A stretch of DNA of 47,038 nucleotides from Ruminobacter sp. (GTDB lineage: Bacteria; Pseudomonadota; Gammaproteobacteria; Enterobacterales; Succinivibrionaceae), in assembly GCA_017940385.1 (NCBI GenBank), contig JAGAYS010000021.1, positions 1-47,038 on the forward strand, given 5' to 3'. How positions within the stretch are numbered: the stretch's first letter is position 1; every line of letters starts with the position of its first letter. A program made the position numbers and the translations under genes. A model generated the notes under the pieces. The model did not search any database, was not told where the DNA came from, and saw nothing but the letters and a program-made list of their open reading frames with translations. Shown piece after piece: positions 1-47,038 of the stretch.

Positions 1-59
1 CGGAGCCTGAGATGAATATAGAGTACGAGGAAGATGCTGCAACTGAAGCGGAGGATTAA
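1..59 (+). CDS. C-terminal end of an unidentified upstream protein (partial)
   Basis: An open frame enters from the left edge and ends at TAA 57-59. The visible 18 residues (EPEMNIEYEEDAATEAED) are strongly acidic. A strong terminator follows at about 175-210, which fits the end of a transcription unit. The gene is cut by the window edge, so no function can be given. Confidence 0.5.
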   Translation, partial: EPEMNIEYEEDAATEAED

Positions 60-174
60 CCACTGATAAAAATCCTCAGCATTGGAGTGCTAAGGATTTA
101 TTGATTTGCCCATAGTTACACAAAAAAGTGCAAAGAATGGGTAACTCAAAGTAAAAATTGTGTGAAAAATAGAC

Positions 175-210
175 AAAAAAGTCCGTTTTTTTCTAAAAAC
201 GGACTTTTTA
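175..210 (+). terminator. Intrinsic terminator between the upstream gene and suhB
   Basis: A near-perfect hairpin has arms built on AAGTCCGTTTTT and AAAAACGGACTT around a 3-4 base loop, with A-runs before and T-runs after. It can work in both directions, serving the plus-strand gene ending at 59 and suhB, which ends at 294 on the other strand. Confidence 0.85.
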
Positions 211-293
211 TGGAAGATTATTGATTAAATAATTTATTTAAAAAAGTGCTGAAAATGGAATTTTTTCCGGTTTCAGTAAAAATATTTATATAA

Positions 294-1097
294 TTATTTA
301 ATATTCTGCTTTTCGGCAACCGGCTTTATTTCTCTCAGAAGTGACTGAACAATGCGAGGGTTACCGCAGATTATGTTGCCTGAATTATAGATGTTTTCGC
401 CACCGCTGAAGTCGGTAACAATGGCTCCGGCTTCACGGCAGATGAGTTCACCGGCACAGAAATCCCAAGGCTTAAGGCAGAGTTCAAAATATCCGTCAAG
501 GCGACCGGCTGCTACGTATGCGAGGTCAAGGCTTGCGGTGCCGGCTCTTCTGATATCGGCACATTTACCGAATACGTTTGAGAGCATCTGCTTGTATGAA
601 ACAAGGTACTCACGGTTACGGTGAGGGAAAGAGGTTGCTATGATGGTACCGTCAAGAGTCTTTGCCTGTGCGGCACGGATACGACGACCGTTTAACTGGG
701 CACCGTCTCCCTTTGAAGCGGTGAAGAGTTCGTTTCTGATTGGATCAAAAACCACGGCAACAGTGGTAACATCCTTTATGCGAAGGCCGATGGATACGGC
801 TACGTGAGGAATGCCTTTAACAAAATTTGTTGTACCGTCAATAGGGTCAATAATCCATACATGATCAGATTCAGGGTCACCGGCTACGCCGAATTCTTCT
901 CCCTTAACGCAGTGCTTAGGGTAGCTCTTCAGCAAGATATCCTTAATAACCTTTTCACATTCACGATCTACGTTGGTTACCAGATCATTCTTGGCCTTTT
1001 CTTCGGCTGATACGTTCTGATGATCCTCGAAATTTAACGAAATAACGTTACCTGCGGCACGTGCAGCACGAACTGCAATGTTTAACATTGGATGCAT
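294..1097 (-). CDS. suhB: Inositol-1-monophosphatase SuhB
   Basis: This is a Mg2+-dependent, Li+-sensitive phosphatase of the inositol monophosphatase family. In Enterobacteria SuhB also takes part in rRNA transcription antitermination with the Nus factors. The protein is 267 residues, the usual length, and starts MHPMLNIAVRAAR as in E. coli. The metal-binding motif WIIDPIDGTTNF is at about residues 81-92 and the second metal motif PWDFCAGEL is near 209-217. The glutamate pair of the GEEFG segment (about 66-70) is kept, although E. coli has GxEESG-type spacing there. No clear Shine-Dalgarno precedes the ATG, but the start is fixed by homology. It is a single gene convergent with the upstream unit. 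Assignment is secure; phosphatase versus Nus role cannot be separated from sequence. Confidence 0.95.
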   Translation of the reverse strand: MHPMLNIAVRAARAAGNVISLNFEDHQNVSAEEKAKNDLVTNVDRECEKVIKDILLKSYPKHCVKGEEFGVAGDPESDHVWIIDPIDGTTNFVKGIPHVAVSIGLRIKDVTTVAVVFDPIRNELFTASKGDGAQLNGRRIRAAQAKTLDGTIIATSFPHRNREYLVSYKQMLSNVFGKCADIRRAGTASLDLAYVAAGRLDGYFELCLKPWDFCAGELICREAGAIVTDFSGGENIYNSGNIICGNPRIVQSLLREIKPVAEKQNIK

Positions 1098-1410
1098 AAT
1101 TTGTTTTGACTCTACTGTTTGGTTAAAGATCCTGCGGTTTACGCAACGTGAATCATTATACTTTTTTGTGAACTGTTTCGCAATAATTAAGCGGTTTCAT
1201 TTTTTGGAATGACGGACTGTAGGAGTCGTGTGTATTTTGTCCGTTCTTTGTAATGACGTGAGGTGTCGGCCGATCCCTGCTGTTAATGATAATGGAAATG
1301 TTTTTTGCGATATGTGATAAGATACGCTGAGTTTATTTCTTTCGTTGAGATCCCTCTCATCGAGCCATGTAACGGAATGTACTTCTATATATAGAGGAGA
1401 AACGCTGAAT
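1098..1410. other. Divergent intergenic region suhB / ygfB-like
   Basis: About 310 bases between two divergent genes. It is moderately AT-rich and must hold both promoters. I see no strong operator, RNA gene or long repeat in it. Confidence 0.5.
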
Positions 1411-2091
1411 ATGACGGCTAAATATGATTATGTTGCATTAAAGAACGATCTGGAAAAATATGGCAGTTCCGCGGAACCGGCCGAAGTCTACGGTTTTATC
1501 CTTGGCTTTATCTGCGGCGGCGGTAATCTGAAGAACACCACTAAGACCGGTAATTTCAAAAAGATTCTGGAACAGTTCGTTTTCTGTGATGCTTCCATTA
1601 ATGATGAACTGTTCAAGAGACTCAATATTCTGTCAGATGAAATTCTTAACGAACTGCTGGCCGGTGAAGGGATAACAATAGTCATGCCGGATGACGACGA
1701 GAAGATTGAAAACAGAATGGCATACATAAGGGAACTTGCATGTTCGTTCATGCCGGGCGTATCGGTAACCCAGAAACAGTTCAATCATCTCAGCAGGGAT
1801 CTTAATGAGTTTATTCATGATCTGGTTGATATCAGCAGAATGGATGTCGCTGTCCCGGTTGCGGGTGAGTCTGATGATGCAGTGGAAGAGGATCTGCTGG
1901 TGCTTTCCGATCATCTCGGAGTAGGGGCTCAGATCTGTTTCGAGGAATGTGCGGCCAAACTGTATCCTAAGGCCGGCGGGGATTTCATCATCGAGGATGA
2001 AGGTTCTCCGGTGAAATTATCAGCTGAACGTGAGGAAGCCCATGCCCGTGAGGAGAACTACTGGGCCAGCAGGACCAAAGGTGAAAATTAA
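1411..2091 (+). CDS. YgfB/YecA (UPF0149) family protein
   Basis: The protein is 226 residues from the ATG at 1411, chosen because GAGGAG lies 11 bases upstream and the longer reading (from 1345) adds residues with no family character. It shows the UPF0149 pattern: an N-terminal helical AEVYGFILGFICGGG segment near residues 25-40, then a central FNHLSRDLNEFIHDL block, and an acidic C-terminal half with VGAQICFEECA. Family members are small cytoplasmic helical proteins. In Pseudomonas YgfB has been linked to regulation of cell-wall recycling genes, and other members carry a C-terminal SEC-C zinc motif, which is absent here. It is somewhat longer than typical YgfB (about 190 residues), mainly by inserts. 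It stands alone, not beside pepP/ubiH as in E. coli. Confidence 0.7.
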   Translation: MTAKYDYVALKNDLEKYGSSAEPAEVYGFILGFICGGGNLKNTTKTGNFKKILEQFVFCDASINDELFKRLNILSDEILNELLAGEGITIVMPDDDEKIENRMAYIRELACSFMPGVSVTQKQFNHLSRDLNEFIHDLVDISRMDVAVPVAGESDDAVEEDLLVLSDHLGVGAQICFEECAAKLYPKAGGDFIIEDEGSPVKLSAEREEAHAREENYWASRTKGEN

Positions 2092-2398
2092 ACGGTAAAT
2101 AAACTGTAAACCCATCGTTAATGAATTAATTTTTTTTATGCTGTCGGGAAAGAATATTTTTATATTACGGTTAAAATGTGATATATTGCACAATCATGAC
2201 GGCGTTTAAAATCACGGAAAGTGACTTTTCGGAAGATGAAAGCGTCACAGGCGGCAATACTGAAATTACATTGATGTTTTTTAATCTTGTTCAGTGGTTT
2301 CGGGAGAATGCGAAAGCAGACCTGCCGGTCAGGTTTCGTAAAATGACTGCCGATATATTTTTAACATAAGTTCTGAAAATTTGATTTAAGGATTTGAT
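2092..2398 (+). promoter_or_regulatory. Leader and probable promoter region of pgm
   Basis: About 300 bases with no convincing gene. A 63-codon frame (2178-2369) exists but has no family likeness and starts inside the CRP-like site, so I treat the stretch as a regulatory leader. An AAGGA ribosome site lies at about 2388-2392, six bases before the pgm ATG. Confidence 0.5.
2177..2192 (+). promoter_or_regulatory. CRP-like operator upstream of pgm
   Basis: TGTGA TATATT GCACA matches the E. coli CRP core TGTGA-N6-TCACA at 9 of 10 positions and sits in an AT-rich context about 215 bases before the pgm start. A perfect CRP core also precedes glgP, which makes a shared catabolite control of the two sugar-phosphate genes likely. 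Inferred from sequence only. Confidence 0.5.
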
Positions 2399-4048
2399 AT
2401 GGCTCTGCATCCACATGCCGGTAAACCAGCCAGACTGGAAGATCTTACTAACATCCCTCGTTTAATGGCTTCATATTATGCAAACAAGCCTGATATGAGC
2501 AAGCCTGAACAGAGAGTGGCATTCGGTACTTCAGGTCATCGCGGCAGTTCCTTAACTTCCGCTTTCACTGAATCACACATCCTTGCCATCAGCCAGGCTA
2601 TCGTTGAATACCGCAACAAGGAAGGCGTAACCGGTCCTATTTTTGTAGGTATGGATACTCACGCACTGTCTGAGGCTGCTCTGATTACCGCAGTTGAAGT
2701 ACTTGCTGCCAACGGTTGTCAGGTAAGACTTGAGAAGGATTTCGGATATACTCCTACCCCGGTTGTTTCTCACAGCATTCTTACATACAATGAAGGCAGA
2801 ACTTCAGATCTTGCCGACGGTATCGTAATCACTCCGTCACACAATCCTCCTACAGACGGTGGTTTTAAGTACAATCCTACCAACGGCGGTCCTGCAGACA
2901 CCACCATTACCAAGTGGGTGGAAAACCGTGCAAACGAAATTCTCGAAAACGGCCTCAAGGATGTTAAGAGAGTAGATTTTCAGAAGGCTCTGACACTTGC
3001 CAACGTTCAGCAGGTGGATATGAGACAGCCTTATGTTGATGATCTCATCAATATTATTGACATTGAAGCCATTAAGAAGGCTGGCATCAAGATTGGTGTC
3101 GATCCTTTAGGCGGTTCAGGCGTTTACTACTGGGACGTTATCGCTAAGACCTATGGCCTTAACATTGAGGTTGTTAACTACAAGGTTGATCCAACTTTCA
3201 GTTTCATGACTCTTGACCGCGACGGCAAGATTCGTATGGACTGTTCAAGTCCTTATGCCATGGCAAGTCTCATCAGCCACAAGGATCGTTTTGACATTGC
3301 TGTTGCCAACGACCCGGATTATGACAGACACGGTATCGTGTGCAAGAGCGGCCTGATGAATCCTAACCATTATCTTGCAGTTGCAATTCAGTACCTCTTT
3401 ACCCATCGTGAAGGCTGGAGCAAAGATGCCGCTGTAGGTAAGACTCTTGTTTCTTCTTCAATTATCGACAGAGTCGTAAAAGGCATCGGTCGAGATCTTA
3501 AGGAAGTTCCTGTAGGATTCAAGTGGTTTGTTGACGGTCTCTACACCGGTACCTACGGTTTCGGCGGTGAAGAATCAGCAGGTGCTTCATTCCTTCGTAA
3601 GAACGGCAAGGTATGGACCACCGACAAGGATGGTATCATCATGTGTCTTCTTGCTGCTGAAATTCTTGCTGTTACCGGTAAGGATCCTCAGACCCTTTAC
3701 AATGAAATCAAGGAAAAGTACGGCGATCCTATTTACAACCGTGTTGATGCTCCTGCAAATACCCAGCAGAAGGCTGTTCTGTCAAAGCTGGATCCGGCTC
3801 TTGTTGAAGCTTCAACCCTCGCAGGTGAACCAATTATCGCCAAGCTTACCGCTGCCCCTGGCAACGGTGCCGCTATCGGCGGTCTCAAAGTTGTAACCGA
3901 GAACGGCTGGTTTGCTGCAAGACCTAGCGGTACTGAATCCATCTACAAGATCTATATGGAAAGCTTCAAGAGTGAAGAACACTTAAAGCAGATCCAGAAG
4001 GAAGCTCAGGAAATCGTATCCGCAGCTTTGGCCAAGGCCGGCGTATAA
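2399..4048 (+). CDS. pgm: Phosphoglucomutase (alpha-D-glucose)
   Basis: It interconverts glucose 1-phosphate and glucose 6-phosphate, linking glycogen breakdown and sugar-nucleotide synthesis to glycolysis. The 549-residue protein matches E. coli Pgm (546) throughout. The four active-site loops are present in order: phosphoserine loop TPSHNPP (about 146-152), metal loop DPDYDRHG (about 305-312), sugar-binding GEESAGASF (about 391-399), and the phosphate-binding RPSGTES (about 514-520). The N-terminal FGTSGHRGS motif is intact. A CRP-like site lies upstream and a strong terminator follows, so it appears monocistronic, just ahead of glgP, whose product glucose 1-phosphate is its substrate. Codon choice is strongly biased, which suggests high expression. 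Confidence 0.97.
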
Positions 4049-4094
4049 TTCTGTTTCATCCGTGTCTTTTGATGCGGATGGTCAGTGATTAGAG

Positions 4095-4131
4095 AAAAAG
4101 GCGTGACTCATCAGAGAGTTACGCCTTTTTT
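4095..4131 (+). terminator. Intrinsic terminator of pgm
   Basis: AAAAAGGCGTGACTC pairs with GAGTTACGCCTTTTT (one mismatch) around a six-base loop and is followed by a T-run. It lies 46 bases after the pgm stop. Confidence 0.9.
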
Positions 4132-4421
4132 AATGGATATCGTGTGCTGATTTACGGCTCGATGTTACAGAGAACGGTAAATAAAGAACATGTCGGTTCC
4201 GGGAGATGGAGACTTAACCGTATCCATAATACAGGGATTGGTTACAGTTTTTATTATATAGGTAAAAACGACATGGCATTAACCGTAAGATGTCTTTTCT
4301 ATTAATATAGGAAATCAGTGTCTGAAGGATGGTGATTCCTGTCATGCCGCCGTAACCTGAGTAATAAAAAATAGTCAAAATATCATCCGGAAAGAGGTGA
4401 ATTGCCCGATTAACCATAAAA

Positions 4422-4437
4422 TGTGATACAAATCACA
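4422..4437 (+). promoter_or_regulatory. Perfect CRP-type operator upstream of glgP
   Basis: TGTGA TACAAA TCACA matches the core CRP consensus at all ten defined positions. The flanks (AAA before, TAAA after) also fit. It lies about 165 bases upstream of the start point predicted from the FNR box, so it may act from a distance or serve a second promoter. Confidence 0.75.
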
Positions 4438-4545
4438 TAAAATTAAATTGTTAATAAAGTTTAAAAATTGCGTATTTTTAAAATGAGTGTGAAAACATTT
4501 TCTTTTGAAAAATTTTGATACATAACCCACATATTTGTACTAAAA

Positions 4546-4559
4546 TTGATTTAGATCAA
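4546..4559 (+). promoter_or_regulatory. Perfect FNR box upstream of glgP
   Basis: TTGAT TTAG ATCAA matches the FNR consensus at all ten defined bases. If TAACAT at 4582-4587 is the -10 element, the box centre (4552.5) falls near -41.5, the class II activator position. This supports anaerobic activation of glycogen phosphorylase. Confidence 0.75.
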
Positions 4560-4688
4560 AAAATATTAGACGTTCATTGGCTAACATACATATCGTGGTT
4601 ATATTTATACGATATGGACGTATCTCTTATATCTTATGGATGTAAATTGGAGCTCGGTTAATTTCGAGTAGAATAGGAATAGTAATTT

Positions 4689-7211
4689 ATGGCAAATAAA
4701 AAGGCAGCATCTGCTGCAACTGCTTCATCATTTGATTCAGCATCATTAAATTATACCAAGGAAGATTTCAAGGCTAAGATTCTTCATCATCTTCACTCTA
4801 CCCTTGGTACCAGCGAAAACAAGGCTACTTCACAGTCATGGTGGAAGGCTACCTGTGCAGCTGTTAATGAATTGGTTTACGAACGTCTTACTCAGACTCA
4901 GCAGACCCACGCAAACAAAGATACCAGAGCTGTACACTATCTTTCAGCTGAATTCCTGATGGGCCGTTTAACTGCTAACAACCTTCACAATCTGCACTTA
5001 TTCGATGTATGTGCCGATGCATTAAGGGATCTCAACATCAATCTTACCGATTTATGTGAAGAAGAACCGGACATGGCACTCGGTAACGGTGGTTTAGGTC
5101 GTCTTGCAGCTTGCTTTATCGACTCTCTCGCTACATTAAATCTTCCTGCATTAGGTTACGGTATTCACTACGAAAACGGTCTTTTCCGTCAGGAAATCCA
5201 TAACGGCCGTCAGATCGAACGTCCTGATTCATGGCGTGAATACGGCAACCCATGGGAAATCTGCCGTCCTGAATCAATTCAGGAAGTTGCCCTTGGCGGT
5301 TATGTAGAAACTATCTACTCTGAAAAGGATGGCTCACTCAAGAAGGTATGGCATCCTGCTGAAAAGATTAAAGGTGTGCCTTGGGATATCCCTGTAGTAG
5401 GTTACAACGGTACTACCGTAAATATTTTACGTCTGTGGGAATCAAGAGCTCCAGAATCATTTGACTGGGACGTATTCAATGCAGGCGGTTATGTTGACGC
5501 TCAGGCTGAAAAGGCAAGAGCAGAAACCATCTCCAAGGTTTTATATCCAAACGATTCTACCGAAGCAGGTAAGATCCTCCGTCTTGTTCAGCAGTACTTC
5601 TTCTCTGCATGTTCATTAAAGGATATCTTAAGACGTTACAAGCGTGCTCATACTCTTAAGAGCGGTGCTGTTGACTTCTCTGAATTCGCTAAGAAGATTG
5701 CAGTACAGCTGAACGATACTCACCCAACCATTGCAATCCCAGAATTAATGAGAATTTTCGTGGATGAAGAAGGTTTAGGCTGGGAAGAAGCTTGGAATAT
5801 CTGCTACAACGTATTCTCTTACACCAACCACACCCTGTTACCAGAAGCACTTGAAAAGTGGCCTGTATACATCTTCGAAAGAGTATTACCACGTCACCTC
5901 GAAATCATCTATGAAATCAACCGTCGCTTCCTCGAAGGTGAATGCGAACGAGTATTCCCAGGCAATGATTTCATCAAGGCTAAGCTTTCTCTTATCGAAG
6001 AAGGCGCTACCCGCATGGTTCGCATGGGCAACCTCTGCGTAGTTGGTTCACACAAGGTTAACGGTGTTGCTGCAATCCACTCTAAGCTTGTTAAGGAAGA
6101 CCTCTTCCCTGAATACGCTCAGATTTGGAACGACAAGTTCTGCAACGTAACCAACGGTGTTACCCCACGTCGCTGGATGCTTTCATGTAACCCTGAACTT
6201 GCTAAGCTCTACACTGAAACCTTAGGTTCAGATGAATGGGTAACCAAGCTCGACAAGTTAAAGGATCTCAAGAAGTTTGCTGATAACGCTGATTTCCAGA
6301 AGAAGTTTATGGCAATCAAGCACGCTAACAAGGTTAAGCTTGCTGCCGTAATCAAGGCTGAAACCGGTATTGAAGTTGATCCTAACGCATTATTCGATAT
6401 TCAGATCAAGCGTTTACACGAATACAAGCGTCAGCAGCTCAACTTACTGTACATCCTTGCCTTATACCGTCGTGTTCTCGAAAACCCAGATCTCGAAATG
6501 ACTCCTCATGTATTCATTTTCGGTTCTAAGGCTGCTCCTGGCTACAAGATGGCTAAGGACATTATCTATGCTATCAACAAGGTTGGCGAACGCATTAACA
6601 ACGATACCCGCATCAAGGGTAAGATCAAGGTTGTATTCATGCCTAACTACCGTGTATCTTTAGCTGAAAAGTTAATTCCTGCAGCTGATGTATCTCAGCA
6701 GATTTCTACTGCCGGTTACGAAGCATCAGGTACCGGTAACATGAAGCTTGCCATGAACGGTGCAATCACCCTCGGTACCATGGACGGCGCTAACATCGAA
6801 ATCGTTGAAGAAGCCGGTAAGGAAAACAACGCAATCTTCGGTTTATCCGTAGATGAAGTTAAGTCTGTTAAGGCTAACGGTTACAATCCATGGGATTACT
6901 ACAACCGTGACCACGAAATCAAGAAGGCTCTTGACTGGTTAGACAGTGATTACTTCACTCCTGGCTTCCCTGGTGAATTATCAGGTATCAAGCGTGCTTT
7001 ACTTGAAGGCGGTGACACTTACCTCGCATTAGCTGACTTCAGATCTTACTCAGACGCTCATGCACGTCTTGAAAAGATGTACGCTAATAAGAAGGGTTGG
7101 GCTAAGTCTGCAATTCTTAACTCAATCACCATGGGTAAGTTCAACTCTGACCGTTCAATTCAGGATTACGTAGATCAGGTTTGGAGTCTCGAAACCTGTC
7201 TGGTTAAGTAA
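4689..7211 (+). CDS. glgP: Glycogen/starch/alpha-glucan phosphorylase
   Basis: It is a pyridoxal-phosphate enzyme that releases glucose 1-phosphate from the non-reducing ends of glycogen or maltodextrin. The 840-residue protein has the family core AVHYLSAEFLMGR (about 80-92), NGGLGRLAACF (about 131-141), QLNDTHP (about 338-344), and the cofactor-binding lysine K686 within EASGTGNMKLAMNGA. It is slightly longer than E. coli GlgP/MalP because of a polar Ala/Ser-rich N-terminus of about 25 residues. No regulatory phosphorylation segment of the eukaryotic type is visible. GlgP versus MalP cannot be decided safely from sequence. Codon use is very strongly biased, more than in most neighbours, which suggests an abundant protein. 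It is monocistronic, with CRP and FNR sites upstream and a strong terminator downstream. Confidence 0.95.
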   Translation: MANKKAASAATASSFDSASLNYTKEDFKAKILHHLHSTLGTSENKATSQSWWKATCAAVNELVYERLTQTQQTHANKDTRAVHYLSAEFLMGRLTANNLHNLHLFDVCADALRDLNINLTDLCEEEPDMALGNGGLGRLAACFIDSLATLNLPALGYGIHYENGLFRQEIHNGRQIERPDSWREYGNPWEICRPESIQEVALGGYVETIYSEKDGSLKKVWHPAEKIKGVPWDIPVVGYNGTTVNILRLWESRAPESFDWDVFNAGGYVDAQAEKARAETISKVLYPNDSTEAGKILRLVQQYFFSACSLKDILRRYKRAHTLKSGAVDFSEFAKKIAVQLNDTHPTIAIPELMRIFVDEEGLGWEEAWNICYNVFSYTNHTLLPEALEKWPVYIFERVLPRHLEIIYEINRRFLEGECERVFPGNDFIKAKLSLIEEGATRMVRMGNLCVVGSHKVNGVAAIHSKLVKEDLFPEYAQIWNDKFCNVTNGVTPRRWMLSCNPELAKLYTETLGSDEWVTKLDKLKDLKKFADNADFQKKFMAIKHANKVKLAAVIKAETGIEVDPNALFDIQIKRLHEYKRQQLNLLYILALYRRVLENPDLEMTPHVFIFGSKAAPGYKMAKDIIYAINKVGERINNDTRIKGKIKVVFMPNYRVSLAEKLIPAADVSQQISTAGYEASGTGNMKLAMNGAITLGTMDGANIEIVEEAGKENNAIFGLSVDEVKSVKANGYNPWDYYNRDHEIKKALDWLDSDYFTPGFPGELSGIKRALLEGGDTYLALADFRSYSDAHARLEKMYANKKGWAKSAILNSITMGKFNSDRSIQDYVDQVWSLETCLVK

Positions 7212-7243
7212 TCTGAATTAAGTTCAGTAAGTAAAATTTAACG

Positions 7244-7274
7244 AAAGGGCAACACGATGTGTTGCCCTTTTTTT
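7244..7274 (+). terminator. Intrinsic terminator of glgP
   Basis: AAAGGGCAACAC pairs perfectly with GTGTTGCCCTTT around the loop GAT, followed by a long T-run. It starts 32 bases after the stop. Confidence 0.95.
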
Positions 7275-7415
7275 CGCTTTGTATGTTTGTTTGCGGCTTC
7301 CATGAGATTGTCATTGCTGATGAATGGCGAATAAATCATTACAATTGTGAACTTTATGTTAAGATTGTTGTTCTTAGGTTCGGAATGTCATCAAAATATG
7401 TTTGAGGAGAAACGT

Positions 7416-8045
7416 ATGTTTTTCAGTGATTACTTGAATGTGCGCATATGTGTTCTGTCTGCCGTGTTCATGCTGTGTTCATCATGTTCAGTAACGTCGT
7501 CGTCCCAGTCCGTGCAGGTGAGACAAGGTTCTGATTCAGGTATTACGGAAAACCTATCCCAAAAGATAAAAGTCAGAGTTATTAATGGAAAAGGGGAAGT
7601 TACCGACGAGTTTACCGGAGACAGGACTATTACGGTAAATGCCTTGGGAGGGCAGGCTTACCAAATCGAGCTTAAGGCGGCTGATGAAATGGCGGATAAG
7701 TGCATTTACGGCAAAACGGAACTTAAACCTGAAAAAAAAATAGATACCGATAAACTTCCTGCCGGATTCTTAGGGAATAAAGTGCTTGAGGATGTTCCTC
7801 GATGGGTTGATTATTCACCAGTATCTTTTTCAACTACGTCGACAGCTTATCCGACTATTTTGGTTTTATCTCCAACTGATGTTACCGTTAACATGTTTTG
7901 GAATTACTACGATTATCCCGATACCGTTTCATATTATCCAAAAATACACGAAACCGATGAATGTATGAAATGGCTTAAAGAATCAGGTTATGGTGACGGC
8001 AAAACTAATCAAAGTCCGGAGAATGTTAGCTCTTCGGCCCCCTGA
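7416..8045 (+). CDS. Predicted exported protein, possibly a lipoprotein; function unknown
   Basis: The ATG at 7416 is chosen because GAGGAG lies six bases upstream; the open frame extends further upstream without a ribosome site. The protein is 209 residues. A hydrophobic N-terminus (VCVLSAVFMLC-like, about residues 9-22) ends in CSSC, which resembles a lipobox although the -3 position is Cys rather than Leu. After the signal comes a Ser/Gln-rich linker and a beta-rich domain containing ALGGQAYQIEL and FWNYYDYPD. I do not recognise the family. The end is suspicious: the stop follows a run of five C (8038-8042). One extra C would read on for about 36 residues in a frame that repeats the NVSSS peptide as NVNSS, ending at 8152. 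So it may be truncated, phase-variable or affected by a sequencing indel. Confidence 0.65.
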   Translation: MFFSDYLNVRICVLSAVFMLCSSCSVTSSSQSVQVRQGSDSGITENLSQKIKVRVINGKGEVTDEFTGDRTITVNALGGQAYQIELKAADEMADKCIYGKTELKPEKKIDTDKLPAGFLGNKVLEDVPRWVDYSPVSFSTTSTAYPTILVLSPTDVTVNMFWNYYDYPDTVSYYPKIHETDECMKWLKESGYGDGKTNQSPENVSSSAP

Positions 8046-8152
8046 AGAATGTTAACTCTTCGGAAACCACGGAGACTGGTGACGATCTTCGGTATGGCGG
8101 CATTTGTGGCAAAACATGTGCTGTCAGAAGAATAACTGAAAACGGAAAATAA
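8046..8152 (+). pseudogene. Likely frameshifted tail of the preceding exported protein
   Basis: Directly after the stop the +2 frame is open to TAA 8150-8152 and would encode a Ser/Thr/Glu-rich tail ending in a Cys-containing segment (GGICGKTC). Its first bases, AATGTTAACTCTTCGG, repeat AATGTTAGCTCTTCGG found just before the C-tract, so the segment looks like a continuation of the same coding repeat. Adding one C at 8038-8042 would join the two frames. Inference from sequence only. Confidence 0.4.
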
Positions 8153-8175
8153 CTGTCGTTTTTGTTAAGACTGGA

Positions 8176-8203
8176 AAGGGAGCTGTGATTTCACAGCTCC
8201 CTT
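8176..8203. terminator. Bidirectional terminator between convergent genes
   Basis: AAGGGAGCTGTGA pairs perfectly with TCACAGCTCCCTT across a two-base centre. It lies between the plus-strand exported protein and the minus-strand large protein, whose stop is at 8224. T-runs are short on both sides. Confidence 0.75.
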
Positions 8204-8223
8204 CAGTTTAGTGGAGAAAACGT

Positions 8224-11200
8224 CTATCTTGTTCCGGTATTTATTTTACGTTCAATAATGCGTTTATTTCCAACAAAGGTATTGAATTTGAATGAGCCTT
8301 TTGCGGTATTTGCATCGTACAGGTGCTCAAGATGGAAGAATGGGGTTGTATTCAGTCCTCCTGTTTCTTTTTTCAGGGTGTAAGTTACGTGTGCGTCTCC
8401 CGTACCTGATTTGACAGCCTGAAGCCATAAGGCACCGTTTGCGAAAGTTCTGTGCTTGTCGCTGCAGTCAGTTGCGGTCTTGTTGTGCATTTTTGCACAG
8501 ATATTAAAGGTGATTGTTCCTTTCTTATTTGAAAAATCAAGGCTTGATTTGTATGAGCCCTCATCGGTGATGTACAGAACCGAACAGCTGTCGGACAGAT
8601 CTTTCCATCCGGAATCCGTGTATTCCTTTATTGAAAGAGGTGAATAAAGAGTGCCGGATTCAGTATTGCTTCCGTCAACCGTATAGTTACCGATAATGTT
8701 ATCCGTAACAATTCGTCCCATATGAACAGTGTAGTCATTAAGACTGCGGAGCTTTGATGCATACTGCTGATGGTTGGTGTTAAGAACGGCACCTGAAACG
8801 TCAGTATCGGCAGTGGTTACGGTATTCTTGGACACGCACAGCGGGTCGGCCGTTCCGCAGGTAAAGCCTGTTTCAGCACAGTCAGAACTTTCACTGAATG
8901 TATATGACGTATTGTTTGCCATGCACGCATTAAGTTTTGCGTAGTATGCGAATTTTTCCGTGGCGGTTTTGCGTCTGACTGTATCAGTGCTGACGCCCGG
9001 AACCGTAACCGTTGTATGGAAAGGGATCCCCTTATCAGCTATATAGTCATCATACCCGGAACACGAAACTGCAGAGTCGGAAGAACAAGGATCAAAGCTG
9101 TTTTCTTCCCTGTATGACGTGGCAGTGGTGGCAAGAGGCATAATCAGGACTACGCCGTCGTAATTACGGTCTGCCGTTCCCGGAATTCTGTAGAATTTTT
9201 CGGTGAAGCCTTTCTGCAGCTTTGAAGCGTATCCGTAACCGTTAAGATAACCTGAGAAGGTGAGCTTCTGGTTGTAATACATAGGGCAGGTAGGTGTTCC
9301 CGCATTCACATAAGCATCGCTTCTGAGAATGCCGGTAAGACCGGTGCCTGATGAGCGGTAACCGAATCCGTTAGCCTCTCTGAATTTATAGAAATCATTG
9401 ATTACATAGCTGTCATTGCCGATGCCTAGCGACATCGGAATAACGGTAAACACCGGACTGTAGACATGAGTACTTACGGAAGATGAACTCTGTGGTTTTA
9501 TAACGGGTTCAGCAGAAAGACTGTACCATCCTGAATCGGTTATTCTGACTCTTTTCCCGTTTGGAATGTTTCCGGTGTAGCCAATCTTCAAATATTCGGT
9601 TTCTGTTTCGTTATCGCCGTTATAAACGGTGAAGTCGGCTGTTTTTTCTGTAGAGACGGTATACCCGGAAAGAGCCGTACTCCAGTTTGAAATCTTTTCC
9701 GGAAGAATGGCTGTTGCTCCGTCAGTCGGTACTCTTACACTCTTGGAATTGCTGCCGGACTGCGGAATTTTTATGATGCTCTCAGAAGAACAGACGTTCT
9801 TGAGATTTGTCTGGTTGACGGTGGCCGTGCAGCCGGAGTCAGGACATGCCACAGCATATCCGCGGAGGTAGTATGGGGCATTGGCGTAAAGCAGTCTGTA
9901 TTTGCTGCCGTCAGTTCTGGTTGAATCGGTAGGGGATGCCGTCAGCAGGTCATAGCACAGAGCGTATGGAACGCCAACAATGTACTGATCCGGAGTAGAA
10001 CCCTGGTTAAATTCTCTGGTGATTACGTCACTTGAGGTAACCTCCCTGTTGCCGATGTAGGTGCTCTTGGTTACATTAAGTTCCGTCTTGACAGGGTAAA
10101 GGGTTCCTCTGTCTGCCGTGGTAATGAATTTGAATTTAGGAACAATGGCTCCGGTAGTGCGGTTGTACTCGACAGGCAGGGTTACATACTCTTCCGTAAA
10201 GTTTGTTGCATGATCCTTGCCTGAAAAAAGAGTGTATGTATGATTGTTGGAGTCCTTTATTTTTATTTCAGTATTTCCCTTGAGGGTGAGCTTTATGCTG
10301 TCCACGGATTTGACGTCGTTTGACAGTGTGTCGCTGTAGATGGCCTTGACATTCATGTCATTGACGTAGTTTTCCAAATCCTCGGTGGCTCCTTCCACAC
10401 ATTCATTGGTTGTGAACGAACAGGATTCGCTTAAGGATGCCGTGTTGCTGGTTCCGCAGAAGAAGTACGTATACTGTTCCGTAGGTTCTGCCGTATATCT
10501 GACAGGATCTCCGTGGTCAAAGGTGATTCGGTAGTTGTTCTGGGCATTAACCGTATAGGTATGCCCGTTTATCTTTACGTTTAATGTTCCTGTCGGAGTT
10601 TCGCAGAATCCGCCCTGGGAACAGCTCTGAACCACCAGACTTACGGTAGGAGCACAGCTTGAAAGCTGCTCCAGATAGACACGATAATAGCTGTAGGTTA
10701 TTTCGTCTTCCAGAACCACATCCTCACATGCGGAAAGCGTGGTGTAGCCTTTGATGTTGAAGCTTTCTGTTGCTTTGCACTCTTTTGACTTCGTACATAA
10801 GAGTTTTGTTAAATCAATTTCTCTGGCGTTGATTCCTCCCGTGAAACTGGTTACTCCGCTTATGGAAGCCTTGCCAGGAGTCAGAAGGTATGCAGCTGCA
10901 TCATAATCTGATGATTGGCTGTCTCTGGTTATGACGATGTCTTGTTCTGCAACAAGAACCATATGTGGAACCGGATTACTGCTGGTTGCCGTAAATGAGA
11001 TTTCATTACTGGAGAATACGTATTTATTCAATATGTTAATCATGTTGTTTTTCAGGGTTACCTTTTTCCTCCCTGTTACAGGATCAACTGTTACAGATGA
11101 TGAATCAATGTAGTATTCAAAGGTTGAATTGCAGTTGGCTTTAGCTTTAGCAAGATTATCCTTTCTGAACTGTTCCTTTTCCGGATCTGAATCCTGCATT

Positions 11201-11724
11201 ACGAAATCATGGTAGAAGTCTGTTATGTTATGCAGATTCTTTGCCTTTGTTTTTGTATGTTTGTTGCCTACAGTTACATAGCAGAACTGTTGACTGTTAT
11301 TCATACCGCTTGTTGAGGAAGACTGTATTGTTCCGAGTTTGCAACTTATTCCCGAAGCCACGTTCTGTACGTTCTGATAGATGTTTACGGTAGGGGCGGA
11401 TTTTTTGTTTAAGTCAAAGTATGGATAATAATTTGAATTGTTTGTAATATCGGAACAGGTCGATATTGGAGTTTTTGCCGCGTTGCCGGGGGTGACGTCC
11501 GCACCATTGTTTGCCTGAAAGGCAGTCGGAAAACAGTTTGCGATCACGTTGTTGTACATCTGCCTCTGCCTTGATTCAGGAAGCACGGAGTCTGCATCAC
11601 GGCATGTCTGGACAAATTCGTAGAGTGAGTCTCCACAGCTGTGAGCCGTCAGGGCGTAAGCACCACCCGGTAAGGACAGAAGACCGATGCCCGCAAGACA
11701 GTACAGATAAGTTGCTTTTTTCAT
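8224..11724 (-). CDS. Very large exported protein, distantly MshQ/DUF6701-like
   Basis: The 1166-residue reading starts at the ATG at 11724, where GGGAG is seven bases upstream and a clear Sec signal peptide follows (MKKATYLYCLAGIGLLSLPG, cleavage probably after GGAYA). The rest is Ser/Thr/Asn-rich, beta-rich and has many paired cysteines, as in secreted adhesin or pilus-tip proteins. The C-terminal third resembles DUF6701, the domain of MSHA biogenesis protein MshQ. Matching features are CPMYYNQKLTFSGYLNGYG, a GRIVTDNIIGNY block, PLSIKEYTDSGWKDLSDSCS, and a final GSFKFNTFVGNKRIIERK. I judged this likeness by eye. No MSHA pilus gene lies nearby, so the gene is an orphan. It may be a surface adhesin or pilus-associated tip protein. 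The family call is moderate; the exported state is strong. Confidence 0.6.
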   Translation of the reverse strand: MKKATYLYCLAGIGLLSLPGGAYALTAHSCGDSLYEFVQTCRDADSVLPESRQRQMYNNVIANCFPTAFQANNGADVTPGNAAKTPISTCSDITNNSNYYPYFDLNKKSAPTVNIYQNVQNVASGISCKLGTIQSSSTSGMNNSQQFCYVTVGNKHTKTKAKNLHNITDFYHDFVMQDSDPEKEQFRKDNLAKAKANCNSTFEYYIDSSSVTVDPVTGRKKVTLKNNMINILNKYVFSSNEISFTATSSNPVPHMVLVAEQDIVITRDSQSSDYDAAAYLLTPGKASISGVTSFTGGINAREIDLTKLLCTKSKECKATESFNIKGYTTLSACEDVVLEDEITYSYYRVYLEQLSSCAPTVSLVVQSCSQGGFCETPTGTLNVKINGHTYTVNAQNNYRITFDHGDPVRYTAEPTEQYTYFFCGTSNTASLSESCSFTTNECVEGATEDLENYVNDMNVKAIYSDTLSNDVKSVDSIKLTLKGNTEIKIKDSNNHTYTLFSGKDHATNFTEEYVTLPVEYNRTTGAIVPKFKFITTADRGTLYPVKTELNVTKSTYIGNREVTSSDVITREFNQGSTPDQYIVGVPYALCYDLLTASPTDSTRTDGSKYRLLYANAPYYLRGYAVACPDSGCTATVNQTNLKNVCSSESIIKIPQSGSNSKSVRVPTDGATAILPEKISNWSTALSGYTVSTEKTADFTVYNGDNETETEYLKIGYTGNIPNGKRVRITDSGWYSLSAEPVIKPQSSSSVSTHVYSPVFTVIPMSLGIGNDSYVINDFYKFREANGFGYRSSGTGLTGILRSDAYVNAGTPTCPMYYNQKLTFSGYLNGYGYASKLQKGFTEKFYRIPGTADRNYDGVVLIMPLATTATSYREENSFDPCSSDSAVSCSGYDDYIADKGIPFHTTVTVPGVSTDTVRRKTATEKFAYYAKLNACMANNTSYTFSESSDCAETGFTCGTADPLCVSKNTVTTADTDVSGAVLNTNHQQYASKLRSLNDYTVHMGRIVTDNIIGNYTVDGSNTESGTLYSPLSIKEYTDSGWKDLSDSCSVLYITDEGSYKSSLDFSNKKGTITFNICAKMHNKTATDCSDKHRTFANGALWLQAVKSGTGDAHVTYTLKKETGGLNTTPFFHLEHLYDANTAKGSFKFNTFVGNKRIIERKINTGTR

Positions 11725-11837
11725 TGTCAGACTCCCGAGAAAGACCACTCCGCTATTATTAAATTTTAATATATACAGGGCTTCTTTTCTGTCACTTAGT
11801 TAAAAAAATGGGTTGCCGGGCAGGAGTCATGATGAAA

Positions 11838-11877
11838 AAAGGCCGTCTCACTGTCAGTTTTACGTGAGGCGGCCTTA
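11838..11877 (-). terminator. Intrinsic terminator of the symporter gene
   Basis: Read on the minus strand, AAGGCCGCCTCAC pairs with GTGAGACGGCCTT (one mismatch) and is followed by six T. It lies just past the symporter stop at 11903. Confidence 0.85.
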
Positions 11878-11902
11878 ACCTATCTTATTGATAATTTATG
11901 TT

Positions 11903-13180
11903 TTATTCTGGAGTAACAGGAAGTTTAATTCCCAGTTTCTCGGCCTTGTTTTTCAGGTCTTTGTCAACAACTGTGGCAATACATGAGTCTGACCATACGT
12001 TAAGAGATGTTTCAATCATGTCAAGTATTGCATAGATAGGGAAGATAATGCCGAGCAGTTCAATAGGTACTCCCATTGATGACAGCAGACTTGCCGACAG
12101 GAAATAGCAGCCCATAGGTACACCTGCGTTGCCGATGGCGGCAAGTGTGGCAATACCGACCCACATGATCAGCATGGTAGGACCTATCTGTGCGCCGTCA
12201 TTCTGCATAAGATACATTACCGTGGTGAGAATAAATGCGGCACAGCCGTTCATGTTGATTGTCGTGCAGATAGGCAGTACAAATCTTGAGACTTTTGGAT
12301 TGATGCCGTTATTCTTTTCGGCACATTCCATGGTTATCGGCAACGTTGCGGCTGATGACTTGGAGAAAAAGGCTACCGTAAGGGCATTGAACATCCCACT
12401 GAAGATTTTAAGAGGGTTCAGCTTCTTGATAAGGAGTAACAGCGGAAGCACAATCAGTCCCTGGATGAGGTTTGCACCGACCACAACGGTAAAGTAGGAT
12501 GCCAGACCTCCAATCTGCAGGCCGGAACTGAATTTTTCCACACAAACGGAAATAAAACCGAAAAGTCCCAGAGGCAGGATAAGGATAATCCATTTGATAA
12601 TTATGAAAATAATCTCCTGGAAACCAGAAAGAACGCTTATGATGTTTTCACGGTTTTTTTCGTTCCGTATGTGTCTGATTGCAAAACCTGTGATGACGGC
12701 TATCAGAAGAACGCTGAGAATATTGCCGTTTACCAGAGGTGCCAGAATATTGTCCGGAAATATGTTTACGAAATACTCCAGATAATCCTTTTTGTCACTG
12801 AGTCCGACGTCTGAGAGAAGAAGTTCCTCTTCGCTCTGTCTGACATAGTTTTCCGGAGAAATAACAGCATAGAGAACTGCAGCTACCGATGCCGCAAGAA
12901 CCGTGGTGCCTATTGTATATGATAGGGTTCTTTTCCACAGCGATTTTGATACGGCCGAGGTTCCGAGAGTGGCCAGTGTCAGGCACAGGGTTACGGCAAT
13001 GATTGGTACGCTTACATAGCTGAACATTCTTATGAAAATGTCGGATATGAACTGTGCTGCCGTCATCCCGAACTGAGTCGGGTACAATCCGTTGAGGACG
13101 CCAAAAATGATGGCCAGAATGTAAAAACCCATGTATTTCCAGCTGGTGTGCTGTCGGGGAGTTAGTTTAGTGTCGGTCAT
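11903..13180 (-). CDS. Dicarboxylate/amino acid:cation symporter (DAACS family)
   Basis: It is an inner-membrane secondary transporter of the SDF/GltP-DctA-SstT superfamily, moving acidic or small neutral amino acids or C4-dicarboxylates with Na+ or H+. The start at 13180 (MTDTKLTPRQ) is chosen for GAGGAG five bases upstream, giving 425 residues, the family norm. The hairpin-loop serine motif SKSSAATLPITMEC and the transmembrane 7 motif INMNGCAAF (NMDGT in many members) are present, as are the usual eight helices plus two re-entrant loops. The NMNG variant and the extra hydrophilic loop around residues 105-135 separate it from classical GltP/DctA. The substrate cannot be read from sequence. 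It is transcribed alone: a terminator lies on each side. Confidence 0.85.
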   Translation of the reverse strand: MTDTKLTPRQHTSWKYMGFYILAIIFGVLNGLYPTQFGMTAAQFISDIFIRMFSYVSVPIIAVTLCLTLATLGTSAVSKSLWKRTLSYTIGTTVLAASVAAVLYAVISPENYVRQSEEELLLSDVGLSDKKDYLEYFVNIFPDNILAPLVNGNILSVLLIAVITGFAIRHIRNEKNRENIISVLSGFQEIIFIIIKWIILILPLGLFGFISVCVEKFSSGLQIGGLASYFTVVVGANLIQGLIVLPLLLLIKKLNPLKIFSGMFNALTVAFFSKSSAATLPITMECAEKNNGINPKVSRFVLPICTTINMNGCAAFILTTVMYLMQNDGAQIGPTMLIMWVGIATLAAIGNAGVPMGCYFLSASLLSSMGVPIELLGIIFPIYAILDMIETSLNVWSDSCIATVVDKDLKNKAEKLGIKLPVTPE

Positions 13181-13242
13181 GAAGTCTCCTCTTTCCGAAT
13201 ACGTATGACTGATTAAAAAACATCGTGTTTTCATTATAGGTA

Positions 13243-13269
13243 AAAAAGGCCGGTGAGTTCAGCCTTTTT
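13243..13269 (-). terminator. Intrinsic terminator of cysK
   Basis: On the minus strand AAAAAGGC and GCCTTTTTT flank an 11-base loop, followed by T. It lies about 75 bases past the cysK stop and separates cysK from the symporter gene. Confidence 0.75.
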
Positions 13270-13343
13270 GTCTGGGATTTGAGGTTCTGCGCGTTTTAAT
13301 TTCCGTTCCCGGAAAACGGCGCATACTCACCTTTCCCTGAATA

Positions 13344-14270
13344 TTACTTGTAGATGTCGGTAGAAATATAGTGTTCACCGGTATCAGGGAGAATCACGAC
13401 AATGTTTTTGCCTTCGTATTCCGGACGCTTTGCAAGCTCAACGGCCGCTGACAGATTACCGCCTGCGGAAATACCTGCAAGGATGGCTTCAATCTGATTA
13501 AGGCTTACGGTAGTGCTGATGGCGTCATCACCTTTTACGGTAAGGACTTCGTCAACAACTTCAGGATAGTAGCACTTTGGAATGAAGTTTGCCCCTATAC
13601 CCTGAATCTTGTGAGTAGACGCTTCTCCTTTGGTGATGAGCGGGGATTCGGCAGGTTCAACACCTACGGCCTTAACGTTAGGATTGAGAGTCTTCAGGCC
13701 CTTTGCAATACCGGAGATGGTACCGCCGGTGCCGATGCCGGCAACAACCGCATCGACTTTACCGTCAAGATCCTTCCATATCTCAACTGCAGTGGTTTTT
13801 TCATGAGCAAGAGGGTTGGCCGGATTTTCAAACTGGCCTACGATGATGCTGCCGGGAATGGATTTGTGAATTTCCTCTGCGCGACTTACGGCTCCTTTCA
13901 TTCCGTCTTTAGCCGGAGTGAGAACCAGTTCTGCTCCGCGGGCCTTGAGAAGGGCTCTTCTTTCAAGACTCATGCTTTCAGGCATGGTGAGGATGAGTCT
14001 GAGACCGTAGAGTCTGGCAACCAGTGCAAGTCCGATGCCTGTATTGCCGGAGGTAGGTTCGATAATGGTGCTCCCGCGGGTGATGAGACCTCTGTCAAGA
14101 GCGTCCTTAACCATGCTCAAGGCTGCACGATCCTTGATTGAACCGGCCGGATTAAACATTTCAAGTTTGGCATAGAGGTGAGCCTTTACCTGAAACTTTT
14201 CTTCAAATCTTGATAATCTTACAAGGGGAGTGTTCCCTATAAGTTCTTCCACTGAATTATAAAGTGCCAT
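13344..14270 (-). CDS. cysK: Cysteine synthase (O-acetylserine sulfhydrylase)
   Basis: This pyridoxal-phosphate enzyme makes L-cysteine from O-acetylserine and sulfide, the last step of sulfide assimilation. The 308-residue protein is of CysK length. The cofactor lysine is K46 in NPAGSIKDR. The substrate loop TSGNTG (about 74-79), the phosphate-binding GTGGTISG (about 174-181) and the C-terminal ISAGGN (normally SSGA) follow in order. AAGGAG lies eight bases before the ATG. The closest style is the Firmicute/Clostridial CysK type rather than the longer E. coli protein. The neighbours (symporter, DedA) are separated by terminators and are not pathway partners. Confidence 0.92.
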   Translation of the reverse strand: MALYNSVEELIGNTPLVRLSRFEEKFQVKAHLYAKLEMFNPAGSIKDRAALSMVKDALDRGLITRGSTIIEPTSGNTGIGLALVARLYGLRLILTMPESMSLERRALLKARGAELVLTPAKDGMKGAVSRAEEIHKSIPGSIIVGQFENPANPLAHEKTTAVEIWKDLDGKVDAVVAGIGTGGTISGIAKGLKTLNPNVKAVGVEPAESPLITKGEASTHKIQGIGANFIPKCYYPEVVDEVLTVKGDDAISTTVSLNQIEAILAGISAGGNLSAAVELAKRPEYEGKNIVVILPDTGEHYISTDIYK

Positions 14271-14362
14271 TATTAATCTCCTTAGTCAGTTGTACGAGCT
14301 CCGCAGGGCGGAGGTTTACCGGTTTTAAAATGATGCACGCGTAAACCGGAAAGACGCGGCAT

Positions 14363-14402
14363 CCGTCAAAATAAAACAGCCCGGGCCTAAGGCTCGGGCT
14401 GT
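14363..14402 (-). terminator. Intrinsic terminator of the DedA gene
   Basis: On the minus strand AGCCCGAGCC pairs with GGCCCGGGCT around TTA, followed by TGTTTTATTTT. It starts six bases after the DedA stop. Confidence 0.85.
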
Positions 14403-14408
14403 GGGTGG

Positions 14409-15149
14409 TTAATCTATTCTGTCAGCCTGATTACGTGAGTGCTTTTCTTCTTCGGCTTTTCTTTGCTGTTCTTCTTCGAGAAGCTGTTTTTTTGCTATTT
14501 CAACTGCCTTCTTTTCAGCAGCCTTTCTTTTCTTCGCAAAATGATTCTTGGTTACTATTATGATGGCGATGGCAACAATTGTCAGAATAACGATGTGCAT
14601 GATGCTCTGACCTTCCTTAACCTTGGCAATGAGCTCCGGTATACTGCGTGCACAGTAATATCCCAGATATATCCATGCCGGAACTGATATGAGAGCTGCA
14701 AATCCGTCCATCAGCAGAAAATGAATGAACGGAACCCTCTGACTCATACCGGCCGCCATGAATATCGGAGATCTGAGTCCCGGCATGAATCTGGCCGCGA
14801 ACAGTACCCAGATTCCGTATTTTGCAAACTGTTCCTGGACGGAGGCAAAGCGTTCAGGAGTAAGAACCTTGCGCATCGGCTTGAATCTCTGGATTCTGTA
14901 GCCGAATATTTTTCCTATGAAATACATGGTTGCGTCACCGATAAGCACGCCGGCAAAACAGATGATAAGCATCACGGTAATATCCGTTGCCCCGAGACCG
15001 GAAACGAGACCTCCTGCAACAAGGGTGATGTCTTCAGGAACCGGAAGTCCGAAGCCACAGAGAATCAGTACACCGAAGGCTATTACGTAATTCCATGCTC
15101 CCAGATCGGTCAGGTTTTCAATTACCCAGTTCAGTATAGTCTCAACCAT
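14409..15149 (-). CDS. DedA family inner-membrane protein
   Basis: The 246-residue protein belongs to the DedA/VTT superfamily, members of which act in undecaprenyl-phosphate or phospholipid translocation and in membrane-potential homeostasis. Conserved elements are GFGLPVPEDI with its acidic residue (about 32-41), GDATMYFIG (about 71-79) and the arginine motif ARFMPGLRSPIF (about 118-129). Four to five membrane segments are visible, with the last near residues 183-200. The C-terminus beyond residue 205 is a charged, Lys/Glu/Gln-rich, probably helical or coiled-coil cytoplasmic tail that most DedA proteins lack. It is a single-gene unit with its own terminator. Family call is strong; the transported molecule is not known. 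Confidence 0.88.
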   Translation of the reverse strand: MVETILNWVIENLTDLGAWNYVIAFGVLILCGFGLPVPEDITLVAGGLVSGLGATDITVMLIICFAGVLIGDATMYFIGKIFGYRIQRFKPMRKVLTPERFASVQEQFAKYGIWVLFAARFMPGLRSPIFMAAGMSQRVPFIHFLLMDGFAALISVPAWIYLGYYCARSIPELIAKVKEGQSIMHIVILTIVAIAIIIVTKNHFAKKRKAAEKKAVEIAKKQLLEEEQQRKAEEEKHSRNQADRID

Positions 15150-15341
15150 TTCTTTATAAGATTCTCCGTATTTAAGTTATGACACGGAATTTTTCCCGTA
15201 AACCGTGTCGGTGAGTTGATATTGAAATTATTAAACGGAACCGATGCTTCATACTGTCTTATGCTGATTATAGCATGTCATAATCAGATTCCTATATTTT
15301 GATGTCATGCCTTATCATTAGTTCCTTTTCCGTAGTCAAAA

Positions 15342-15812
15342 TTACTGCGGACGGGCTCCGCTGAACTTTAACTGTCTCCATGATTCGAACACGAAAATCG
15401 CTACGCTGTTTGACAGATTCATGCATCTGCTGCCCGGAACCATTGGGATTCTGACCTTGTGTTCATCATCGAGAGTATCGGTAAATTCGTCAGGAAGTCC
15501 TTTGGTTTCTTTCCCGAAAATAAGCACGTCACCTTCCTGGAATCTGCACTGATCGGGGTAGGCGTGTCCCTTTGTGGTACATGCATATATGTTGTGTCCC
15601 TTAAAGTACTCAAGACATTCGTTCAGGTTGCGGTGTTTTTTTATGTCCACAAATTCGTGATAGTCAAGACCGGCGCGCAGGAGTCTCTTATCATCGAGTA
15701 TGAATGCAGCAGGTTCCACTATGTGGAGCTTGTATCCGGTGTTTGCGCATAATCTGATAATGTTGCCGGTATTGGCAGGAATTTCAGGCTGAAACAGTAC
15801 TATGTTTAACAT
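15342..15812 (-). CDS. trmL: tRNA (cytidine/uridine-2'-O-)-methyltransferase TrmL
   Basis: This SPOUT-class enzyme uses S-adenosylmethionine to methylate the 2'-OH of the wobble base 34 in tRNA-Leu. The 156-residue protein is of TrmL/YibK length. Signature segments are MLNIVLFQPEIPANTGNIIR at the start, LIFGKETKGLP (about 98-108) and the knot motif RIPMVPGSRCMNLSNSVAI (about 121-139), which forms the cofactor pocket. AGGGAA lies a few bases before the ATG. The gene stands alone. Confidence 0.93.
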   Translation of the reverse strand: MLNIVLFQPEIPANTGNIIRLCANTGYKLHIVEPAAFILDDKRLLRAGLDYHEFVDIKKHRNLNECLEYFKGHNIYACTTKGHAYPDQCRFQEGDVLIFGKETKGLPDEFTDTLDDEHKVRIPMVPGSRCMNLSNSVAIFVFESWRQLKFSGARPQ

Positions 15813-16411
15813 GCAGGTTCCCTTGTTCTGTGCGGACTAAAAGTAAAAAGAAATCCTTCCCTCCATACATGGAGATGAAATTAGGAATTTCAAGGATTTA
15901 CGGTGTTTCAACGGTATATATGTTTCCGTGCCGGATTATTTTAGATCAATTTGAGGCCTTCGTGATCGCCGAAGAGGAAATTGTTTTCAAAAAAATCAGT
16001 TTTCCTGCGTGCGTACGGACACAACATCTGAACTGTTTTTACAAAATCAATTCTTTAAGTAACGTGGATTTAGTGTGAAAACGTTTTATTTTTGCGCTTC
16101 AGCGGCAGTGGTATTTGTGACATCTGACGGGTTTTAATATCTCAAAGCATTGTGATTCGATTATAGAAACCTAAATATATGTTTTAATGGAGATTATATT
16201 ATTATGTGGTAAAACATATTTTTGCGTATAGAAAAGATATGGTTTTTAAGGCGTTAACGCACGGCAAAAATAACGGTACTGCTTACGTAATTCTGATTTT
16301 TACCTGACCGAATGTTGTACGCTTATCCGAATGTGATTCATAAATGTTTCCCGAAATGAACACAAGGATAGGCCGGTGTTTATTAAATTTTTGATGTTTG
16401 GAGTTTTTGCT
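15813..16411. promoter_or_regulatory. Divergent regulatory region trmL / alcohol dehydrogenase cluster
   Basis: About 600 AT-rich bases without a believable gene; a frame at 15830-16078 has no protein character. It contains a weak FNR-like sequence (TTATT TTAG ATCAA, 15936-15949, 8 of 10) and a 10-base inverted repeat at 16177-16219. GGAG at 16400-16403 is the ribosome site of the dehydrogenase. Confidence 0.5.
16177..16219 (+). promoter_or_regulatory. 10-bp inverted repeat upstream of the dehydrogenase (candidate operator)
   Basis: ATATGTTTTA (16177-16186) and TAAAACATAT (16210-16219) are perfect inverted copies whose starts are 33 bases apart, about three helical turns. They lie about 190 bases before the dehydrogenase start. 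They could bind a dimeric regulator such as the AraC-type protein at the end of the cluster, but this is inference. Confidence 0.4.
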
Positions 16412-17482
16412 ATGGGAAAAATGATGAAAGGTTTTGCCATGCTTGGCATTGGCAGGGTTGGCTGGATCGAGAAGGAAGTTCCTAAGTGCGGTCCGCTTGA
16501 TGCGATTGTAAGGCCTCTGGCCATTGCCATTTGTACCTCTGACGTGCATACCGTTTATGAAGGAGCAATCGGCGATCGTCATAACATGATCCTTGGGCAT
16601 GAGGGGTGCGGTGAAATCGTGGAAGTAGGTTCCGAGGTTAAGGATTTTAAGCCTGGTGACAGGGTTCTTGTTCCGGCCATTACTCCTGACTGGAACTCCC
16701 TCGAGGCTCAGGCCGGTTACAGCATGCACTCAGGCGGCATGCTTGCTGGCTGGAAATTCTCAAACTTCAAGGATGGCGTGTTCTCCGAGTTTTTCCATGT
16801 CAATGACGCTGACGGTAATCTTGCACTTATCCCTGAAGGCATGAGTGTCGAGGAGGCCTGTATTCTTTCTGACATGGTTCCGACCGGATTCCATGCCGTG
16901 GAACTTGCAGACGTGCAGTTTGGTGATACCGTGCTTGTAATCGGCATAGGTGCGGTAGGGCTTATGTCCGTGGCCGGTGCCGCACTGAGAGGGGCATCAC
17001 GCATCATAGCAGTAGGTACCAGACCTGTATGCGTCAATGCTGCAAAGGGGTACGGTGCCACCGACTTTATATCATATCGTGACGGGAAGATTGAGGATCA
17101 GGTAATGGCGCTTACCGGTGGAAAGGGCGTTGACCGCGTATGCATCGCCGGCGGTGATGTAAACACCTTCGAAGCTGCCATAAAGTCTCTTAAACCGGGT
17201 GGACGCATCGGTAACGTGAATTATCTCGGAAGCGGTGACTATGTGAACATTCCGAGGGCTGAATGGGGTTGCGGCATGGGACATAAGCAGATTCTTTCCG
17301 GTCTGATGCCGGGCGGTCGTCTGCGCATGGAAAAGTTGTCATCACTCGTGGCTTCAGGCAGACTTGACGTTAAGCCGGAAATCACCCACGTATTCCACGG
17401 CTGGGAACACTGTGCCGAGGCTTTGGAACTCATGCGTGACAAGCCTAAGGATCTGATTAAGCCAATCGTAATCCCTGATTAA
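16412..17482 (+). CDS. NADP-dependent zinc secondary alcohol dehydrogenase
   Basis: The protein aligns over its whole length with the Thermoanaerobacter brockii NADP-dependent secondary alcohol dehydrogenase (352 residues), as I recall it. That enzyme interconverts secondary alcohols and ketones such as 2-propanol/acetone. The start at 16412 is chosen because GGAG is eight bases upstream, giving 356 residues. The catalytic zinc ligands are kept: C41, H63 and D154 (C37, H59, D150 in T. brockii), plus E64. The Rossmann motif GIGAVGLM is near 180-187. The NADP-selecting arginine in VGTRPVC and tyrosine in FISYRDG are also present, so NADP(H) is expected. It is followed 12 bases later by a metallochaperone-type GTPase, suggesting coupled zinc supply. 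This clostridial enzyme type in a gammaproteobacterium suggests horizontal transfer. Confidence 0.9.
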   Translation: MGKMMKGFAMLGIGRVGWIEKEVPKCGPLDAIVRPLAIAICTSDVHTVYEGAIGDRHNMILGHEGCGEIVEVGSEVKDFKPGDRVLVPAITPDWNSLEAQAGYSMHSGGMLAGWKFSNFKDGVFSEFFHVNDADGNLALIPEGMSVEEACILSDMVPTGFHAVELADVQFGDTVLVIGIGAVGLMSVAGAALRGASRIIAVGTRPVCVNAAKGYGATDFISYRDGKIEDQVMALTGGKGVDRVCIAGGDVNTFEAAIKSLKPGGRIGNVNYLGSGDYVNIPRAEWGCGMGHKQILSGLMPGGRLRMEKLSSLVASGRLDVKPEITHVFHGWEHCAEALELMRDKPKDLIKPIVIPD

Positions 17483-17494
17483 AAAGGGGAGCAT

Positions 17495-18490
17495 ATGAAG
17501 GTACTCGTGGTATCAGGTTTTCTGGGTGCCGGTAAAACTACTTTCATACAAAAACTGATAAGCCGTTCTCAAGAACGGCTTGTCGTTCTTGAGAACGAGT
17601 TTGGCGGTACTGATGTTGACCGGAAGATAATAGCGAAGGATTCGGGAACTGAAGTACAGGAGCTGACGGAAGGCTGTGTCTGCTGTACCAAAAGTCCTCA
17701 GCTTCATGCTTCGGTGATGACAATAGAAAGTACCGTAAGTCCCGATCTGCTCATAGTTGAGCCTTCAGGTGTCGGAGCACTTGGCAATGTCATGAGAATT
17801 CTCAGAAAAATAGAATATGAAAGGATAACCTTGCTGCCTCCCGTAACCATTGTTGATGCGGAAAATTTTCATCAGAATCTGAAGCTTTTTGAAGAGGTTT
17901 TTACCGATCAGCTGAAATCATCAGCAAGAATCCTAATTTCCAAGCCGGAGAATCCGGATCCCTGTCTTTATGATGACATAAGAAACAGAATACTGGAGCT
18001 GAATCCTTCAGCATCCGTTTCAGAAAGACATTATTCGCTTGAACCTGATTCATGGTGGCAGAGTCTGCTTAATCCGGCAACAGTTCAGGTCGGAACTGAA
18101 CCCTCATATGCCGAAGGCAAAAGTCCGGATCTTGAAACATTTACGGTTAAAAACTGCAGCGTTGCATCTCCGGTCACTCTTTTATGGCTGCTTGAACGCG
18201 TTGTCCGCGGTGAGTGCGGTTTTATAGTAAGGGCCAAAGGCATCCTTCCCGCAGGAAAGGACTGGGTTCGCTTTGACGTCGTGGGCGGCAGGATTTCCGT
18301 GGAGGGAACTGAACCTGTGGCAGGCTGTTCTGGTGCCGAGTGTGTATGGATAGGCAGAGGAATAAACAGGAATTTCATCGAAAAATGCATCAATCCTTTA
18401 AGGAATGAAGTCAGACCGTTTAATGTCCTGTCAGGTAACAGGAGAAACGGCACGGTCAGTGATGCGGCGTCAGAAATGGTCAGTCATTAG
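17495..18490 (+). CDS. G3E-family GTPase, CobW/YeiR-type metallochaperone
   Basis: It is a P-loop GTPase of the G3E family, which moves metals (Zn, Co, Ni, Fe) into target enzymes. The 331-residue protein has Walker A GFLGAGKTT (8-16), ENEFGG in switch I, the family metal motif CVCC (C61, C63, C64), and EPSGVGALG as Walker B/switch II (about 90-98). The expected guanine-specificity motif NKxD is replaced by SKPEN, so nucleotide selection may be altered. The C-terminal CobW domain is divergent and lacks the His-rich tails of zinc-responsive members. It lies 12 bases after the dehydrogenase with GGGGAG as ribosome site, so the two are surely co-transcribed and the dehydrogenase is a plausible client. 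A strong double palindrome sits in its coding sequence at 17561-17598. Confidence 0.8.
   Translation: MKVLVVSGFLGAGKTTFIQKLISRSQERLVVLENEFGGTDVDRKIIAKDSGTEVQELTEGCVCCTKSPQLHASVMTIESTVSPDLLIVEPSGVGALGNVMRILRKIEYERITLLPPVTIVDAENFHQNLKLFEEVFTDQLKSSARILISKPENPDPCLYDDIRNRILELNPSASVSERHYSLEPDSWWQSLLNPATVQVGTEPSYAEGKSPDLETFTVKNCSVASPVTLLWLLERVVRGECGFIVRAKGILPAGKDWVRFDVVGGRISVEGTEPVAGCSGAECVWIGRGINRNFIEKCINPLRNEVRPFNVLSGNRRNGTVSDAASEMVSH
17561..17598 (+). repeat. Double palindrome inside the GTPase gene
   Basis: Two adjacent palindromes are built on AGCCGTTCTCAAGAACGGCT (17561-17580) and TCGTTCTTGAGAACGA (17583-17598). Their cores GTTCTCAAGAAC and GTTCTTGAGAAC are reverse complements of each other, so the RNA may fold as two small hairpins or one long one, about 70 bases after the start codon. 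Confidence 0.7.
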
Positions 18491-18567
18491 ACAGCCAGCA
18501 GTCGTTTTTGTTTGTGAAATGATTATTGTCTCAGACAGATTTAAAAAACGAGTAAAAAAGCGCTCCT

Positions 18568-18624
18568 TTTTTCTTCTCATTATTTGATTTTTTCGTCTCA
18601 AAGCAGTCAGAATGAGAAGAAAAA
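18568..18624 (+). repeat. 14-bp perfect inverted repeat with alternative pairings
   Basis: TTTTTCTTCTCATT (18568-18581) and AATGAGAAGAAAAA (18611-18624) are perfect inverted copies with a 29-base loop. Competing pairs exist: CATTATT (18578-18584) with AATAATG (18623-18629) and TCTCAAA (18596-18602) with TTTGAGA (18630-18636). This mutually exclusive arrangement resembles a switchable RNA leader. Confidence 0.5.
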
Positions 18625-18860
18625 TAATGTTTGAGATGAATAAAACAGTACAAAAATCATACAATATTGACTTGCCATACTCCGGCACAGAGCAGATATA
18701 CAGTCATCGGGAACAACAGCGTGGCCTGTAAAACATTCTGCTGCGGTGCGGTTTACGAATTTCTTACCGATGAATGAGAAAACTGAAGTCGTTTAATCAG
18801 TTAAGCAGGTCATTTTTTTGAAATACACGATTATGTTCCGAAAGTAGAATGAAAACCGTA

Positions 18861-18896
18861 GCCGGGATTTATTCCGGCGTATGTTTGTTTTTTTTT
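18861..18896 (+). terminator. Attenuator-like hairpin before the DUF6506-like gene
   Basis: GCCGG and CCGGC flank an eight-base loop (18861-18878), followed by GTATG and a T-rich run ending in nine T. The stem is short, so strength is doubtful. It lies only 15 bases before the ATG at 18911, which would make sense as an attenuator rather than as a gene end. Confidence 0.35.
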
Positions 18897-18910
18897 CGGA
18901 GGAGTTTATC

Positions 18911-19216
18911 ATGAAGGTAGAAGCGGCGTTTATTTTTGTTGCACCGGAGACTGACAGTTCCCTGCATGCGTGTGACATAAGCACCCCTGTTCTTAATCTT
19001 CACGTTGTTGGAGTCGGCAGTTATGCTGAGGGAGTCACGGTTGCGGAGAAACTTGTCGATCAGGGAGTCGGTGCCATTGAACTGTGTGCAGGATTCGGTA
19101 ATGAGGGAACAGCTCTCATTGCCAGAGCCGTAGAAGGCAGAGCCAAAGTCGGTTCCGTTAAGTTCGACTGTCATCCGGGGTTTGATTTCAAGAGCGGTGA
19201 CGAGCTGTTTGCATAA
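18911..19216 (+). CDS. DUF6506-like small protein
   Basis: The start at 18911 (MKVEAAFIFVAPE) is chosen for GGAGG placed about nine bases upstream. The 101-residue protein matches the pattern of the DUF6506 family as I recall it: an AAFIFVAPE strand at the start, a central VVGVGSYAEGVTVAEKLVDQGVGAIELCAGFGNEG block (about 32-66; conserved ELCAGFG), and the ending KFDCHPG...KSGDELF. No signal peptide or membrane segment is present, so it should be cytoplasmic. The family has no established function. Here it lies between a dehydrogenase/GTPase pair and an AraC regulator 17 bases downstream, so a role in the same metabolic response is likely but unproven. Confidence 0.65.
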   Translation: MKVEAAFIFVAPETDSSLHACDISTPVLNLHVVGVGSYAEGVTVAEKLVDQGVGAIELCAGFGNEGTALIARAVEGRAKVGSVKFDCHPGFDFKSGDELFA

Positions 19217-19233
19217 TTACCATGGAGGAAAAC

Positions 19234-20007
19234 ATGAAGAACCGGTTGGGAATTGTCAGGTTGAATGACTGTGAGCTTATCAGAGGTCATGGTCAGGCAA
19301 AGCTTCCCGAACATACTCATAAGAGTTTTACGCTGGTTCTTATTCTTGACGGGAATCCTGAGATTTCCGTTAATGGAAAAAACGTGGTATCGGAGGCGGG
19401 AACGGTTATTATTCTGCCTCCGGACAACTGTATATCGATGAAGTCGGAGAGTACATATGATTACTGGTCACTTTCCGTTCATGACGGCTCATGCAGGAGA
19501 ATAATGAACCTTCTTTCAGAAACTCCGCAGGTTTTTAAGGATTCAGGTTTTATTTTAAGTCTCTTTCTCAGTTTTGAGACTTTTTCCTCACAGACTGATT
19601 TCGTGGATACTCTTGCCGGTTTTCTTCTTGATAATTTTCCGCAGAACACCGGGACCGTAAAAGATACGGCACGTGTGGCGGAAAAGGCAAGAGCTTATAT
19701 TGAAAACCATGTCAGGGACGAAATATCGATTTCCGATGTTGCTTCATTTCTCAACGTTACTACGGGATATCTTTCAAGAGTTTTCAGAAAAAGCATGCAC
19801 ATTACTCCGAAGCAGTATCTGATACAGTGCCGTCTCAGGGAGGCCAAAAAAGAAATGCTTGATAAGGGGAGCGATGCTGATATCGCCTACGGTACCGGTT
19901 TTGCGTCTCAAAGTCATCTTTGCACCGTGTTTAAAAAATACATGGGCATCTCGGTAGGAGACTATGAGAGAATTGTCAGAACTAAAAAATGTCGTGAGAA
20001 TTCCTGA
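19234..20007 (+). CDS. AraC-family transcriptional regulator
   Basis: The start at 19234 is preferred over the in-frame ATG at 19222 because GGAGG ends five bases before it; the protein is then 257 residues. The N-terminal half is a cupin-like sensor (LPEHTHKSFTLVLILDG, near residues 17-35). The C-terminal half has two helix-turn-helix motifs: ISDVASFLNVTTGYLSRVFRK and the family signature GFASQSHLCTVFKKYMGISVGDY. Such proteins usually activate adjacent catabolic genes on binding a small ligand. It ends the dehydrogenase cluster, and the inverted repeats at 16177-16219 and 18568-18624 are possible targets. Confidence 0.88.
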   Translation: MKNRLGIVRLNDCELIRGHGQAKLPEHTHKSFTLVLILDGNPEISVNGKNVVSEAGTVIILPPDNCISMKSESTYDYWSLSVHDGSCRRIMNLLSETPQVFKDSGFILSLFLSFETFSSQTDFVDTLAGFLLDNFPQNTGTVKDTARVAEKARAYIENHVRDEISISDVASFLNVTTGYLSRVFRKSMHITPKQYLIQCRLREAKKEMLDKGSDADIAYGTGFASQSHLCTVFKKYMGISVGDYERIVRTKKCRENS

Positions 20008-20071
20008 TAAGGAAAAGACCTGACTGAACGTTCTTATTCCGGGAAAAACTTCCGTGAAGGCATGAAGTAAA

Positions 20072-20101
20072 AGGGGAAAGACTCTTTGGAGCCTTTCCCC
20101 T
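20072..20101. terminator. Bidirectional terminator between araC-type gene and trxB
   Basis: AGGGGAAAG pairs with CTTTCCCCT, with an inner CTC/GAG pair, between two convergent genes. The A-run before it gives a T-run on the minus strand for trxB. Confidence 0.75.
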
Positions 20102-20133
20102 CATGATTTGACTGGTTTTATACAGCCTGATTA

Positions 20134-21072
20134 TCAGCTGTTTTCCTGCAGAAACTTTTCAGCATCAAGAGCCGCCTGGCAGCCTGTTCCCGCAGAGGTT
20201 ATGGCCTGCCTGTAATGAGAGTCGGCGCAGTCTCCGGCCGCAAATACTCCGGGTACGCTCGTAGATGTCCTGTATTTAGGATCGGTGCCGGTAATAATTG
20301 TTCCCTCATCAGTCTGAACCTGAGCTGCAAAAATTCCGGTATTCGGAATATGACCAATGGCCACGAAAACACCGTTTACGCTTATTTCCTCTTCTTTTCC
20401 GTCCTTGTATTTTACCCTTACTCCGGAAACTCCCTGCAGATCACTGCCAAGAATGTCTGAAACCACTGCATTGTATACCGGGGTGATTTTCCCCTCTGTT
20501 ATCTTCTGCTGAACTCGGTCGATAACGGCTTTTTCCGCTCTGAATTCATCACGGCGGTGAACCAGATAAACATTGCTGCAGATGTCCGCAAGGTAAAGGG
20601 CTTCCGTAAGAGCGGTGTTGCCGCCACCGATTACGGCTACCGGCTGATTTCTGAAAAAGAAGCCGTCACAGGTGGCACAGGCACTGACACCGTTGCCCTT
20701 GAATTTTTCTTCAGATTCCAGTCCGAGATACCTTGGATTTGCCCCGGTGGCTATTACCAGGGTGTCTGCCTGATATTCTCCGGCATCACCTTTAAGTTTG
20801 AATGGACGGCTGCTTAAATCAGCTTCATGAATTTCATCGCTTATGAACTCGGCTCCGAGAGCTTTTGCATGGTTAATCATCTTTTCCATCAGATCATACC
20901 CGGAAATGGATGTTTCTCCCGGCCAGTTCTGAATGTCAGGAGTCTGAATGAGCTGACCTCCTTCAGACATTCCGGTAATGACAACGGGGTTCAGGTTTGC
21001 TCTTGCGGCATAGATTGCCGCTGTGCATCCGGCCGGACCGGAGCCGATGATTATGATTTTATTTTTTGACAT
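20134..21072 (-). CDS. trxB: Thioredoxin-disulfide reductase
   Basis: This FAD enzyme reduces thioredoxin with NADPH. The 312-residue protein is of low-Mr TrxB length. It has the FAD-binding GSGPAGCTAAIYAAR (11-25), the redox pair C132-A-T-C135 before DGFF, the NADPH-binding GGGNTA with the phosphate-contacting HRRDEFRA (about 176-183), and the C-terminal FAD motif GVFAAGDCAD. AGGAG lies eight bases before the ATG. Single gene with a terminator behind it. Confidence 0.95.
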   Translation of the reverse strand: MSKNKIIIIGSGPAGCTAAIYAARANLNPVVITGMSEGGQLIQTPDIQNWPGETSISGYDLMEKMINHAKALGAEFISDEIHEADLSSRPFKLKGDAGEYQADTLVIATGANPRYLGLESEEKFKGNGVSACATCDGFFFRNQPVAVIGGGNTALTEALYLADICSNVYLVHRRDEFRAEKAVIDRVQQKITEGKITPVYNAVVSDILGSDLQGVSGVRVKYKDGKEEEISVNGVFVAIGHIPNTGIFAAQVQTDEGTIITGTDPKYRTSTSVPGVFAAGDCADSHYRQAITSAGTGCQAALDAEKFLQENS

Positions 21073-21287
21073 GAATGTAACTCCTGTTTTGTTCAGTTGC
21101 GAAACGAATTCCGGTTAAGTGCTTATTATTGTGGCGGATATCTGTCCGCAGTAATCCGGATTCTGTCTCATGAGCAGTAACCGATAAGACTGTCTTCCGT
21201 GTGTTAATTATAGAGATATTCGGACAAAATTACAGCAGGAAAAACCTGACATAATTCTGAAATCTGATTTTTTTACCGGAATGATAT

Positions 21288-21322
21288 AAAAAAAACCGGC
21301 TGCCTTACGGGATGGCAGCCGG
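21288..21322 (-). terminator. Intrinsic terminator of the EF-hand gene
   Basis: On the minus strand CCGGCTGCC and GGCAGCCGG flank a nine-base loop and are followed by eight T. It lies about 32 bases after the EF-hand stop. Confidence 0.9.
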
Positions 21323-21353
21323 AATGTTCCTGCGTTAGGAAAAACTCTGTGTA

Positions 21354-22115
21354 TTAATCAAGGTATTCAGCTTCTTCCTCTTCTTCTCCCGGAAAATCCG
21401 CTTCATCATCTGCATCTTCCTGAGGAGCAGGCATTGGCTTGTAGGCAGGAGCGTTTTTCAGGAAGAGAGCGTGGGATACATTGTCGATTTCAAGCCAGGT
21501 AACATATCCGTCTCCGTTCAGGTCGGCTGAACCAAGTGCGGTAATGAACTGTCTTTCGGCAGCGACATGCTTCTTTTCGGCTTCGATGAATTTTGCATAC
21601 TCATTCTTGTCGAGCTTGTAGTCCTGATTTGTGTCAAAAGCCTTCAGAACGAACATTGCATGGCATGGGTCAGGACATTTCTTTGCGTGAGCACCGAAGT
21701 TCTTTCCGTGTCTGCCGTATCTTACGTTCTTCTTGTCACCTCCGGCGCGTTTGTCGGCCTTGCCGGTCTTCCTTGAGTCCTGCTGTTTTGCCTTGTCGGC
21801 ATCTGCCGCAGGGGCTTCCGGATTCGGCATGATTACGGTAAGTTCATCAAGGGTAACAAAACCGTTCTTATCAGCATCAGCCTTTTCAAATGTTAGGAGA
21901 CCTGATTCATGTTTTGCGGCATTTTCGGTAAGCTTCTGAGTCATGGCCTTTACTTCCGATGCATTCAGAGCACCGTCTCTGTCGGCATCAAATTCTGCGT
22001 AAGGGGATGAGAACCCGCGATGGTTACCATGATGATTACCATGGGTTGATGCTGAAGCGTAGCCGCATGCAAGAACGGCTGAAACGGTTAAGGCGGCAAT
22101 TAAAGTCTTTTTCAT
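21354..22115 (-). CDS. Secreted EF-hand calcium-binding protein
   Basis: The 253-residue protein has a Sec signal peptide (MKKTLIAALTVSAVLACGYA, cleavage probably after ASA) and four EF-hand loops. These are DADRDGALNASE, DADKNGFVTLDE, DTNQDYKLDKNE and DLNGDGYVTWLE. Loops 1, 2 and 4 are canonical, while loop 3 has Tyr instead of Gly at position 6 and may bind weakly. A His-rich patch (HGNHHGNHRG) follows the signal and a basic Lys/Arg/Gly linker with a CPDPCH motif separates the loop pairs. The last 25 residues are almost all acidic. It should be periplasmic or secreted and bind Ca2+. Its partner is unknown. It lies between trxB and the CO dehydrogenase operon, with its own terminator. Confidence 0.85.
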   Translation of the reverse strand: MKKTLIAALTVSAVLACGYASASTHGNHHGNHRGFSSPYAEFDADRDGALNASEVKAMTQKLTENAAKHESGLLTFEKADADKNGFVTLDELTVIMPNPEAPAADADKAKQQDSRKTGKADKRAGGDKKNVRYGRHGKNFGAHAKKCPDPCHAMFVLKAFDTNQDYKLDKNEYAKFIEAEKKHVAAERQFITALGSADLNGDGYVTWLEIDNVSHALFLKNAPAYKPMPAPQEDADDEADFPGEEEEEAEYLD

Positions 22116-22349
22116 TTTTCATTGTCCTCTGATGGGGGTATTCGATATTAGCCGAGGATTATCATCTGCTGCAGGTTACTGCGATACTCCTCGCTGAACA
22201 TGGTTTTATTATATAAATTTTCACAGTATAACCTGTGTCAGAATCATGCTATTTTGTGACAAATTGTAACAATGATTAATGAGTTTCAGCGAACGTATGG
22301 AAAGAAGGGTGTACGCGGGATGCGGCCTGACCACAGGCCTGATTGTTTA

Positions 22350-22388
22350 CCGGAACCGAAGAGGCGAGTAAGCCTCTCCGGTTCCGTG
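22350..22388 (-). terminator. Hairpin at the end of the CO dehydrogenase/ABC operon
   Basis: On the minus strand CGGAACCGGAGAGGC pairs with GCCTCTTCGGTTCCG (one mismatch) around a six-base loop. It starts a few bases past the last operon stop at 22400. There is no strong T-run, so it may act mainly as a 3' stabilising stem. Confidence 0.65.
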
Positions 22389-22399
22389 GTAATAACGTG

Positions 22400-23173
22400 T
22401 TAAATACTGTATTCGATAGGGTAGTTGTGCTTCATATTGAAGGTTTCAAAAATAATATTTCTTATCTTCTGAAAATCTTCCGATGTTCTGTCACGTCCTG
22501 GCCCCAGATTTATTGTAAGTACCTTTTTTACCATTCCGGGATTTGGTGTCATCACCACAACCCGGTCTGCCAGATATACGGCTTCATCTATGTCATGTGT
22601 TACGAAGATGATGGTTTTTCTTTCCTTTTTCTGAATGGACAGGATGTCATCCTGAAGCTTCATTCTGGTAATGGCGTCAAGAGCACCGAAAGGTTCGTCC
22701 ATAAAAATAATGTCAGGGTCTGCGGTGAGGGCTCTGGCTATGGCAACCCGCTGCTGCATGCCACCGGACAGCTGATGAGGCGAACTGTCTGCAAATTTTC
22801 CCAGACCGACGAGATCAAGATATTTCTGAGCTGTCTGTCTTCTTTCCGCGGCTGAGAGTTTTTTGTTTGACTCAAGGGCCAGCTCCACGTTCTTAATGAC
22901 GTTTCGCCATGGAAGAAGTCCGTAGTTCTGAAATATTGTCACGTTTCTGGTTGACGGTTTTCTGACCTCCTTTCCATCAATGGTGATGGAACCGGATGTA
23001 GGTGTGTCAAAACCTGCAATGGCGTTCAGAAGAGTGCTTTTTCCGCAGCCGGAAGGACCCAGAAGGCAGATGAATTCTCCCTTTTCTATGGTCAGGTTTA
23101 CGTTGTTAAGAGCCGTGAACAGTTTTCCCTTGTGGGTGAACTGCTTGTTTACGTTGCTGATGTTTATGTACAT
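22400..23173 (-). CDS. NitT/TauT-type ABC transporter, ATP-binding subunit
   Basis: The start at 23173 ([12 protein letters not shown]) is chosen because AAGGAG lies seven bases upstream and it begins right after the permease stop. The longer frame adds 23 residues overlapping the permease gene. The 257-residue protein has Walker [11 protein letters not shown]-loop QNYGLLPW, signature [15 protein letters not shown], Walker [13 protein letters not shown] and H-loop VTHD, as in SsuB/TauB/NrtD. It powers import by the permease and lipoprotein encoded just upstream. It is the last gene of the operon that begins near 28088 with the CO dehydrogenase in its middle. Confidence 0.9.
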
Positions 23174-23177
23174 ACCG

Positions 23178-23972
23178 TTACTCCTTTTGCAGTCCCCATT
23201 TCTTAAGAATCTGTGCTTCTCCGTATTTGAGTGCGGCGTCAAGCAGCAGACCGATCACGCCGATTACAACGATGTCTGCAGCCAGAATGTCGCATCTCAG
23301 GTTGTTGCGGGCATCGATGATAAGGTAGCCGAGGCCGGACTGTGTGCCGATCATTTCACCGCACACGAGGAATACCCAGGCAGACCCCAGGGCCAGATGC
23401 GTTCCTGCGGTTATCTGAGGGAAGATGGCAGGAAATACTATTTTCCAGAAGATTTCGATTTTGCCGACACCGAAGTTTTTGGCCACCTTCAGATATATTT
23501 CCGGAATGTTCTTCACGCCCACGGCAGTGGATATAAGAACAGGGAAAAAGGCGGCAATAAAGATTGTTACGATTGCCGGCATGTCACCGATGCCGAAAGC
23601 CAGCACGATGAAAGGCATCCAGGCAATCGGGGATATCGGACGCAGCAGCTGAATTATCGGATTGGTGAATTTGAACAGAATGTCAAACCAGCCGATGATA
23701 ATTCCGCCTATGATTGCCGATGTTACTGCCAGAATGAATCCCACGGCAAAGCGTGTCATACTGGACAGAATATGCTCCCCGAGAGTGCCGTCGCCAATGA
23801 TTTCCAGAAGGGCTTTGAATGCTGAAGCCGGGGACGGAAACAGCGCTTCGTTAACACCTGACAGACGTACTGCAAGATCCCATACCGTTATGAAGAGTAT
23901 GAAGGAAATGACTACGTATGTCAGACTAATTCCTTTTTTGTAAAGGTAACGTAAAAATCCGTTATTCAACAT
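23178..23972 (-). CDS. NitT/TauT-type ABC transporter, permease subunit
   Basis: The 264-residue inner-membrane protein has about six membrane segments and the binding-protein-dependent transport fold. The EAA-type cytoplasmic loop that docks on the ATPase is seen at about VGVKNIPEIYLKVAKNFGVG (residues 151-170). The start overlaps the end of the binding-protein gene by 11 bases and the stop is four bases before the ATPase start, which shows translational coupling. It is of the SsuC/TauC/NrtB type. Substrate cannot be read from the permease. Confidence 0.9.
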   Translation of the reverse strand: MLNNGFLRYLYKKGISLTYVVISFILFITVWDLAVRLSGVNEALFPSPASAFKALLEIIGDGTLGEHILSSMTRFAVGFILAVTSAIIGGIIIGWFDILFKFTNPIIQLLRPISPIAWMPFIVLAFGIGDMPAIVTIFIAAFFPVLISTAVGVKNIPEIYLKVAKNFGVGKIEIFWKIVFPAIFPQITAGTHLALGSAWVFLVCGEMIGTQSGLGYLIIDARNNLRCDILAADIVVIGVIGLLLDAALKYGEAQILKKWGLQKE

Positions 23973-24984
23973 TTCTCACTATATCCTCGTAAGGTACAGG
24001 GTTTTCGGAAAGACCGTACTTTTTAACCTTTTCGGCGAGCTGGTCGTAGTTTTCCTTTTTGATTTCAAGGTTGTCATAGGAAATCCACTTGAGTGAGATA
24101 TCCAGAGTGTCGTTGGTAACCTTGAAGTACTTTGAAGCAAGTTCTTTTTCATGTTCGTGATCGTGCTCCAGTCTTAGACCGCCTTCCTTAAGGGCTTTAA
24201 CAAGACGTGAGGCAAGTTCCGGATGGGAACTGAGGAATTTCCCGCTTAAGGCAAAACCGCAGCAGATTGAGTCAGGCCACAGATCCTTTGAATTGTAGAG
24301 AACCTTACCGATGTTGAGGGACACGGCCTTGGCACCGAACGGTTCGGCAACGCAGTATCCGGCAATCTGTCCTGTTGCAAGGGCGGAAGGCATTTCAGGC
24401 GGCGCCATTTCCACAATATTAATCTCATTAATGTCCACGTTTTCCTTGGCGAGTGCTTCGTTCAGGAGAATGAAGTGTGATGACTGTCTGTGAGGGATTG
24501 CAAAGGTTTTTCCTTTAAGATCTGCCGCACTGCCGATGTCATTTCCGACAACGATGACGTTACCGTCCCTGTGGGCGAGGGAAGCAAGATATACGTCAAC
24601 TCCCTGTTCCCTGGCTTTCATAACCAGTTCAACCAGGGCTACCGCCGCATCAACATGGCCCGTGTTGAGGGCATCCATAAGTTCGGTCCATGAACCGAAT
24701 TTTACGAGTTCAATGTTAAGACCGTCCTTTTTCAGTTTTTCCAATTCCGCCGCTTCAAAACCGGCAAGCGAATGGGTGATGGGCAGATAGGCAATTCTGA
24801 TAACCTTCTGTTCGGCTGAAGGAACCGCAGAACCGTCAGTCTTTGCCGGAGTGTCTGCAGCAGGTGCAGATGCCTGAACATTCTGAGACTGTCCTGCGTT
24901 ACCGTCAGAGGCATCTCCGCAGGCCGTAAGAGACATAAGAAGTGATACGGCAAGGGTGGCGTATAAGTTCTTCATTTTAATCAT
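23962..24984 (-). CDS. NitT/TauT-type ABC transporter, substrate-binding lipoprotein
   Basis: The 340-residue protein has a lipoprotein signal with lipobox SLTAC (lipidated C22), then an Ala/Ser/Gln linker and a periplasmic type II binding fold of the SsuA/TauA/NMT1 kind (IRIAYLPITHSLAGFEA at about 62-78, VELVMKAREQGVDVYLA, FAIPHRQSSHFILLNEAL). GGAG lies seven bases before the ATG at 24984. An unusual His/acid cluster, EHDHEHEKE, occupies residues 273-281. Near the pocket, VEMAPPEMPSALATGQIAG matches the family's ligand-cleft loop. Known ligands of the family are nitrate, sulfonates, taurine, cyanate, bicarbonate and pyrimidine precursors. Because it follows the CO dehydrogenase gene and has a His cluster, metal import is a possibility, but this is inference. 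Confidence 0.85.
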   Translation of the reverse strand: MIKMKNLYATLAVSLLMSLTACGDASDGNAGQSQNVQASAPAADTPAKTDGSAVPSAEQKVIRIAYLPITHSLAGFEAAELEKLKKDGLNIELVKFGSWTELMDALNTGHVDAAVALVELVMKAREQGVDVYLASLAHRDGNVIVVGNDIGSAADLKGKTFAIPHRQSSHFILLNEALAKENVDINEINIVEMAPPEMPSALATGQIAGYCVAEPFGAKAVSLNIGKVLYNSKDLWPDSICCGFALSGKFLSSHPELASRLVKALKEGGLRLEHDHEHEKELASKYFKVTNDTLDISLKWISYDNLEIKKENYDQLAEKVKKYGLSENPVPYEDIVRNVE

Positions 24985-25034
24985 ACTGTTTCTCCTTATT
25001 GTTGTATTTTGTAATTATGTTTTACGTTGTGTTT

Positions 25035-25060
25035 TCCGGAGCCGTGGTGATGTCTCCGGA
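25035..25060 (-). repeat. Small hairpin between cooS and the binding-protein gene
   Basis: TCCGGAG and CTCCGGA form a seven-base stem with a 12-base loop in the 107-base gap between the cooS stop and the lipoprotein start. There is no T-run, so it may be a processing or attenuation element that sets transporter levels below those of the dehydrogenase. Confidence 0.35.
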
Positions 25061-25091
25061 GCTTTAAAACTTTTTTCTTCCCCGTATCGGA

Positions 25092-27356
25092 TTATTTTTC
25101 CGAAGAGGCTGCGTCCGGTTCCTTTTTTTCCGGCATTAGGATTGAATCAGGAACGAACCACCCGAGGGCACGTCTCTTTACAATCATGTCATCGACAATC
25201 TTTTTGCCGACCAGAACCGGATCGGTATTTACGTACATTACTGATTTCAGTTTTTCTCTGGTGCCTTCCTTCAGAAATTCAATAATGTTCTTTGAACCGT
25301 GGATCTGAGCCTCAACGCAGTGATATGAGTTAACGCCCATGAGACGGAATCCAAGTGCGGCATCAACGCCTTTTTCGTTGCTCCATTCCGGAGATGCAAA
25401 ACCGAACGGCATTTCATATATGAACTTGCCTGCCGCACCGGCGATACCTCCGAAAATTCCGGAAGATCTCGTATTGTCTATGCATTCGCCGACATGCCAT
25501 ACCGGAGGCAGATCCGGCTTCAGGAATTCCCTCAGTCTGTCACCGGCCTTGTCAAAGGCTGACTTCGCACAGTAGCCGAGCTTCATCAGAGGGAATGATG
25601 CACAACCGTTTGACAGAATTAGAACATTGTTTTTCAGAAGTACGTCGGCCACGTCTATGATGGCTCTTTCATACACGACCTTGGTGTTGTTACAGCCTAC
25701 CATGTTGACGATGCCGAGAATCTGACCGCTCTTTAAAGCTTCCAGCAGTGGGCCGAAGCTTCCGAACTTTCTGCAGACGTATTCAACCGAGAATCCGATT
25801 TCCGCTTCCACCTCATAAGGAGGAATGTATACCGGTATGCCTTTGCGCTGTTCATAGCTTTCTATGGCTCTCAGGACGATTCTGTCGGCAAGTTTCGCCG
25901 CATCATTCATGTTTGAATGACGATGGTCGAATTCAAAACGTTCCGCTCCGGGAAGACGGGCACTTTCAGAGGTGGTTATTACCGCTGTTTTGAAGCAGTG
26001 GGCCACATCCATTATTGCCGGATACACATCCTGTACGTCAGCCACCCAGAGATCAAGCGCACCTGTACCGAGAACAAGTTCAGCGGATACGGCATTTGAC
26101 AGCGGTATTACGCCGGCATATCTGTACATTGCCGCAAGGCCGGAACAGCAGATGCCGTAGAATCTTATTCCAAGAGCACCTTTTTCCTTGGCCAGTTTTA
26201 TCATCTTTTCGCTCTGGCCGGACTTTACAATCTGACTGACGAGAAGAGGCAGATGACCGTGAACGGCAATGTTTACGTAGCCTTTTTTGAGTGCGCCGAG
26301 ATTCACCATAGAGGTTACTCTGTCACCGACACCGAAAAGACAGTCTGTAGCGATGTTGGTGGCAACCACACCGGTGAATGTAAAGGCAAGTCCGCAGCGC
26401 AGGAACTGCTGCATGATTGATCTCCAGTCACCGTCAATGCCGCATCCGGTCTTGTGGTAGGCTTCGAATACTTCGTGGTATGCACTGATCGGAATGATGT
26501 CAAGCTCTTCCCATACCTGCTGTCTTTCTTTCGGTGCCAGGGCCCTGATTGTTTTATAGTCGTCAGGTACCGCTCTGGACAGATCCTCAAGCAGGGTGTC
26601 GGCAAGTTCGGAAGCTACCTCGTTAACGCTTCTGTTTTCGGTTTCAATGCCGAAGGCTTTTGCCGTACTGAAAACCTTCTGTGCACCGATTATCGGAACA
26701 TCAAGTTTTCCTTCAGCGGCCCATTTAAGGTTCAGAATGACTTCACGGGCATGCATGCCGTGCTGAGCGGCACCCGCTGCCCCCGCACGTAACAGGTTGC
26801 GGGCAACGATAAGGTCCGCGTCGGCACCGCAGACCCCCCTGTTTGCCTTTGGCGTAATACGGCATGGACCCATGTTGCAGATTTTGCAGCAGATGCCTGC
26901 CATGCCGAAGTTGCACTGTGGTTTCTGCCTGTCAAAGCGGTCAAAAGCCGTGTCAAAGCCAATCTGCTCGGCTCTGAGAATCATGTCTCTTACGGCAGGG
27001 TCAGGTGTGTTATCGATAACGTCCTGCTTTGAAGGGAAGGTCTTTCTGTATTCATTGACGGCTTTTGTGTAATCCTTTATGAATTCAAGACTGTCATCCT
27101 CACTTTCGTTTTCTCCGTGGTGATCGCCTTTAAGGATGACGGTGGGAATACCGTGTTCGTCAAAACCGATGATGTTTCTGTGTGAATGAAAATGACTGAG
27201 TCCTCCGTGTGAATGATCATGGGGGTGATTATGATCGTGGTCATGGTCATGCGAATGGCCGTGAGAGTGTGAGTGAAACGCATCGGCAGTGACGTCGCCG
27301 GCTTCTGCCGTCCTGATTATTCCATTGATTACCGGTGTTTTTGAGGACTCTGACAT
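25092..27356 (-). CDS. cooS: Anaerobic Ni-type carbon monoxide dehydrogenase with His-rich N-terminal extension
   Basis: CooS-type enzymes oxidise CO to CO2, passing electrons to ferredoxin. Two in-frame ATGs exist (27362 and 27356); GGAG spacing favours 27356. Numbering here is from 27362 (756 residues; usual CooS is about 630-640). Residues 29-61 hold 15 histidines, for example HSHGHSHDHDHDHNH, a nickel-storage type tract. The core follows: D/B-cluster cysteines C150, C158, C159, C162, C167, C178; proton-path H201 and H204; C-cluster H370, C406, C557, C587, C627 and lysine K664. The fourth cysteine position (C333 of the Carboxydothermus enzyme, in DVQC) is aspartate D445 here (DVQD). Whether the C-cluster forms normally is therefore open. 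No CooC, CooF or CooJ is encoded nearby. It is third gene of a six-gene operon. Confidence 0.88.
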   Translation of the reverse strand: MSESSKTPVINGIIRTAEAGDVTADAFHSHSHGHSHDHDHDHNHPHDHSHGGLSHFHSHRNIIGFDEHGIPTVILKGDHHGENESEDDSLEFIKDYTKAVNEYRKTFPSKQDVIDNTPDPAVRDMILRAEQIGFDTAFDRFDRQKPQCNFGMAGICCKICNMGPCRITPKANRGVCGADADLIVARNLLRAGAAGAAQHGMHAREVILNLKWAAEGKLDVPIIGAQKVFSTAKAFGIETENRSVNEVASELADTLLEDLSRAVPDDYKTIRALAPKERQQVWEELDIIPISAYHEVFEAYHKTGCGIDGDWRSIMQQFLRCGLAFTFTGVVATNIATDCLFGVGDRVTSMVNLGALKKGYVNIAVHGHLPLLVSQIVKSGQSEKMIKLAKEKGALGIRFYGICCSGLAAMYRYAGVIPLSNAVSAELVLGTGALDLWVADVQDVYPAIMDVAHCFKTAVITTSESARLPGAERFEFDHRHSNMNDAAKLADRIVLRAIESYEQRKGIPVYIPPYEVEAEIGFSVEYVCRKFGSFGPLLEALKSGQILGIVNMVGCNNTKVVYERAIIDVADVLLKNNVLILSNGCASFPLMKLGYCAKSAFDKAGDRLREFLKPDLPPVWHVGECIDNTRSSGIFGGIAGAAGKFIYEMPFGFASPEWSNEKGVDAALGFRLMGVNSYHCVEAQIHGSKNIIEFLKEGTREKLKSVMYVNTDPVLVGKKIVDDMIVKRRALGWFVPDSILMPEKKEPDAASSEK

Positions 27357-27392
27357 TATCATATTCTCCGTGAGTGAGTTACTTTTTGCGGT

Positions 27393-27701
27393 TTATGCCC
27401 TTACTGCAGTGAGTCTGCCGGAGACTAATGCCTTCCAGGCAATAACAATGCTCCAGACCAGAACGGCAAGTCCGGTAACGGATGCCGTAAGCAGCAGGTC
27501 GTCAACGACATCCTCGGCAGTCATTGCAAGTGCCTCGGTTCCTTCTTCCTTTATTCCGGTGTAGAGATCAACGCTCCACATAAGCATGCTGCCGTAGAAC
27601 ATGTAGCAGAGTGCTGAGAAACAGAATCTGCCGTTTTTGTCCTTAATGTATCCAATGGTGGAAATCAGGCCGCCAATAAGCATGAAAAGCACAAGTATCA
27701 T
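27393..27701 (-). CDS. Small membrane protein in the CO dehydrogenase operon (unknown)
   Basis: The 102-residue protein has three hydrophobic segments, about 1-18, 27-46 and 75-93. An acidic stretch (IKEEGTEALAMTAEDVVDD, about 50-68) lies between the second and third. No family is recognised with confidence. AAAGGGGG just before the ATG is a good ribosome site. It is 15 bases after the 123-residue gene and 36 bases before cooS, so it is surely co-transcribed. A role as a membrane docking or transport partner for the dehydrogenase is a guess from position. Confidence 0.75.
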   Translation of the reverse strand: MILVLFMLIGGLISTIGYIKDKNGRFCFSALCYMFYGSMLMWSVDLYTGIKEEGTEALAMTAEDVVDDLLLTASVTGLAVLVWSIVIAWKALVSGRLTAVRA

Positions 27702-27716
27702 AAAACCCCCTTTACC

Positions 27717-28088
27717 TTAGTTTGCGGCTCTGCCGTCAGAAAGACGGTCGGCTGCTTCTGATGTGAAAAAAGACTTAAGACCGGCGTAGGCCAGATAAGC
27801 CAGGGTTACGAGTACGGCCATCGGTACGCCGACCTGCCACAGTTCTTCTATCATTACCTCCGTGTCTTCAGGTGTCTGCATGGCGGTAATGTACGGAAAA
27901 TGAAAAGTGATCTCACCGTGCCAGATGTGCTCGAGTGCCAGCAGGAGGGAGCCTCCGAAAAGAAGCTTTGATAGTCCGTTCAGATGCTTTCGAAGCACCT
28001 GAACCTTGCGGTTGCGGCTTTTACTGAGTGCAGTTGATGTTAACGTAAGCACTGCGGCTTCTGCGGTTGGTATAAAAAAACAGCACAT
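27717..28088 (-). CDS. Small membrane protein, first gene of the CO dehydrogenase operon (unknown)
   Basis: The 123-residue protein begins MCCFFIPTAEAAVLTLTS, with a CC pair at the very start, then a basic stretch (SKSRNRKVQVLRKHLNGLSK). Two membrane segments follow, at about 41-54 and 87-107. A conserved-looking EHIWHGEITFHFP segment after the first helix carries three histidines. GGGGA seven bases before the ATG is the likely ribosome site. I cannot name the family with confidence; I have an impression of similar paired proteins in other anaerobes but cannot verify it. The CC and His residues would allow metal or redox chemistry. Confidence 0.7.
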   Translation of the reverse strand: MCCFFIPTAEAAVLTLTSTALSKSRNRKVQVLRKHLNGLSKLLFGGSLLLALEHIWHGEITFHFPYITAMQTPEDTEVMIEELWQVGVPMAVLVTLAYLAYAGLKSFFTSEAADRLSDGRAAN

Positions 28089-29194
28089 TTTGGATCCCCG
28101 ATTATTTTTTGGTATTCTGAAAACGGCATTCAGACAGAATTCCAGAAATCATGTCAAAGCGAAATCTGTCTGATTAGGTGTAATTTACCTGTGTTCACTG
28201 GTTTTTATGAATGTCCTAAAAACCTAGTATGAAACTGTGGTATGAATAATACATAATTATCATTCGGTAATCAATACTAATTTAGTAGGATTTTTAAAAT
28301 AATTTCCGCGCCGGATATACGTAATGTCTCCGGCATTAAATCTGAATTATGGACAGGTGAGTGTCATTGAACTGCTTAACAGGGGGAGAACAGATATGTT
28401 CTGTTTAAACAGGACGGGGATGTCTCTGCTGTGTAAAAAATCATTATGTTAAATATAAACAAAACAAAATACTTTATCCGTTTTCTTTTAAATACGTTAG
28501 TTGTGTAAGAATAATAATTCGTCTAATGTAAAAAATACCATGTTTCGAATCATAAAATACTTAGAAAAAATAGTTTGTTTATGTTTTTAAGAAAAATATA
28601 TATTAGTAATGGGTTTGTTGTAAAAAAAGGGGGGTATAGTTTAAAAATTTGAAGTACTGACATGATTATTAAAAAATTATGTGTTATCTTATTAGGTAAC
28701 TGCTGGAATTATTATGTTTAAAGGTTTTTTTAATACATTGGTTTTTTTGGCAGACAGGAAAGATTCGCAAGAATACTTTCCGTTTGGGGAAGTAACCGGT
28801 AACGGTACCCGATGCGGTAAAAATAAAAGTTAAGATAAAACTAATAAAAAACAAATAAAAAAATTATAACTGTATCGGTGTTTTTAGCATATAAGAAAGT
28901 ATAAAATAATTATAAAAACACAAGCTTATATTCGTCGTAAATATTTGTGGTAAAAGTACAAAATGTAATGTTTTGTTTTTGAAAAATATAACAACTCATA
29001 TTTATGAGTATAAATTTTACGGGGTAAATAGTAAAACTGGTAGGACGTATGGAACTGTCGAAAATCCGTGTTTCCCGTATGAAATTTGGAAATTACGGGG
29101 TTTGCCGCAGACGGTTCGGAAATCTGTTTACGAATTTTACGGGTGATTTCCGTTGTCCTAATGCCGATTATAGTTTTCATGGAGGTAAGCTATT
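28089..29194. promoter_or_regulatory. 1.1 kb AT-rich spacer between the CO dehydrogenase operon and the TetR gene
   Basis: No credible gene; an 84-codon minus-strand frame (28926-29180) is low-complexity and lacks a ribosome site. It contains a 9-base inverted repeat next to the operon start (28130-28173), long A/T runs around 28430-28960, and a group of TTACGGG motifs near the TetR gene (29017, 29093, 29137, with an inverted copy CCCGTA at 29074). It must hold both divergent promoters. Confidence 0.6.
28130..28173 (-). promoter_or_regulatory. 9-bp inverted repeat at the CO dehydrogenase operon leader
   Basis: TCAGACAGA (28130-28138) and TCTGTCTGA (28165-28173) are perfect inverted copies with a 26-base gap, 42-85 bases ahead of the first operon gene. 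It could be an operator for the divergent TetR-type regulator or a leader hairpin. Inference. Confidence 0.4.
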
Positions 29195-29866
29195 GTGGTC
29201 TCTGGTTCAGATAACAAATTAAAGAACGACGCTTCAGACGACTGTTGTGAAGGCAATATGCCGGCAGGCAGTAAGAAAGCGAAGGAAGTTAAGTCGCTCA
29301 ATCGGAGTGACAGGCGTGTTGTACGCACTGAAAAAAAGATTCATCAGGTTTTTCTTGAACTGCTTCAGGATAAAACCTATGGTGAGATTACCGTCGGAAT
29401 GATTCTTGACAAGGCCAAGATAAACCGTTCGACATTCTACAAGCATTACATAAACAAGCATGATCTCGCCTCAGAGGTTATGGCCAACTGTCAGGAGGCA
29501 ATAATTTCATCTCTTCTCGGAGAGGAAAGACTGTCTCTCGGAAATCTCGGATTCTTCAAGTCTCTTCAGGCTACTCTCACAAAACACAGGGAGATGCTGA
29601 AGCTTGTCAAAAGACTGAACAGTGAGGATCTTGACGTAAGGAAGAGCTTCCATGATTATTTCTACAGAAGCATAAAGAAGCATTACGAAGGAAAGCTTTA
29701 CGGATCTAGTGAAGAGGAACTTGATCTCGGTTCTTATGTTTCAGCGGATATTCTGATATCAGTCCTTATGTATTATCTTGATAAGGGAGAGGAAGTTCAT
29801 CCTGACAACATAATTCGCGTAATCGTAAACATGTACGGTCTCAGAAGCTATTACACACCGGAATAA
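29195..29866 (+). CDS. TetR-family transcriptional regulator
   Basis: The start is GTG at 29195, supported by GGAGG nine bases upstream. The 223-residue protein has a polar N-terminal extension of about 45 residues containing a CC pair (DDCCEGN). The TetR helix-turn-helix follows: RTEKKIHQVFLELLQDKTYGEITVGMILDKAKINRSTFYKHYINKHDL read from about residue 48 to 95, with the NRSTFYKHY recognition motif. The C-terminal half is an all-helical ligand domain of the type often annotated TetR_C. It is divergent from the CO dehydrogenase operon and may control it and itself. Its ligand is unknown. A terminator follows. Confidence 0.88.
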   Translation: MVSGSDNKLKNDASDDCCEGNMPAGSKKAKEVKSLNRSDRRVVRTEKKIHQVFLELLQDKTYGEITVGMILDKAKINRSTFYKHYINKHDLASEVMANCQEAIISSLLGEERLSLGNLGFFKSLQATLTKHREMLKLVKRLNSEDLDVRKSFHDYFYRSIKKHYEGKLYGSSEEELDLGSYVSADILISVLMYYLDKGEEVHPDNIIRVIVNMYGLRSYYTPE

Positions 29867-29892
29867 CCTCGTGTGTGTCAGAGACCTGACTG

Positions 29893-29926
29893 AGCCGGTT
29901 CCGTTTTTTCGGACCGGCTTTTTTAT
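29893..29926 (+). terminator. Intrinsic terminator of the TetR gene
   Basis: AGCCGGTTCCG and CGGACCGGCT pair (one mismatch) around six T and are followed by six T. It lies 27 bases after the stop. Confidence 0.85.
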
Positions 29927-30274
29927 TTGTCCGGTATTATTCAGTTTTTCAGAAACAGGCGGCATTAAACCGATGTCGGCGAAACATGAGTGACCGGGAT
30001 TTTGTCCTCATTGCCGTGTCCATACGTGACGTCAGATCCATTTTTCCAAAAACACTGCCGGCAACGCCGGAGATTAAGTAAAATTAACGTCTCTTTATGA
30101 TAAAATATCAACTGTATTGCTCGGGAAAAATCGACAGATTTTTCTCAAATGTATAGAAAGTTTTTGTCAGAGGTCCGTTGTTTTACTGGCAGACGGGCTC
30201 TTTAACCCTGCGGACGCTGTTTCCGTCTGACTGCGGTGTTATTTAAGATTAGTGAACAGTTGGGTTTAATTTAG
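29927..30274 (+). other. Intergenic leader of the SEL1-repeat gene
   Basis: About 350 bases without a gene. A small hairpin GAAAAATC-GACA-GATTTTTC lies at 30125-30144. The SEL1 gene start has no clear Shine-Dalgarno. Nothing else recognised. Confidence 0.4.
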
Positions 30275-32332
30275 ATGAATTGGAAAAAAACCTGGTTTAG
30301 ATTTCTTGATGATTTTGATGATTGGAGAAAGCGCCTTAAAAATGAGCGCGGATCACTGTGGATGACTCCCAAGGGCAGAATGATTATGCTCGGCGCAGTG
30401 GTTGTAATGGTTGCCGGAGCCGTATCCATATACCAGCTTAACCGTTATTTTACCCTGAAAAACTACAGGGCTCTTGCCGAACTTGCCGTTCAGAACAGGT
30501 TTTACGAGGAGGCACAGGCCAATTACGAAAAACTCATAAAGATGGGGGATGTGCCTGCTCTTTATGAGATTGCCTCTCTGTACCTTGAAGGCAAGGGGAC
30601 TAAAAAGAACACCGTACTCGGTCTTGAATATCTGCGCAAGGCCGCAACAGCCGGATATTCTCCCGCTCAGGTTCGACTCGGCAATCTTTATTACGCCAGC
30701 GGAGCCGAAGTAAGCACATGCGTGGGCCATGATTACAAGCAGGCCTATGAATGGTTTATGAAGGCAGGTAATAATCCTGATGCTCTTGATGCCATCGGTG
30801 AAATGTATAAGAGAGGTCTCGGCGGTCTCAATGTTGATGAAAGCATGGCGAACAGTTACTTCAACCGCTGGATTGATATATACGTGAGAAGGGCTGAAAA
30901 GGGTGATGTTGATGCAATGAGAACCCTCGGTGCCTATTTTTCCTCAGGCAGCAAGCTGCCGGTAAACATGGATAAAGCCGTATACTGGTACGAGGAAGCC
31001 TCCAAAAAGCGTGACGTTTCGTCAATTGAAGCTCTTGCCACAATTTTCAGGGCAAGAAACGATCTTGAAAAATCAAACAGATACTTTTCAATACTGGAAG
31101 GTCTTTACCGCGATATGGCAAAACGCGGGGATAATAATGCCATGCTGTCCCTGAGTGATATTTACCGTATTGAGAACACTTCCATTTATAATCCTGAAAT
31201 GTCGGTGGAATATCTGATAAAAGCGGCCGAGCACAATAATTACGAGTCCAAGCTCATGATGGCCGAGCTCATTGAAGACGGCATCATTAATGGTGACGAG
31301 TACCATACGGATCCGTGGGCACTGCGTTATGAGGCCAGAAAACTCCGTGAGGAGCAGGCGGAGAACGGAGATATTTCCGCAATGCTGAGTCTGGGTTTTG
31401 ATGCTCTTACCGGTACCCTGATAAGCACTGATCGTCAGCACCTGATGAAAGAACCGAAGAGAATCAATTCGAAAAAGGCCATTGAACGCGCCAAAAAGTA
31501 TGAGGCGGCCAAAGAAGAAGCAAATATGGTGGTTATTGCCGAGGACAAGCCGACTTTAAAGCAGGATGATGAGCCTGTCCGTCTTAATTTTCCAGATGAC
31601 GAATCCGGGGCTGACGTTTCCGGTGATAGCTCTCAGACAGTTGCGGCTGATGACGTAATTTCTGCTGATGAAGCTCAGACCGGAGCCGCTTCCGGTGATA
31701 TTATGGCCGTGCAGAATCCTGTTCCGGTACAGGATGATGACATGACCGATGAACTCGGACTTCCTGTGGATGAGTCATTTCTGGACGGTTCTGGAGTAAT
31801 TCTTCCGGATTATGAGGAAGCCATTAAGTGGTTTACCATGGCTGCACAGCACGGCGAGGCCAAGGCCATGTATGAGCTGGGCAGTATATATAACGATTCC
31901 AGTGATTTCTCCAAATACTACAATCCGGATACTGCCGTATACTGGCTGAAGAAGAGTGCCGAACTATGCTATGAGCCTGCATACATGAGTCTTGGCATGA
32001 TCTACAACACCAAGGGATTTGCCCGTGAGGATGCCAAGGAAGCTCAGAAGTGGCTTACCAAGGCGGCAATGGAAGGTGACCATACTGCTCAGAAGCTTCT
32101 TGCCGAGTCTTTGGCAAAGGGTGGAATGGGGGCTCAGCCGGACATGTTCCATGCTCTGATATGGACACTGGTTCTTAAGTCTTATATCGGTACGTTTGAT
32201 ACAGACAGCTGGTATAAGGATGATATTGCTGATATGGAAAAGAATTATTCATACTTCCTCACTCCGGATCAGATTCAGAAGGCCAATGCCGAAGCCGATA
32301 TTCTGAGAAGCAAATACGGTTCAGCCTGGTAG
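30275..32332 (+). CDS. Membrane-anchored SEL1-repeat protein
   Basis: The 685-residue protein has a short cytoplasmic N-terminus, one membrane segment (about residues 35-52, MLGAVVVMVAGAVSIYQL) and a large periplasmic-type part made of SEL1/TPR-like repeats. Clear repeat units include ALYEIASLYLEGKGTKKN, AQVRLGNLYYASGA, AMYELGSIYND and AYMSLGMIYNTKGF. An acidic Asp/Ser/Ala linker of about 110 residues (about 410-520) splits the repeat array into two blocks. SEL1 proteins are scaffolds for protein complexes, often in cell-envelope stress or secretion. No enzymatic motif is seen. A hairpin follows at 32362-32397. Partner proteins cannot be inferred; the neighbours are a TetR gene and a zinc-ribbon gene on the other strand. 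Confidence 0.85.
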   Translation: MNWKKTWFRFLDDFDDWRKRLKNERGSLWMTPKGRMIMLGAVVVMVAGAVSIYQLNRYFTLKNYRALAELAVQNRFYEEAQANYEKLIKMGDVPALYEIASLYLEGKGTKKNTVLGLEYLRKAATAGYSPAQVRLGNLYYASGAEVSTCVGHDYKQAYEWFMKAGNNPDALDAIGEMYKRGLGGLNVDESMANSYFNRWIDIYVRRAEKGDVDAMRTLGAYFSSGSKLPVNMDKAVYWYEEASKKRDVSSIEALATIFRARNDLEKSNRYFSILEGLYRDMAKRGDNNAMLSLSDIYRIENTSIYNPEMSVEYLIKAAEHNNYESKLMMAELIEDGIINGDEYHTDPWALRYEARKLREEQAENGDISAMLSLGFDALTGTLISTDRQHLMKEPKRINSKKAIERAKKYEAAKEEANMVVIAEDKPTLKQDDEPVRLNFPDDESGADVSGDSSQTVAADDVISADEAQTGAASGDIMAVQNPVPVQDDDMTDELGLPVDESFLDGSGVILPDYEEAIKWFTMAAQHGEAKAMYELGSIYNDSSDFSKYYNPDTAVYWLKKSAELCYEPAYMSLGMIYNTKGFAREDAKEAQKWLTKAAMEGDHTAQKLLAESLAKGGMGAQPDMFHALIWTLVLKSYIGTFDTDSWYKDDIADMEKNYSYFLTPDQIQKANAEADILRSKYGSAW

Positions 32333-32361
32333 GGAATACCACGGTACGGTAGAATTCTGAC

Positions 32362-32397
32362 TGCCACAGTTATTATCCGCCAAGGATAGTACTGTGG
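32362..32397 (+). terminator. Probable terminator of the SEL1-repeat gene
   Basis: GCCACAGT...TATCC pairs with GGATA...ACTGTGGC, with small internal bulges. It lies 30 bases after the stop. The T-run is weak (CGTTATGTTTTTC). Confidence 0.6.
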
Positions 32398-32464
32398 CCG
32401 TTATGTTTTTCTTCCGATGTGTTTATTGAAGAAATCCGGAATGTTTTCTGCGGTGATGAAAAAA

Positions 32465-32496
32465 GAAAAAGAGGAGCATGCATGCTCCTCTTTTTC
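32465..32496 (-). terminator. Perfect 32-base palindromic terminator
   Basis: GAAAAAGAGGAGCATG is followed directly by its exact reverse complement, giving a 16-base stem with no unpaired loop in DNA and T-runs on both sides. It lies 20 bases past the zinc-ribbon gene stop on the minus strand and can also stop read-through from the SEL1 gene. Confidence 0.9.
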
Positions 32497-32515
32497 TGAA
32501 AGTGATGCTCAATGA

Positions 32516-33769
32516 CTACTTACTTCTCTGATAGGAGTGGGAGTACACATCATCAGTATAGTTGACCCTGAAGGTTTCCGGCTTGCCGTAGTTGGAAGCC
32601 TGTCTTGCTCTCTGCACGGATATTCTGCTGCTGTCCACGGCCATGTGACCGATAACGGAGAAGATTATGCCTGCAAATATGCCTCCCCAGAGATCTTCAA
32701 GAAAGAGGTACGCCACCCATCCGAGGAGCAGCGAGAACAGGGTAATTGAGGAAAAGTAAAGAACGTTGTTGCGCGGCAGATTGCCCACAAAAGAGCCGGT
32801 CTGGCCGTTCATTGCAAAGTAAAACTCCTTCCCGTCCCATTTGGTGGTAAGCATCCAGATAGGGTACAGCACCGACTGTGCCGTGATGTCCTTGGTTTTA
32901 ATATTGTCTGATTCAAAGGTCACCCTGCTGTAATCTCTTGATGCTTCCTTCTGCAGGGAATCTATCAGGGACATTGCTGCACGTTCACTTGCCTTGTCGG
33001 CTCCCTCGTCACAGCTTTCGTCGTAGACATGAGACTCAAATCCTGACAGATATTCCGTCTCAAACGGAATGGCGTCATTGAATACGAACGGTTCCAGTGA
33101 TTCTGTCATGGCATCGTCGAAACTCTTGCTGCAGTCCTCGGGAATTGCTTCAAAATTCATGGTTCCGCCACGGGTAACTTTGTAAACACTTACATTTTTA
33201 CCCTGATCCAGTTCAGCCTTGAATACGGCACAGCCCTCGGCTTTCATGTCATAAATCCAGAAGGGAATGTAGTAGCCTTTTATACGTTCAAAGGTGTTTT
33301 CTCTCTTGAATTTTCCGGGTACGAACGGCTTGAATTTGAGATGCTCCTCGTAGGCCTTCCGCAGTCGTTTTTTTTCAACCTTGAACGGAACGACAAGATC
33401 CGGTACGTGATTGCCAGTGAGTTTGTCGTAAAAGATAACGTTGTTACCACAGTAGGGACAAATGGTTGATATCACGGTAGGTTCAAGCTTAATCTCACCT
33501 CCGCACTGTTTACATGCATAGGTGTCGTATTTACAGCTGTCATCATCACCGGGGGCCAGATGTCTTACAATTGGTTCCGCAGGTTCGTTAAAGTGATTCT
33601 TACGGACGAATTCCCCGTCCTTGTTGAATTTTTTTGCGCCTTTGGTAGCGGCGACGTCATCTACGAGAAATTCGCTGTCACAATACTGGCACTTTAATTT
33701 GTGCGTTCTTATGTCGAAATCCATGGCGCCGCCACAGGCAGGACATTTATAGTTTACGGATTCTGCCAT
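32516..33769 (-). CDS. Membrane protein with two N-terminal zinc ribbons (YdjG-like)
   Basis: The 417-residue protein starts with a zinc ribbon (YKCPACGGAMDF...LKCQYCDSEF, about 7-38) and has a second one (YACKQCGG...ICPYCGNN, about 83-110). A middle domain with IPFWIYDMKAEG and VLYPIWMLTTKWDGK follows, and two membrane segments lie near 335-385. It resembles the bacterial TFIIB-type zinc-ribbon membrane proteins such as Bacillus subtilis YdjG, which anchors a complex with the SPFH protein YdjI and recruits a PspA protein in envelope stress. It begins six bases after the SPFH gene, so the two are co-translated; there is no strong ribosome site of its own. No pspA gene is in the window. The call is by likeness. 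Confidence 0.7.
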   Translation of the reverse strand: MAESVNYKCPACGGAMDFDIRTHKLKCQYCDSEFLVDDVAATKGAKKFNKDGEFVRKNHFNEPAEPIVRHLAPGDDDSCKYDTYACKQCGGEIKLEPTVISTICPYCGNNVIFYDKLTGNHVPDLVVPFKVEKKRLRKAYEEHLKFKPFVPGKFKRENTFERIKGYYIPFWIYDMKAEGCAVFKAELDQGKNVSVYKVTRGGTMNFEAIPEDCSKSFDDAMTESLEPFVFNDAIPFETEYLSGFESHVYDESCDEGADKASERAAMSLIDSLQKEASRDYSRVTFESDNIKTKDITAQSVLYPIWMLTTKWDGKEFYFAMNGQTGSFVGNLPRNNVLYFSSITLFSLLLGWVAYLFLEDLWGGIFAGIIFSVIGHMAVDSSRISVQRARQASNYGKPETFRVNYTDDVYSHSYQRSK

Positions 33770-33775
33770 TTTGTT

Positions 33776-35104
33776 TTATTGAACAATGTCTTTGTCGTCT
33801 ACAGGATCACCGCATTCAGGACAGAACTTAGGTGGGTTTGCGGGGTTTTCAAACATATGACCGCACTTGTCGCATCTGTAGAGAGGGGCTCCTTCAGGTT
33901 TCTTCTTGCCGCATTCACTGCAGAATTTACCCTGATTCAGGGCACCGCATGAGCAGGTCCATCCTTGAGGTTCAGGCTTTTTCTGTCCACACTGGCTGCA
34001 GAACTTGCCCTGGTTAACGGTACCGCAGGTACACTTCCAGCTGTTTAAACCGGCACCGGCAACTGCACCGGCTGCGGCAGTCTGAGACTGAGCTGCGTTA
34101 GGATTAACCCTGAAAAGATCCGTGGCCGTTGCTCCGCCAAGACCCTGTGCCATGCCCATGCCCATGAAGCCTGCCATGGCTCCGTTGGCATTCTGGGCAG
34201 CCGCACGCATTGCGTCGGCCTGAGCTGCTGCCAGCTGAGCTGCTGCCATATTAGGATCTCTCATTACGGCACCCATCTGGATCTTCTTGATCATGTCGGC
34301 GTCTTCTTCAGGAAGACTTACGGAGTTCATGGAGATTGAAATGATGCTTATGCCCCTGAGTTCAGCCCATTTAGGGGTGAGAACCGTATTCATTTCCGCA
34401 CTGAGCTCGTCAGTGTGGGACGGAATTGCATTAGGTCTGATTCTGGCTTCTGAAAGTTTTGCGAAAGCCGGGTTCAGTGCGGCCACGAATTCGGACTTGA
34501 GCACTGAACGGATCTGATCCGTCTTGTATTCGTCAGTGTTACCGCAGACATTTGAATAGAATGCTATCGGGTTGGTGATCTTAAATGTGAACAGACCGTT
34601 GCAGCGTACAGAAACATCGACGTCGATGCCGGTGTTGGAATCCACGATGCGGAACGGAATCGGGGTGGCAGTTCCGAACTTGTTGTCCATAACTTCCTTG
34701 ATGTTAAAGTAGTAGACACGCTGATCCCTGCCGGTGTCACCGCCATACTTGAAACGCTGCCACATGGTGTTCATTACGTCTTTAAGATTTGCCCAGCTCA
34801 GTCCGCCGGCAAAAATTGACGGTTCCTTTGATTTGTCGTATACGAAAACTCCGGGTTCAGCAGAGAGCTCTGTAACCACACCCTGGTCAACAACTATCGC
34901 ACACTGACCGTCAGCAACCATAATTGCCGAGCCCTGGGTAATGATGTTGTCGTGACCGCTGGTGTTTGAACTTCTGCCGCTGGTCTGCTTATAACCTCTG
35001 GTAAAAAGAACGTCATTACTTAAGGAATCGCATCTGAAGAATTCCTTCCACTGGTCAGCAAGAGTACCGCCGATGGCGCCTGTCGCTGCTTTTATTAAAC
35101 CCAT
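33776..35104 (-). CDS. SPFH-domain protein with C-terminal zinc ribbons (YdjI-like)
   Basis: The start at 35104 (MGLIKAATGAIGG) is chosen for AGGAG seven bases upstream. The 442-residue protein has an N-terminal SPFH domain, the type formerly annotated 'virion core protein' (SIFAGGLSWANL, VYYFNIKEVMDNKFGTATPIPF). An Ala/Gln-rich helical stretch follows near 285-330 and a Gly/Met-rich hinge. Three C-terminal zinc ribbons come last: CTCGTVNQGKFCSQCG, CSCGALNQGKFCSECG, and CDKCGHMFENP...FCPECG. The first two are near-copies of each other. It should bind the membrane through its partner and may organise a stress-response scaffold. A 9-of-10 FNR-like site lies 139 bases upstream. Confidence 0.8.
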   Translation of the reverse strand: MGLIKAATGAIGGTLADQWKEFFRCDSLSNDVLFTRGYKQTSGRSSNTSGHDNIITQGSAIMVADGQCAIVVDQGVVTELSAEPGVFVYDKSKEPSIFAGGLSWANLKDVMNTMWQRFKYGGDTGRDQRVYYFNIKEVMDNKFGTATPIPFRIVDSNTGIDVDVSVRCNGLFTFKITNPIAFYSNVCGNTDEYKTDQIRSVLKSEFVAALNPAFAKLSEARIRPNAIPSHTDELSAEMNTVLTPKWAELRGISIISISMNSVSLPEEDADMIKKIQMGAVMRDPNMAAAQLAAAQADAMRAAAQNANGAMAGFMGMGMAQGLGGATATDLFRVNPNAAQSQTAAAGAVAGAGLNSWKCTCGTVNQGKFCSQCGQKKPEPQGWTCSCGALNQGKFCSECGKKKPEGAPLYRCDKCGHMFENPANPPKFCPECGDPVDDKDIVQ

Positions 35105-35242
35105 AACTTTTCTCCTAAACATCAGGGGTAAATAAATTCTGTTGCCTTTGCCTCAGGCTGACGGATTCATTCCGCCGGACACCATCGGCCGTATATAATT
35201 GTATATTCAGAAATGCGCCGTTACAATTAATTTAGGAATACT

Positions 35243-35256
35243 TTGAGAGAAATCAA
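35243..35256 (-). promoter_or_regulatory. FNR-like site upstream of the SPFH/zinc-ribbon pair
   Basis: TTGAG AGAA ATCAA matches the FNR consensus at 9 of 10 defined bases. It lies 139 bases before the start at 35104. A single site of this quality can occur by chance in AT-rich DNA. Confidence 0.35.
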
Positions 35257-35365
35257 ACAAAATGTTTTACTTGACGGAGCGTTCTCTTCCGCTTTGGAGA
35301 GAAGTCTCCGTCACAGCCGCCGGAATTTCTGTCCAGAGGCTGATGATTCACCGGACTGTAGAGCT

Positions 35366-36466
35366 TTATCGTGTGCCGATAACGCCTTTTTTGTGTCTGA
35401 TTTTCATTTCGTTTAAAAGAATCTTGAACTGAAGTCTGTCAGAGACTTTTTTGCCGACCAGCATATTGAATCTCCTGTGGGTTCTGAGCATAAATTTCTG
35501 CCAGACAAGATGCGGCAGCAGGTGATTGTCTTCAAGGTTCAGAATCAAGGAACCTACAGGATAAAAATAAGCACTGGCGTGCATCTTTTCGTGAATTCTC
35601 CTGTTTATTAAATCGCATATTTTAATTTGCTCATCACTTTCCAGCATTTCGGATATTACTGTTGCCAGTTCTTCATAAATGAGAATGACCAGTTCGGTTT
35701 CCTTTTCGGTCGGATTTCCGCGATTGAGTACATAGTCCATTACATCATCTGCTATTTGTATCACGTCCATCCTGTTAGGATTTTTTGTTCCCGTCATTTT
35801 GACATTGGACATGATGGAGTGAGGTCTCAGAAAATAGTGATACAGTTGTCTGTCCACATAGAAGATTGATTGGGCATTGAAGGCGTACAGATACCAGAAC
35901 AGACTGTCCTCGTGAACTTTGATCGGCGGGTAAAACGGCAGAATTTTTTCCACCAGATCCCGGCGCATTATTTTGTTGCAGAGTATAACGTTTGTCCGCA
36001 TGATCCTGCGGTTGTCGAGCATGTACTTTCCTGATTTATGGATGGTGTAGTAACCGACTGAATTGCGCAGCCGCTTCTCTTCCTCGCTCAGGTCTTCCGC
36101 ATATTCAAGTTTTACGTCACAGCAGGCAACGTCAGTTTCGTTTTCCGTTATGGCCTTATACATGATTTCGCACATGTCGGGAGAGAACCAGTCGTCGGCG
36201 TCGCAGAACATGAAATATTCTCCGGAAGCGGCTTTTATGCCCATGTTCCTGGCATTCTGCTGGCTCGGAATGTCAGTGGTGAGCACGGTGATTCTGGTGT
36301 CCGCAGAGGCATATTTTCTGAGAACCTCCAGAGTGTTGTCCGTGGAGCCGTTTTCCACAGCAACTATGTCAATATCGTGGAAAGTCTGTCCCGTCAGACT
36401 TTCCAGACATTTCGGCAGAAATTTTCCAACATTGTGACAAGGTACAATGACTGATACTTTTGACAT
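35366..36466 (-). CDS. Family 2 glycosyltransferase (tandem paralog 1)
   Basis: The 366-residue protein (start taken at MSKVSVIVPCHNV to match its two paralogs; an ATG four codons upstream is also possible) has a GT-A fold. It has the nucleotide-binding VIVPCHN at 5-11, an ENGSTDNT loop, and the DxD metal motif FCDADDW near 88-94. A C-terminal half of unknown fold is shared by the paralogs (LPFYPPIKVHEDSLFWYLYAF; HYFLRPHSIMS). Such enzymes add sugars to lipopolysaccharide, lipooligosaccharide or capsule from nucleotide sugars. The catalytic base and acceptor cannot be read. It is the last of three minus-strand copies. Confidence 0.85.
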   Translation of the reverse strand: MSKVSVIVPCHNVGKFLPKCLESLTGQTFHDIDIVAVENGSTDNTLEVLRKYASADTRITVLTTDIPSQQNARNMGIKAASGEYFMFCDADDWFSPDMCEIMYKAITENETDVACCDVKLEYAEDLSEEEKRLRNSVGYYTIHKSGKYMLDNRRIMRTNVILCNKIMRRDLVEKILPFYPPIKVHEDSLFWYLYAFNAQSIFYVDRQLYHYFLRPHSIMSNVKMTGTKNPNRMDVIQIADDVMDYVLNRGNPTEKETELVILIYEELATVISEMLESDEQIKICDLINRRIHEKMHASAYFYPVGSLILNLEDNHLLPHLVWQKFMLRTHRRFNMLVGKKVSDRLQFKILLNEMKIRHKKGVIGTR

Positions 36467-36495
36467 ATTCGAATCCAATGATTTAATCTGTTTGA

Positions 36496-36513
36496 GAAAT
36501 ATATATATATTTC
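36496..36513. repeat. (TA)n palindrome upstream of glycosyltransferase 1
   Basis: GAAATATATATATATTTC is a perfect 18-base palindrome with six TA steps, about 30 bases ahead of the glycosyltransferase 1 start. Alternating TA tracts in promoters can change length by slippage. Confidence 0.6.
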
Positions 36514-36556
36514 AATTGTTCTGAAATTAACTGATACCTTATGCACACCGATATTT

Positions 36557-37771
36557 TTACCGACAGCAACCAGGTCTTTTACTTAACCGCAAATAATCAA
36601 TCATTATCCGTTTTCGGCTGATGTCTGTTTCTGACTGTCCGTTTGGTGTCCGGATAATATTTTTTTTCACGTCGGAATCAGATACCGCATTTTTTTTGTA
36701 TCCGATTTTCAGATCGTTTACAAGAATCTTGCGTTCGAGACTACCGGATACTCTTTTACCGACCAGCCGGTTGAACTTTTTGTGGGTTTTTAGCATCAGC
36801 CCCTGCCACAGAAGTACCGGAAGAGAACGGCAGTCATAAAGGTCCAGAATGCCGGATTCCAAAGGTACAAAAAGGTCCCTGGTCTTTAATTTTTCTTTCA
36901 TGTCTCTGTTTGCTTCTTCTAACACCAGAGTCCGATCTTCATTATCCAGCTGTTCAAACATAACTTTGAGACGTTCCGTATACATAAGGACAATAAATTC
37001 TTTATCCGTCTCCGTTGGATTTTTACGGGAGATCACATAGTCCAGAACATGCTGGGATACTCTCAAATCTTCCATTCTGCATGGATTTTTCATGCCTGAC
37101 ATTTTGGTGCGGGACATTATGGAATTAGGTCTCAGAAGATAATGGTAGAGCTGTTTATTCACGTAAAAGATTGAATCGGCATTGAGTGCATAAAGGTACC
37201 ACAGCAGGCAGTCATCATGGATTTTTACCGGTAGATAATGCGGCAGAATTTTTTCTACTATATCCCTGCGCATTATTTTATTCCAGATGAAAACGTTGGT
37301 TCGCATGATTCTGGCTGTGCCCAGTTTATATATCCCGGAACAGCCGGAACTGTAGTAGTTGGCAAAATCGCGGAGTTCTTTTTCCTTTTCGCTGAGTTCT
37401 TCATCATACTCCAACACGGCATCGCAGCAGGCGATGTCTGCTCCGCTTTCAGTTATGGCCTTGTACATGACTTCGCACATGTCTGGAGCGTACCAGTCGT
37501 CAGCATCGCAGAACATGATGTATTCTCCGGAAGTGGCGCAGATGCCCATTCTTCTGGCGTTCTGCTGACTTGGAATGTCTGAGGTGAGCACCTTGATTCT
37601 GGTATCTGAAGAGGCATATTTTTTAATAATGTCCATGGTGCCGTCTGTTGAGGCATTTTCCACTGCAACTATATCTATGTCGTGAAAAGTCTGTCCGATC
37701 AGGCTTTCCAGACATTTTGGCAGATATTTTTCAACATTGTGACAAGGTACGATGACTGATATCTTTGACAT
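36557..37771 (-). CDS. Family 2 glycosyltransferase (tandem paralog 2)
   Basis: The start at 37771 (MSKISVIVPCHNVEKYLPKC) is chosen by alignment with the other two copies; the frame is open 38 codons further up without a ribosome site. The 404-residue protein has the same plan: IVPCHNVEKYLPKC, ENASTDGT, the DxD motif FCDADDW, then the shared C-terminal half (HYLPVKIHDDCLLWYLYAL; HYLLRPNSIMS). It carries an extra basic tail of about 40 residues at the C-terminus (VKKNIIRTPNGQSETD...) not found in the others. Role probably in surface glycan assembly. Confidence 0.85.
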   Translation of the reverse strand: MSKISVIVPCHNVEKYLPKCLESLIGQTFHDIDIVAVENASTDGTMDIIKKYASSDTRIKVLTSDIPSQQNARRMGICATSGEYIMFCDADDWYAPDMCEVMYKAITESGADIACCDAVLEYDEELSEKEKELRDFANYYSSGCSGIYKLGTARIMRTNVFIWNKIMRRDIVEKILPHYLPVKIHDDCLLWYLYALNADSIFYVNKQLYHYLLRPNSIMSRTKMSGMKNPCRMEDLRVSQHVLDYVISRKNPTETDKEFIVLMYTERLKVMFEQLDNEDRTLVLEEANRDMKEKLKTRDLFVPLESGILDLYDCRSLPVLLWQGLMLKTHKKFNRLVGKRVSGSLERKILVNDLKIGYKKNAVSDSDVKKNIIRTPNGQSETDISRKRIMIDYLRLSKRPGCCR

Positions 37772-37993
37772 GGACTGATCCGATAAAATATGATTATATA
37801 AATAATACGTGAACAAGATATTGATTAAATTGTTACGGATCAATGTCATGCAGAGAATTATTTTGATAAAGTTGATCGCCGTCACTTTTCTCGGGGCTTA
37901 CGAAGCATTATTACGGCTATAATCAACAGTTCATACTGTTTCGGTATGAAATACTGATTTTTCTGTAAAAATTATGGCGTGACGGCATAAAAA

Positions 37994-39115
37994 TCAGAAA
38001 CTTGTCTGCGTGCCTGAATTATGACTGCAGGAGTCTTTTTTATACTTTATCTTCATCTCATTTAAAAGAATTTTGCGTTTAAGATTGCCGGACACTTTTT
38101 TGCCTCTCAGCAGATTAAATGTCCTGCGGGTTTTGAGCATCAGCCCTTTCCACATAAGCAGGGGAAGAGGATGATTATCATGAACGTTCATAATGTCGGC
38201 ATCTGCCGGTATGAAAAAGACTTCCGTTCTTAAAGTTGCCATGACCCGTTCGTTTATGCTGTTGCATACCTCTTGCCGCTCTTTATCATTCAACTGTTTT
38301 GATGCCTCTCTTAGCATGTTTTCACATATGGTAACCGCCAGTTCCTGTTCTTCCTTTGTCGGATTTTGAAGGGACTGCAGATAATCAAGCACATGATTTA
38401 TAACCAGAATCCGTTCCATTTTTACGGAACTGTCGCAGGTTTTCAGCGCAACCTCTGACATTATTGAACCTGGTCTCAGGAGATAGTGATAAAGACTGTT
38501 TTTTACAAAGAAAACGGAATCTGCGTTGAGTGAGTATAGGTACCACAGCAGATTGTCCTCATGAACACGAACTGTTTTGTAAAACGGCAGAATTTTCTCC
38601 ACTATACTTCTGCGCATTATTTTATTCCATACCACGACACTGGTTTTCATGATTATGCTGTTATTCAGTTTATGCAGTCCGGTCTTTTTAAGTTTGTAGT
38701 ATTCGGTGTAATCACGTATCCGCTTTTCCTCTTCGCTGAGGTCTTCCGCATATTCCAGCGTTACGTTGCAGCAGGCAACGTCGGCTCCACTTTTCGTTAT
38801 GGCTTTATACATTACTTCGCACATGTCCGGTGCGAACCAGTCATCGGAGTCGCAGAACATGATATATTCTCCGGAAGAGGCTTTTATGCCCATGTTTCTG
38901 GCTGCCTGTATGCTTGGAATGTCCGAAGTCAGTACCATTATTCGGGGATCTTTGGCGGCATATTGCCTGAGAACTTCCAGACTACCGTCCGTGGAGCCGT
39001 TTTCCACGACGACTATGTCAATGTCGCAAAATGTCTGTCCCATAAGGCTTTCCAGACATTTTGGCAGATATTTTTCAACATTGTGGCAAGGTACGATGAT
39101 TGATATTTTTGACAT
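37994..39115 (-). CDS. Family 2 glycosyltransferase (tandem paralog 3)
   Basis: The 373-residue protein starts at 39115 with AGGA seven bases upstream, the best ribosome site of the three. Its motifs are IVPCHNVEKYLPKCLESL, ENGSTDGS, the DxD variant FCDSDDW, and the shared C-terminal half (LPFYKTVRVHEDNLLWYLYSL; HYLLRPGSIMS). The middle segment EYAEDLSEEEKR is nearly identical to paralog 1, while other segments favour paralog 2, consistent with duplication followed by recombination. Its expected substrate class is a nucleotide sugar; exact sugar unknown. Confidence 0.85.
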   Translation of the reverse strand: MSKISIIVPCHNVEKYLPKCLESLMGQTFCDIDIVVVENGSTDGSLEVLRQYAAKDPRIMVLTSDIPSIQAARNMGIKASSGEYIMFCDSDDWFAPDMCEVMYKAITKSGADVACCNVTLEYAEDLSEEEKRIRDYTEYYKLKKTGLHKLNNSIIMKTSVVVWNKIMRRSIVEKILPFYKTVRVHEDNLLWYLYSLNADSVFFVKNSLYHYLLRPGSIMSEVALKTCDSSVKMERILVINHVLDYLQSLQNPTKEEQELAVTICENMLREASKQLNDKERQEVCNSINERVMATLRTEVFFIPADADIMNVHDNHPLPLLMWKGLMLKTRRTFNLLRGKKVSGNLKRKILLNEMKIKYKKDSCSHNSGTQTSF

Positions 39116-39483
39116 GTTTTATTCCTGTGCTTATTTTTGTTATTTTTTTTCCGTCATTATTATCTTTCTGTTAAAGATACGGAATTTGTTTCTTTGTATA
39201 GCTGAAAATTTAGACTGTAATAGTATATTTATTGAAATTCCTGTGTCAATGGATGGTCGTGACTATGTATGAAAAGTTACTGTTACATCACTGATTAATT
39301 AAGTAACGGCATCAGATTTCAATGTCCGTGCATGAGACGGACGGCTTTTTACGGATCTGCAGATAAATATATAAGATGTAAAAATCATTCGTATGGTATA
39401 CTTTCTTTAAGATTGAACTGTTATGTGCTTTTAAAGAACAAGTCACGGAGTGCCGCTCCTGTAGAGGATAGGAAAGTTTAAGG
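39116..39483. other. Divergent intergenic region glycosyltransferases / exonuclease
   Basis: About 370 AT-rich bases with divergent promoters. It holds a terminator-like hairpin on the plus strand (39324-39350). No RNA gene or small protein can be supported. Confidence 0.45.
39324..39350 (+). terminator. Terminator-like hairpin upstream of the exonuclease gene
   Basis: GTCCGT and ACGGAC flank a seven-base loop and are followed by GGCTTTTT. No plus-strand gene precedes it, so it may end a short unrecognised transcript or attenuate the exonuclease leader. Confidence 0.4.
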
Positions 39484-40560
39484 ATGGAATCAATTATGGT
39501 CAACGATGCAAACGAATTCAATTCTGAGGATGGCAGTACTGCTGATGAACAGGAAAAGCTTCTTTCTGAAGTGAATGATCTTCTTGCTTCAGTTAAGGTT
39601 AAGGAGGCCAACGGTGACCGTTTCCCGCTTGAGCTTCTTCCGGCAATTGCCAAAAATCCGGATAATTTCAGGCTTCTTACCAGAATTCCGTATACAAGAT
39701 TCGGTATAGGTACAAAGTCCATAAAGCTGCATGAACCCGGCGGGGATGAAAAGTCCATGGTCATTCTTGATACTGAAACCACAGGTCTTGATCCTCATAC
39801 CTCAAAAATAATCGAGCTGGCCATGGTGAAGGTGAAATATTCTCCGGCTCTGGGTCTGGTCACCTCAATAGAAGCGGTTTATGATGAACTTGAGGATCCG
39901 TATGAGCCGCTTGCACCTGAGGTTGTCCGCATAACCGGCATAACCAACGATGACGTGGCTGGTAAGAAGATTGACGAGGGGGCGGTCTGCGCTCTTCTGG
40001 CGGACAATCCGCTGATTGTGGCTCATAATGCCGCTTTTGACAGAAACATGTTTGAAAAGCGCTTTGCCCATCTCTCCAGCCTGTGCAGTCTGCCGTGGGG
40101 ATGTACGCTGAGCGAAATAAAGTGGAGTACGCTTGATGACCGCATTTCTTCAGTAAAGCAGGAGGCCATAGCCTCCGCAACCGGATATTTCTACGATGCC
40201 CACAGGGCGTCCACCGACTGTTTGGCTCTGCTGTGGCTGCTTAATAACGTTCAGGGGGCACTTACGGCTCTTTTAAACAGTGTTGATTCACTCACTTATA
40301 CCATAAGGGCACTGGGGGCTCCGTTTGAATGCAGAACGGCACTTAAGAATAACGGCTATGCGTGGTATGATTCATCAAGAAACAGAAATCAGTCACCGTG
40401 GTGGGTGAGCTGTGACAAGTACTGGTATAAGACGGTGAGATCCGCAGAAGATTATCAGAGGGAAATTGAGTTTCTGACGGAGCTTTACCATCCGATGATT
40501 ACTCCTGAAAATCAGGGGGTGTTCAGTATGGCGTCATCGGCCTATACCAGATACAAATAG
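39484..40560 (+). CDS. DEDDh-family 3'-5' exonuclease (DnaQ-like)
   Basis: The protein of 358 residues carries the five catalytic residues of DEDDh exonucleases: D96 and E98 in DTETTG, D186 in HNAAFDRN, and H240 and D245 in HRASTD. It should remove nucleotides from 3' ends with two divalent metals. Outside the nuclease core it has an N-terminal motif DRFPLELLPAIAKNPDNFRLLTRIPYT (about 45-71) and a C-terminal domain of about 100 residues with Trp/Tyr-rich WWVSCDKYWYKTV, both shared with the next gene. Start at 39484 or at M5 (39496) is not settled. It forms a two-gene unit with the catalytically dead paralog 42 bases downstream. DNA or RNA substrate is unknown. Confidence 0.88.
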   Translation: MESIMVNDANEFNSEDGSTADEQEKLLSEVNDLLASVKVKEANGDRFPLELLPAIAKNPDNFRLLTRIPYTRFGIGTKSIKLHEPGGDEKSMVILDTETTGLDPHTSKIIELAMVKVKYSPALGLVTSIEAVYDELEDPYEPLAPEVVRITGITNDDVAGKKIDEGAVCALLADNPLIVAHNAAFDRNMFEKRFAHLSSLCSLPWGCTLSEIKWSTLDDRISSVKQEAIASATGYFYDAHRASTDCLALLWLLNNVQGALTALLNSVDSLTYTIRALGAPFECRTALKNNGYAWYDSSRNRNQSPWWVSCDKYWYKTVRSAEDYQREIEFLTELYHPMITPENQGVFSMASSAYTRYK

Positions 40561-40602
40561 CAGATACGTTCAGTTCCGGTTTATCCGGTATGGAGCAGGC
40601 TT

Positions 40603-41508
40603 ATGGCACATGAGTATAATCGTTTTCCTTTGGAGCTCATTCCTGAGATTGTTGCACATCCTGAGGACTACAGGGTTCTGAGCCGTGTTCCTTATACGGA
40701 ATATGCTGACGGCTCGCATTTTCCGCTTGTATTCAGGGAAACACCGGAACCTGCCCAATCCTTTGTTTTTCTGGAAATGACGACTGCCGGAACCAGAAGA
40801 CACGATTCCATTCTGGAACTGGTGCTGATAAAGTGTTCTTTCCTTCCCGACAGCGGCGAGATAGTCAGCATCGACAGAATGGTTCACAGTTATGAGGCCC
40901 CGCGGTATCAGATTCCTTCATATATATCAAAAGCCACCGGCATAACGAATGAAAGCATCAGCGGTCAGTCCTTCGACTATCGTGAGATTGAGTCACTTAT
41001 GCGTGATGATCCGATAATTGTTTCCACCAGGGGGGTTAGGGCCCGTGAATTCTTTGAAAGAAGATTCAGTTCACTCAGGGGGTTCCGCTGGGTTAATTCC
41101 GTGTATGACGTCAGATGGGAAAAAATTGATGCCAGACTTTCAGCCGGAAGTCCTCTGCAGATAAGCTGTGAGAGACTGGGATTCTTTTATCGTAATAACC
41201 GCATTGTCGAAACCGCACTGGTTAATCTGTGGCTTTTCAGCTACTTAAAGGGGGCTGTGTCTGAGCTTATAAAAGCTTCATCCAGAGTCGAGTATCTTGT
41301 GTGGGCTTACACTGCAAGGTTTGAAGTGAAGGAGGAACTGAAATTCAGCGGTTATCAGTGGAACAGGGAACGTAAGTGCTGGTACAAGCATGTTTATACT
41401 GACGAGGAGGTCAGGGCGGAGACAGACTATCTCAGAGAGAAATGTTCAACACCGGATGCCGTGAAGGTGGAGGTACTGGACAGCCGAAAAGGGGACTCGC
41501 AAAAGTAA
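40603..41508 (+). CDS. Catalytically inactive paralog of the DEDDh exonuclease
   Basis: The 301-residue protein aligns with the preceding exonuclease over its length: N-terminal NRFPLELIPEIVAHPEDYRVLSRVPYT, the ATGITNESISG block, FERRF, and the C-terminal FSGYQWNRERKCWYKHVYTDEE. All five catalytic residues are replaced: D96 by E58, E98 by T60, D186 by A147, H240 by N199 and D245 by T204. The frame is intact and has a good ribosome site (GGAG, seven bases before ATG), so this looks like a maintained pseudoenzyme rather than a decaying gene. It may bind nucleic acid, or dimerise with and regulate the active copy. Confidence 0.85.
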   Translation: MAHEYNRFPLELIPEIVAHPEDYRVLSRVPYTEYADGSHFPLVFRETPEPAQSFVFLEMTTAGTRRHDSILELVLIKCSFLPDSGEIVSIDRMVHSYEAPRYQIPSYISKATGITNESISGQSFDYREIESLMRDDPIIVSTRGVRAREFFERRFSSLRGFRWVNSVYDVRWEKIDARLSAGSPLQISCERLGFFYRNNRIVETALVNLWLFSYLKGAVSELIKASSRVEYLVWAYTARFEVKEELKFSGYQWNRERKCWYKHVYTDEEVRAETDYLREKCSTPDAVKVEVLDSRKGDSQK

Positions 41509-41537
41509 CGTAATTGACAGTCACTGAAAGGATAAAA

Positions 41538-41578
41538 ATAAGGAGAAGTCTGACAGGCCTTCTCCTTATTTGTTTTTT
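41538..41578. terminator. Bidirectional terminator, exonuclease pair / nrdD
   Basis: ATAAGGAGAAG pairs with CTTCTCCTTAT around a 10-base loop between two convergent units. T-runs exist on both strands (TTTGTTTTTTTA on plus, TTTTTATCC on minus). Confidence 0.85.
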
Positions 41579-41652
41579 TATTACCTGCCTTTGTACATAC
41601 CTGTTGTTATCCGGTAATTACTGCGGCAGGTGGTTGGCACACGTTCCGTCTA

Positions 41653-43785
41653 TCAGAGATGTTTTACGCGGCGACGTACTTCTTCCTGCTTTCCGCAGTT
41701 GAAAGGTCTGGTGTCCGGAGCACCGAGATAACCGCATACACGACGGATTACTGAAGCCTTGTTAGGGTTGCAGTTGCCGCACTTAGGACAAACGAAGCCC
41801 TTGCTGGTACATTCGAATTCACCCTTGTAGCCGCATTCGTAGCATTCATCAATAGGAGTATTGGTGCCGTAATAAGGAACCTTGTCATATGAGTAGTTCC
41901 ATACATCCTCTATTGCTTCAGGGTTTCTCTGCAGGTTAGGGAATTCGCCGTAGCAGATAAAGCCGCCTGACGCAAGTTCAGGATATGGCTGCTCGAAGTC
42001 AATTTTCGCATAAGGGTCAACCTTCTTTTCCACGTCAAGATGGAAGCTGTTGGTGTAGTACCCCTTGTCGGTTACGCCCTTGATAATGCCGAATTCCTTG
42101 GTGTCAAGCTTGCAGAAACGGTTGCAGAGGTTTTCTGAAGGAGTACTGTAAAGACTGAAGCCGTAGCCTGTCTGCTGCTTCCAGCGGACAGTGGCATCGT
42201 GCAGCGTCTTAACAATCTGAACGCCTTTCTGACGTAAAACCTCGTCATCAAAGATGTGCTTCTCGTTGCCGTACAGTGCATTGATGGTTTCATGAATGCC
42301 GATGTAACCGAGGGATACGGTGGCACGGCCGTTCTTGAATATTTCTGAAACCTTGTCGTCAGCCTTAAGTCTTACACCGCAGGCTCCTTCCATGTAGAGG
42401 ATAGGTGCAACCTTTGCCTGAACGTTGTCCAGACGGTGAATTCTTTCCATTAATGCCTTGAAGCAGAGATCCAGTCTCTTGTCGAGAATTCTGTAGAATT
42501 CGGCTTCATCACCGTGAGCTTCAATGGCAATACGAGGCAGGTTGAGACTTACAACGCCGAGGTTGTTACGGCCGTCGTGCTCTTCCTGATGAGTTTCGGC
42601 ATTGATGTAAGGGCTGAGGAAGCTTCTGCATCCCATTGGGGCCTTGAATGAACCGGTTACGCGGAGTACCTGATCGTAGTTGAGGATGTCAGGGTACATA
42701 CGCTTTGAAGTACATTCCAGAGCCAGCTGCTTGATATCGTAGTTTGGATCATCCTTTTCAAGGTTAAGACCGCGCTTGATGGTAAACACCAGCTTAGGGA
42801 ATACTGCAGTCTTGTGGTTCTTGCCGAGACCTGCGATTCTGTTCTTGAGAATTGACTGCTGAATGAGTCTTGATTCCCATGAGGTACCGAGGCCGAAGCC
42901 CAAGGTAACGAACGGAGTCTGACCGTTGGCGGTGTGCAGAGTGTTTACTTCATATTCCAGTGACTGGAATGCGTCATAGCATTCCTTTTCGGTTCTGGCA
43001 CGTGCATAGCTCTCAACGTCAGGAATGTTCCATTCCCTGGCAACTGCAAGGTGCTTGTTATAGCTGCTGGTTACGTACGGAGCCAGAACTTCATCAATAC
43101 GGTTGATGGTGGTACCGCCATAGATATGGCTTGCAACCTGGGCAATAATCTGTGCGGTAACGGCTGTGGCTGTGCAGATTGAACGCGGAGTTTCAATTTC
43201 TGCGTTACCCATTTTGAAACCGTGAGTAAGCATGCCCTTGATATCGATGAGCATGCAGTTAAACATAGGGAACAGAGGTGAGTAGTCGAGGTCGTGGAAG
43301 TGAATTTCACCCTTTTCGTGAGCAATTACGACATCACTAGGAAGCATGTGCTGTTTTGCATAGTGCTTGGCCACGATACCTGCCAGAAGGTCTCTCTGGG
43401 TAGGAATTACACGACTGTCTTTATTGGCGTTTTCGTTAAGGATTTCAGGATTGTTCTGTTCGATGAGACTTTCGATGTCATGAATGAGATCACTCTGCTT
43501 TTCACGCATGCGGTCCCTGTCATGGCGGTACTCGATGTACGCACGGGCAATCTGTTTAAACTTGGAAGCCATCAGCTGGTCTTCTACGAGCTTCTGAATT
43601 TCGCTGATTTCGATTTCGGTTCTGTCCTTGATAAGACCGAATACCTTGGATTCGATATTAGCGGCAAAATTCAGATCACGAACTCCGCAGGCTTCTGCAG
43701 CCTTGGAGACCGCATTAACAATACGGATACCGTCATAAGGTACCCGATTACCGTCACGTTTGATTACAGTAATTTTTGCTTCCAC
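41653..43785 (-). CDS. nrdD: Anaerobic (class III) ribonucleoside-triphosphate reductase
   Basis: It makes deoxyribonucleotides from NTPs without oxygen by a glycyl-radical mechanism. The start is GTG at 43785 with GGAG ten bases upstream. The 710-residue protein has an N-terminal ATP-cone (about 1-95) for allosteric activity control, the ten-stranded barrel core, the C-terminal zinc-binding cysteines ECYECG...CPKCGNCN, and the radical glycine G685 in RRVCGYLG. The last residues KQEEVRRRVKHL match E. coli NrdD. The activase gene nrdG, often adjacent, is not in the window. The long AT-rich upstream region carries candidate FNR and NrdR sites. It shares a terminator with the exonuclease pair. 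Confidence 0.95.
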   Translation of the reverse strand: MEAKITVIKRDGNRVPYDGIRIVNAVSKAAEACGVRDLNFAANIESKVFGLIKDRTEIEISEIQKLVEDQLMASKFKQIARAYIEYRHDRDRMREKQSDLIHDIESLIEQNNPEILNENANKDSRVIPTQRDLLAGIVAKHYAKQHMLPSDVVIAHEKGEIHFHDLDYSPLFPMFNCMLIDIKGMLTHGFKMGNAEIETPRSICTATAVTAQIIAQVASHIYGGTTINRIDEVLAPYVTSSYNKHLAVAREWNIPDVESYARARTEKECYDAFQSLEYEVNTLHTANGQTPFVTLGFGLGTSWESRLIQQSILKNRIAGLGKNHKTAVFPKLVFTIKRGLNLEKDDPNYDIKQLALECTSKRMYPDILNYDQVLRVTGSFKAPMGCRSFLSPYINAETHQEEHDGRNNLGVVSLNLPRIAIEAHGDEAEFYRILDKRLDLCFKALMERIHRLDNVQAKVAPILYMEGACGVRLKADDKVSEIFKNGRATVSLGYIGIHETINALYGNEKHIFDDEVLRQKGVQIVKTLHDATVRWKQQTGYGFSLYSTPSENLCNRFCKLDTKEFGIIKGVTDKGYYTNSFHLDVEKKVDPYAKIDFEQPYPELASGGFICYGEFPNLQRNPEAIEDVWNYSYDKVPYYGTNTPIDECYECGYKGEFECTSKGFVCPKCGNCNPNKASVIRRVCGYLGAPDTRPFNCGKQEEVRRRVKHL

Positions 43786-44228
43786 TTTAACATCTCTCCG
43801 TTTTTTTCGTCCTCAGTAAAAGATAAAGTGTTTACCTTTTTTGACAACTGGGACGGTTTTATATTTTTAAACTCTCTCTTTTTTTATATTTAGGCTTTGT
43901 CCGGTGCCCCGGGGCGACATGTACGGGTACTGTCCTGATATTGATTTCTATTAATCAGTCTGCGCTGTTCATCCGTCCGTAAAGGTGGGCCGTAAGTATA
44001 TTTATTTTATATATATTTACGCTTGTTTCGCTTAACAGTACCGGTTTGCACGCCAAAGGTCTTTTTCAAATTTTCTGCCTGAAAATCAGACGCGGAAAAT
44101 TTTTGAATGCCTTGCATACTTTGATTATAGCAAGCTGGGCGTGGTTGCCTTTTTTTCGGAGTGCAATTTAGCAATTTTTTTTGAGCGTGACAACAAAAAA
44201 AATTTTTATATTTTTAATTGCAGAAAAA

Positions 44229-44242
44229 TTGACTGAGATCAA
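44229..44242 (-). promoter_or_regulatory. FNR-like box upstream of nrdD
   Basis: TTGAC TGAG ATCAA matches the FNR consensus at 9 of 10 defined bases. On the minus strand a TATAAA hexamer (44210-44205) lies at a distance compatible with class II activation. The start codon is about 440 bases further, so a long leader would result. Confidence 0.55.
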
Positions 44243-44317
44243 TGTTTTTCTTTAACGTATTGATAACACGATGTTTGTGGTAATTTTGCTTAAAAAATGA
44301 CAGGCTGTAATCTGCCC

Positions 44318-44375
44318 TTCCTAAATATTGTGTTATGATTTTTAAAATAAATGTGTTAACCACTACATATAGTAG
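44318..44375 (-). promoter_or_regulatory. Pair of NrdR-like boxes upstream of nrdD
   Basis: TTCCTAAATATTGTGT (44318-44333) and CCACTACATATAGTAG (44360-44375) each match the NrdR consensus acaCwAtATaTwGtgt at about 12 of 16 positions. Their centres are 42 bases apart, four helical turns; the usual spacing is about three turns. The second also sits in a perfect palindrome CACTAC-ATATA-GTAGTG (44361-44377). Confidence 0.5.
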
Positions 44376-44676
44376 TGTCAAAAACATAATATACAAAATA
44401 AAAAATATTCGTATACTAAAATATTATAATGATTTTTTGAACTGACAATAGTTTGAAAACGTTGTCATACAGGTGATTTTGAAACAATGGAAATATCTGT
44501 ATATAAATATTATAATTTAATAGATACAATATATTAGATGTAAAAAGGGACTCTATACCTAGTCTAATATGCGTAATTTAATCAGGTGAACGTTCTGCAA
44601 AAAGACATAATCCGGTTTTTCAGTTTTCCGAATCTTAAGGAAGTCCCGTGACGCTGCACGGGAACATGTCCGGAGA

Positions 44677-45417
44677 TCAATGTGAAAAAAGAAGGAACCG
44701 CTGCGCAAATTCGCCGGTGACTATGGATGTTACCAGGTCAGGTTCAGACAGACCGGCTCTGTTTTTAAGAAAACAGGCGCATTCTTCGCAATCCAGACCT
44801 GAAGTGAAGCGATCTGATTCGCTCATGTGACTGATGTGCCACAGTTCGTATGAGCAGTACTGATTATCGTGGGCGTAAGGGCGGAAGAATCCGAATTTTT
44901 GCATGTTGGCCGTGAGCCATTTCCCGACATTCTTCTGGCTGCCGCTGGTGTAGCATCTGTTTGTCAGATCCAGTTCCTCATTGCATGCAAGGGCATCCGG
45001 GTCGTAAACGTCCAGATCCGTACCCCAGTGGTGACGTGACATTCCCGGCACGGCACTGAAAAACATAATGGTTCTTATAAGTTCTTCTTTTGACATGGTG
45101 CCGATGTCTACGGGATGTTCATTCCTATCCAGTACCGGGCGGATACCGGCAATCTTTTCCTCAAAAATAATCTTCTGCCGCTCAAAGTTTCTGAATGAGG
45201 AGGCAATTGACAGATTAATGCCGTCCTTCAGGGCCTCATTCCTCATTTCAAGGAAAGCTTCCCGGGTCGCGGGAGTGACCATGAAGGAGCGGTTGTTAAG
45301 AATCAGAGCGGTCAGATGTTTATCAGTGAGTCCGTGAATTATTTCCGGATCCGCATAGTTAATTTCAGTCATGTTTTTATTGGTCGGAGGTGTTTTTACT
45401 GACGGGATGACGGTCAC
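44677..45417 (-). CDS. M15-family D-alanyl-D-alanine carboxypeptidase (VanY/LdcB type)
   Basis: The protein has the zinc-peptidase motifs of M15: SRHHWGTDLDVYDPDA (SxHxxGxDxD, about residues 126-141) and ELWHISH (ExWH, about 190-196). It should cleave D-Ala-D-Ala or LD bonds of peptidoglycan peptides, or of recycled muropeptides. The SSFRNFERQKIIFEEK segment is also typical. From GTG at 45417 it has 246 residues; the ATG at 45372 gives 231. Neither has a clear ribosome site. No signal peptide is seen with either start, so a cytoplasmic or non-classically exported protein is possible. The C-terminal region has a CEECACF motif that is not part of the family core. Confidence 0.82.
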   Translation of the reverse strand: MTVIPSVKTPPTNKNMTEINYADPEIIHGLTDKHLTALILNNRSFMVTPATREAFLEMRNEALKDGINLSIASSFRNFERQKIIFEEKIAGIRPVLDRNEHPVDIGTMSKEELIRTIMFFSAVPGMSRHHWGTDLDVYDPDALACNEELDLTNRCYTSGSQKNVGKWLTANMQKFGFFRPYAHDNQYCSYELWHISHMSESDRFTSGLDCEECACFLKNRAGLSEPDLVTSIVTGEFAQRFLLFSH

Positions 45418-45954
45418 TGGCGGTCATTCCCTTTCCGGAAATAATTCTGACACCAATTAAAAGTTTTGTAAAATCCCGAAAGTGTTTCTTTCGCTAAAAG
45501 ATGACTGAAATCAGGGACTTTTCCGGCAAAAAATCCGGATGCGGTATTATTCATGTGGCATATCTTCTTGTTTTCTTATATTGCAAAACGCACCGGAATG
45601 AACGAAAATGCACGTGACAGGATCGGGGAGAGAGTGAAATATCATTTCCCCGTATAACAAATGCCGGATACCGATATATTATTGTGGTTCCGGATACAAA
45701 GAAACGTTAATGACTGATAACACATGACTGACGCTGACTATGGTCACGCCGTCATTGAGGCTGCTCAGGTGACCCGCACTGACACGGCGAATCGGTTGCT
45801 GATCTGCCTGAATAAAATGTTTGTTCCGTAAACAGAAGCGGAATGCACTAACTGACACATATATATGTACAAATGAACAGCACGTCGTGAAGTCGGTGTC
45901 TGACAGGCTTTTTTTTCTGTTTTTCACGATTTCGGGTGCAGTGAGGAAACGGCA
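45418..45954. other. Divergent intergenic region, carboxypeptidase / Cys-containing membrane protein
   Basis: About 540 bases with both promoters. A palindrome ACATATATATGT lies near 45858-45869. No gene or RNA can be supported. Confidence 0.4.
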
Positions 45955-46866
45955 ATGCATGATGACAGTAAAAATTCGGTTGTTGGCTTGATGAAAGCCG
46001 GTACATCCGCCGGGGAGTTTTCTCTCGCGGTACCTGGATCCGCATGCGGATTTATTGGTTTATGCATGGTATTTGCAACGACTTTTATCTCTTTTGTTTT
46101 TATGAACTGTGCTAGTGCCGACGACACTTCTCCGGATGCTGAGGCATATGCAGACAGTGCTGCTGTTGCCGAAGAGCATAAGAACAGGGACACTTCCTAT
46201 AACGTGATTATCAAGAAAATTCCGAACCTGAAGAAAAACTCAAAGAGCAGGGAATATCAGAAGCGTGAAATCGTGCGACTGACCAATCTCAGCCGGGACG
46301 TCTGTGATACTTACGGAAACGGTGAGCCCGAAAAAATCATATGCAATAATCCAAAGCTCATGTATCTTGAATCTGAATATCTTCGCTATCTGGGATTGAA
46401 GTATGACGAGCACGGCTGTGTGTTCGGATGTGCCCTGCACAGAGGTCGTCTGCAGACCTGCTCGGAACACAGGTTCAGTGCCAGCTGCGTGGAAAATTAT
46501 TTTGACGTGCTGATAGCTGAGGAACGCATAGATCAGGGAATGGAGGAAAAGCAGGAAATGGTTCTTGACTGCATCCCCGTGGCGGAAGAGCCTGTTTTTA
46601 ATGATCTGTCTGAAGAGGAAAAGCATCAGCTGATAATTTTGAATATGTATTCCACACAGATGCCAATCGGGCATTTCAGCATAAAAGGGCGTAATTACAG
46701 CGTATATGGTTTCCCTCAGTTCAAGGGACAGTATCTGAGGGATATGAACAGCCTCTGCTACGACTGTGATTACAACAATCAGCTGCGTTTTACCGACAGT
46801 GGCAGAGTTGAGATTGAAATAAAGCAGAACGGTGAGAAGAAGTTCCTGAACTGCGAAGTACATTAA
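45955..46866 (+). CDS. Unidentified membrane-anchored, cysteine-containing protein
   Basis: The 303-residue protein has GAGGA seven bases before its ATG. After a polar start of about 25 residues comes one hydrophobic stretch (about 28-50, ACGFIGLCMVFATTFISFVFM) that could be a signal anchor. The rest is charged, with many cysteines (for example HGCVFGCALHRGRLQTCSEHRFSASC and LCYDCDYNN) that could form disulfides in the periplasm. I recognise no family or catalytic motif. It is followed by a terminator and stands alone. Confidence 0.7.
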   Translation: MHDDSKNSVVGLMKAGTSAGEFSLAVPGSACGFIGLCMVFATTFISFVFMNCASADDTSPDAEAYADSAAVAEEHKNRDTSYNVIIKKIPNLKKNSKSREYQKREIVRLTNLSRDVCDTYGNGEPEKIICNNPKLMYLESEYLRYLGLKYDEHGCVFGCALHRGRLQTCSEHRFSASCVENYFDVLIAEERIDQGMEEKQEMVLDCIPVAEEPVFNDLSEEEKHQLIILNMYSTQMPIGHFSIKGRNYSVYGFPQFKGQYLRDMNSLCYDCDYNNQLRFTDSGRVEIEIKQNGEKKFLNCEVH

Positions 46867-46936
46867 GCACTCTTGTATCAGAAGAGTCTGCAGGTCAAAC
46901 CTAAACTTTGTTGTAATTCATATGTTTAGGACACAT

Positions 46937-46975
46937 AAGACCGAATTTCAAATAACGTGAGGTTCGGTCTTTCTA
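46937..46975. terminator. Terminator after the Cys-containing membrane protein
   Basis: AAGACCGAA and TTCGGTCTT form a nine-base stem with a loop of about 17 bases, followed by TTCTATTTCT. It overlaps the stop codon of the convergent minus-strand gene. Confidence 0.75.
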
Positions 46976-47038
46976 TTTCTCGATTTCACTTAGGATAATA
47001 TCCAGTTCGTCCAATGACTGTATGTTGTCGTCTTCGTC
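46973..47038 (-). CDS. C-terminal end of an unidentified protein (partial)
   Basis: On the minus strand an open frame runs in from the right edge and stops at TAG (46975-46973). The 21 visible residues, DEDDNIQSLDELDIILSEIEK, are acidic and helical-looking. The gene is cut by the window end; function unknown. Confidence 0.45.
   Translation of the reverse strand, partial: DEDDNIQSLDELDIILSEIEK

Follow-up and report, generated by a model that had tools for sequence, protein, structure and literature searches.

Six minus-strand genes in the window, a 47,038-nucleotide stretch of Ruminobacter DNA, form a real operon, which we lean towards reading as a clade B nickel carbon monoxide dehydrogenase (Ni-CODH) gene group that brings its own supply of nickel, provided through an uptake or delivery module of two small membrane proteins, M123 and M102. 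The core of the operon is already known; M123/M102 is its new part. Relatives of this pair often adjoin nickel enzyme genes of four kinds, and for this reason the pair may represent a novel type of nickel importer. With slightly less assurance, we put forward M123/M102 as an undescribed nickel importer family. Its two small membrane proteins, which look like paralogues, have an EHxWHGE site and a Cys at a putatively outward-facing N-terminus; the family would serve clade B CODH, urease, [NiFe]-hydrogenase and the synthesis of the lactate-racemase cofactor in anaerobes of the gut that lack CbiM- and NicO-type importers (a lack seen in our Succinivibrionaceae survey). The genes lie, 5' to 3' on the minus strand, in the order M123, M102, CODH, substrate-binding protein (SBP), permease, ATPase:

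28089..29194, no strand: upstream gap of 1.1 kb, AT-rich in sequence (25% GC at 28500-28999), presumed promoter region
27717..28088, minus: M123, 123-aa membrane protein with N-terminal MCCF and motif EHIWHGE, first gene of the operon
27393..27701, minus: M102, 102-aa membrane protein with motif LMWxVD, partner of M123
25092..27362, minus: Ni-CODH catalytic subunit, clade B (group B-1-like), 756 aa
27177..27278, minus: N-terminal part of the CODH rich in His, roughly residues 29-62, perhaps a metal store, from the sequence
23962..24984, minus: NitT/TauT-type substrate-binding lipoprotein (SBP), by Pfam/NCBIfam
23178..23972, minus: ABC permease of the importer, PF00528
22400..23173, minus: ABC ATPase of the importer, 257 aa from ATG, PF00005, TIGR01184-like
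22351..22386, minus: 15-bp inverted repeat, 14/15 complementary, without a T tail, read from the sequence

The ORF list and a check of the sequence place all six genes where the sequence-only reading had put them. The intergenic gaps are 15 nt (M123-M102), 30 nt (M102-CODH) and 107 nt (CODH-SBP), the SBP and permease genes overlap by 11 nt, and 4 nt separate permease and ATPase. A scan of 22000-29300 found no promoter or terminator above shuffle level that would split the genes: the two terminator-like matches (shuffle mean 7.8) are both on the plus strand, and among 11 promoter-like matches (shuffle mean 11.6) two minus-strand ones, near 27255 and 23924, lie inside operon genes at chance level. 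A neighbourhood search beside cooS showed that the arrangement recurs in relatives, so the earlier reservation that it might be conserved nowhere falls away. Of 80 related loci, 39 have the M123/M102 pair next to the CODH, in either of two gene orders, pair-CODH-ABC or ABC-CODH-pair, and in 35/35 loci showing both the pair and the SBP gene these flank the CODH from opposite sides. This keeping of gene order implies that the operon arrangement is not due to chance. All six genes are also found in Ruminococcus, including on a plasmid of R. albus 7.

The CODH is identified by Pfam and NCBIfam, its TIGR01702 score of 473.2 bits falling just below the curated cut-off of 478. Alignment to solved CODHs, whose aligned His and Cys positions we take to be the C-cluster ligands, shows that the C-cluster His and the other four Cys positions are kept, and alignment to 6T7J and 6ELQ shows the particular His and Lys that are presumably those assigned acid-base roles. 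In its main text, Inoue 2019 (PMC6344411) defines group B-1 by a type II D-cluster, replacement of Cys2 by Asp or Glu and a His-rich N-terminus. In the window enzyme the type II pattern, Cys-(X)7-13-Cys-Cys, takes the form C150-X7-C158-C159, which is seen in 82/82 rows (80 relatives plus the window copy twice); Asp445 replaces C-cluster Cys2, as it does in 80/80 related loci; and residues 1-118 hold 18 His. It is 78% identical to the plasmid CODH of R. albus 7, and the CODH of R. flavefaciens ATCC 19208 matches it at 77% identity; the R. flavefaciens CODH is named in the clade B passage of Bohm and Land 2026 (PMC13056359). By these motifs and identities we class the enzyme as a clade B, group B-1-like CODH.

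Clade B CODH beside a NitT/TauT importer is already published, in the main texts of Inoue 2019 (PMC6344411) and Bohm and Land 2026 (PMC13056359). The suggestion of a previously undescribed system thus does not hold for the operon as a whole, and an undescribed CODH-importer system is ruled out. The window shares with the clade B CODHs in those texts the type II D-cluster, the Cys2 to Asp exchange, the His-rich N-terminus and three ABC genes beside cooS; it differs in the added M123/M102 pair and in its host, a Succinivibrionaceae gammaproteobacterium. The words 'membrane protein' and 'hypothetical' are absent from both main texts. Across the wider literature covered (titles, abstract openings and selected passages; main texts without supplements) the pair is not named, and the passages searched in PMC8776680, PMC7583248, PMC11770544, PMC2667541 and PMC11338639 gave no lead on it. 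Of the familiar CODH neighbours that the sequence-only reading listed as missing, Pfam showed no cooF, hydrogenase or ACS among nine window proteins (six of the operon and three flanking). CbiA, the ParA-like family that covers CooC, has six matches across this organism's genome, among which a CooC may lie.

What, then, might M123 and M102 do? We surveyed 62 M123 copies that are not at a CODH locus; 26 of them have lar or ure genes no more than 3 kb away, the nearest such gene being on the same strand in 24 cases. Two further copies are nickel-linked, one in a urt/ure cluster (L126) and the other, a single case, in a group-4 [NiFe]-hydrogenase operon with HypA and HypF (L214). Nickel-linked copies away from CODH (larE/larB/larC, urease or, once, group-4 [NiFe]-hydrogenase) number 28 of 64, where 64 adds to the survey the copies of G053 and G054 (L127, L128), both without a lar, ure or CODH match, and leaves the fragment G721:C24 outside the count. 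Together with the 39/80 CODH loci, these nickel-gene neighbours extend across several lineages. For 13/62 M123 copies no M102 was found at a distance of up to 1 kb. Whole genomes give a similar picture: LarC occurs in 36/41 Clostridia genomes with M123 compared with 139/350 without it (Fisher p = 2e-9), and CODH or urease in 17/19 Succinivibrionaceae genomes with M123 compared with 5/37 without it (p = 3.5e-8), kinship being ignored in both tests. The tree calls for no fewer than two separate CODH associations if starred branches are counted, and for four as drawn; by this sequence evidence M123/M102 appears to have joined CODH at least twice.

The pair is missing at 41 of the 80 CODH loci (five with less than 1 kb of flank on one side), and M123 occurs in just 2/21 Clostridia genomes holding a clade B-like CODH (at least 61% identity), so the CODH does not require it. 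That low count, with lar genes as the commonest nickel neighbours, also rules out a CODH-specific pair. CbiM was found in 0/56 Succinivibrionaceae genomes and NicO above cut-off in 0/56 (one match below it, in G055), implying that these genomes lack two of the standard families of nickel importers. This survey covered the CbiM and NicO families, and NikABCDE-, UreH- or HupE-type importers may be present in the window's own genome; E. coli NikE as a BLAST reference matched urea-transporter ATPases and was hence not used for calling Nik systems.

Both small proteins had been noted as unknown, and this stands: M123 and M102 score below cut-off for every curated Pfam/NCBIfam family, their relatives, compared with Pfam only, give no match above cut-off, and solved-structure sequences give nothing better than E 1. 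Cys3 is present in 107/107 distinct M123 sequences, and E53, H54, H57, E59, E82 and M90 in 106/107, with one gap (3 of 178 matches, lacking a placed start, were dropped from this set). Judged by residue type, conserved Cys3, Glu53-His54, His57, Glu59, Glu82 and Met90 are metal-ligand-type positions. In M102, M41, W42, D45 and L71 are found in 93/93 distinct sequences, and sequence conservation across relatives rules out chance ORFs for both proteins. An AlphaFold2 model of M123, of middling confidence (mean pLDDT 76.1, pTM 0.52), has helices at 5-21, 27-56 and 73-120. The loop charges of both proteins agree on average with an N-out topology, their sign varying from member to member; for M102 this predicted topology comes from hydropathy and charge. 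A profile comparison of M123 with M102 (probability 25.5, P 7.5e-4) is only suggestive of paralogy.

On the nickel-supply reading that we prefer, M123 and M102 would be the two subunits of a membrane complex, each with three helices, the N-terminus and an acidic loop outside and a basic loop inside. M123 could catch Ni(II) at the outer face through its N-terminal Cys3 together with EHxWHGE, Glu82 and Met90, and would then hand it inwards. Nickel for insertion may then be held by the CODH itself, at its His-rich N-terminus, which would replace CooC/CooJ. The same module would be reused for the LarBCE cofactor, urease and [NiFe]-hydrogenase, and the NitT/TauT importer would stand apart from it and go with the CODH.

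Few families of nickel importers are known, and none of them is recent. NikMNQO/CbiMNQO, NikABCDE, NiCoT, UreH and HupE/UreJ are given in passages of Zhang et al. 2009 (PMC2667541), where gene adjacency served to predict UreH as nickel-specific. The M123/M102 genes resemble those of known importers in adjoining several nickel enzymes, whereas they encode two small proteins, M123 being modelled with three helices, in contrast to 8-helix NiCoT-type or ABC systems. In the NikM/CbiM type, metal is taken at an outward-facing N-terminus with His residues of a nearby helix, a way of working like the outward N-terminal capture proposed for M123. There is, however, no sequence match between M123 and CbiM; Cys3 stands where the CbiM type has a His near the N-terminus, and, unlike NikM/CbiM, the pair has no ATPase partner common to its lar and urease clusters. 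If true, a new importer family would fill a gap in how rumen and gut bacteria feed their nickel enzymes, and a nickel supply beside the gene would be a clue that the CODHs of clade B are metal-loaded enzymes and not degenerate ones.

Could the ABC importer carry the nickel instead? By Pfam/NCBIfam it comprises an NMT1_2/SsuA-type binding protein, a BPD_transp_1 permease and an NtrC/D-like ATPase, COG0715-, COG0600- and COG1116-type parts (judged by their Pfam/NCBIfam equivalents) in one operon and in conserved order. The main text of Inoue et al. 2019 (PMC6344411) proposes the ABC importer beside clade B CODH as a nickel importer, and M123/M102 would then have an accessory part in the membrane, as a nickel chaperone, sensor or exporter; we consider this unlikely, though the likeliest of the rival readings. 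The SBP gene is found at the CODH in 72/80 loci, among them 37 of the 41 that have no pair; of the eight loci without it, four are cut by a contig end on one side. The permease is near the CODH in 69/80, and the ATPase follows the permease in 67 of these 69, both misses being at a contig edge. Four His and three Cys of the SBP are each kept in at least 73 of 74 rows (H71, H138, H170, C211, C241 and C242 in 74/74, H165 in 73/74; the window copy is included twice). Its best solved relative is 3UN6 (E 4.9e-56), termed a metal-binding protein in the main text of Inoue et al. (PMC6344411). This Staphylococcus aureus SBP shares H71, H138, H165, H170 and the CC pair with the window SBP, which differs in having a third Cys, C211. 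S. aureus, however, is not known to have a CODH, implying that the cargo of the SBP need not be CODH-linked. Moreover, neither the SBP nor the permease of the window ABC was seen beside lar, urease or hydrogenase copies of the pair, so those nickel systems appear to work without this ABC, and the best evidence for nickel falls on the pair. The proposal that the operon imports a metal or a CO-generating substrate thus survives in part: metal is the better fit and the CO-generating substrate the poorer, with the nickel evidence strongest for M123/M102 and not for the ABC importer. Most likely, the NitT/TauT importer is a separate module accompanying the CODH, its cargo a metal or metal complex.

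It is more doubtful still that M123/M102 are a general small membrane pair of gut anaerobes without a nickel role, the signal coming from shared ancestry and resampled related genomes. For 36 of the 64 copies outside CODH loci, some of them cut by a contig end and others extra copies, the stretch examined showed no nickel gene; the copy on the Eubacterium eligens plasmid likewise sits among other genes, and at L207 the pair adjoins an ABC ATPase and an NMT1-like binding protein, with no nickel gene seen. In these surveys the family is also narrow, M123 being present in 19/56 Succinivibrionaceae genomes, 1/398 sampled Pseudomonadota (the window's own genome), 41/391 sampled Clostridia and two MAGs labelled Spirochaetales and planctomycete. 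Such a reading nevertheless has to accommodate four unrelated nickel systems, partner switches on the tree, the invariant metal-ligand-type residues of M123 and co-occurrence in two lineages. Least probable is a one-carbon module, in which the ABC imports a small anion or a CO-yielding or COS/cyanide-like compound for the CODH and the pair anchors or protects the enzyme: its ABC parts score on nitrate, taurine and sulfonate importer models, all under cut-offs, and clade B CODH, with Asp at Cys2 of its C-cluster, has no assigned function in the main texts of PMC13056359 and PMC6344411, but the pair also adjoins lar, urease and hydrogenase genes, making a CODH-specific role for it unlikely, and the conserved His/Cys set of the SBP would point to a metal, not an anion.

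Finally, the ends of the operon show few signals. In the upstream gap, an Rfam riboswitch search (Ni/Co or other) gave zero matches at gathering score; that search yielded one sub-threshold sRNA match, and one tRNA was found in locus L184. A NikR-box scan gave scattered two-mismatch matches and, in the window copy, two one-mismatch matches at spacing 14 instead of 16, lending no support to a NikR box. The inverted repeat directly past the ATPase gene, a possible operon end, is absent from the list of the terminator scan. For the ATPase, the ATG at 23173 (257 aa) is a likelier start than the TTG at 23242 (280-aa ORF), and comparison with the loci of relatives supports, by frame and conservation, the 257-aa product.

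The window sequence confirms the six minus-strand reading frames, with short gaps or overlaps, that the sequence-only reading had described. Four of the six operon proteins are recognised by Pfam and NCBIfam; the small membrane proteins M123 (123 aa) and M102 (102 aa), encoded by the first two genes, have no Pfam or NCBIfam match above cut-off. The CO dehydrogenase (CODH) is the sole Prismane-family match in its own genome (2.45 Mb, 70 contigs) and, among the matches listed, the closest named relative is an uncultured Ruminobacter, with a 96% identical CODH.

The passages on clade B, group B-1 CODHs in Inoue et al. 2019 (PMC6344411) describe a His-rich N-terminus, Asp or Glu in place of the C-cluster Cys2, and NitT/TauT importer genes adjoining cooS, this ABC system being hypothesised to import metal (Ni). 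Bohm and Land 2026 (PMC13056359), in the part concerning clade B, give 64% of its operons as carrying ABC genes and could not deduce its function. The window CODH has the group B-1 features tested, namely C150-X7-C158-C159, 18 His within residues 1-118, and Asp445 at Cys2, the last shared by 80 of 80 related loci. These are the best 80 of 201 relatives by similarity, and are biased towards the window's own kind because the most similar were chosen. Since the CODH-ABC core is already published and the window CODH shows the features tested, the suggestion of a previously undescribed system fails for this core. The core operon is known; the M123/M102 pair is the new part.

Window 26028-26030: CODH residue 445, Asp at C-cluster Cys2
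Window 29195-29866, plus strand: TetR-type regulator, divergent from the operon across the gap at 28089-29194
NC_014825.1, 59514-64948: L248, complete six-gene cassette on a Ruminococcus albus plasmid

The proposed neighbourhood search for the small proteins beside CODH and a NitT-type importer shows that this arrangement is conserved. Among the best 80 of 201 relatives, M123 adjoins CODH in 39 loci, accompanied by M102 in 38, and the NitT/TauT-type binding protein (SBP) is present in 72, four of the eight loci lacking it being cut by contig ends. CODH lies between pair and SBP in all 35 loci that hold both, in two gene orders. In Ruminococcus albus 7 all six genes are on plasmid pRUMAL02, where M123 and M102 are both annotated 'hypothetical protein'; PLSDB types this plasmid as conjugative, making it a possible route for spread of the cassette among rumen bacteria.

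Across 74 aligned SBP rows, four His and three Cys are each conserved in 73 or more. S. aureus 3UN6 shares all four His as well as the CC pair, but not the third Cys (C211). A metal or metal complex is a plausible cargo, judged from these residues. No match to the window SBP was seen in the stretches neighbouring lar- and urease-linked copies of the pair. At L207:6195-8748 the pair's neighbours are an NMT1-like binding protein and an ABC ATPase, a system different from the window ABC; no nickel gene was found in that stretch.

What might the pair do? Genomes with M123 number 19 of 56 among Succinivibrionaceae, 41 of 391 in a sample of Clostridia, the class of R. flavefaciens, and one of 398 in a sample of Pseudomonadota, this one being the window's own. 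We fetched 62 stretches with M123 away from CODH (7 from Succinivibrionaceae, 6 from CODH-picked genomes and 49 from the Clostridia sample), and 26 have a lar (nickel-enzyme cofactor) or ure (urease) gene within 3 kb, the nearest being on the same strand in 24. For a genome of 2.6 Mb with a single lar gene, the chance of that gene lying this close to a given site would be well below 1%. The most frequent order in lar clusters is M123-M102-larE-larB-larC; elsewhere M123 faces a urt/ure cluster (L126) or immediately precedes an operon for a group-4 hydrogenase that includes HypA and HypF (L214). LarC is present in 36 of 41 M123-positive versus 139 of 350 M123-negative sampled Clostridia genomes (p = 2e-9), and CODH or urease in 17 of 19 versus 5 of 37 Succinivibrionaceae genomes (p = 3.5e-8, the partly decayed M123 of genome G054 scored as present); both tests ignore phylogeny.

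Cys3 is invariant in 107 distinct M123 sequences, residue 2 being Ala in 97 and Cys in 10, and Glu53, His54, His57, Glu59, Glu82 and Met90 each recur in 106, with one gap. M102 shows Met41, Trp42, Asp45 and Leu71 without exception across 93 distinct sequences. The M123 model has three helices (5-21, 27-56 and 73-120; mean pLDDT 76.1, pTM 0.52). Mean loop charges, from which single members vary, are +2.6 and -1.1 for loops 1 and 2 of M123 and +1.5 and -5.8 for those of M102; by the positive-inside rule they therefore suggest that the N-terminus and motif loop lie outside. Given this topology, Cys3 and EHxWHGE could form an outward metal site.

CbiM was found in none of 56 Succinivibrionaceae genomes, nor was NicO above cut-off, with one lower match in G055; the absence of these two families implies a need for some other importer, further known families being NikABCDE, UreH and HupE. 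On sequence grounds, M123/M102 is a good candidate for a novel family that takes up or delivers nickel. Against this, however, about half of the CODH loci (best 80 of 201 relatives) lack the pair, for more than half of the M123 copies away from CODH the search showed no nickel neighbour, and for 13 of the 62 copies no M102 was seen nearby. The stretches of G053 and G054, outside the 62, have no lar, ure or CODH match; with these included, a nickel gene was found for 28 of 64 copies and none for 36.

A quick tree, built on few columns from 103 M123 sequences and with 47 of 100 inner branches open, includes 33 rows without a nickel partner. Its starred branches cannot be explained by fewer than two separate CODH associations, four being needed as drawn, and within a single starred group of seven copies from Succinivibrionaceae, urease- and lar-linked members are intermixed; the pair therefore seems to switch partner among nickel systems.

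Other genes also adjoin M123. For 16 of the 62 copies an ArsP-type permease is encoded no more than 5 kb away, with lar genes present or absent; at L192 one is downstream (7337-8245), and upstream (5023-6483) is a protein that combines copper-amine-oxidase-N and DUF362 domains. Away from CODH, the pair adjoins a ZIP metal transporter gene (PF02535) in Pseudobutyrivibrio sp. YE44 (L176:8012-8779) and lies near a gene of the same cluster in Lachnospiraceae V9D3004 (L177).

Just downstream of the window operon (21354-22115, minus strand) is an EF-hand protein rich in His and acidic residues, whose start looks signal-like; an 87% identical relative likewise follows this operon in Ruminobacter locus L002. 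The long AT-rich gap at 28089-29194 (GC 25% mid-gap), between the operon and the TetR-type regulator, has no Rfam family at gathering score. A TCCTACTAAATTAGTATTGAT-like stretch, spotted by eye upstream of M123, is common to several Succinivibrionaceae (window, L003, L134) and may possibly be an operator.
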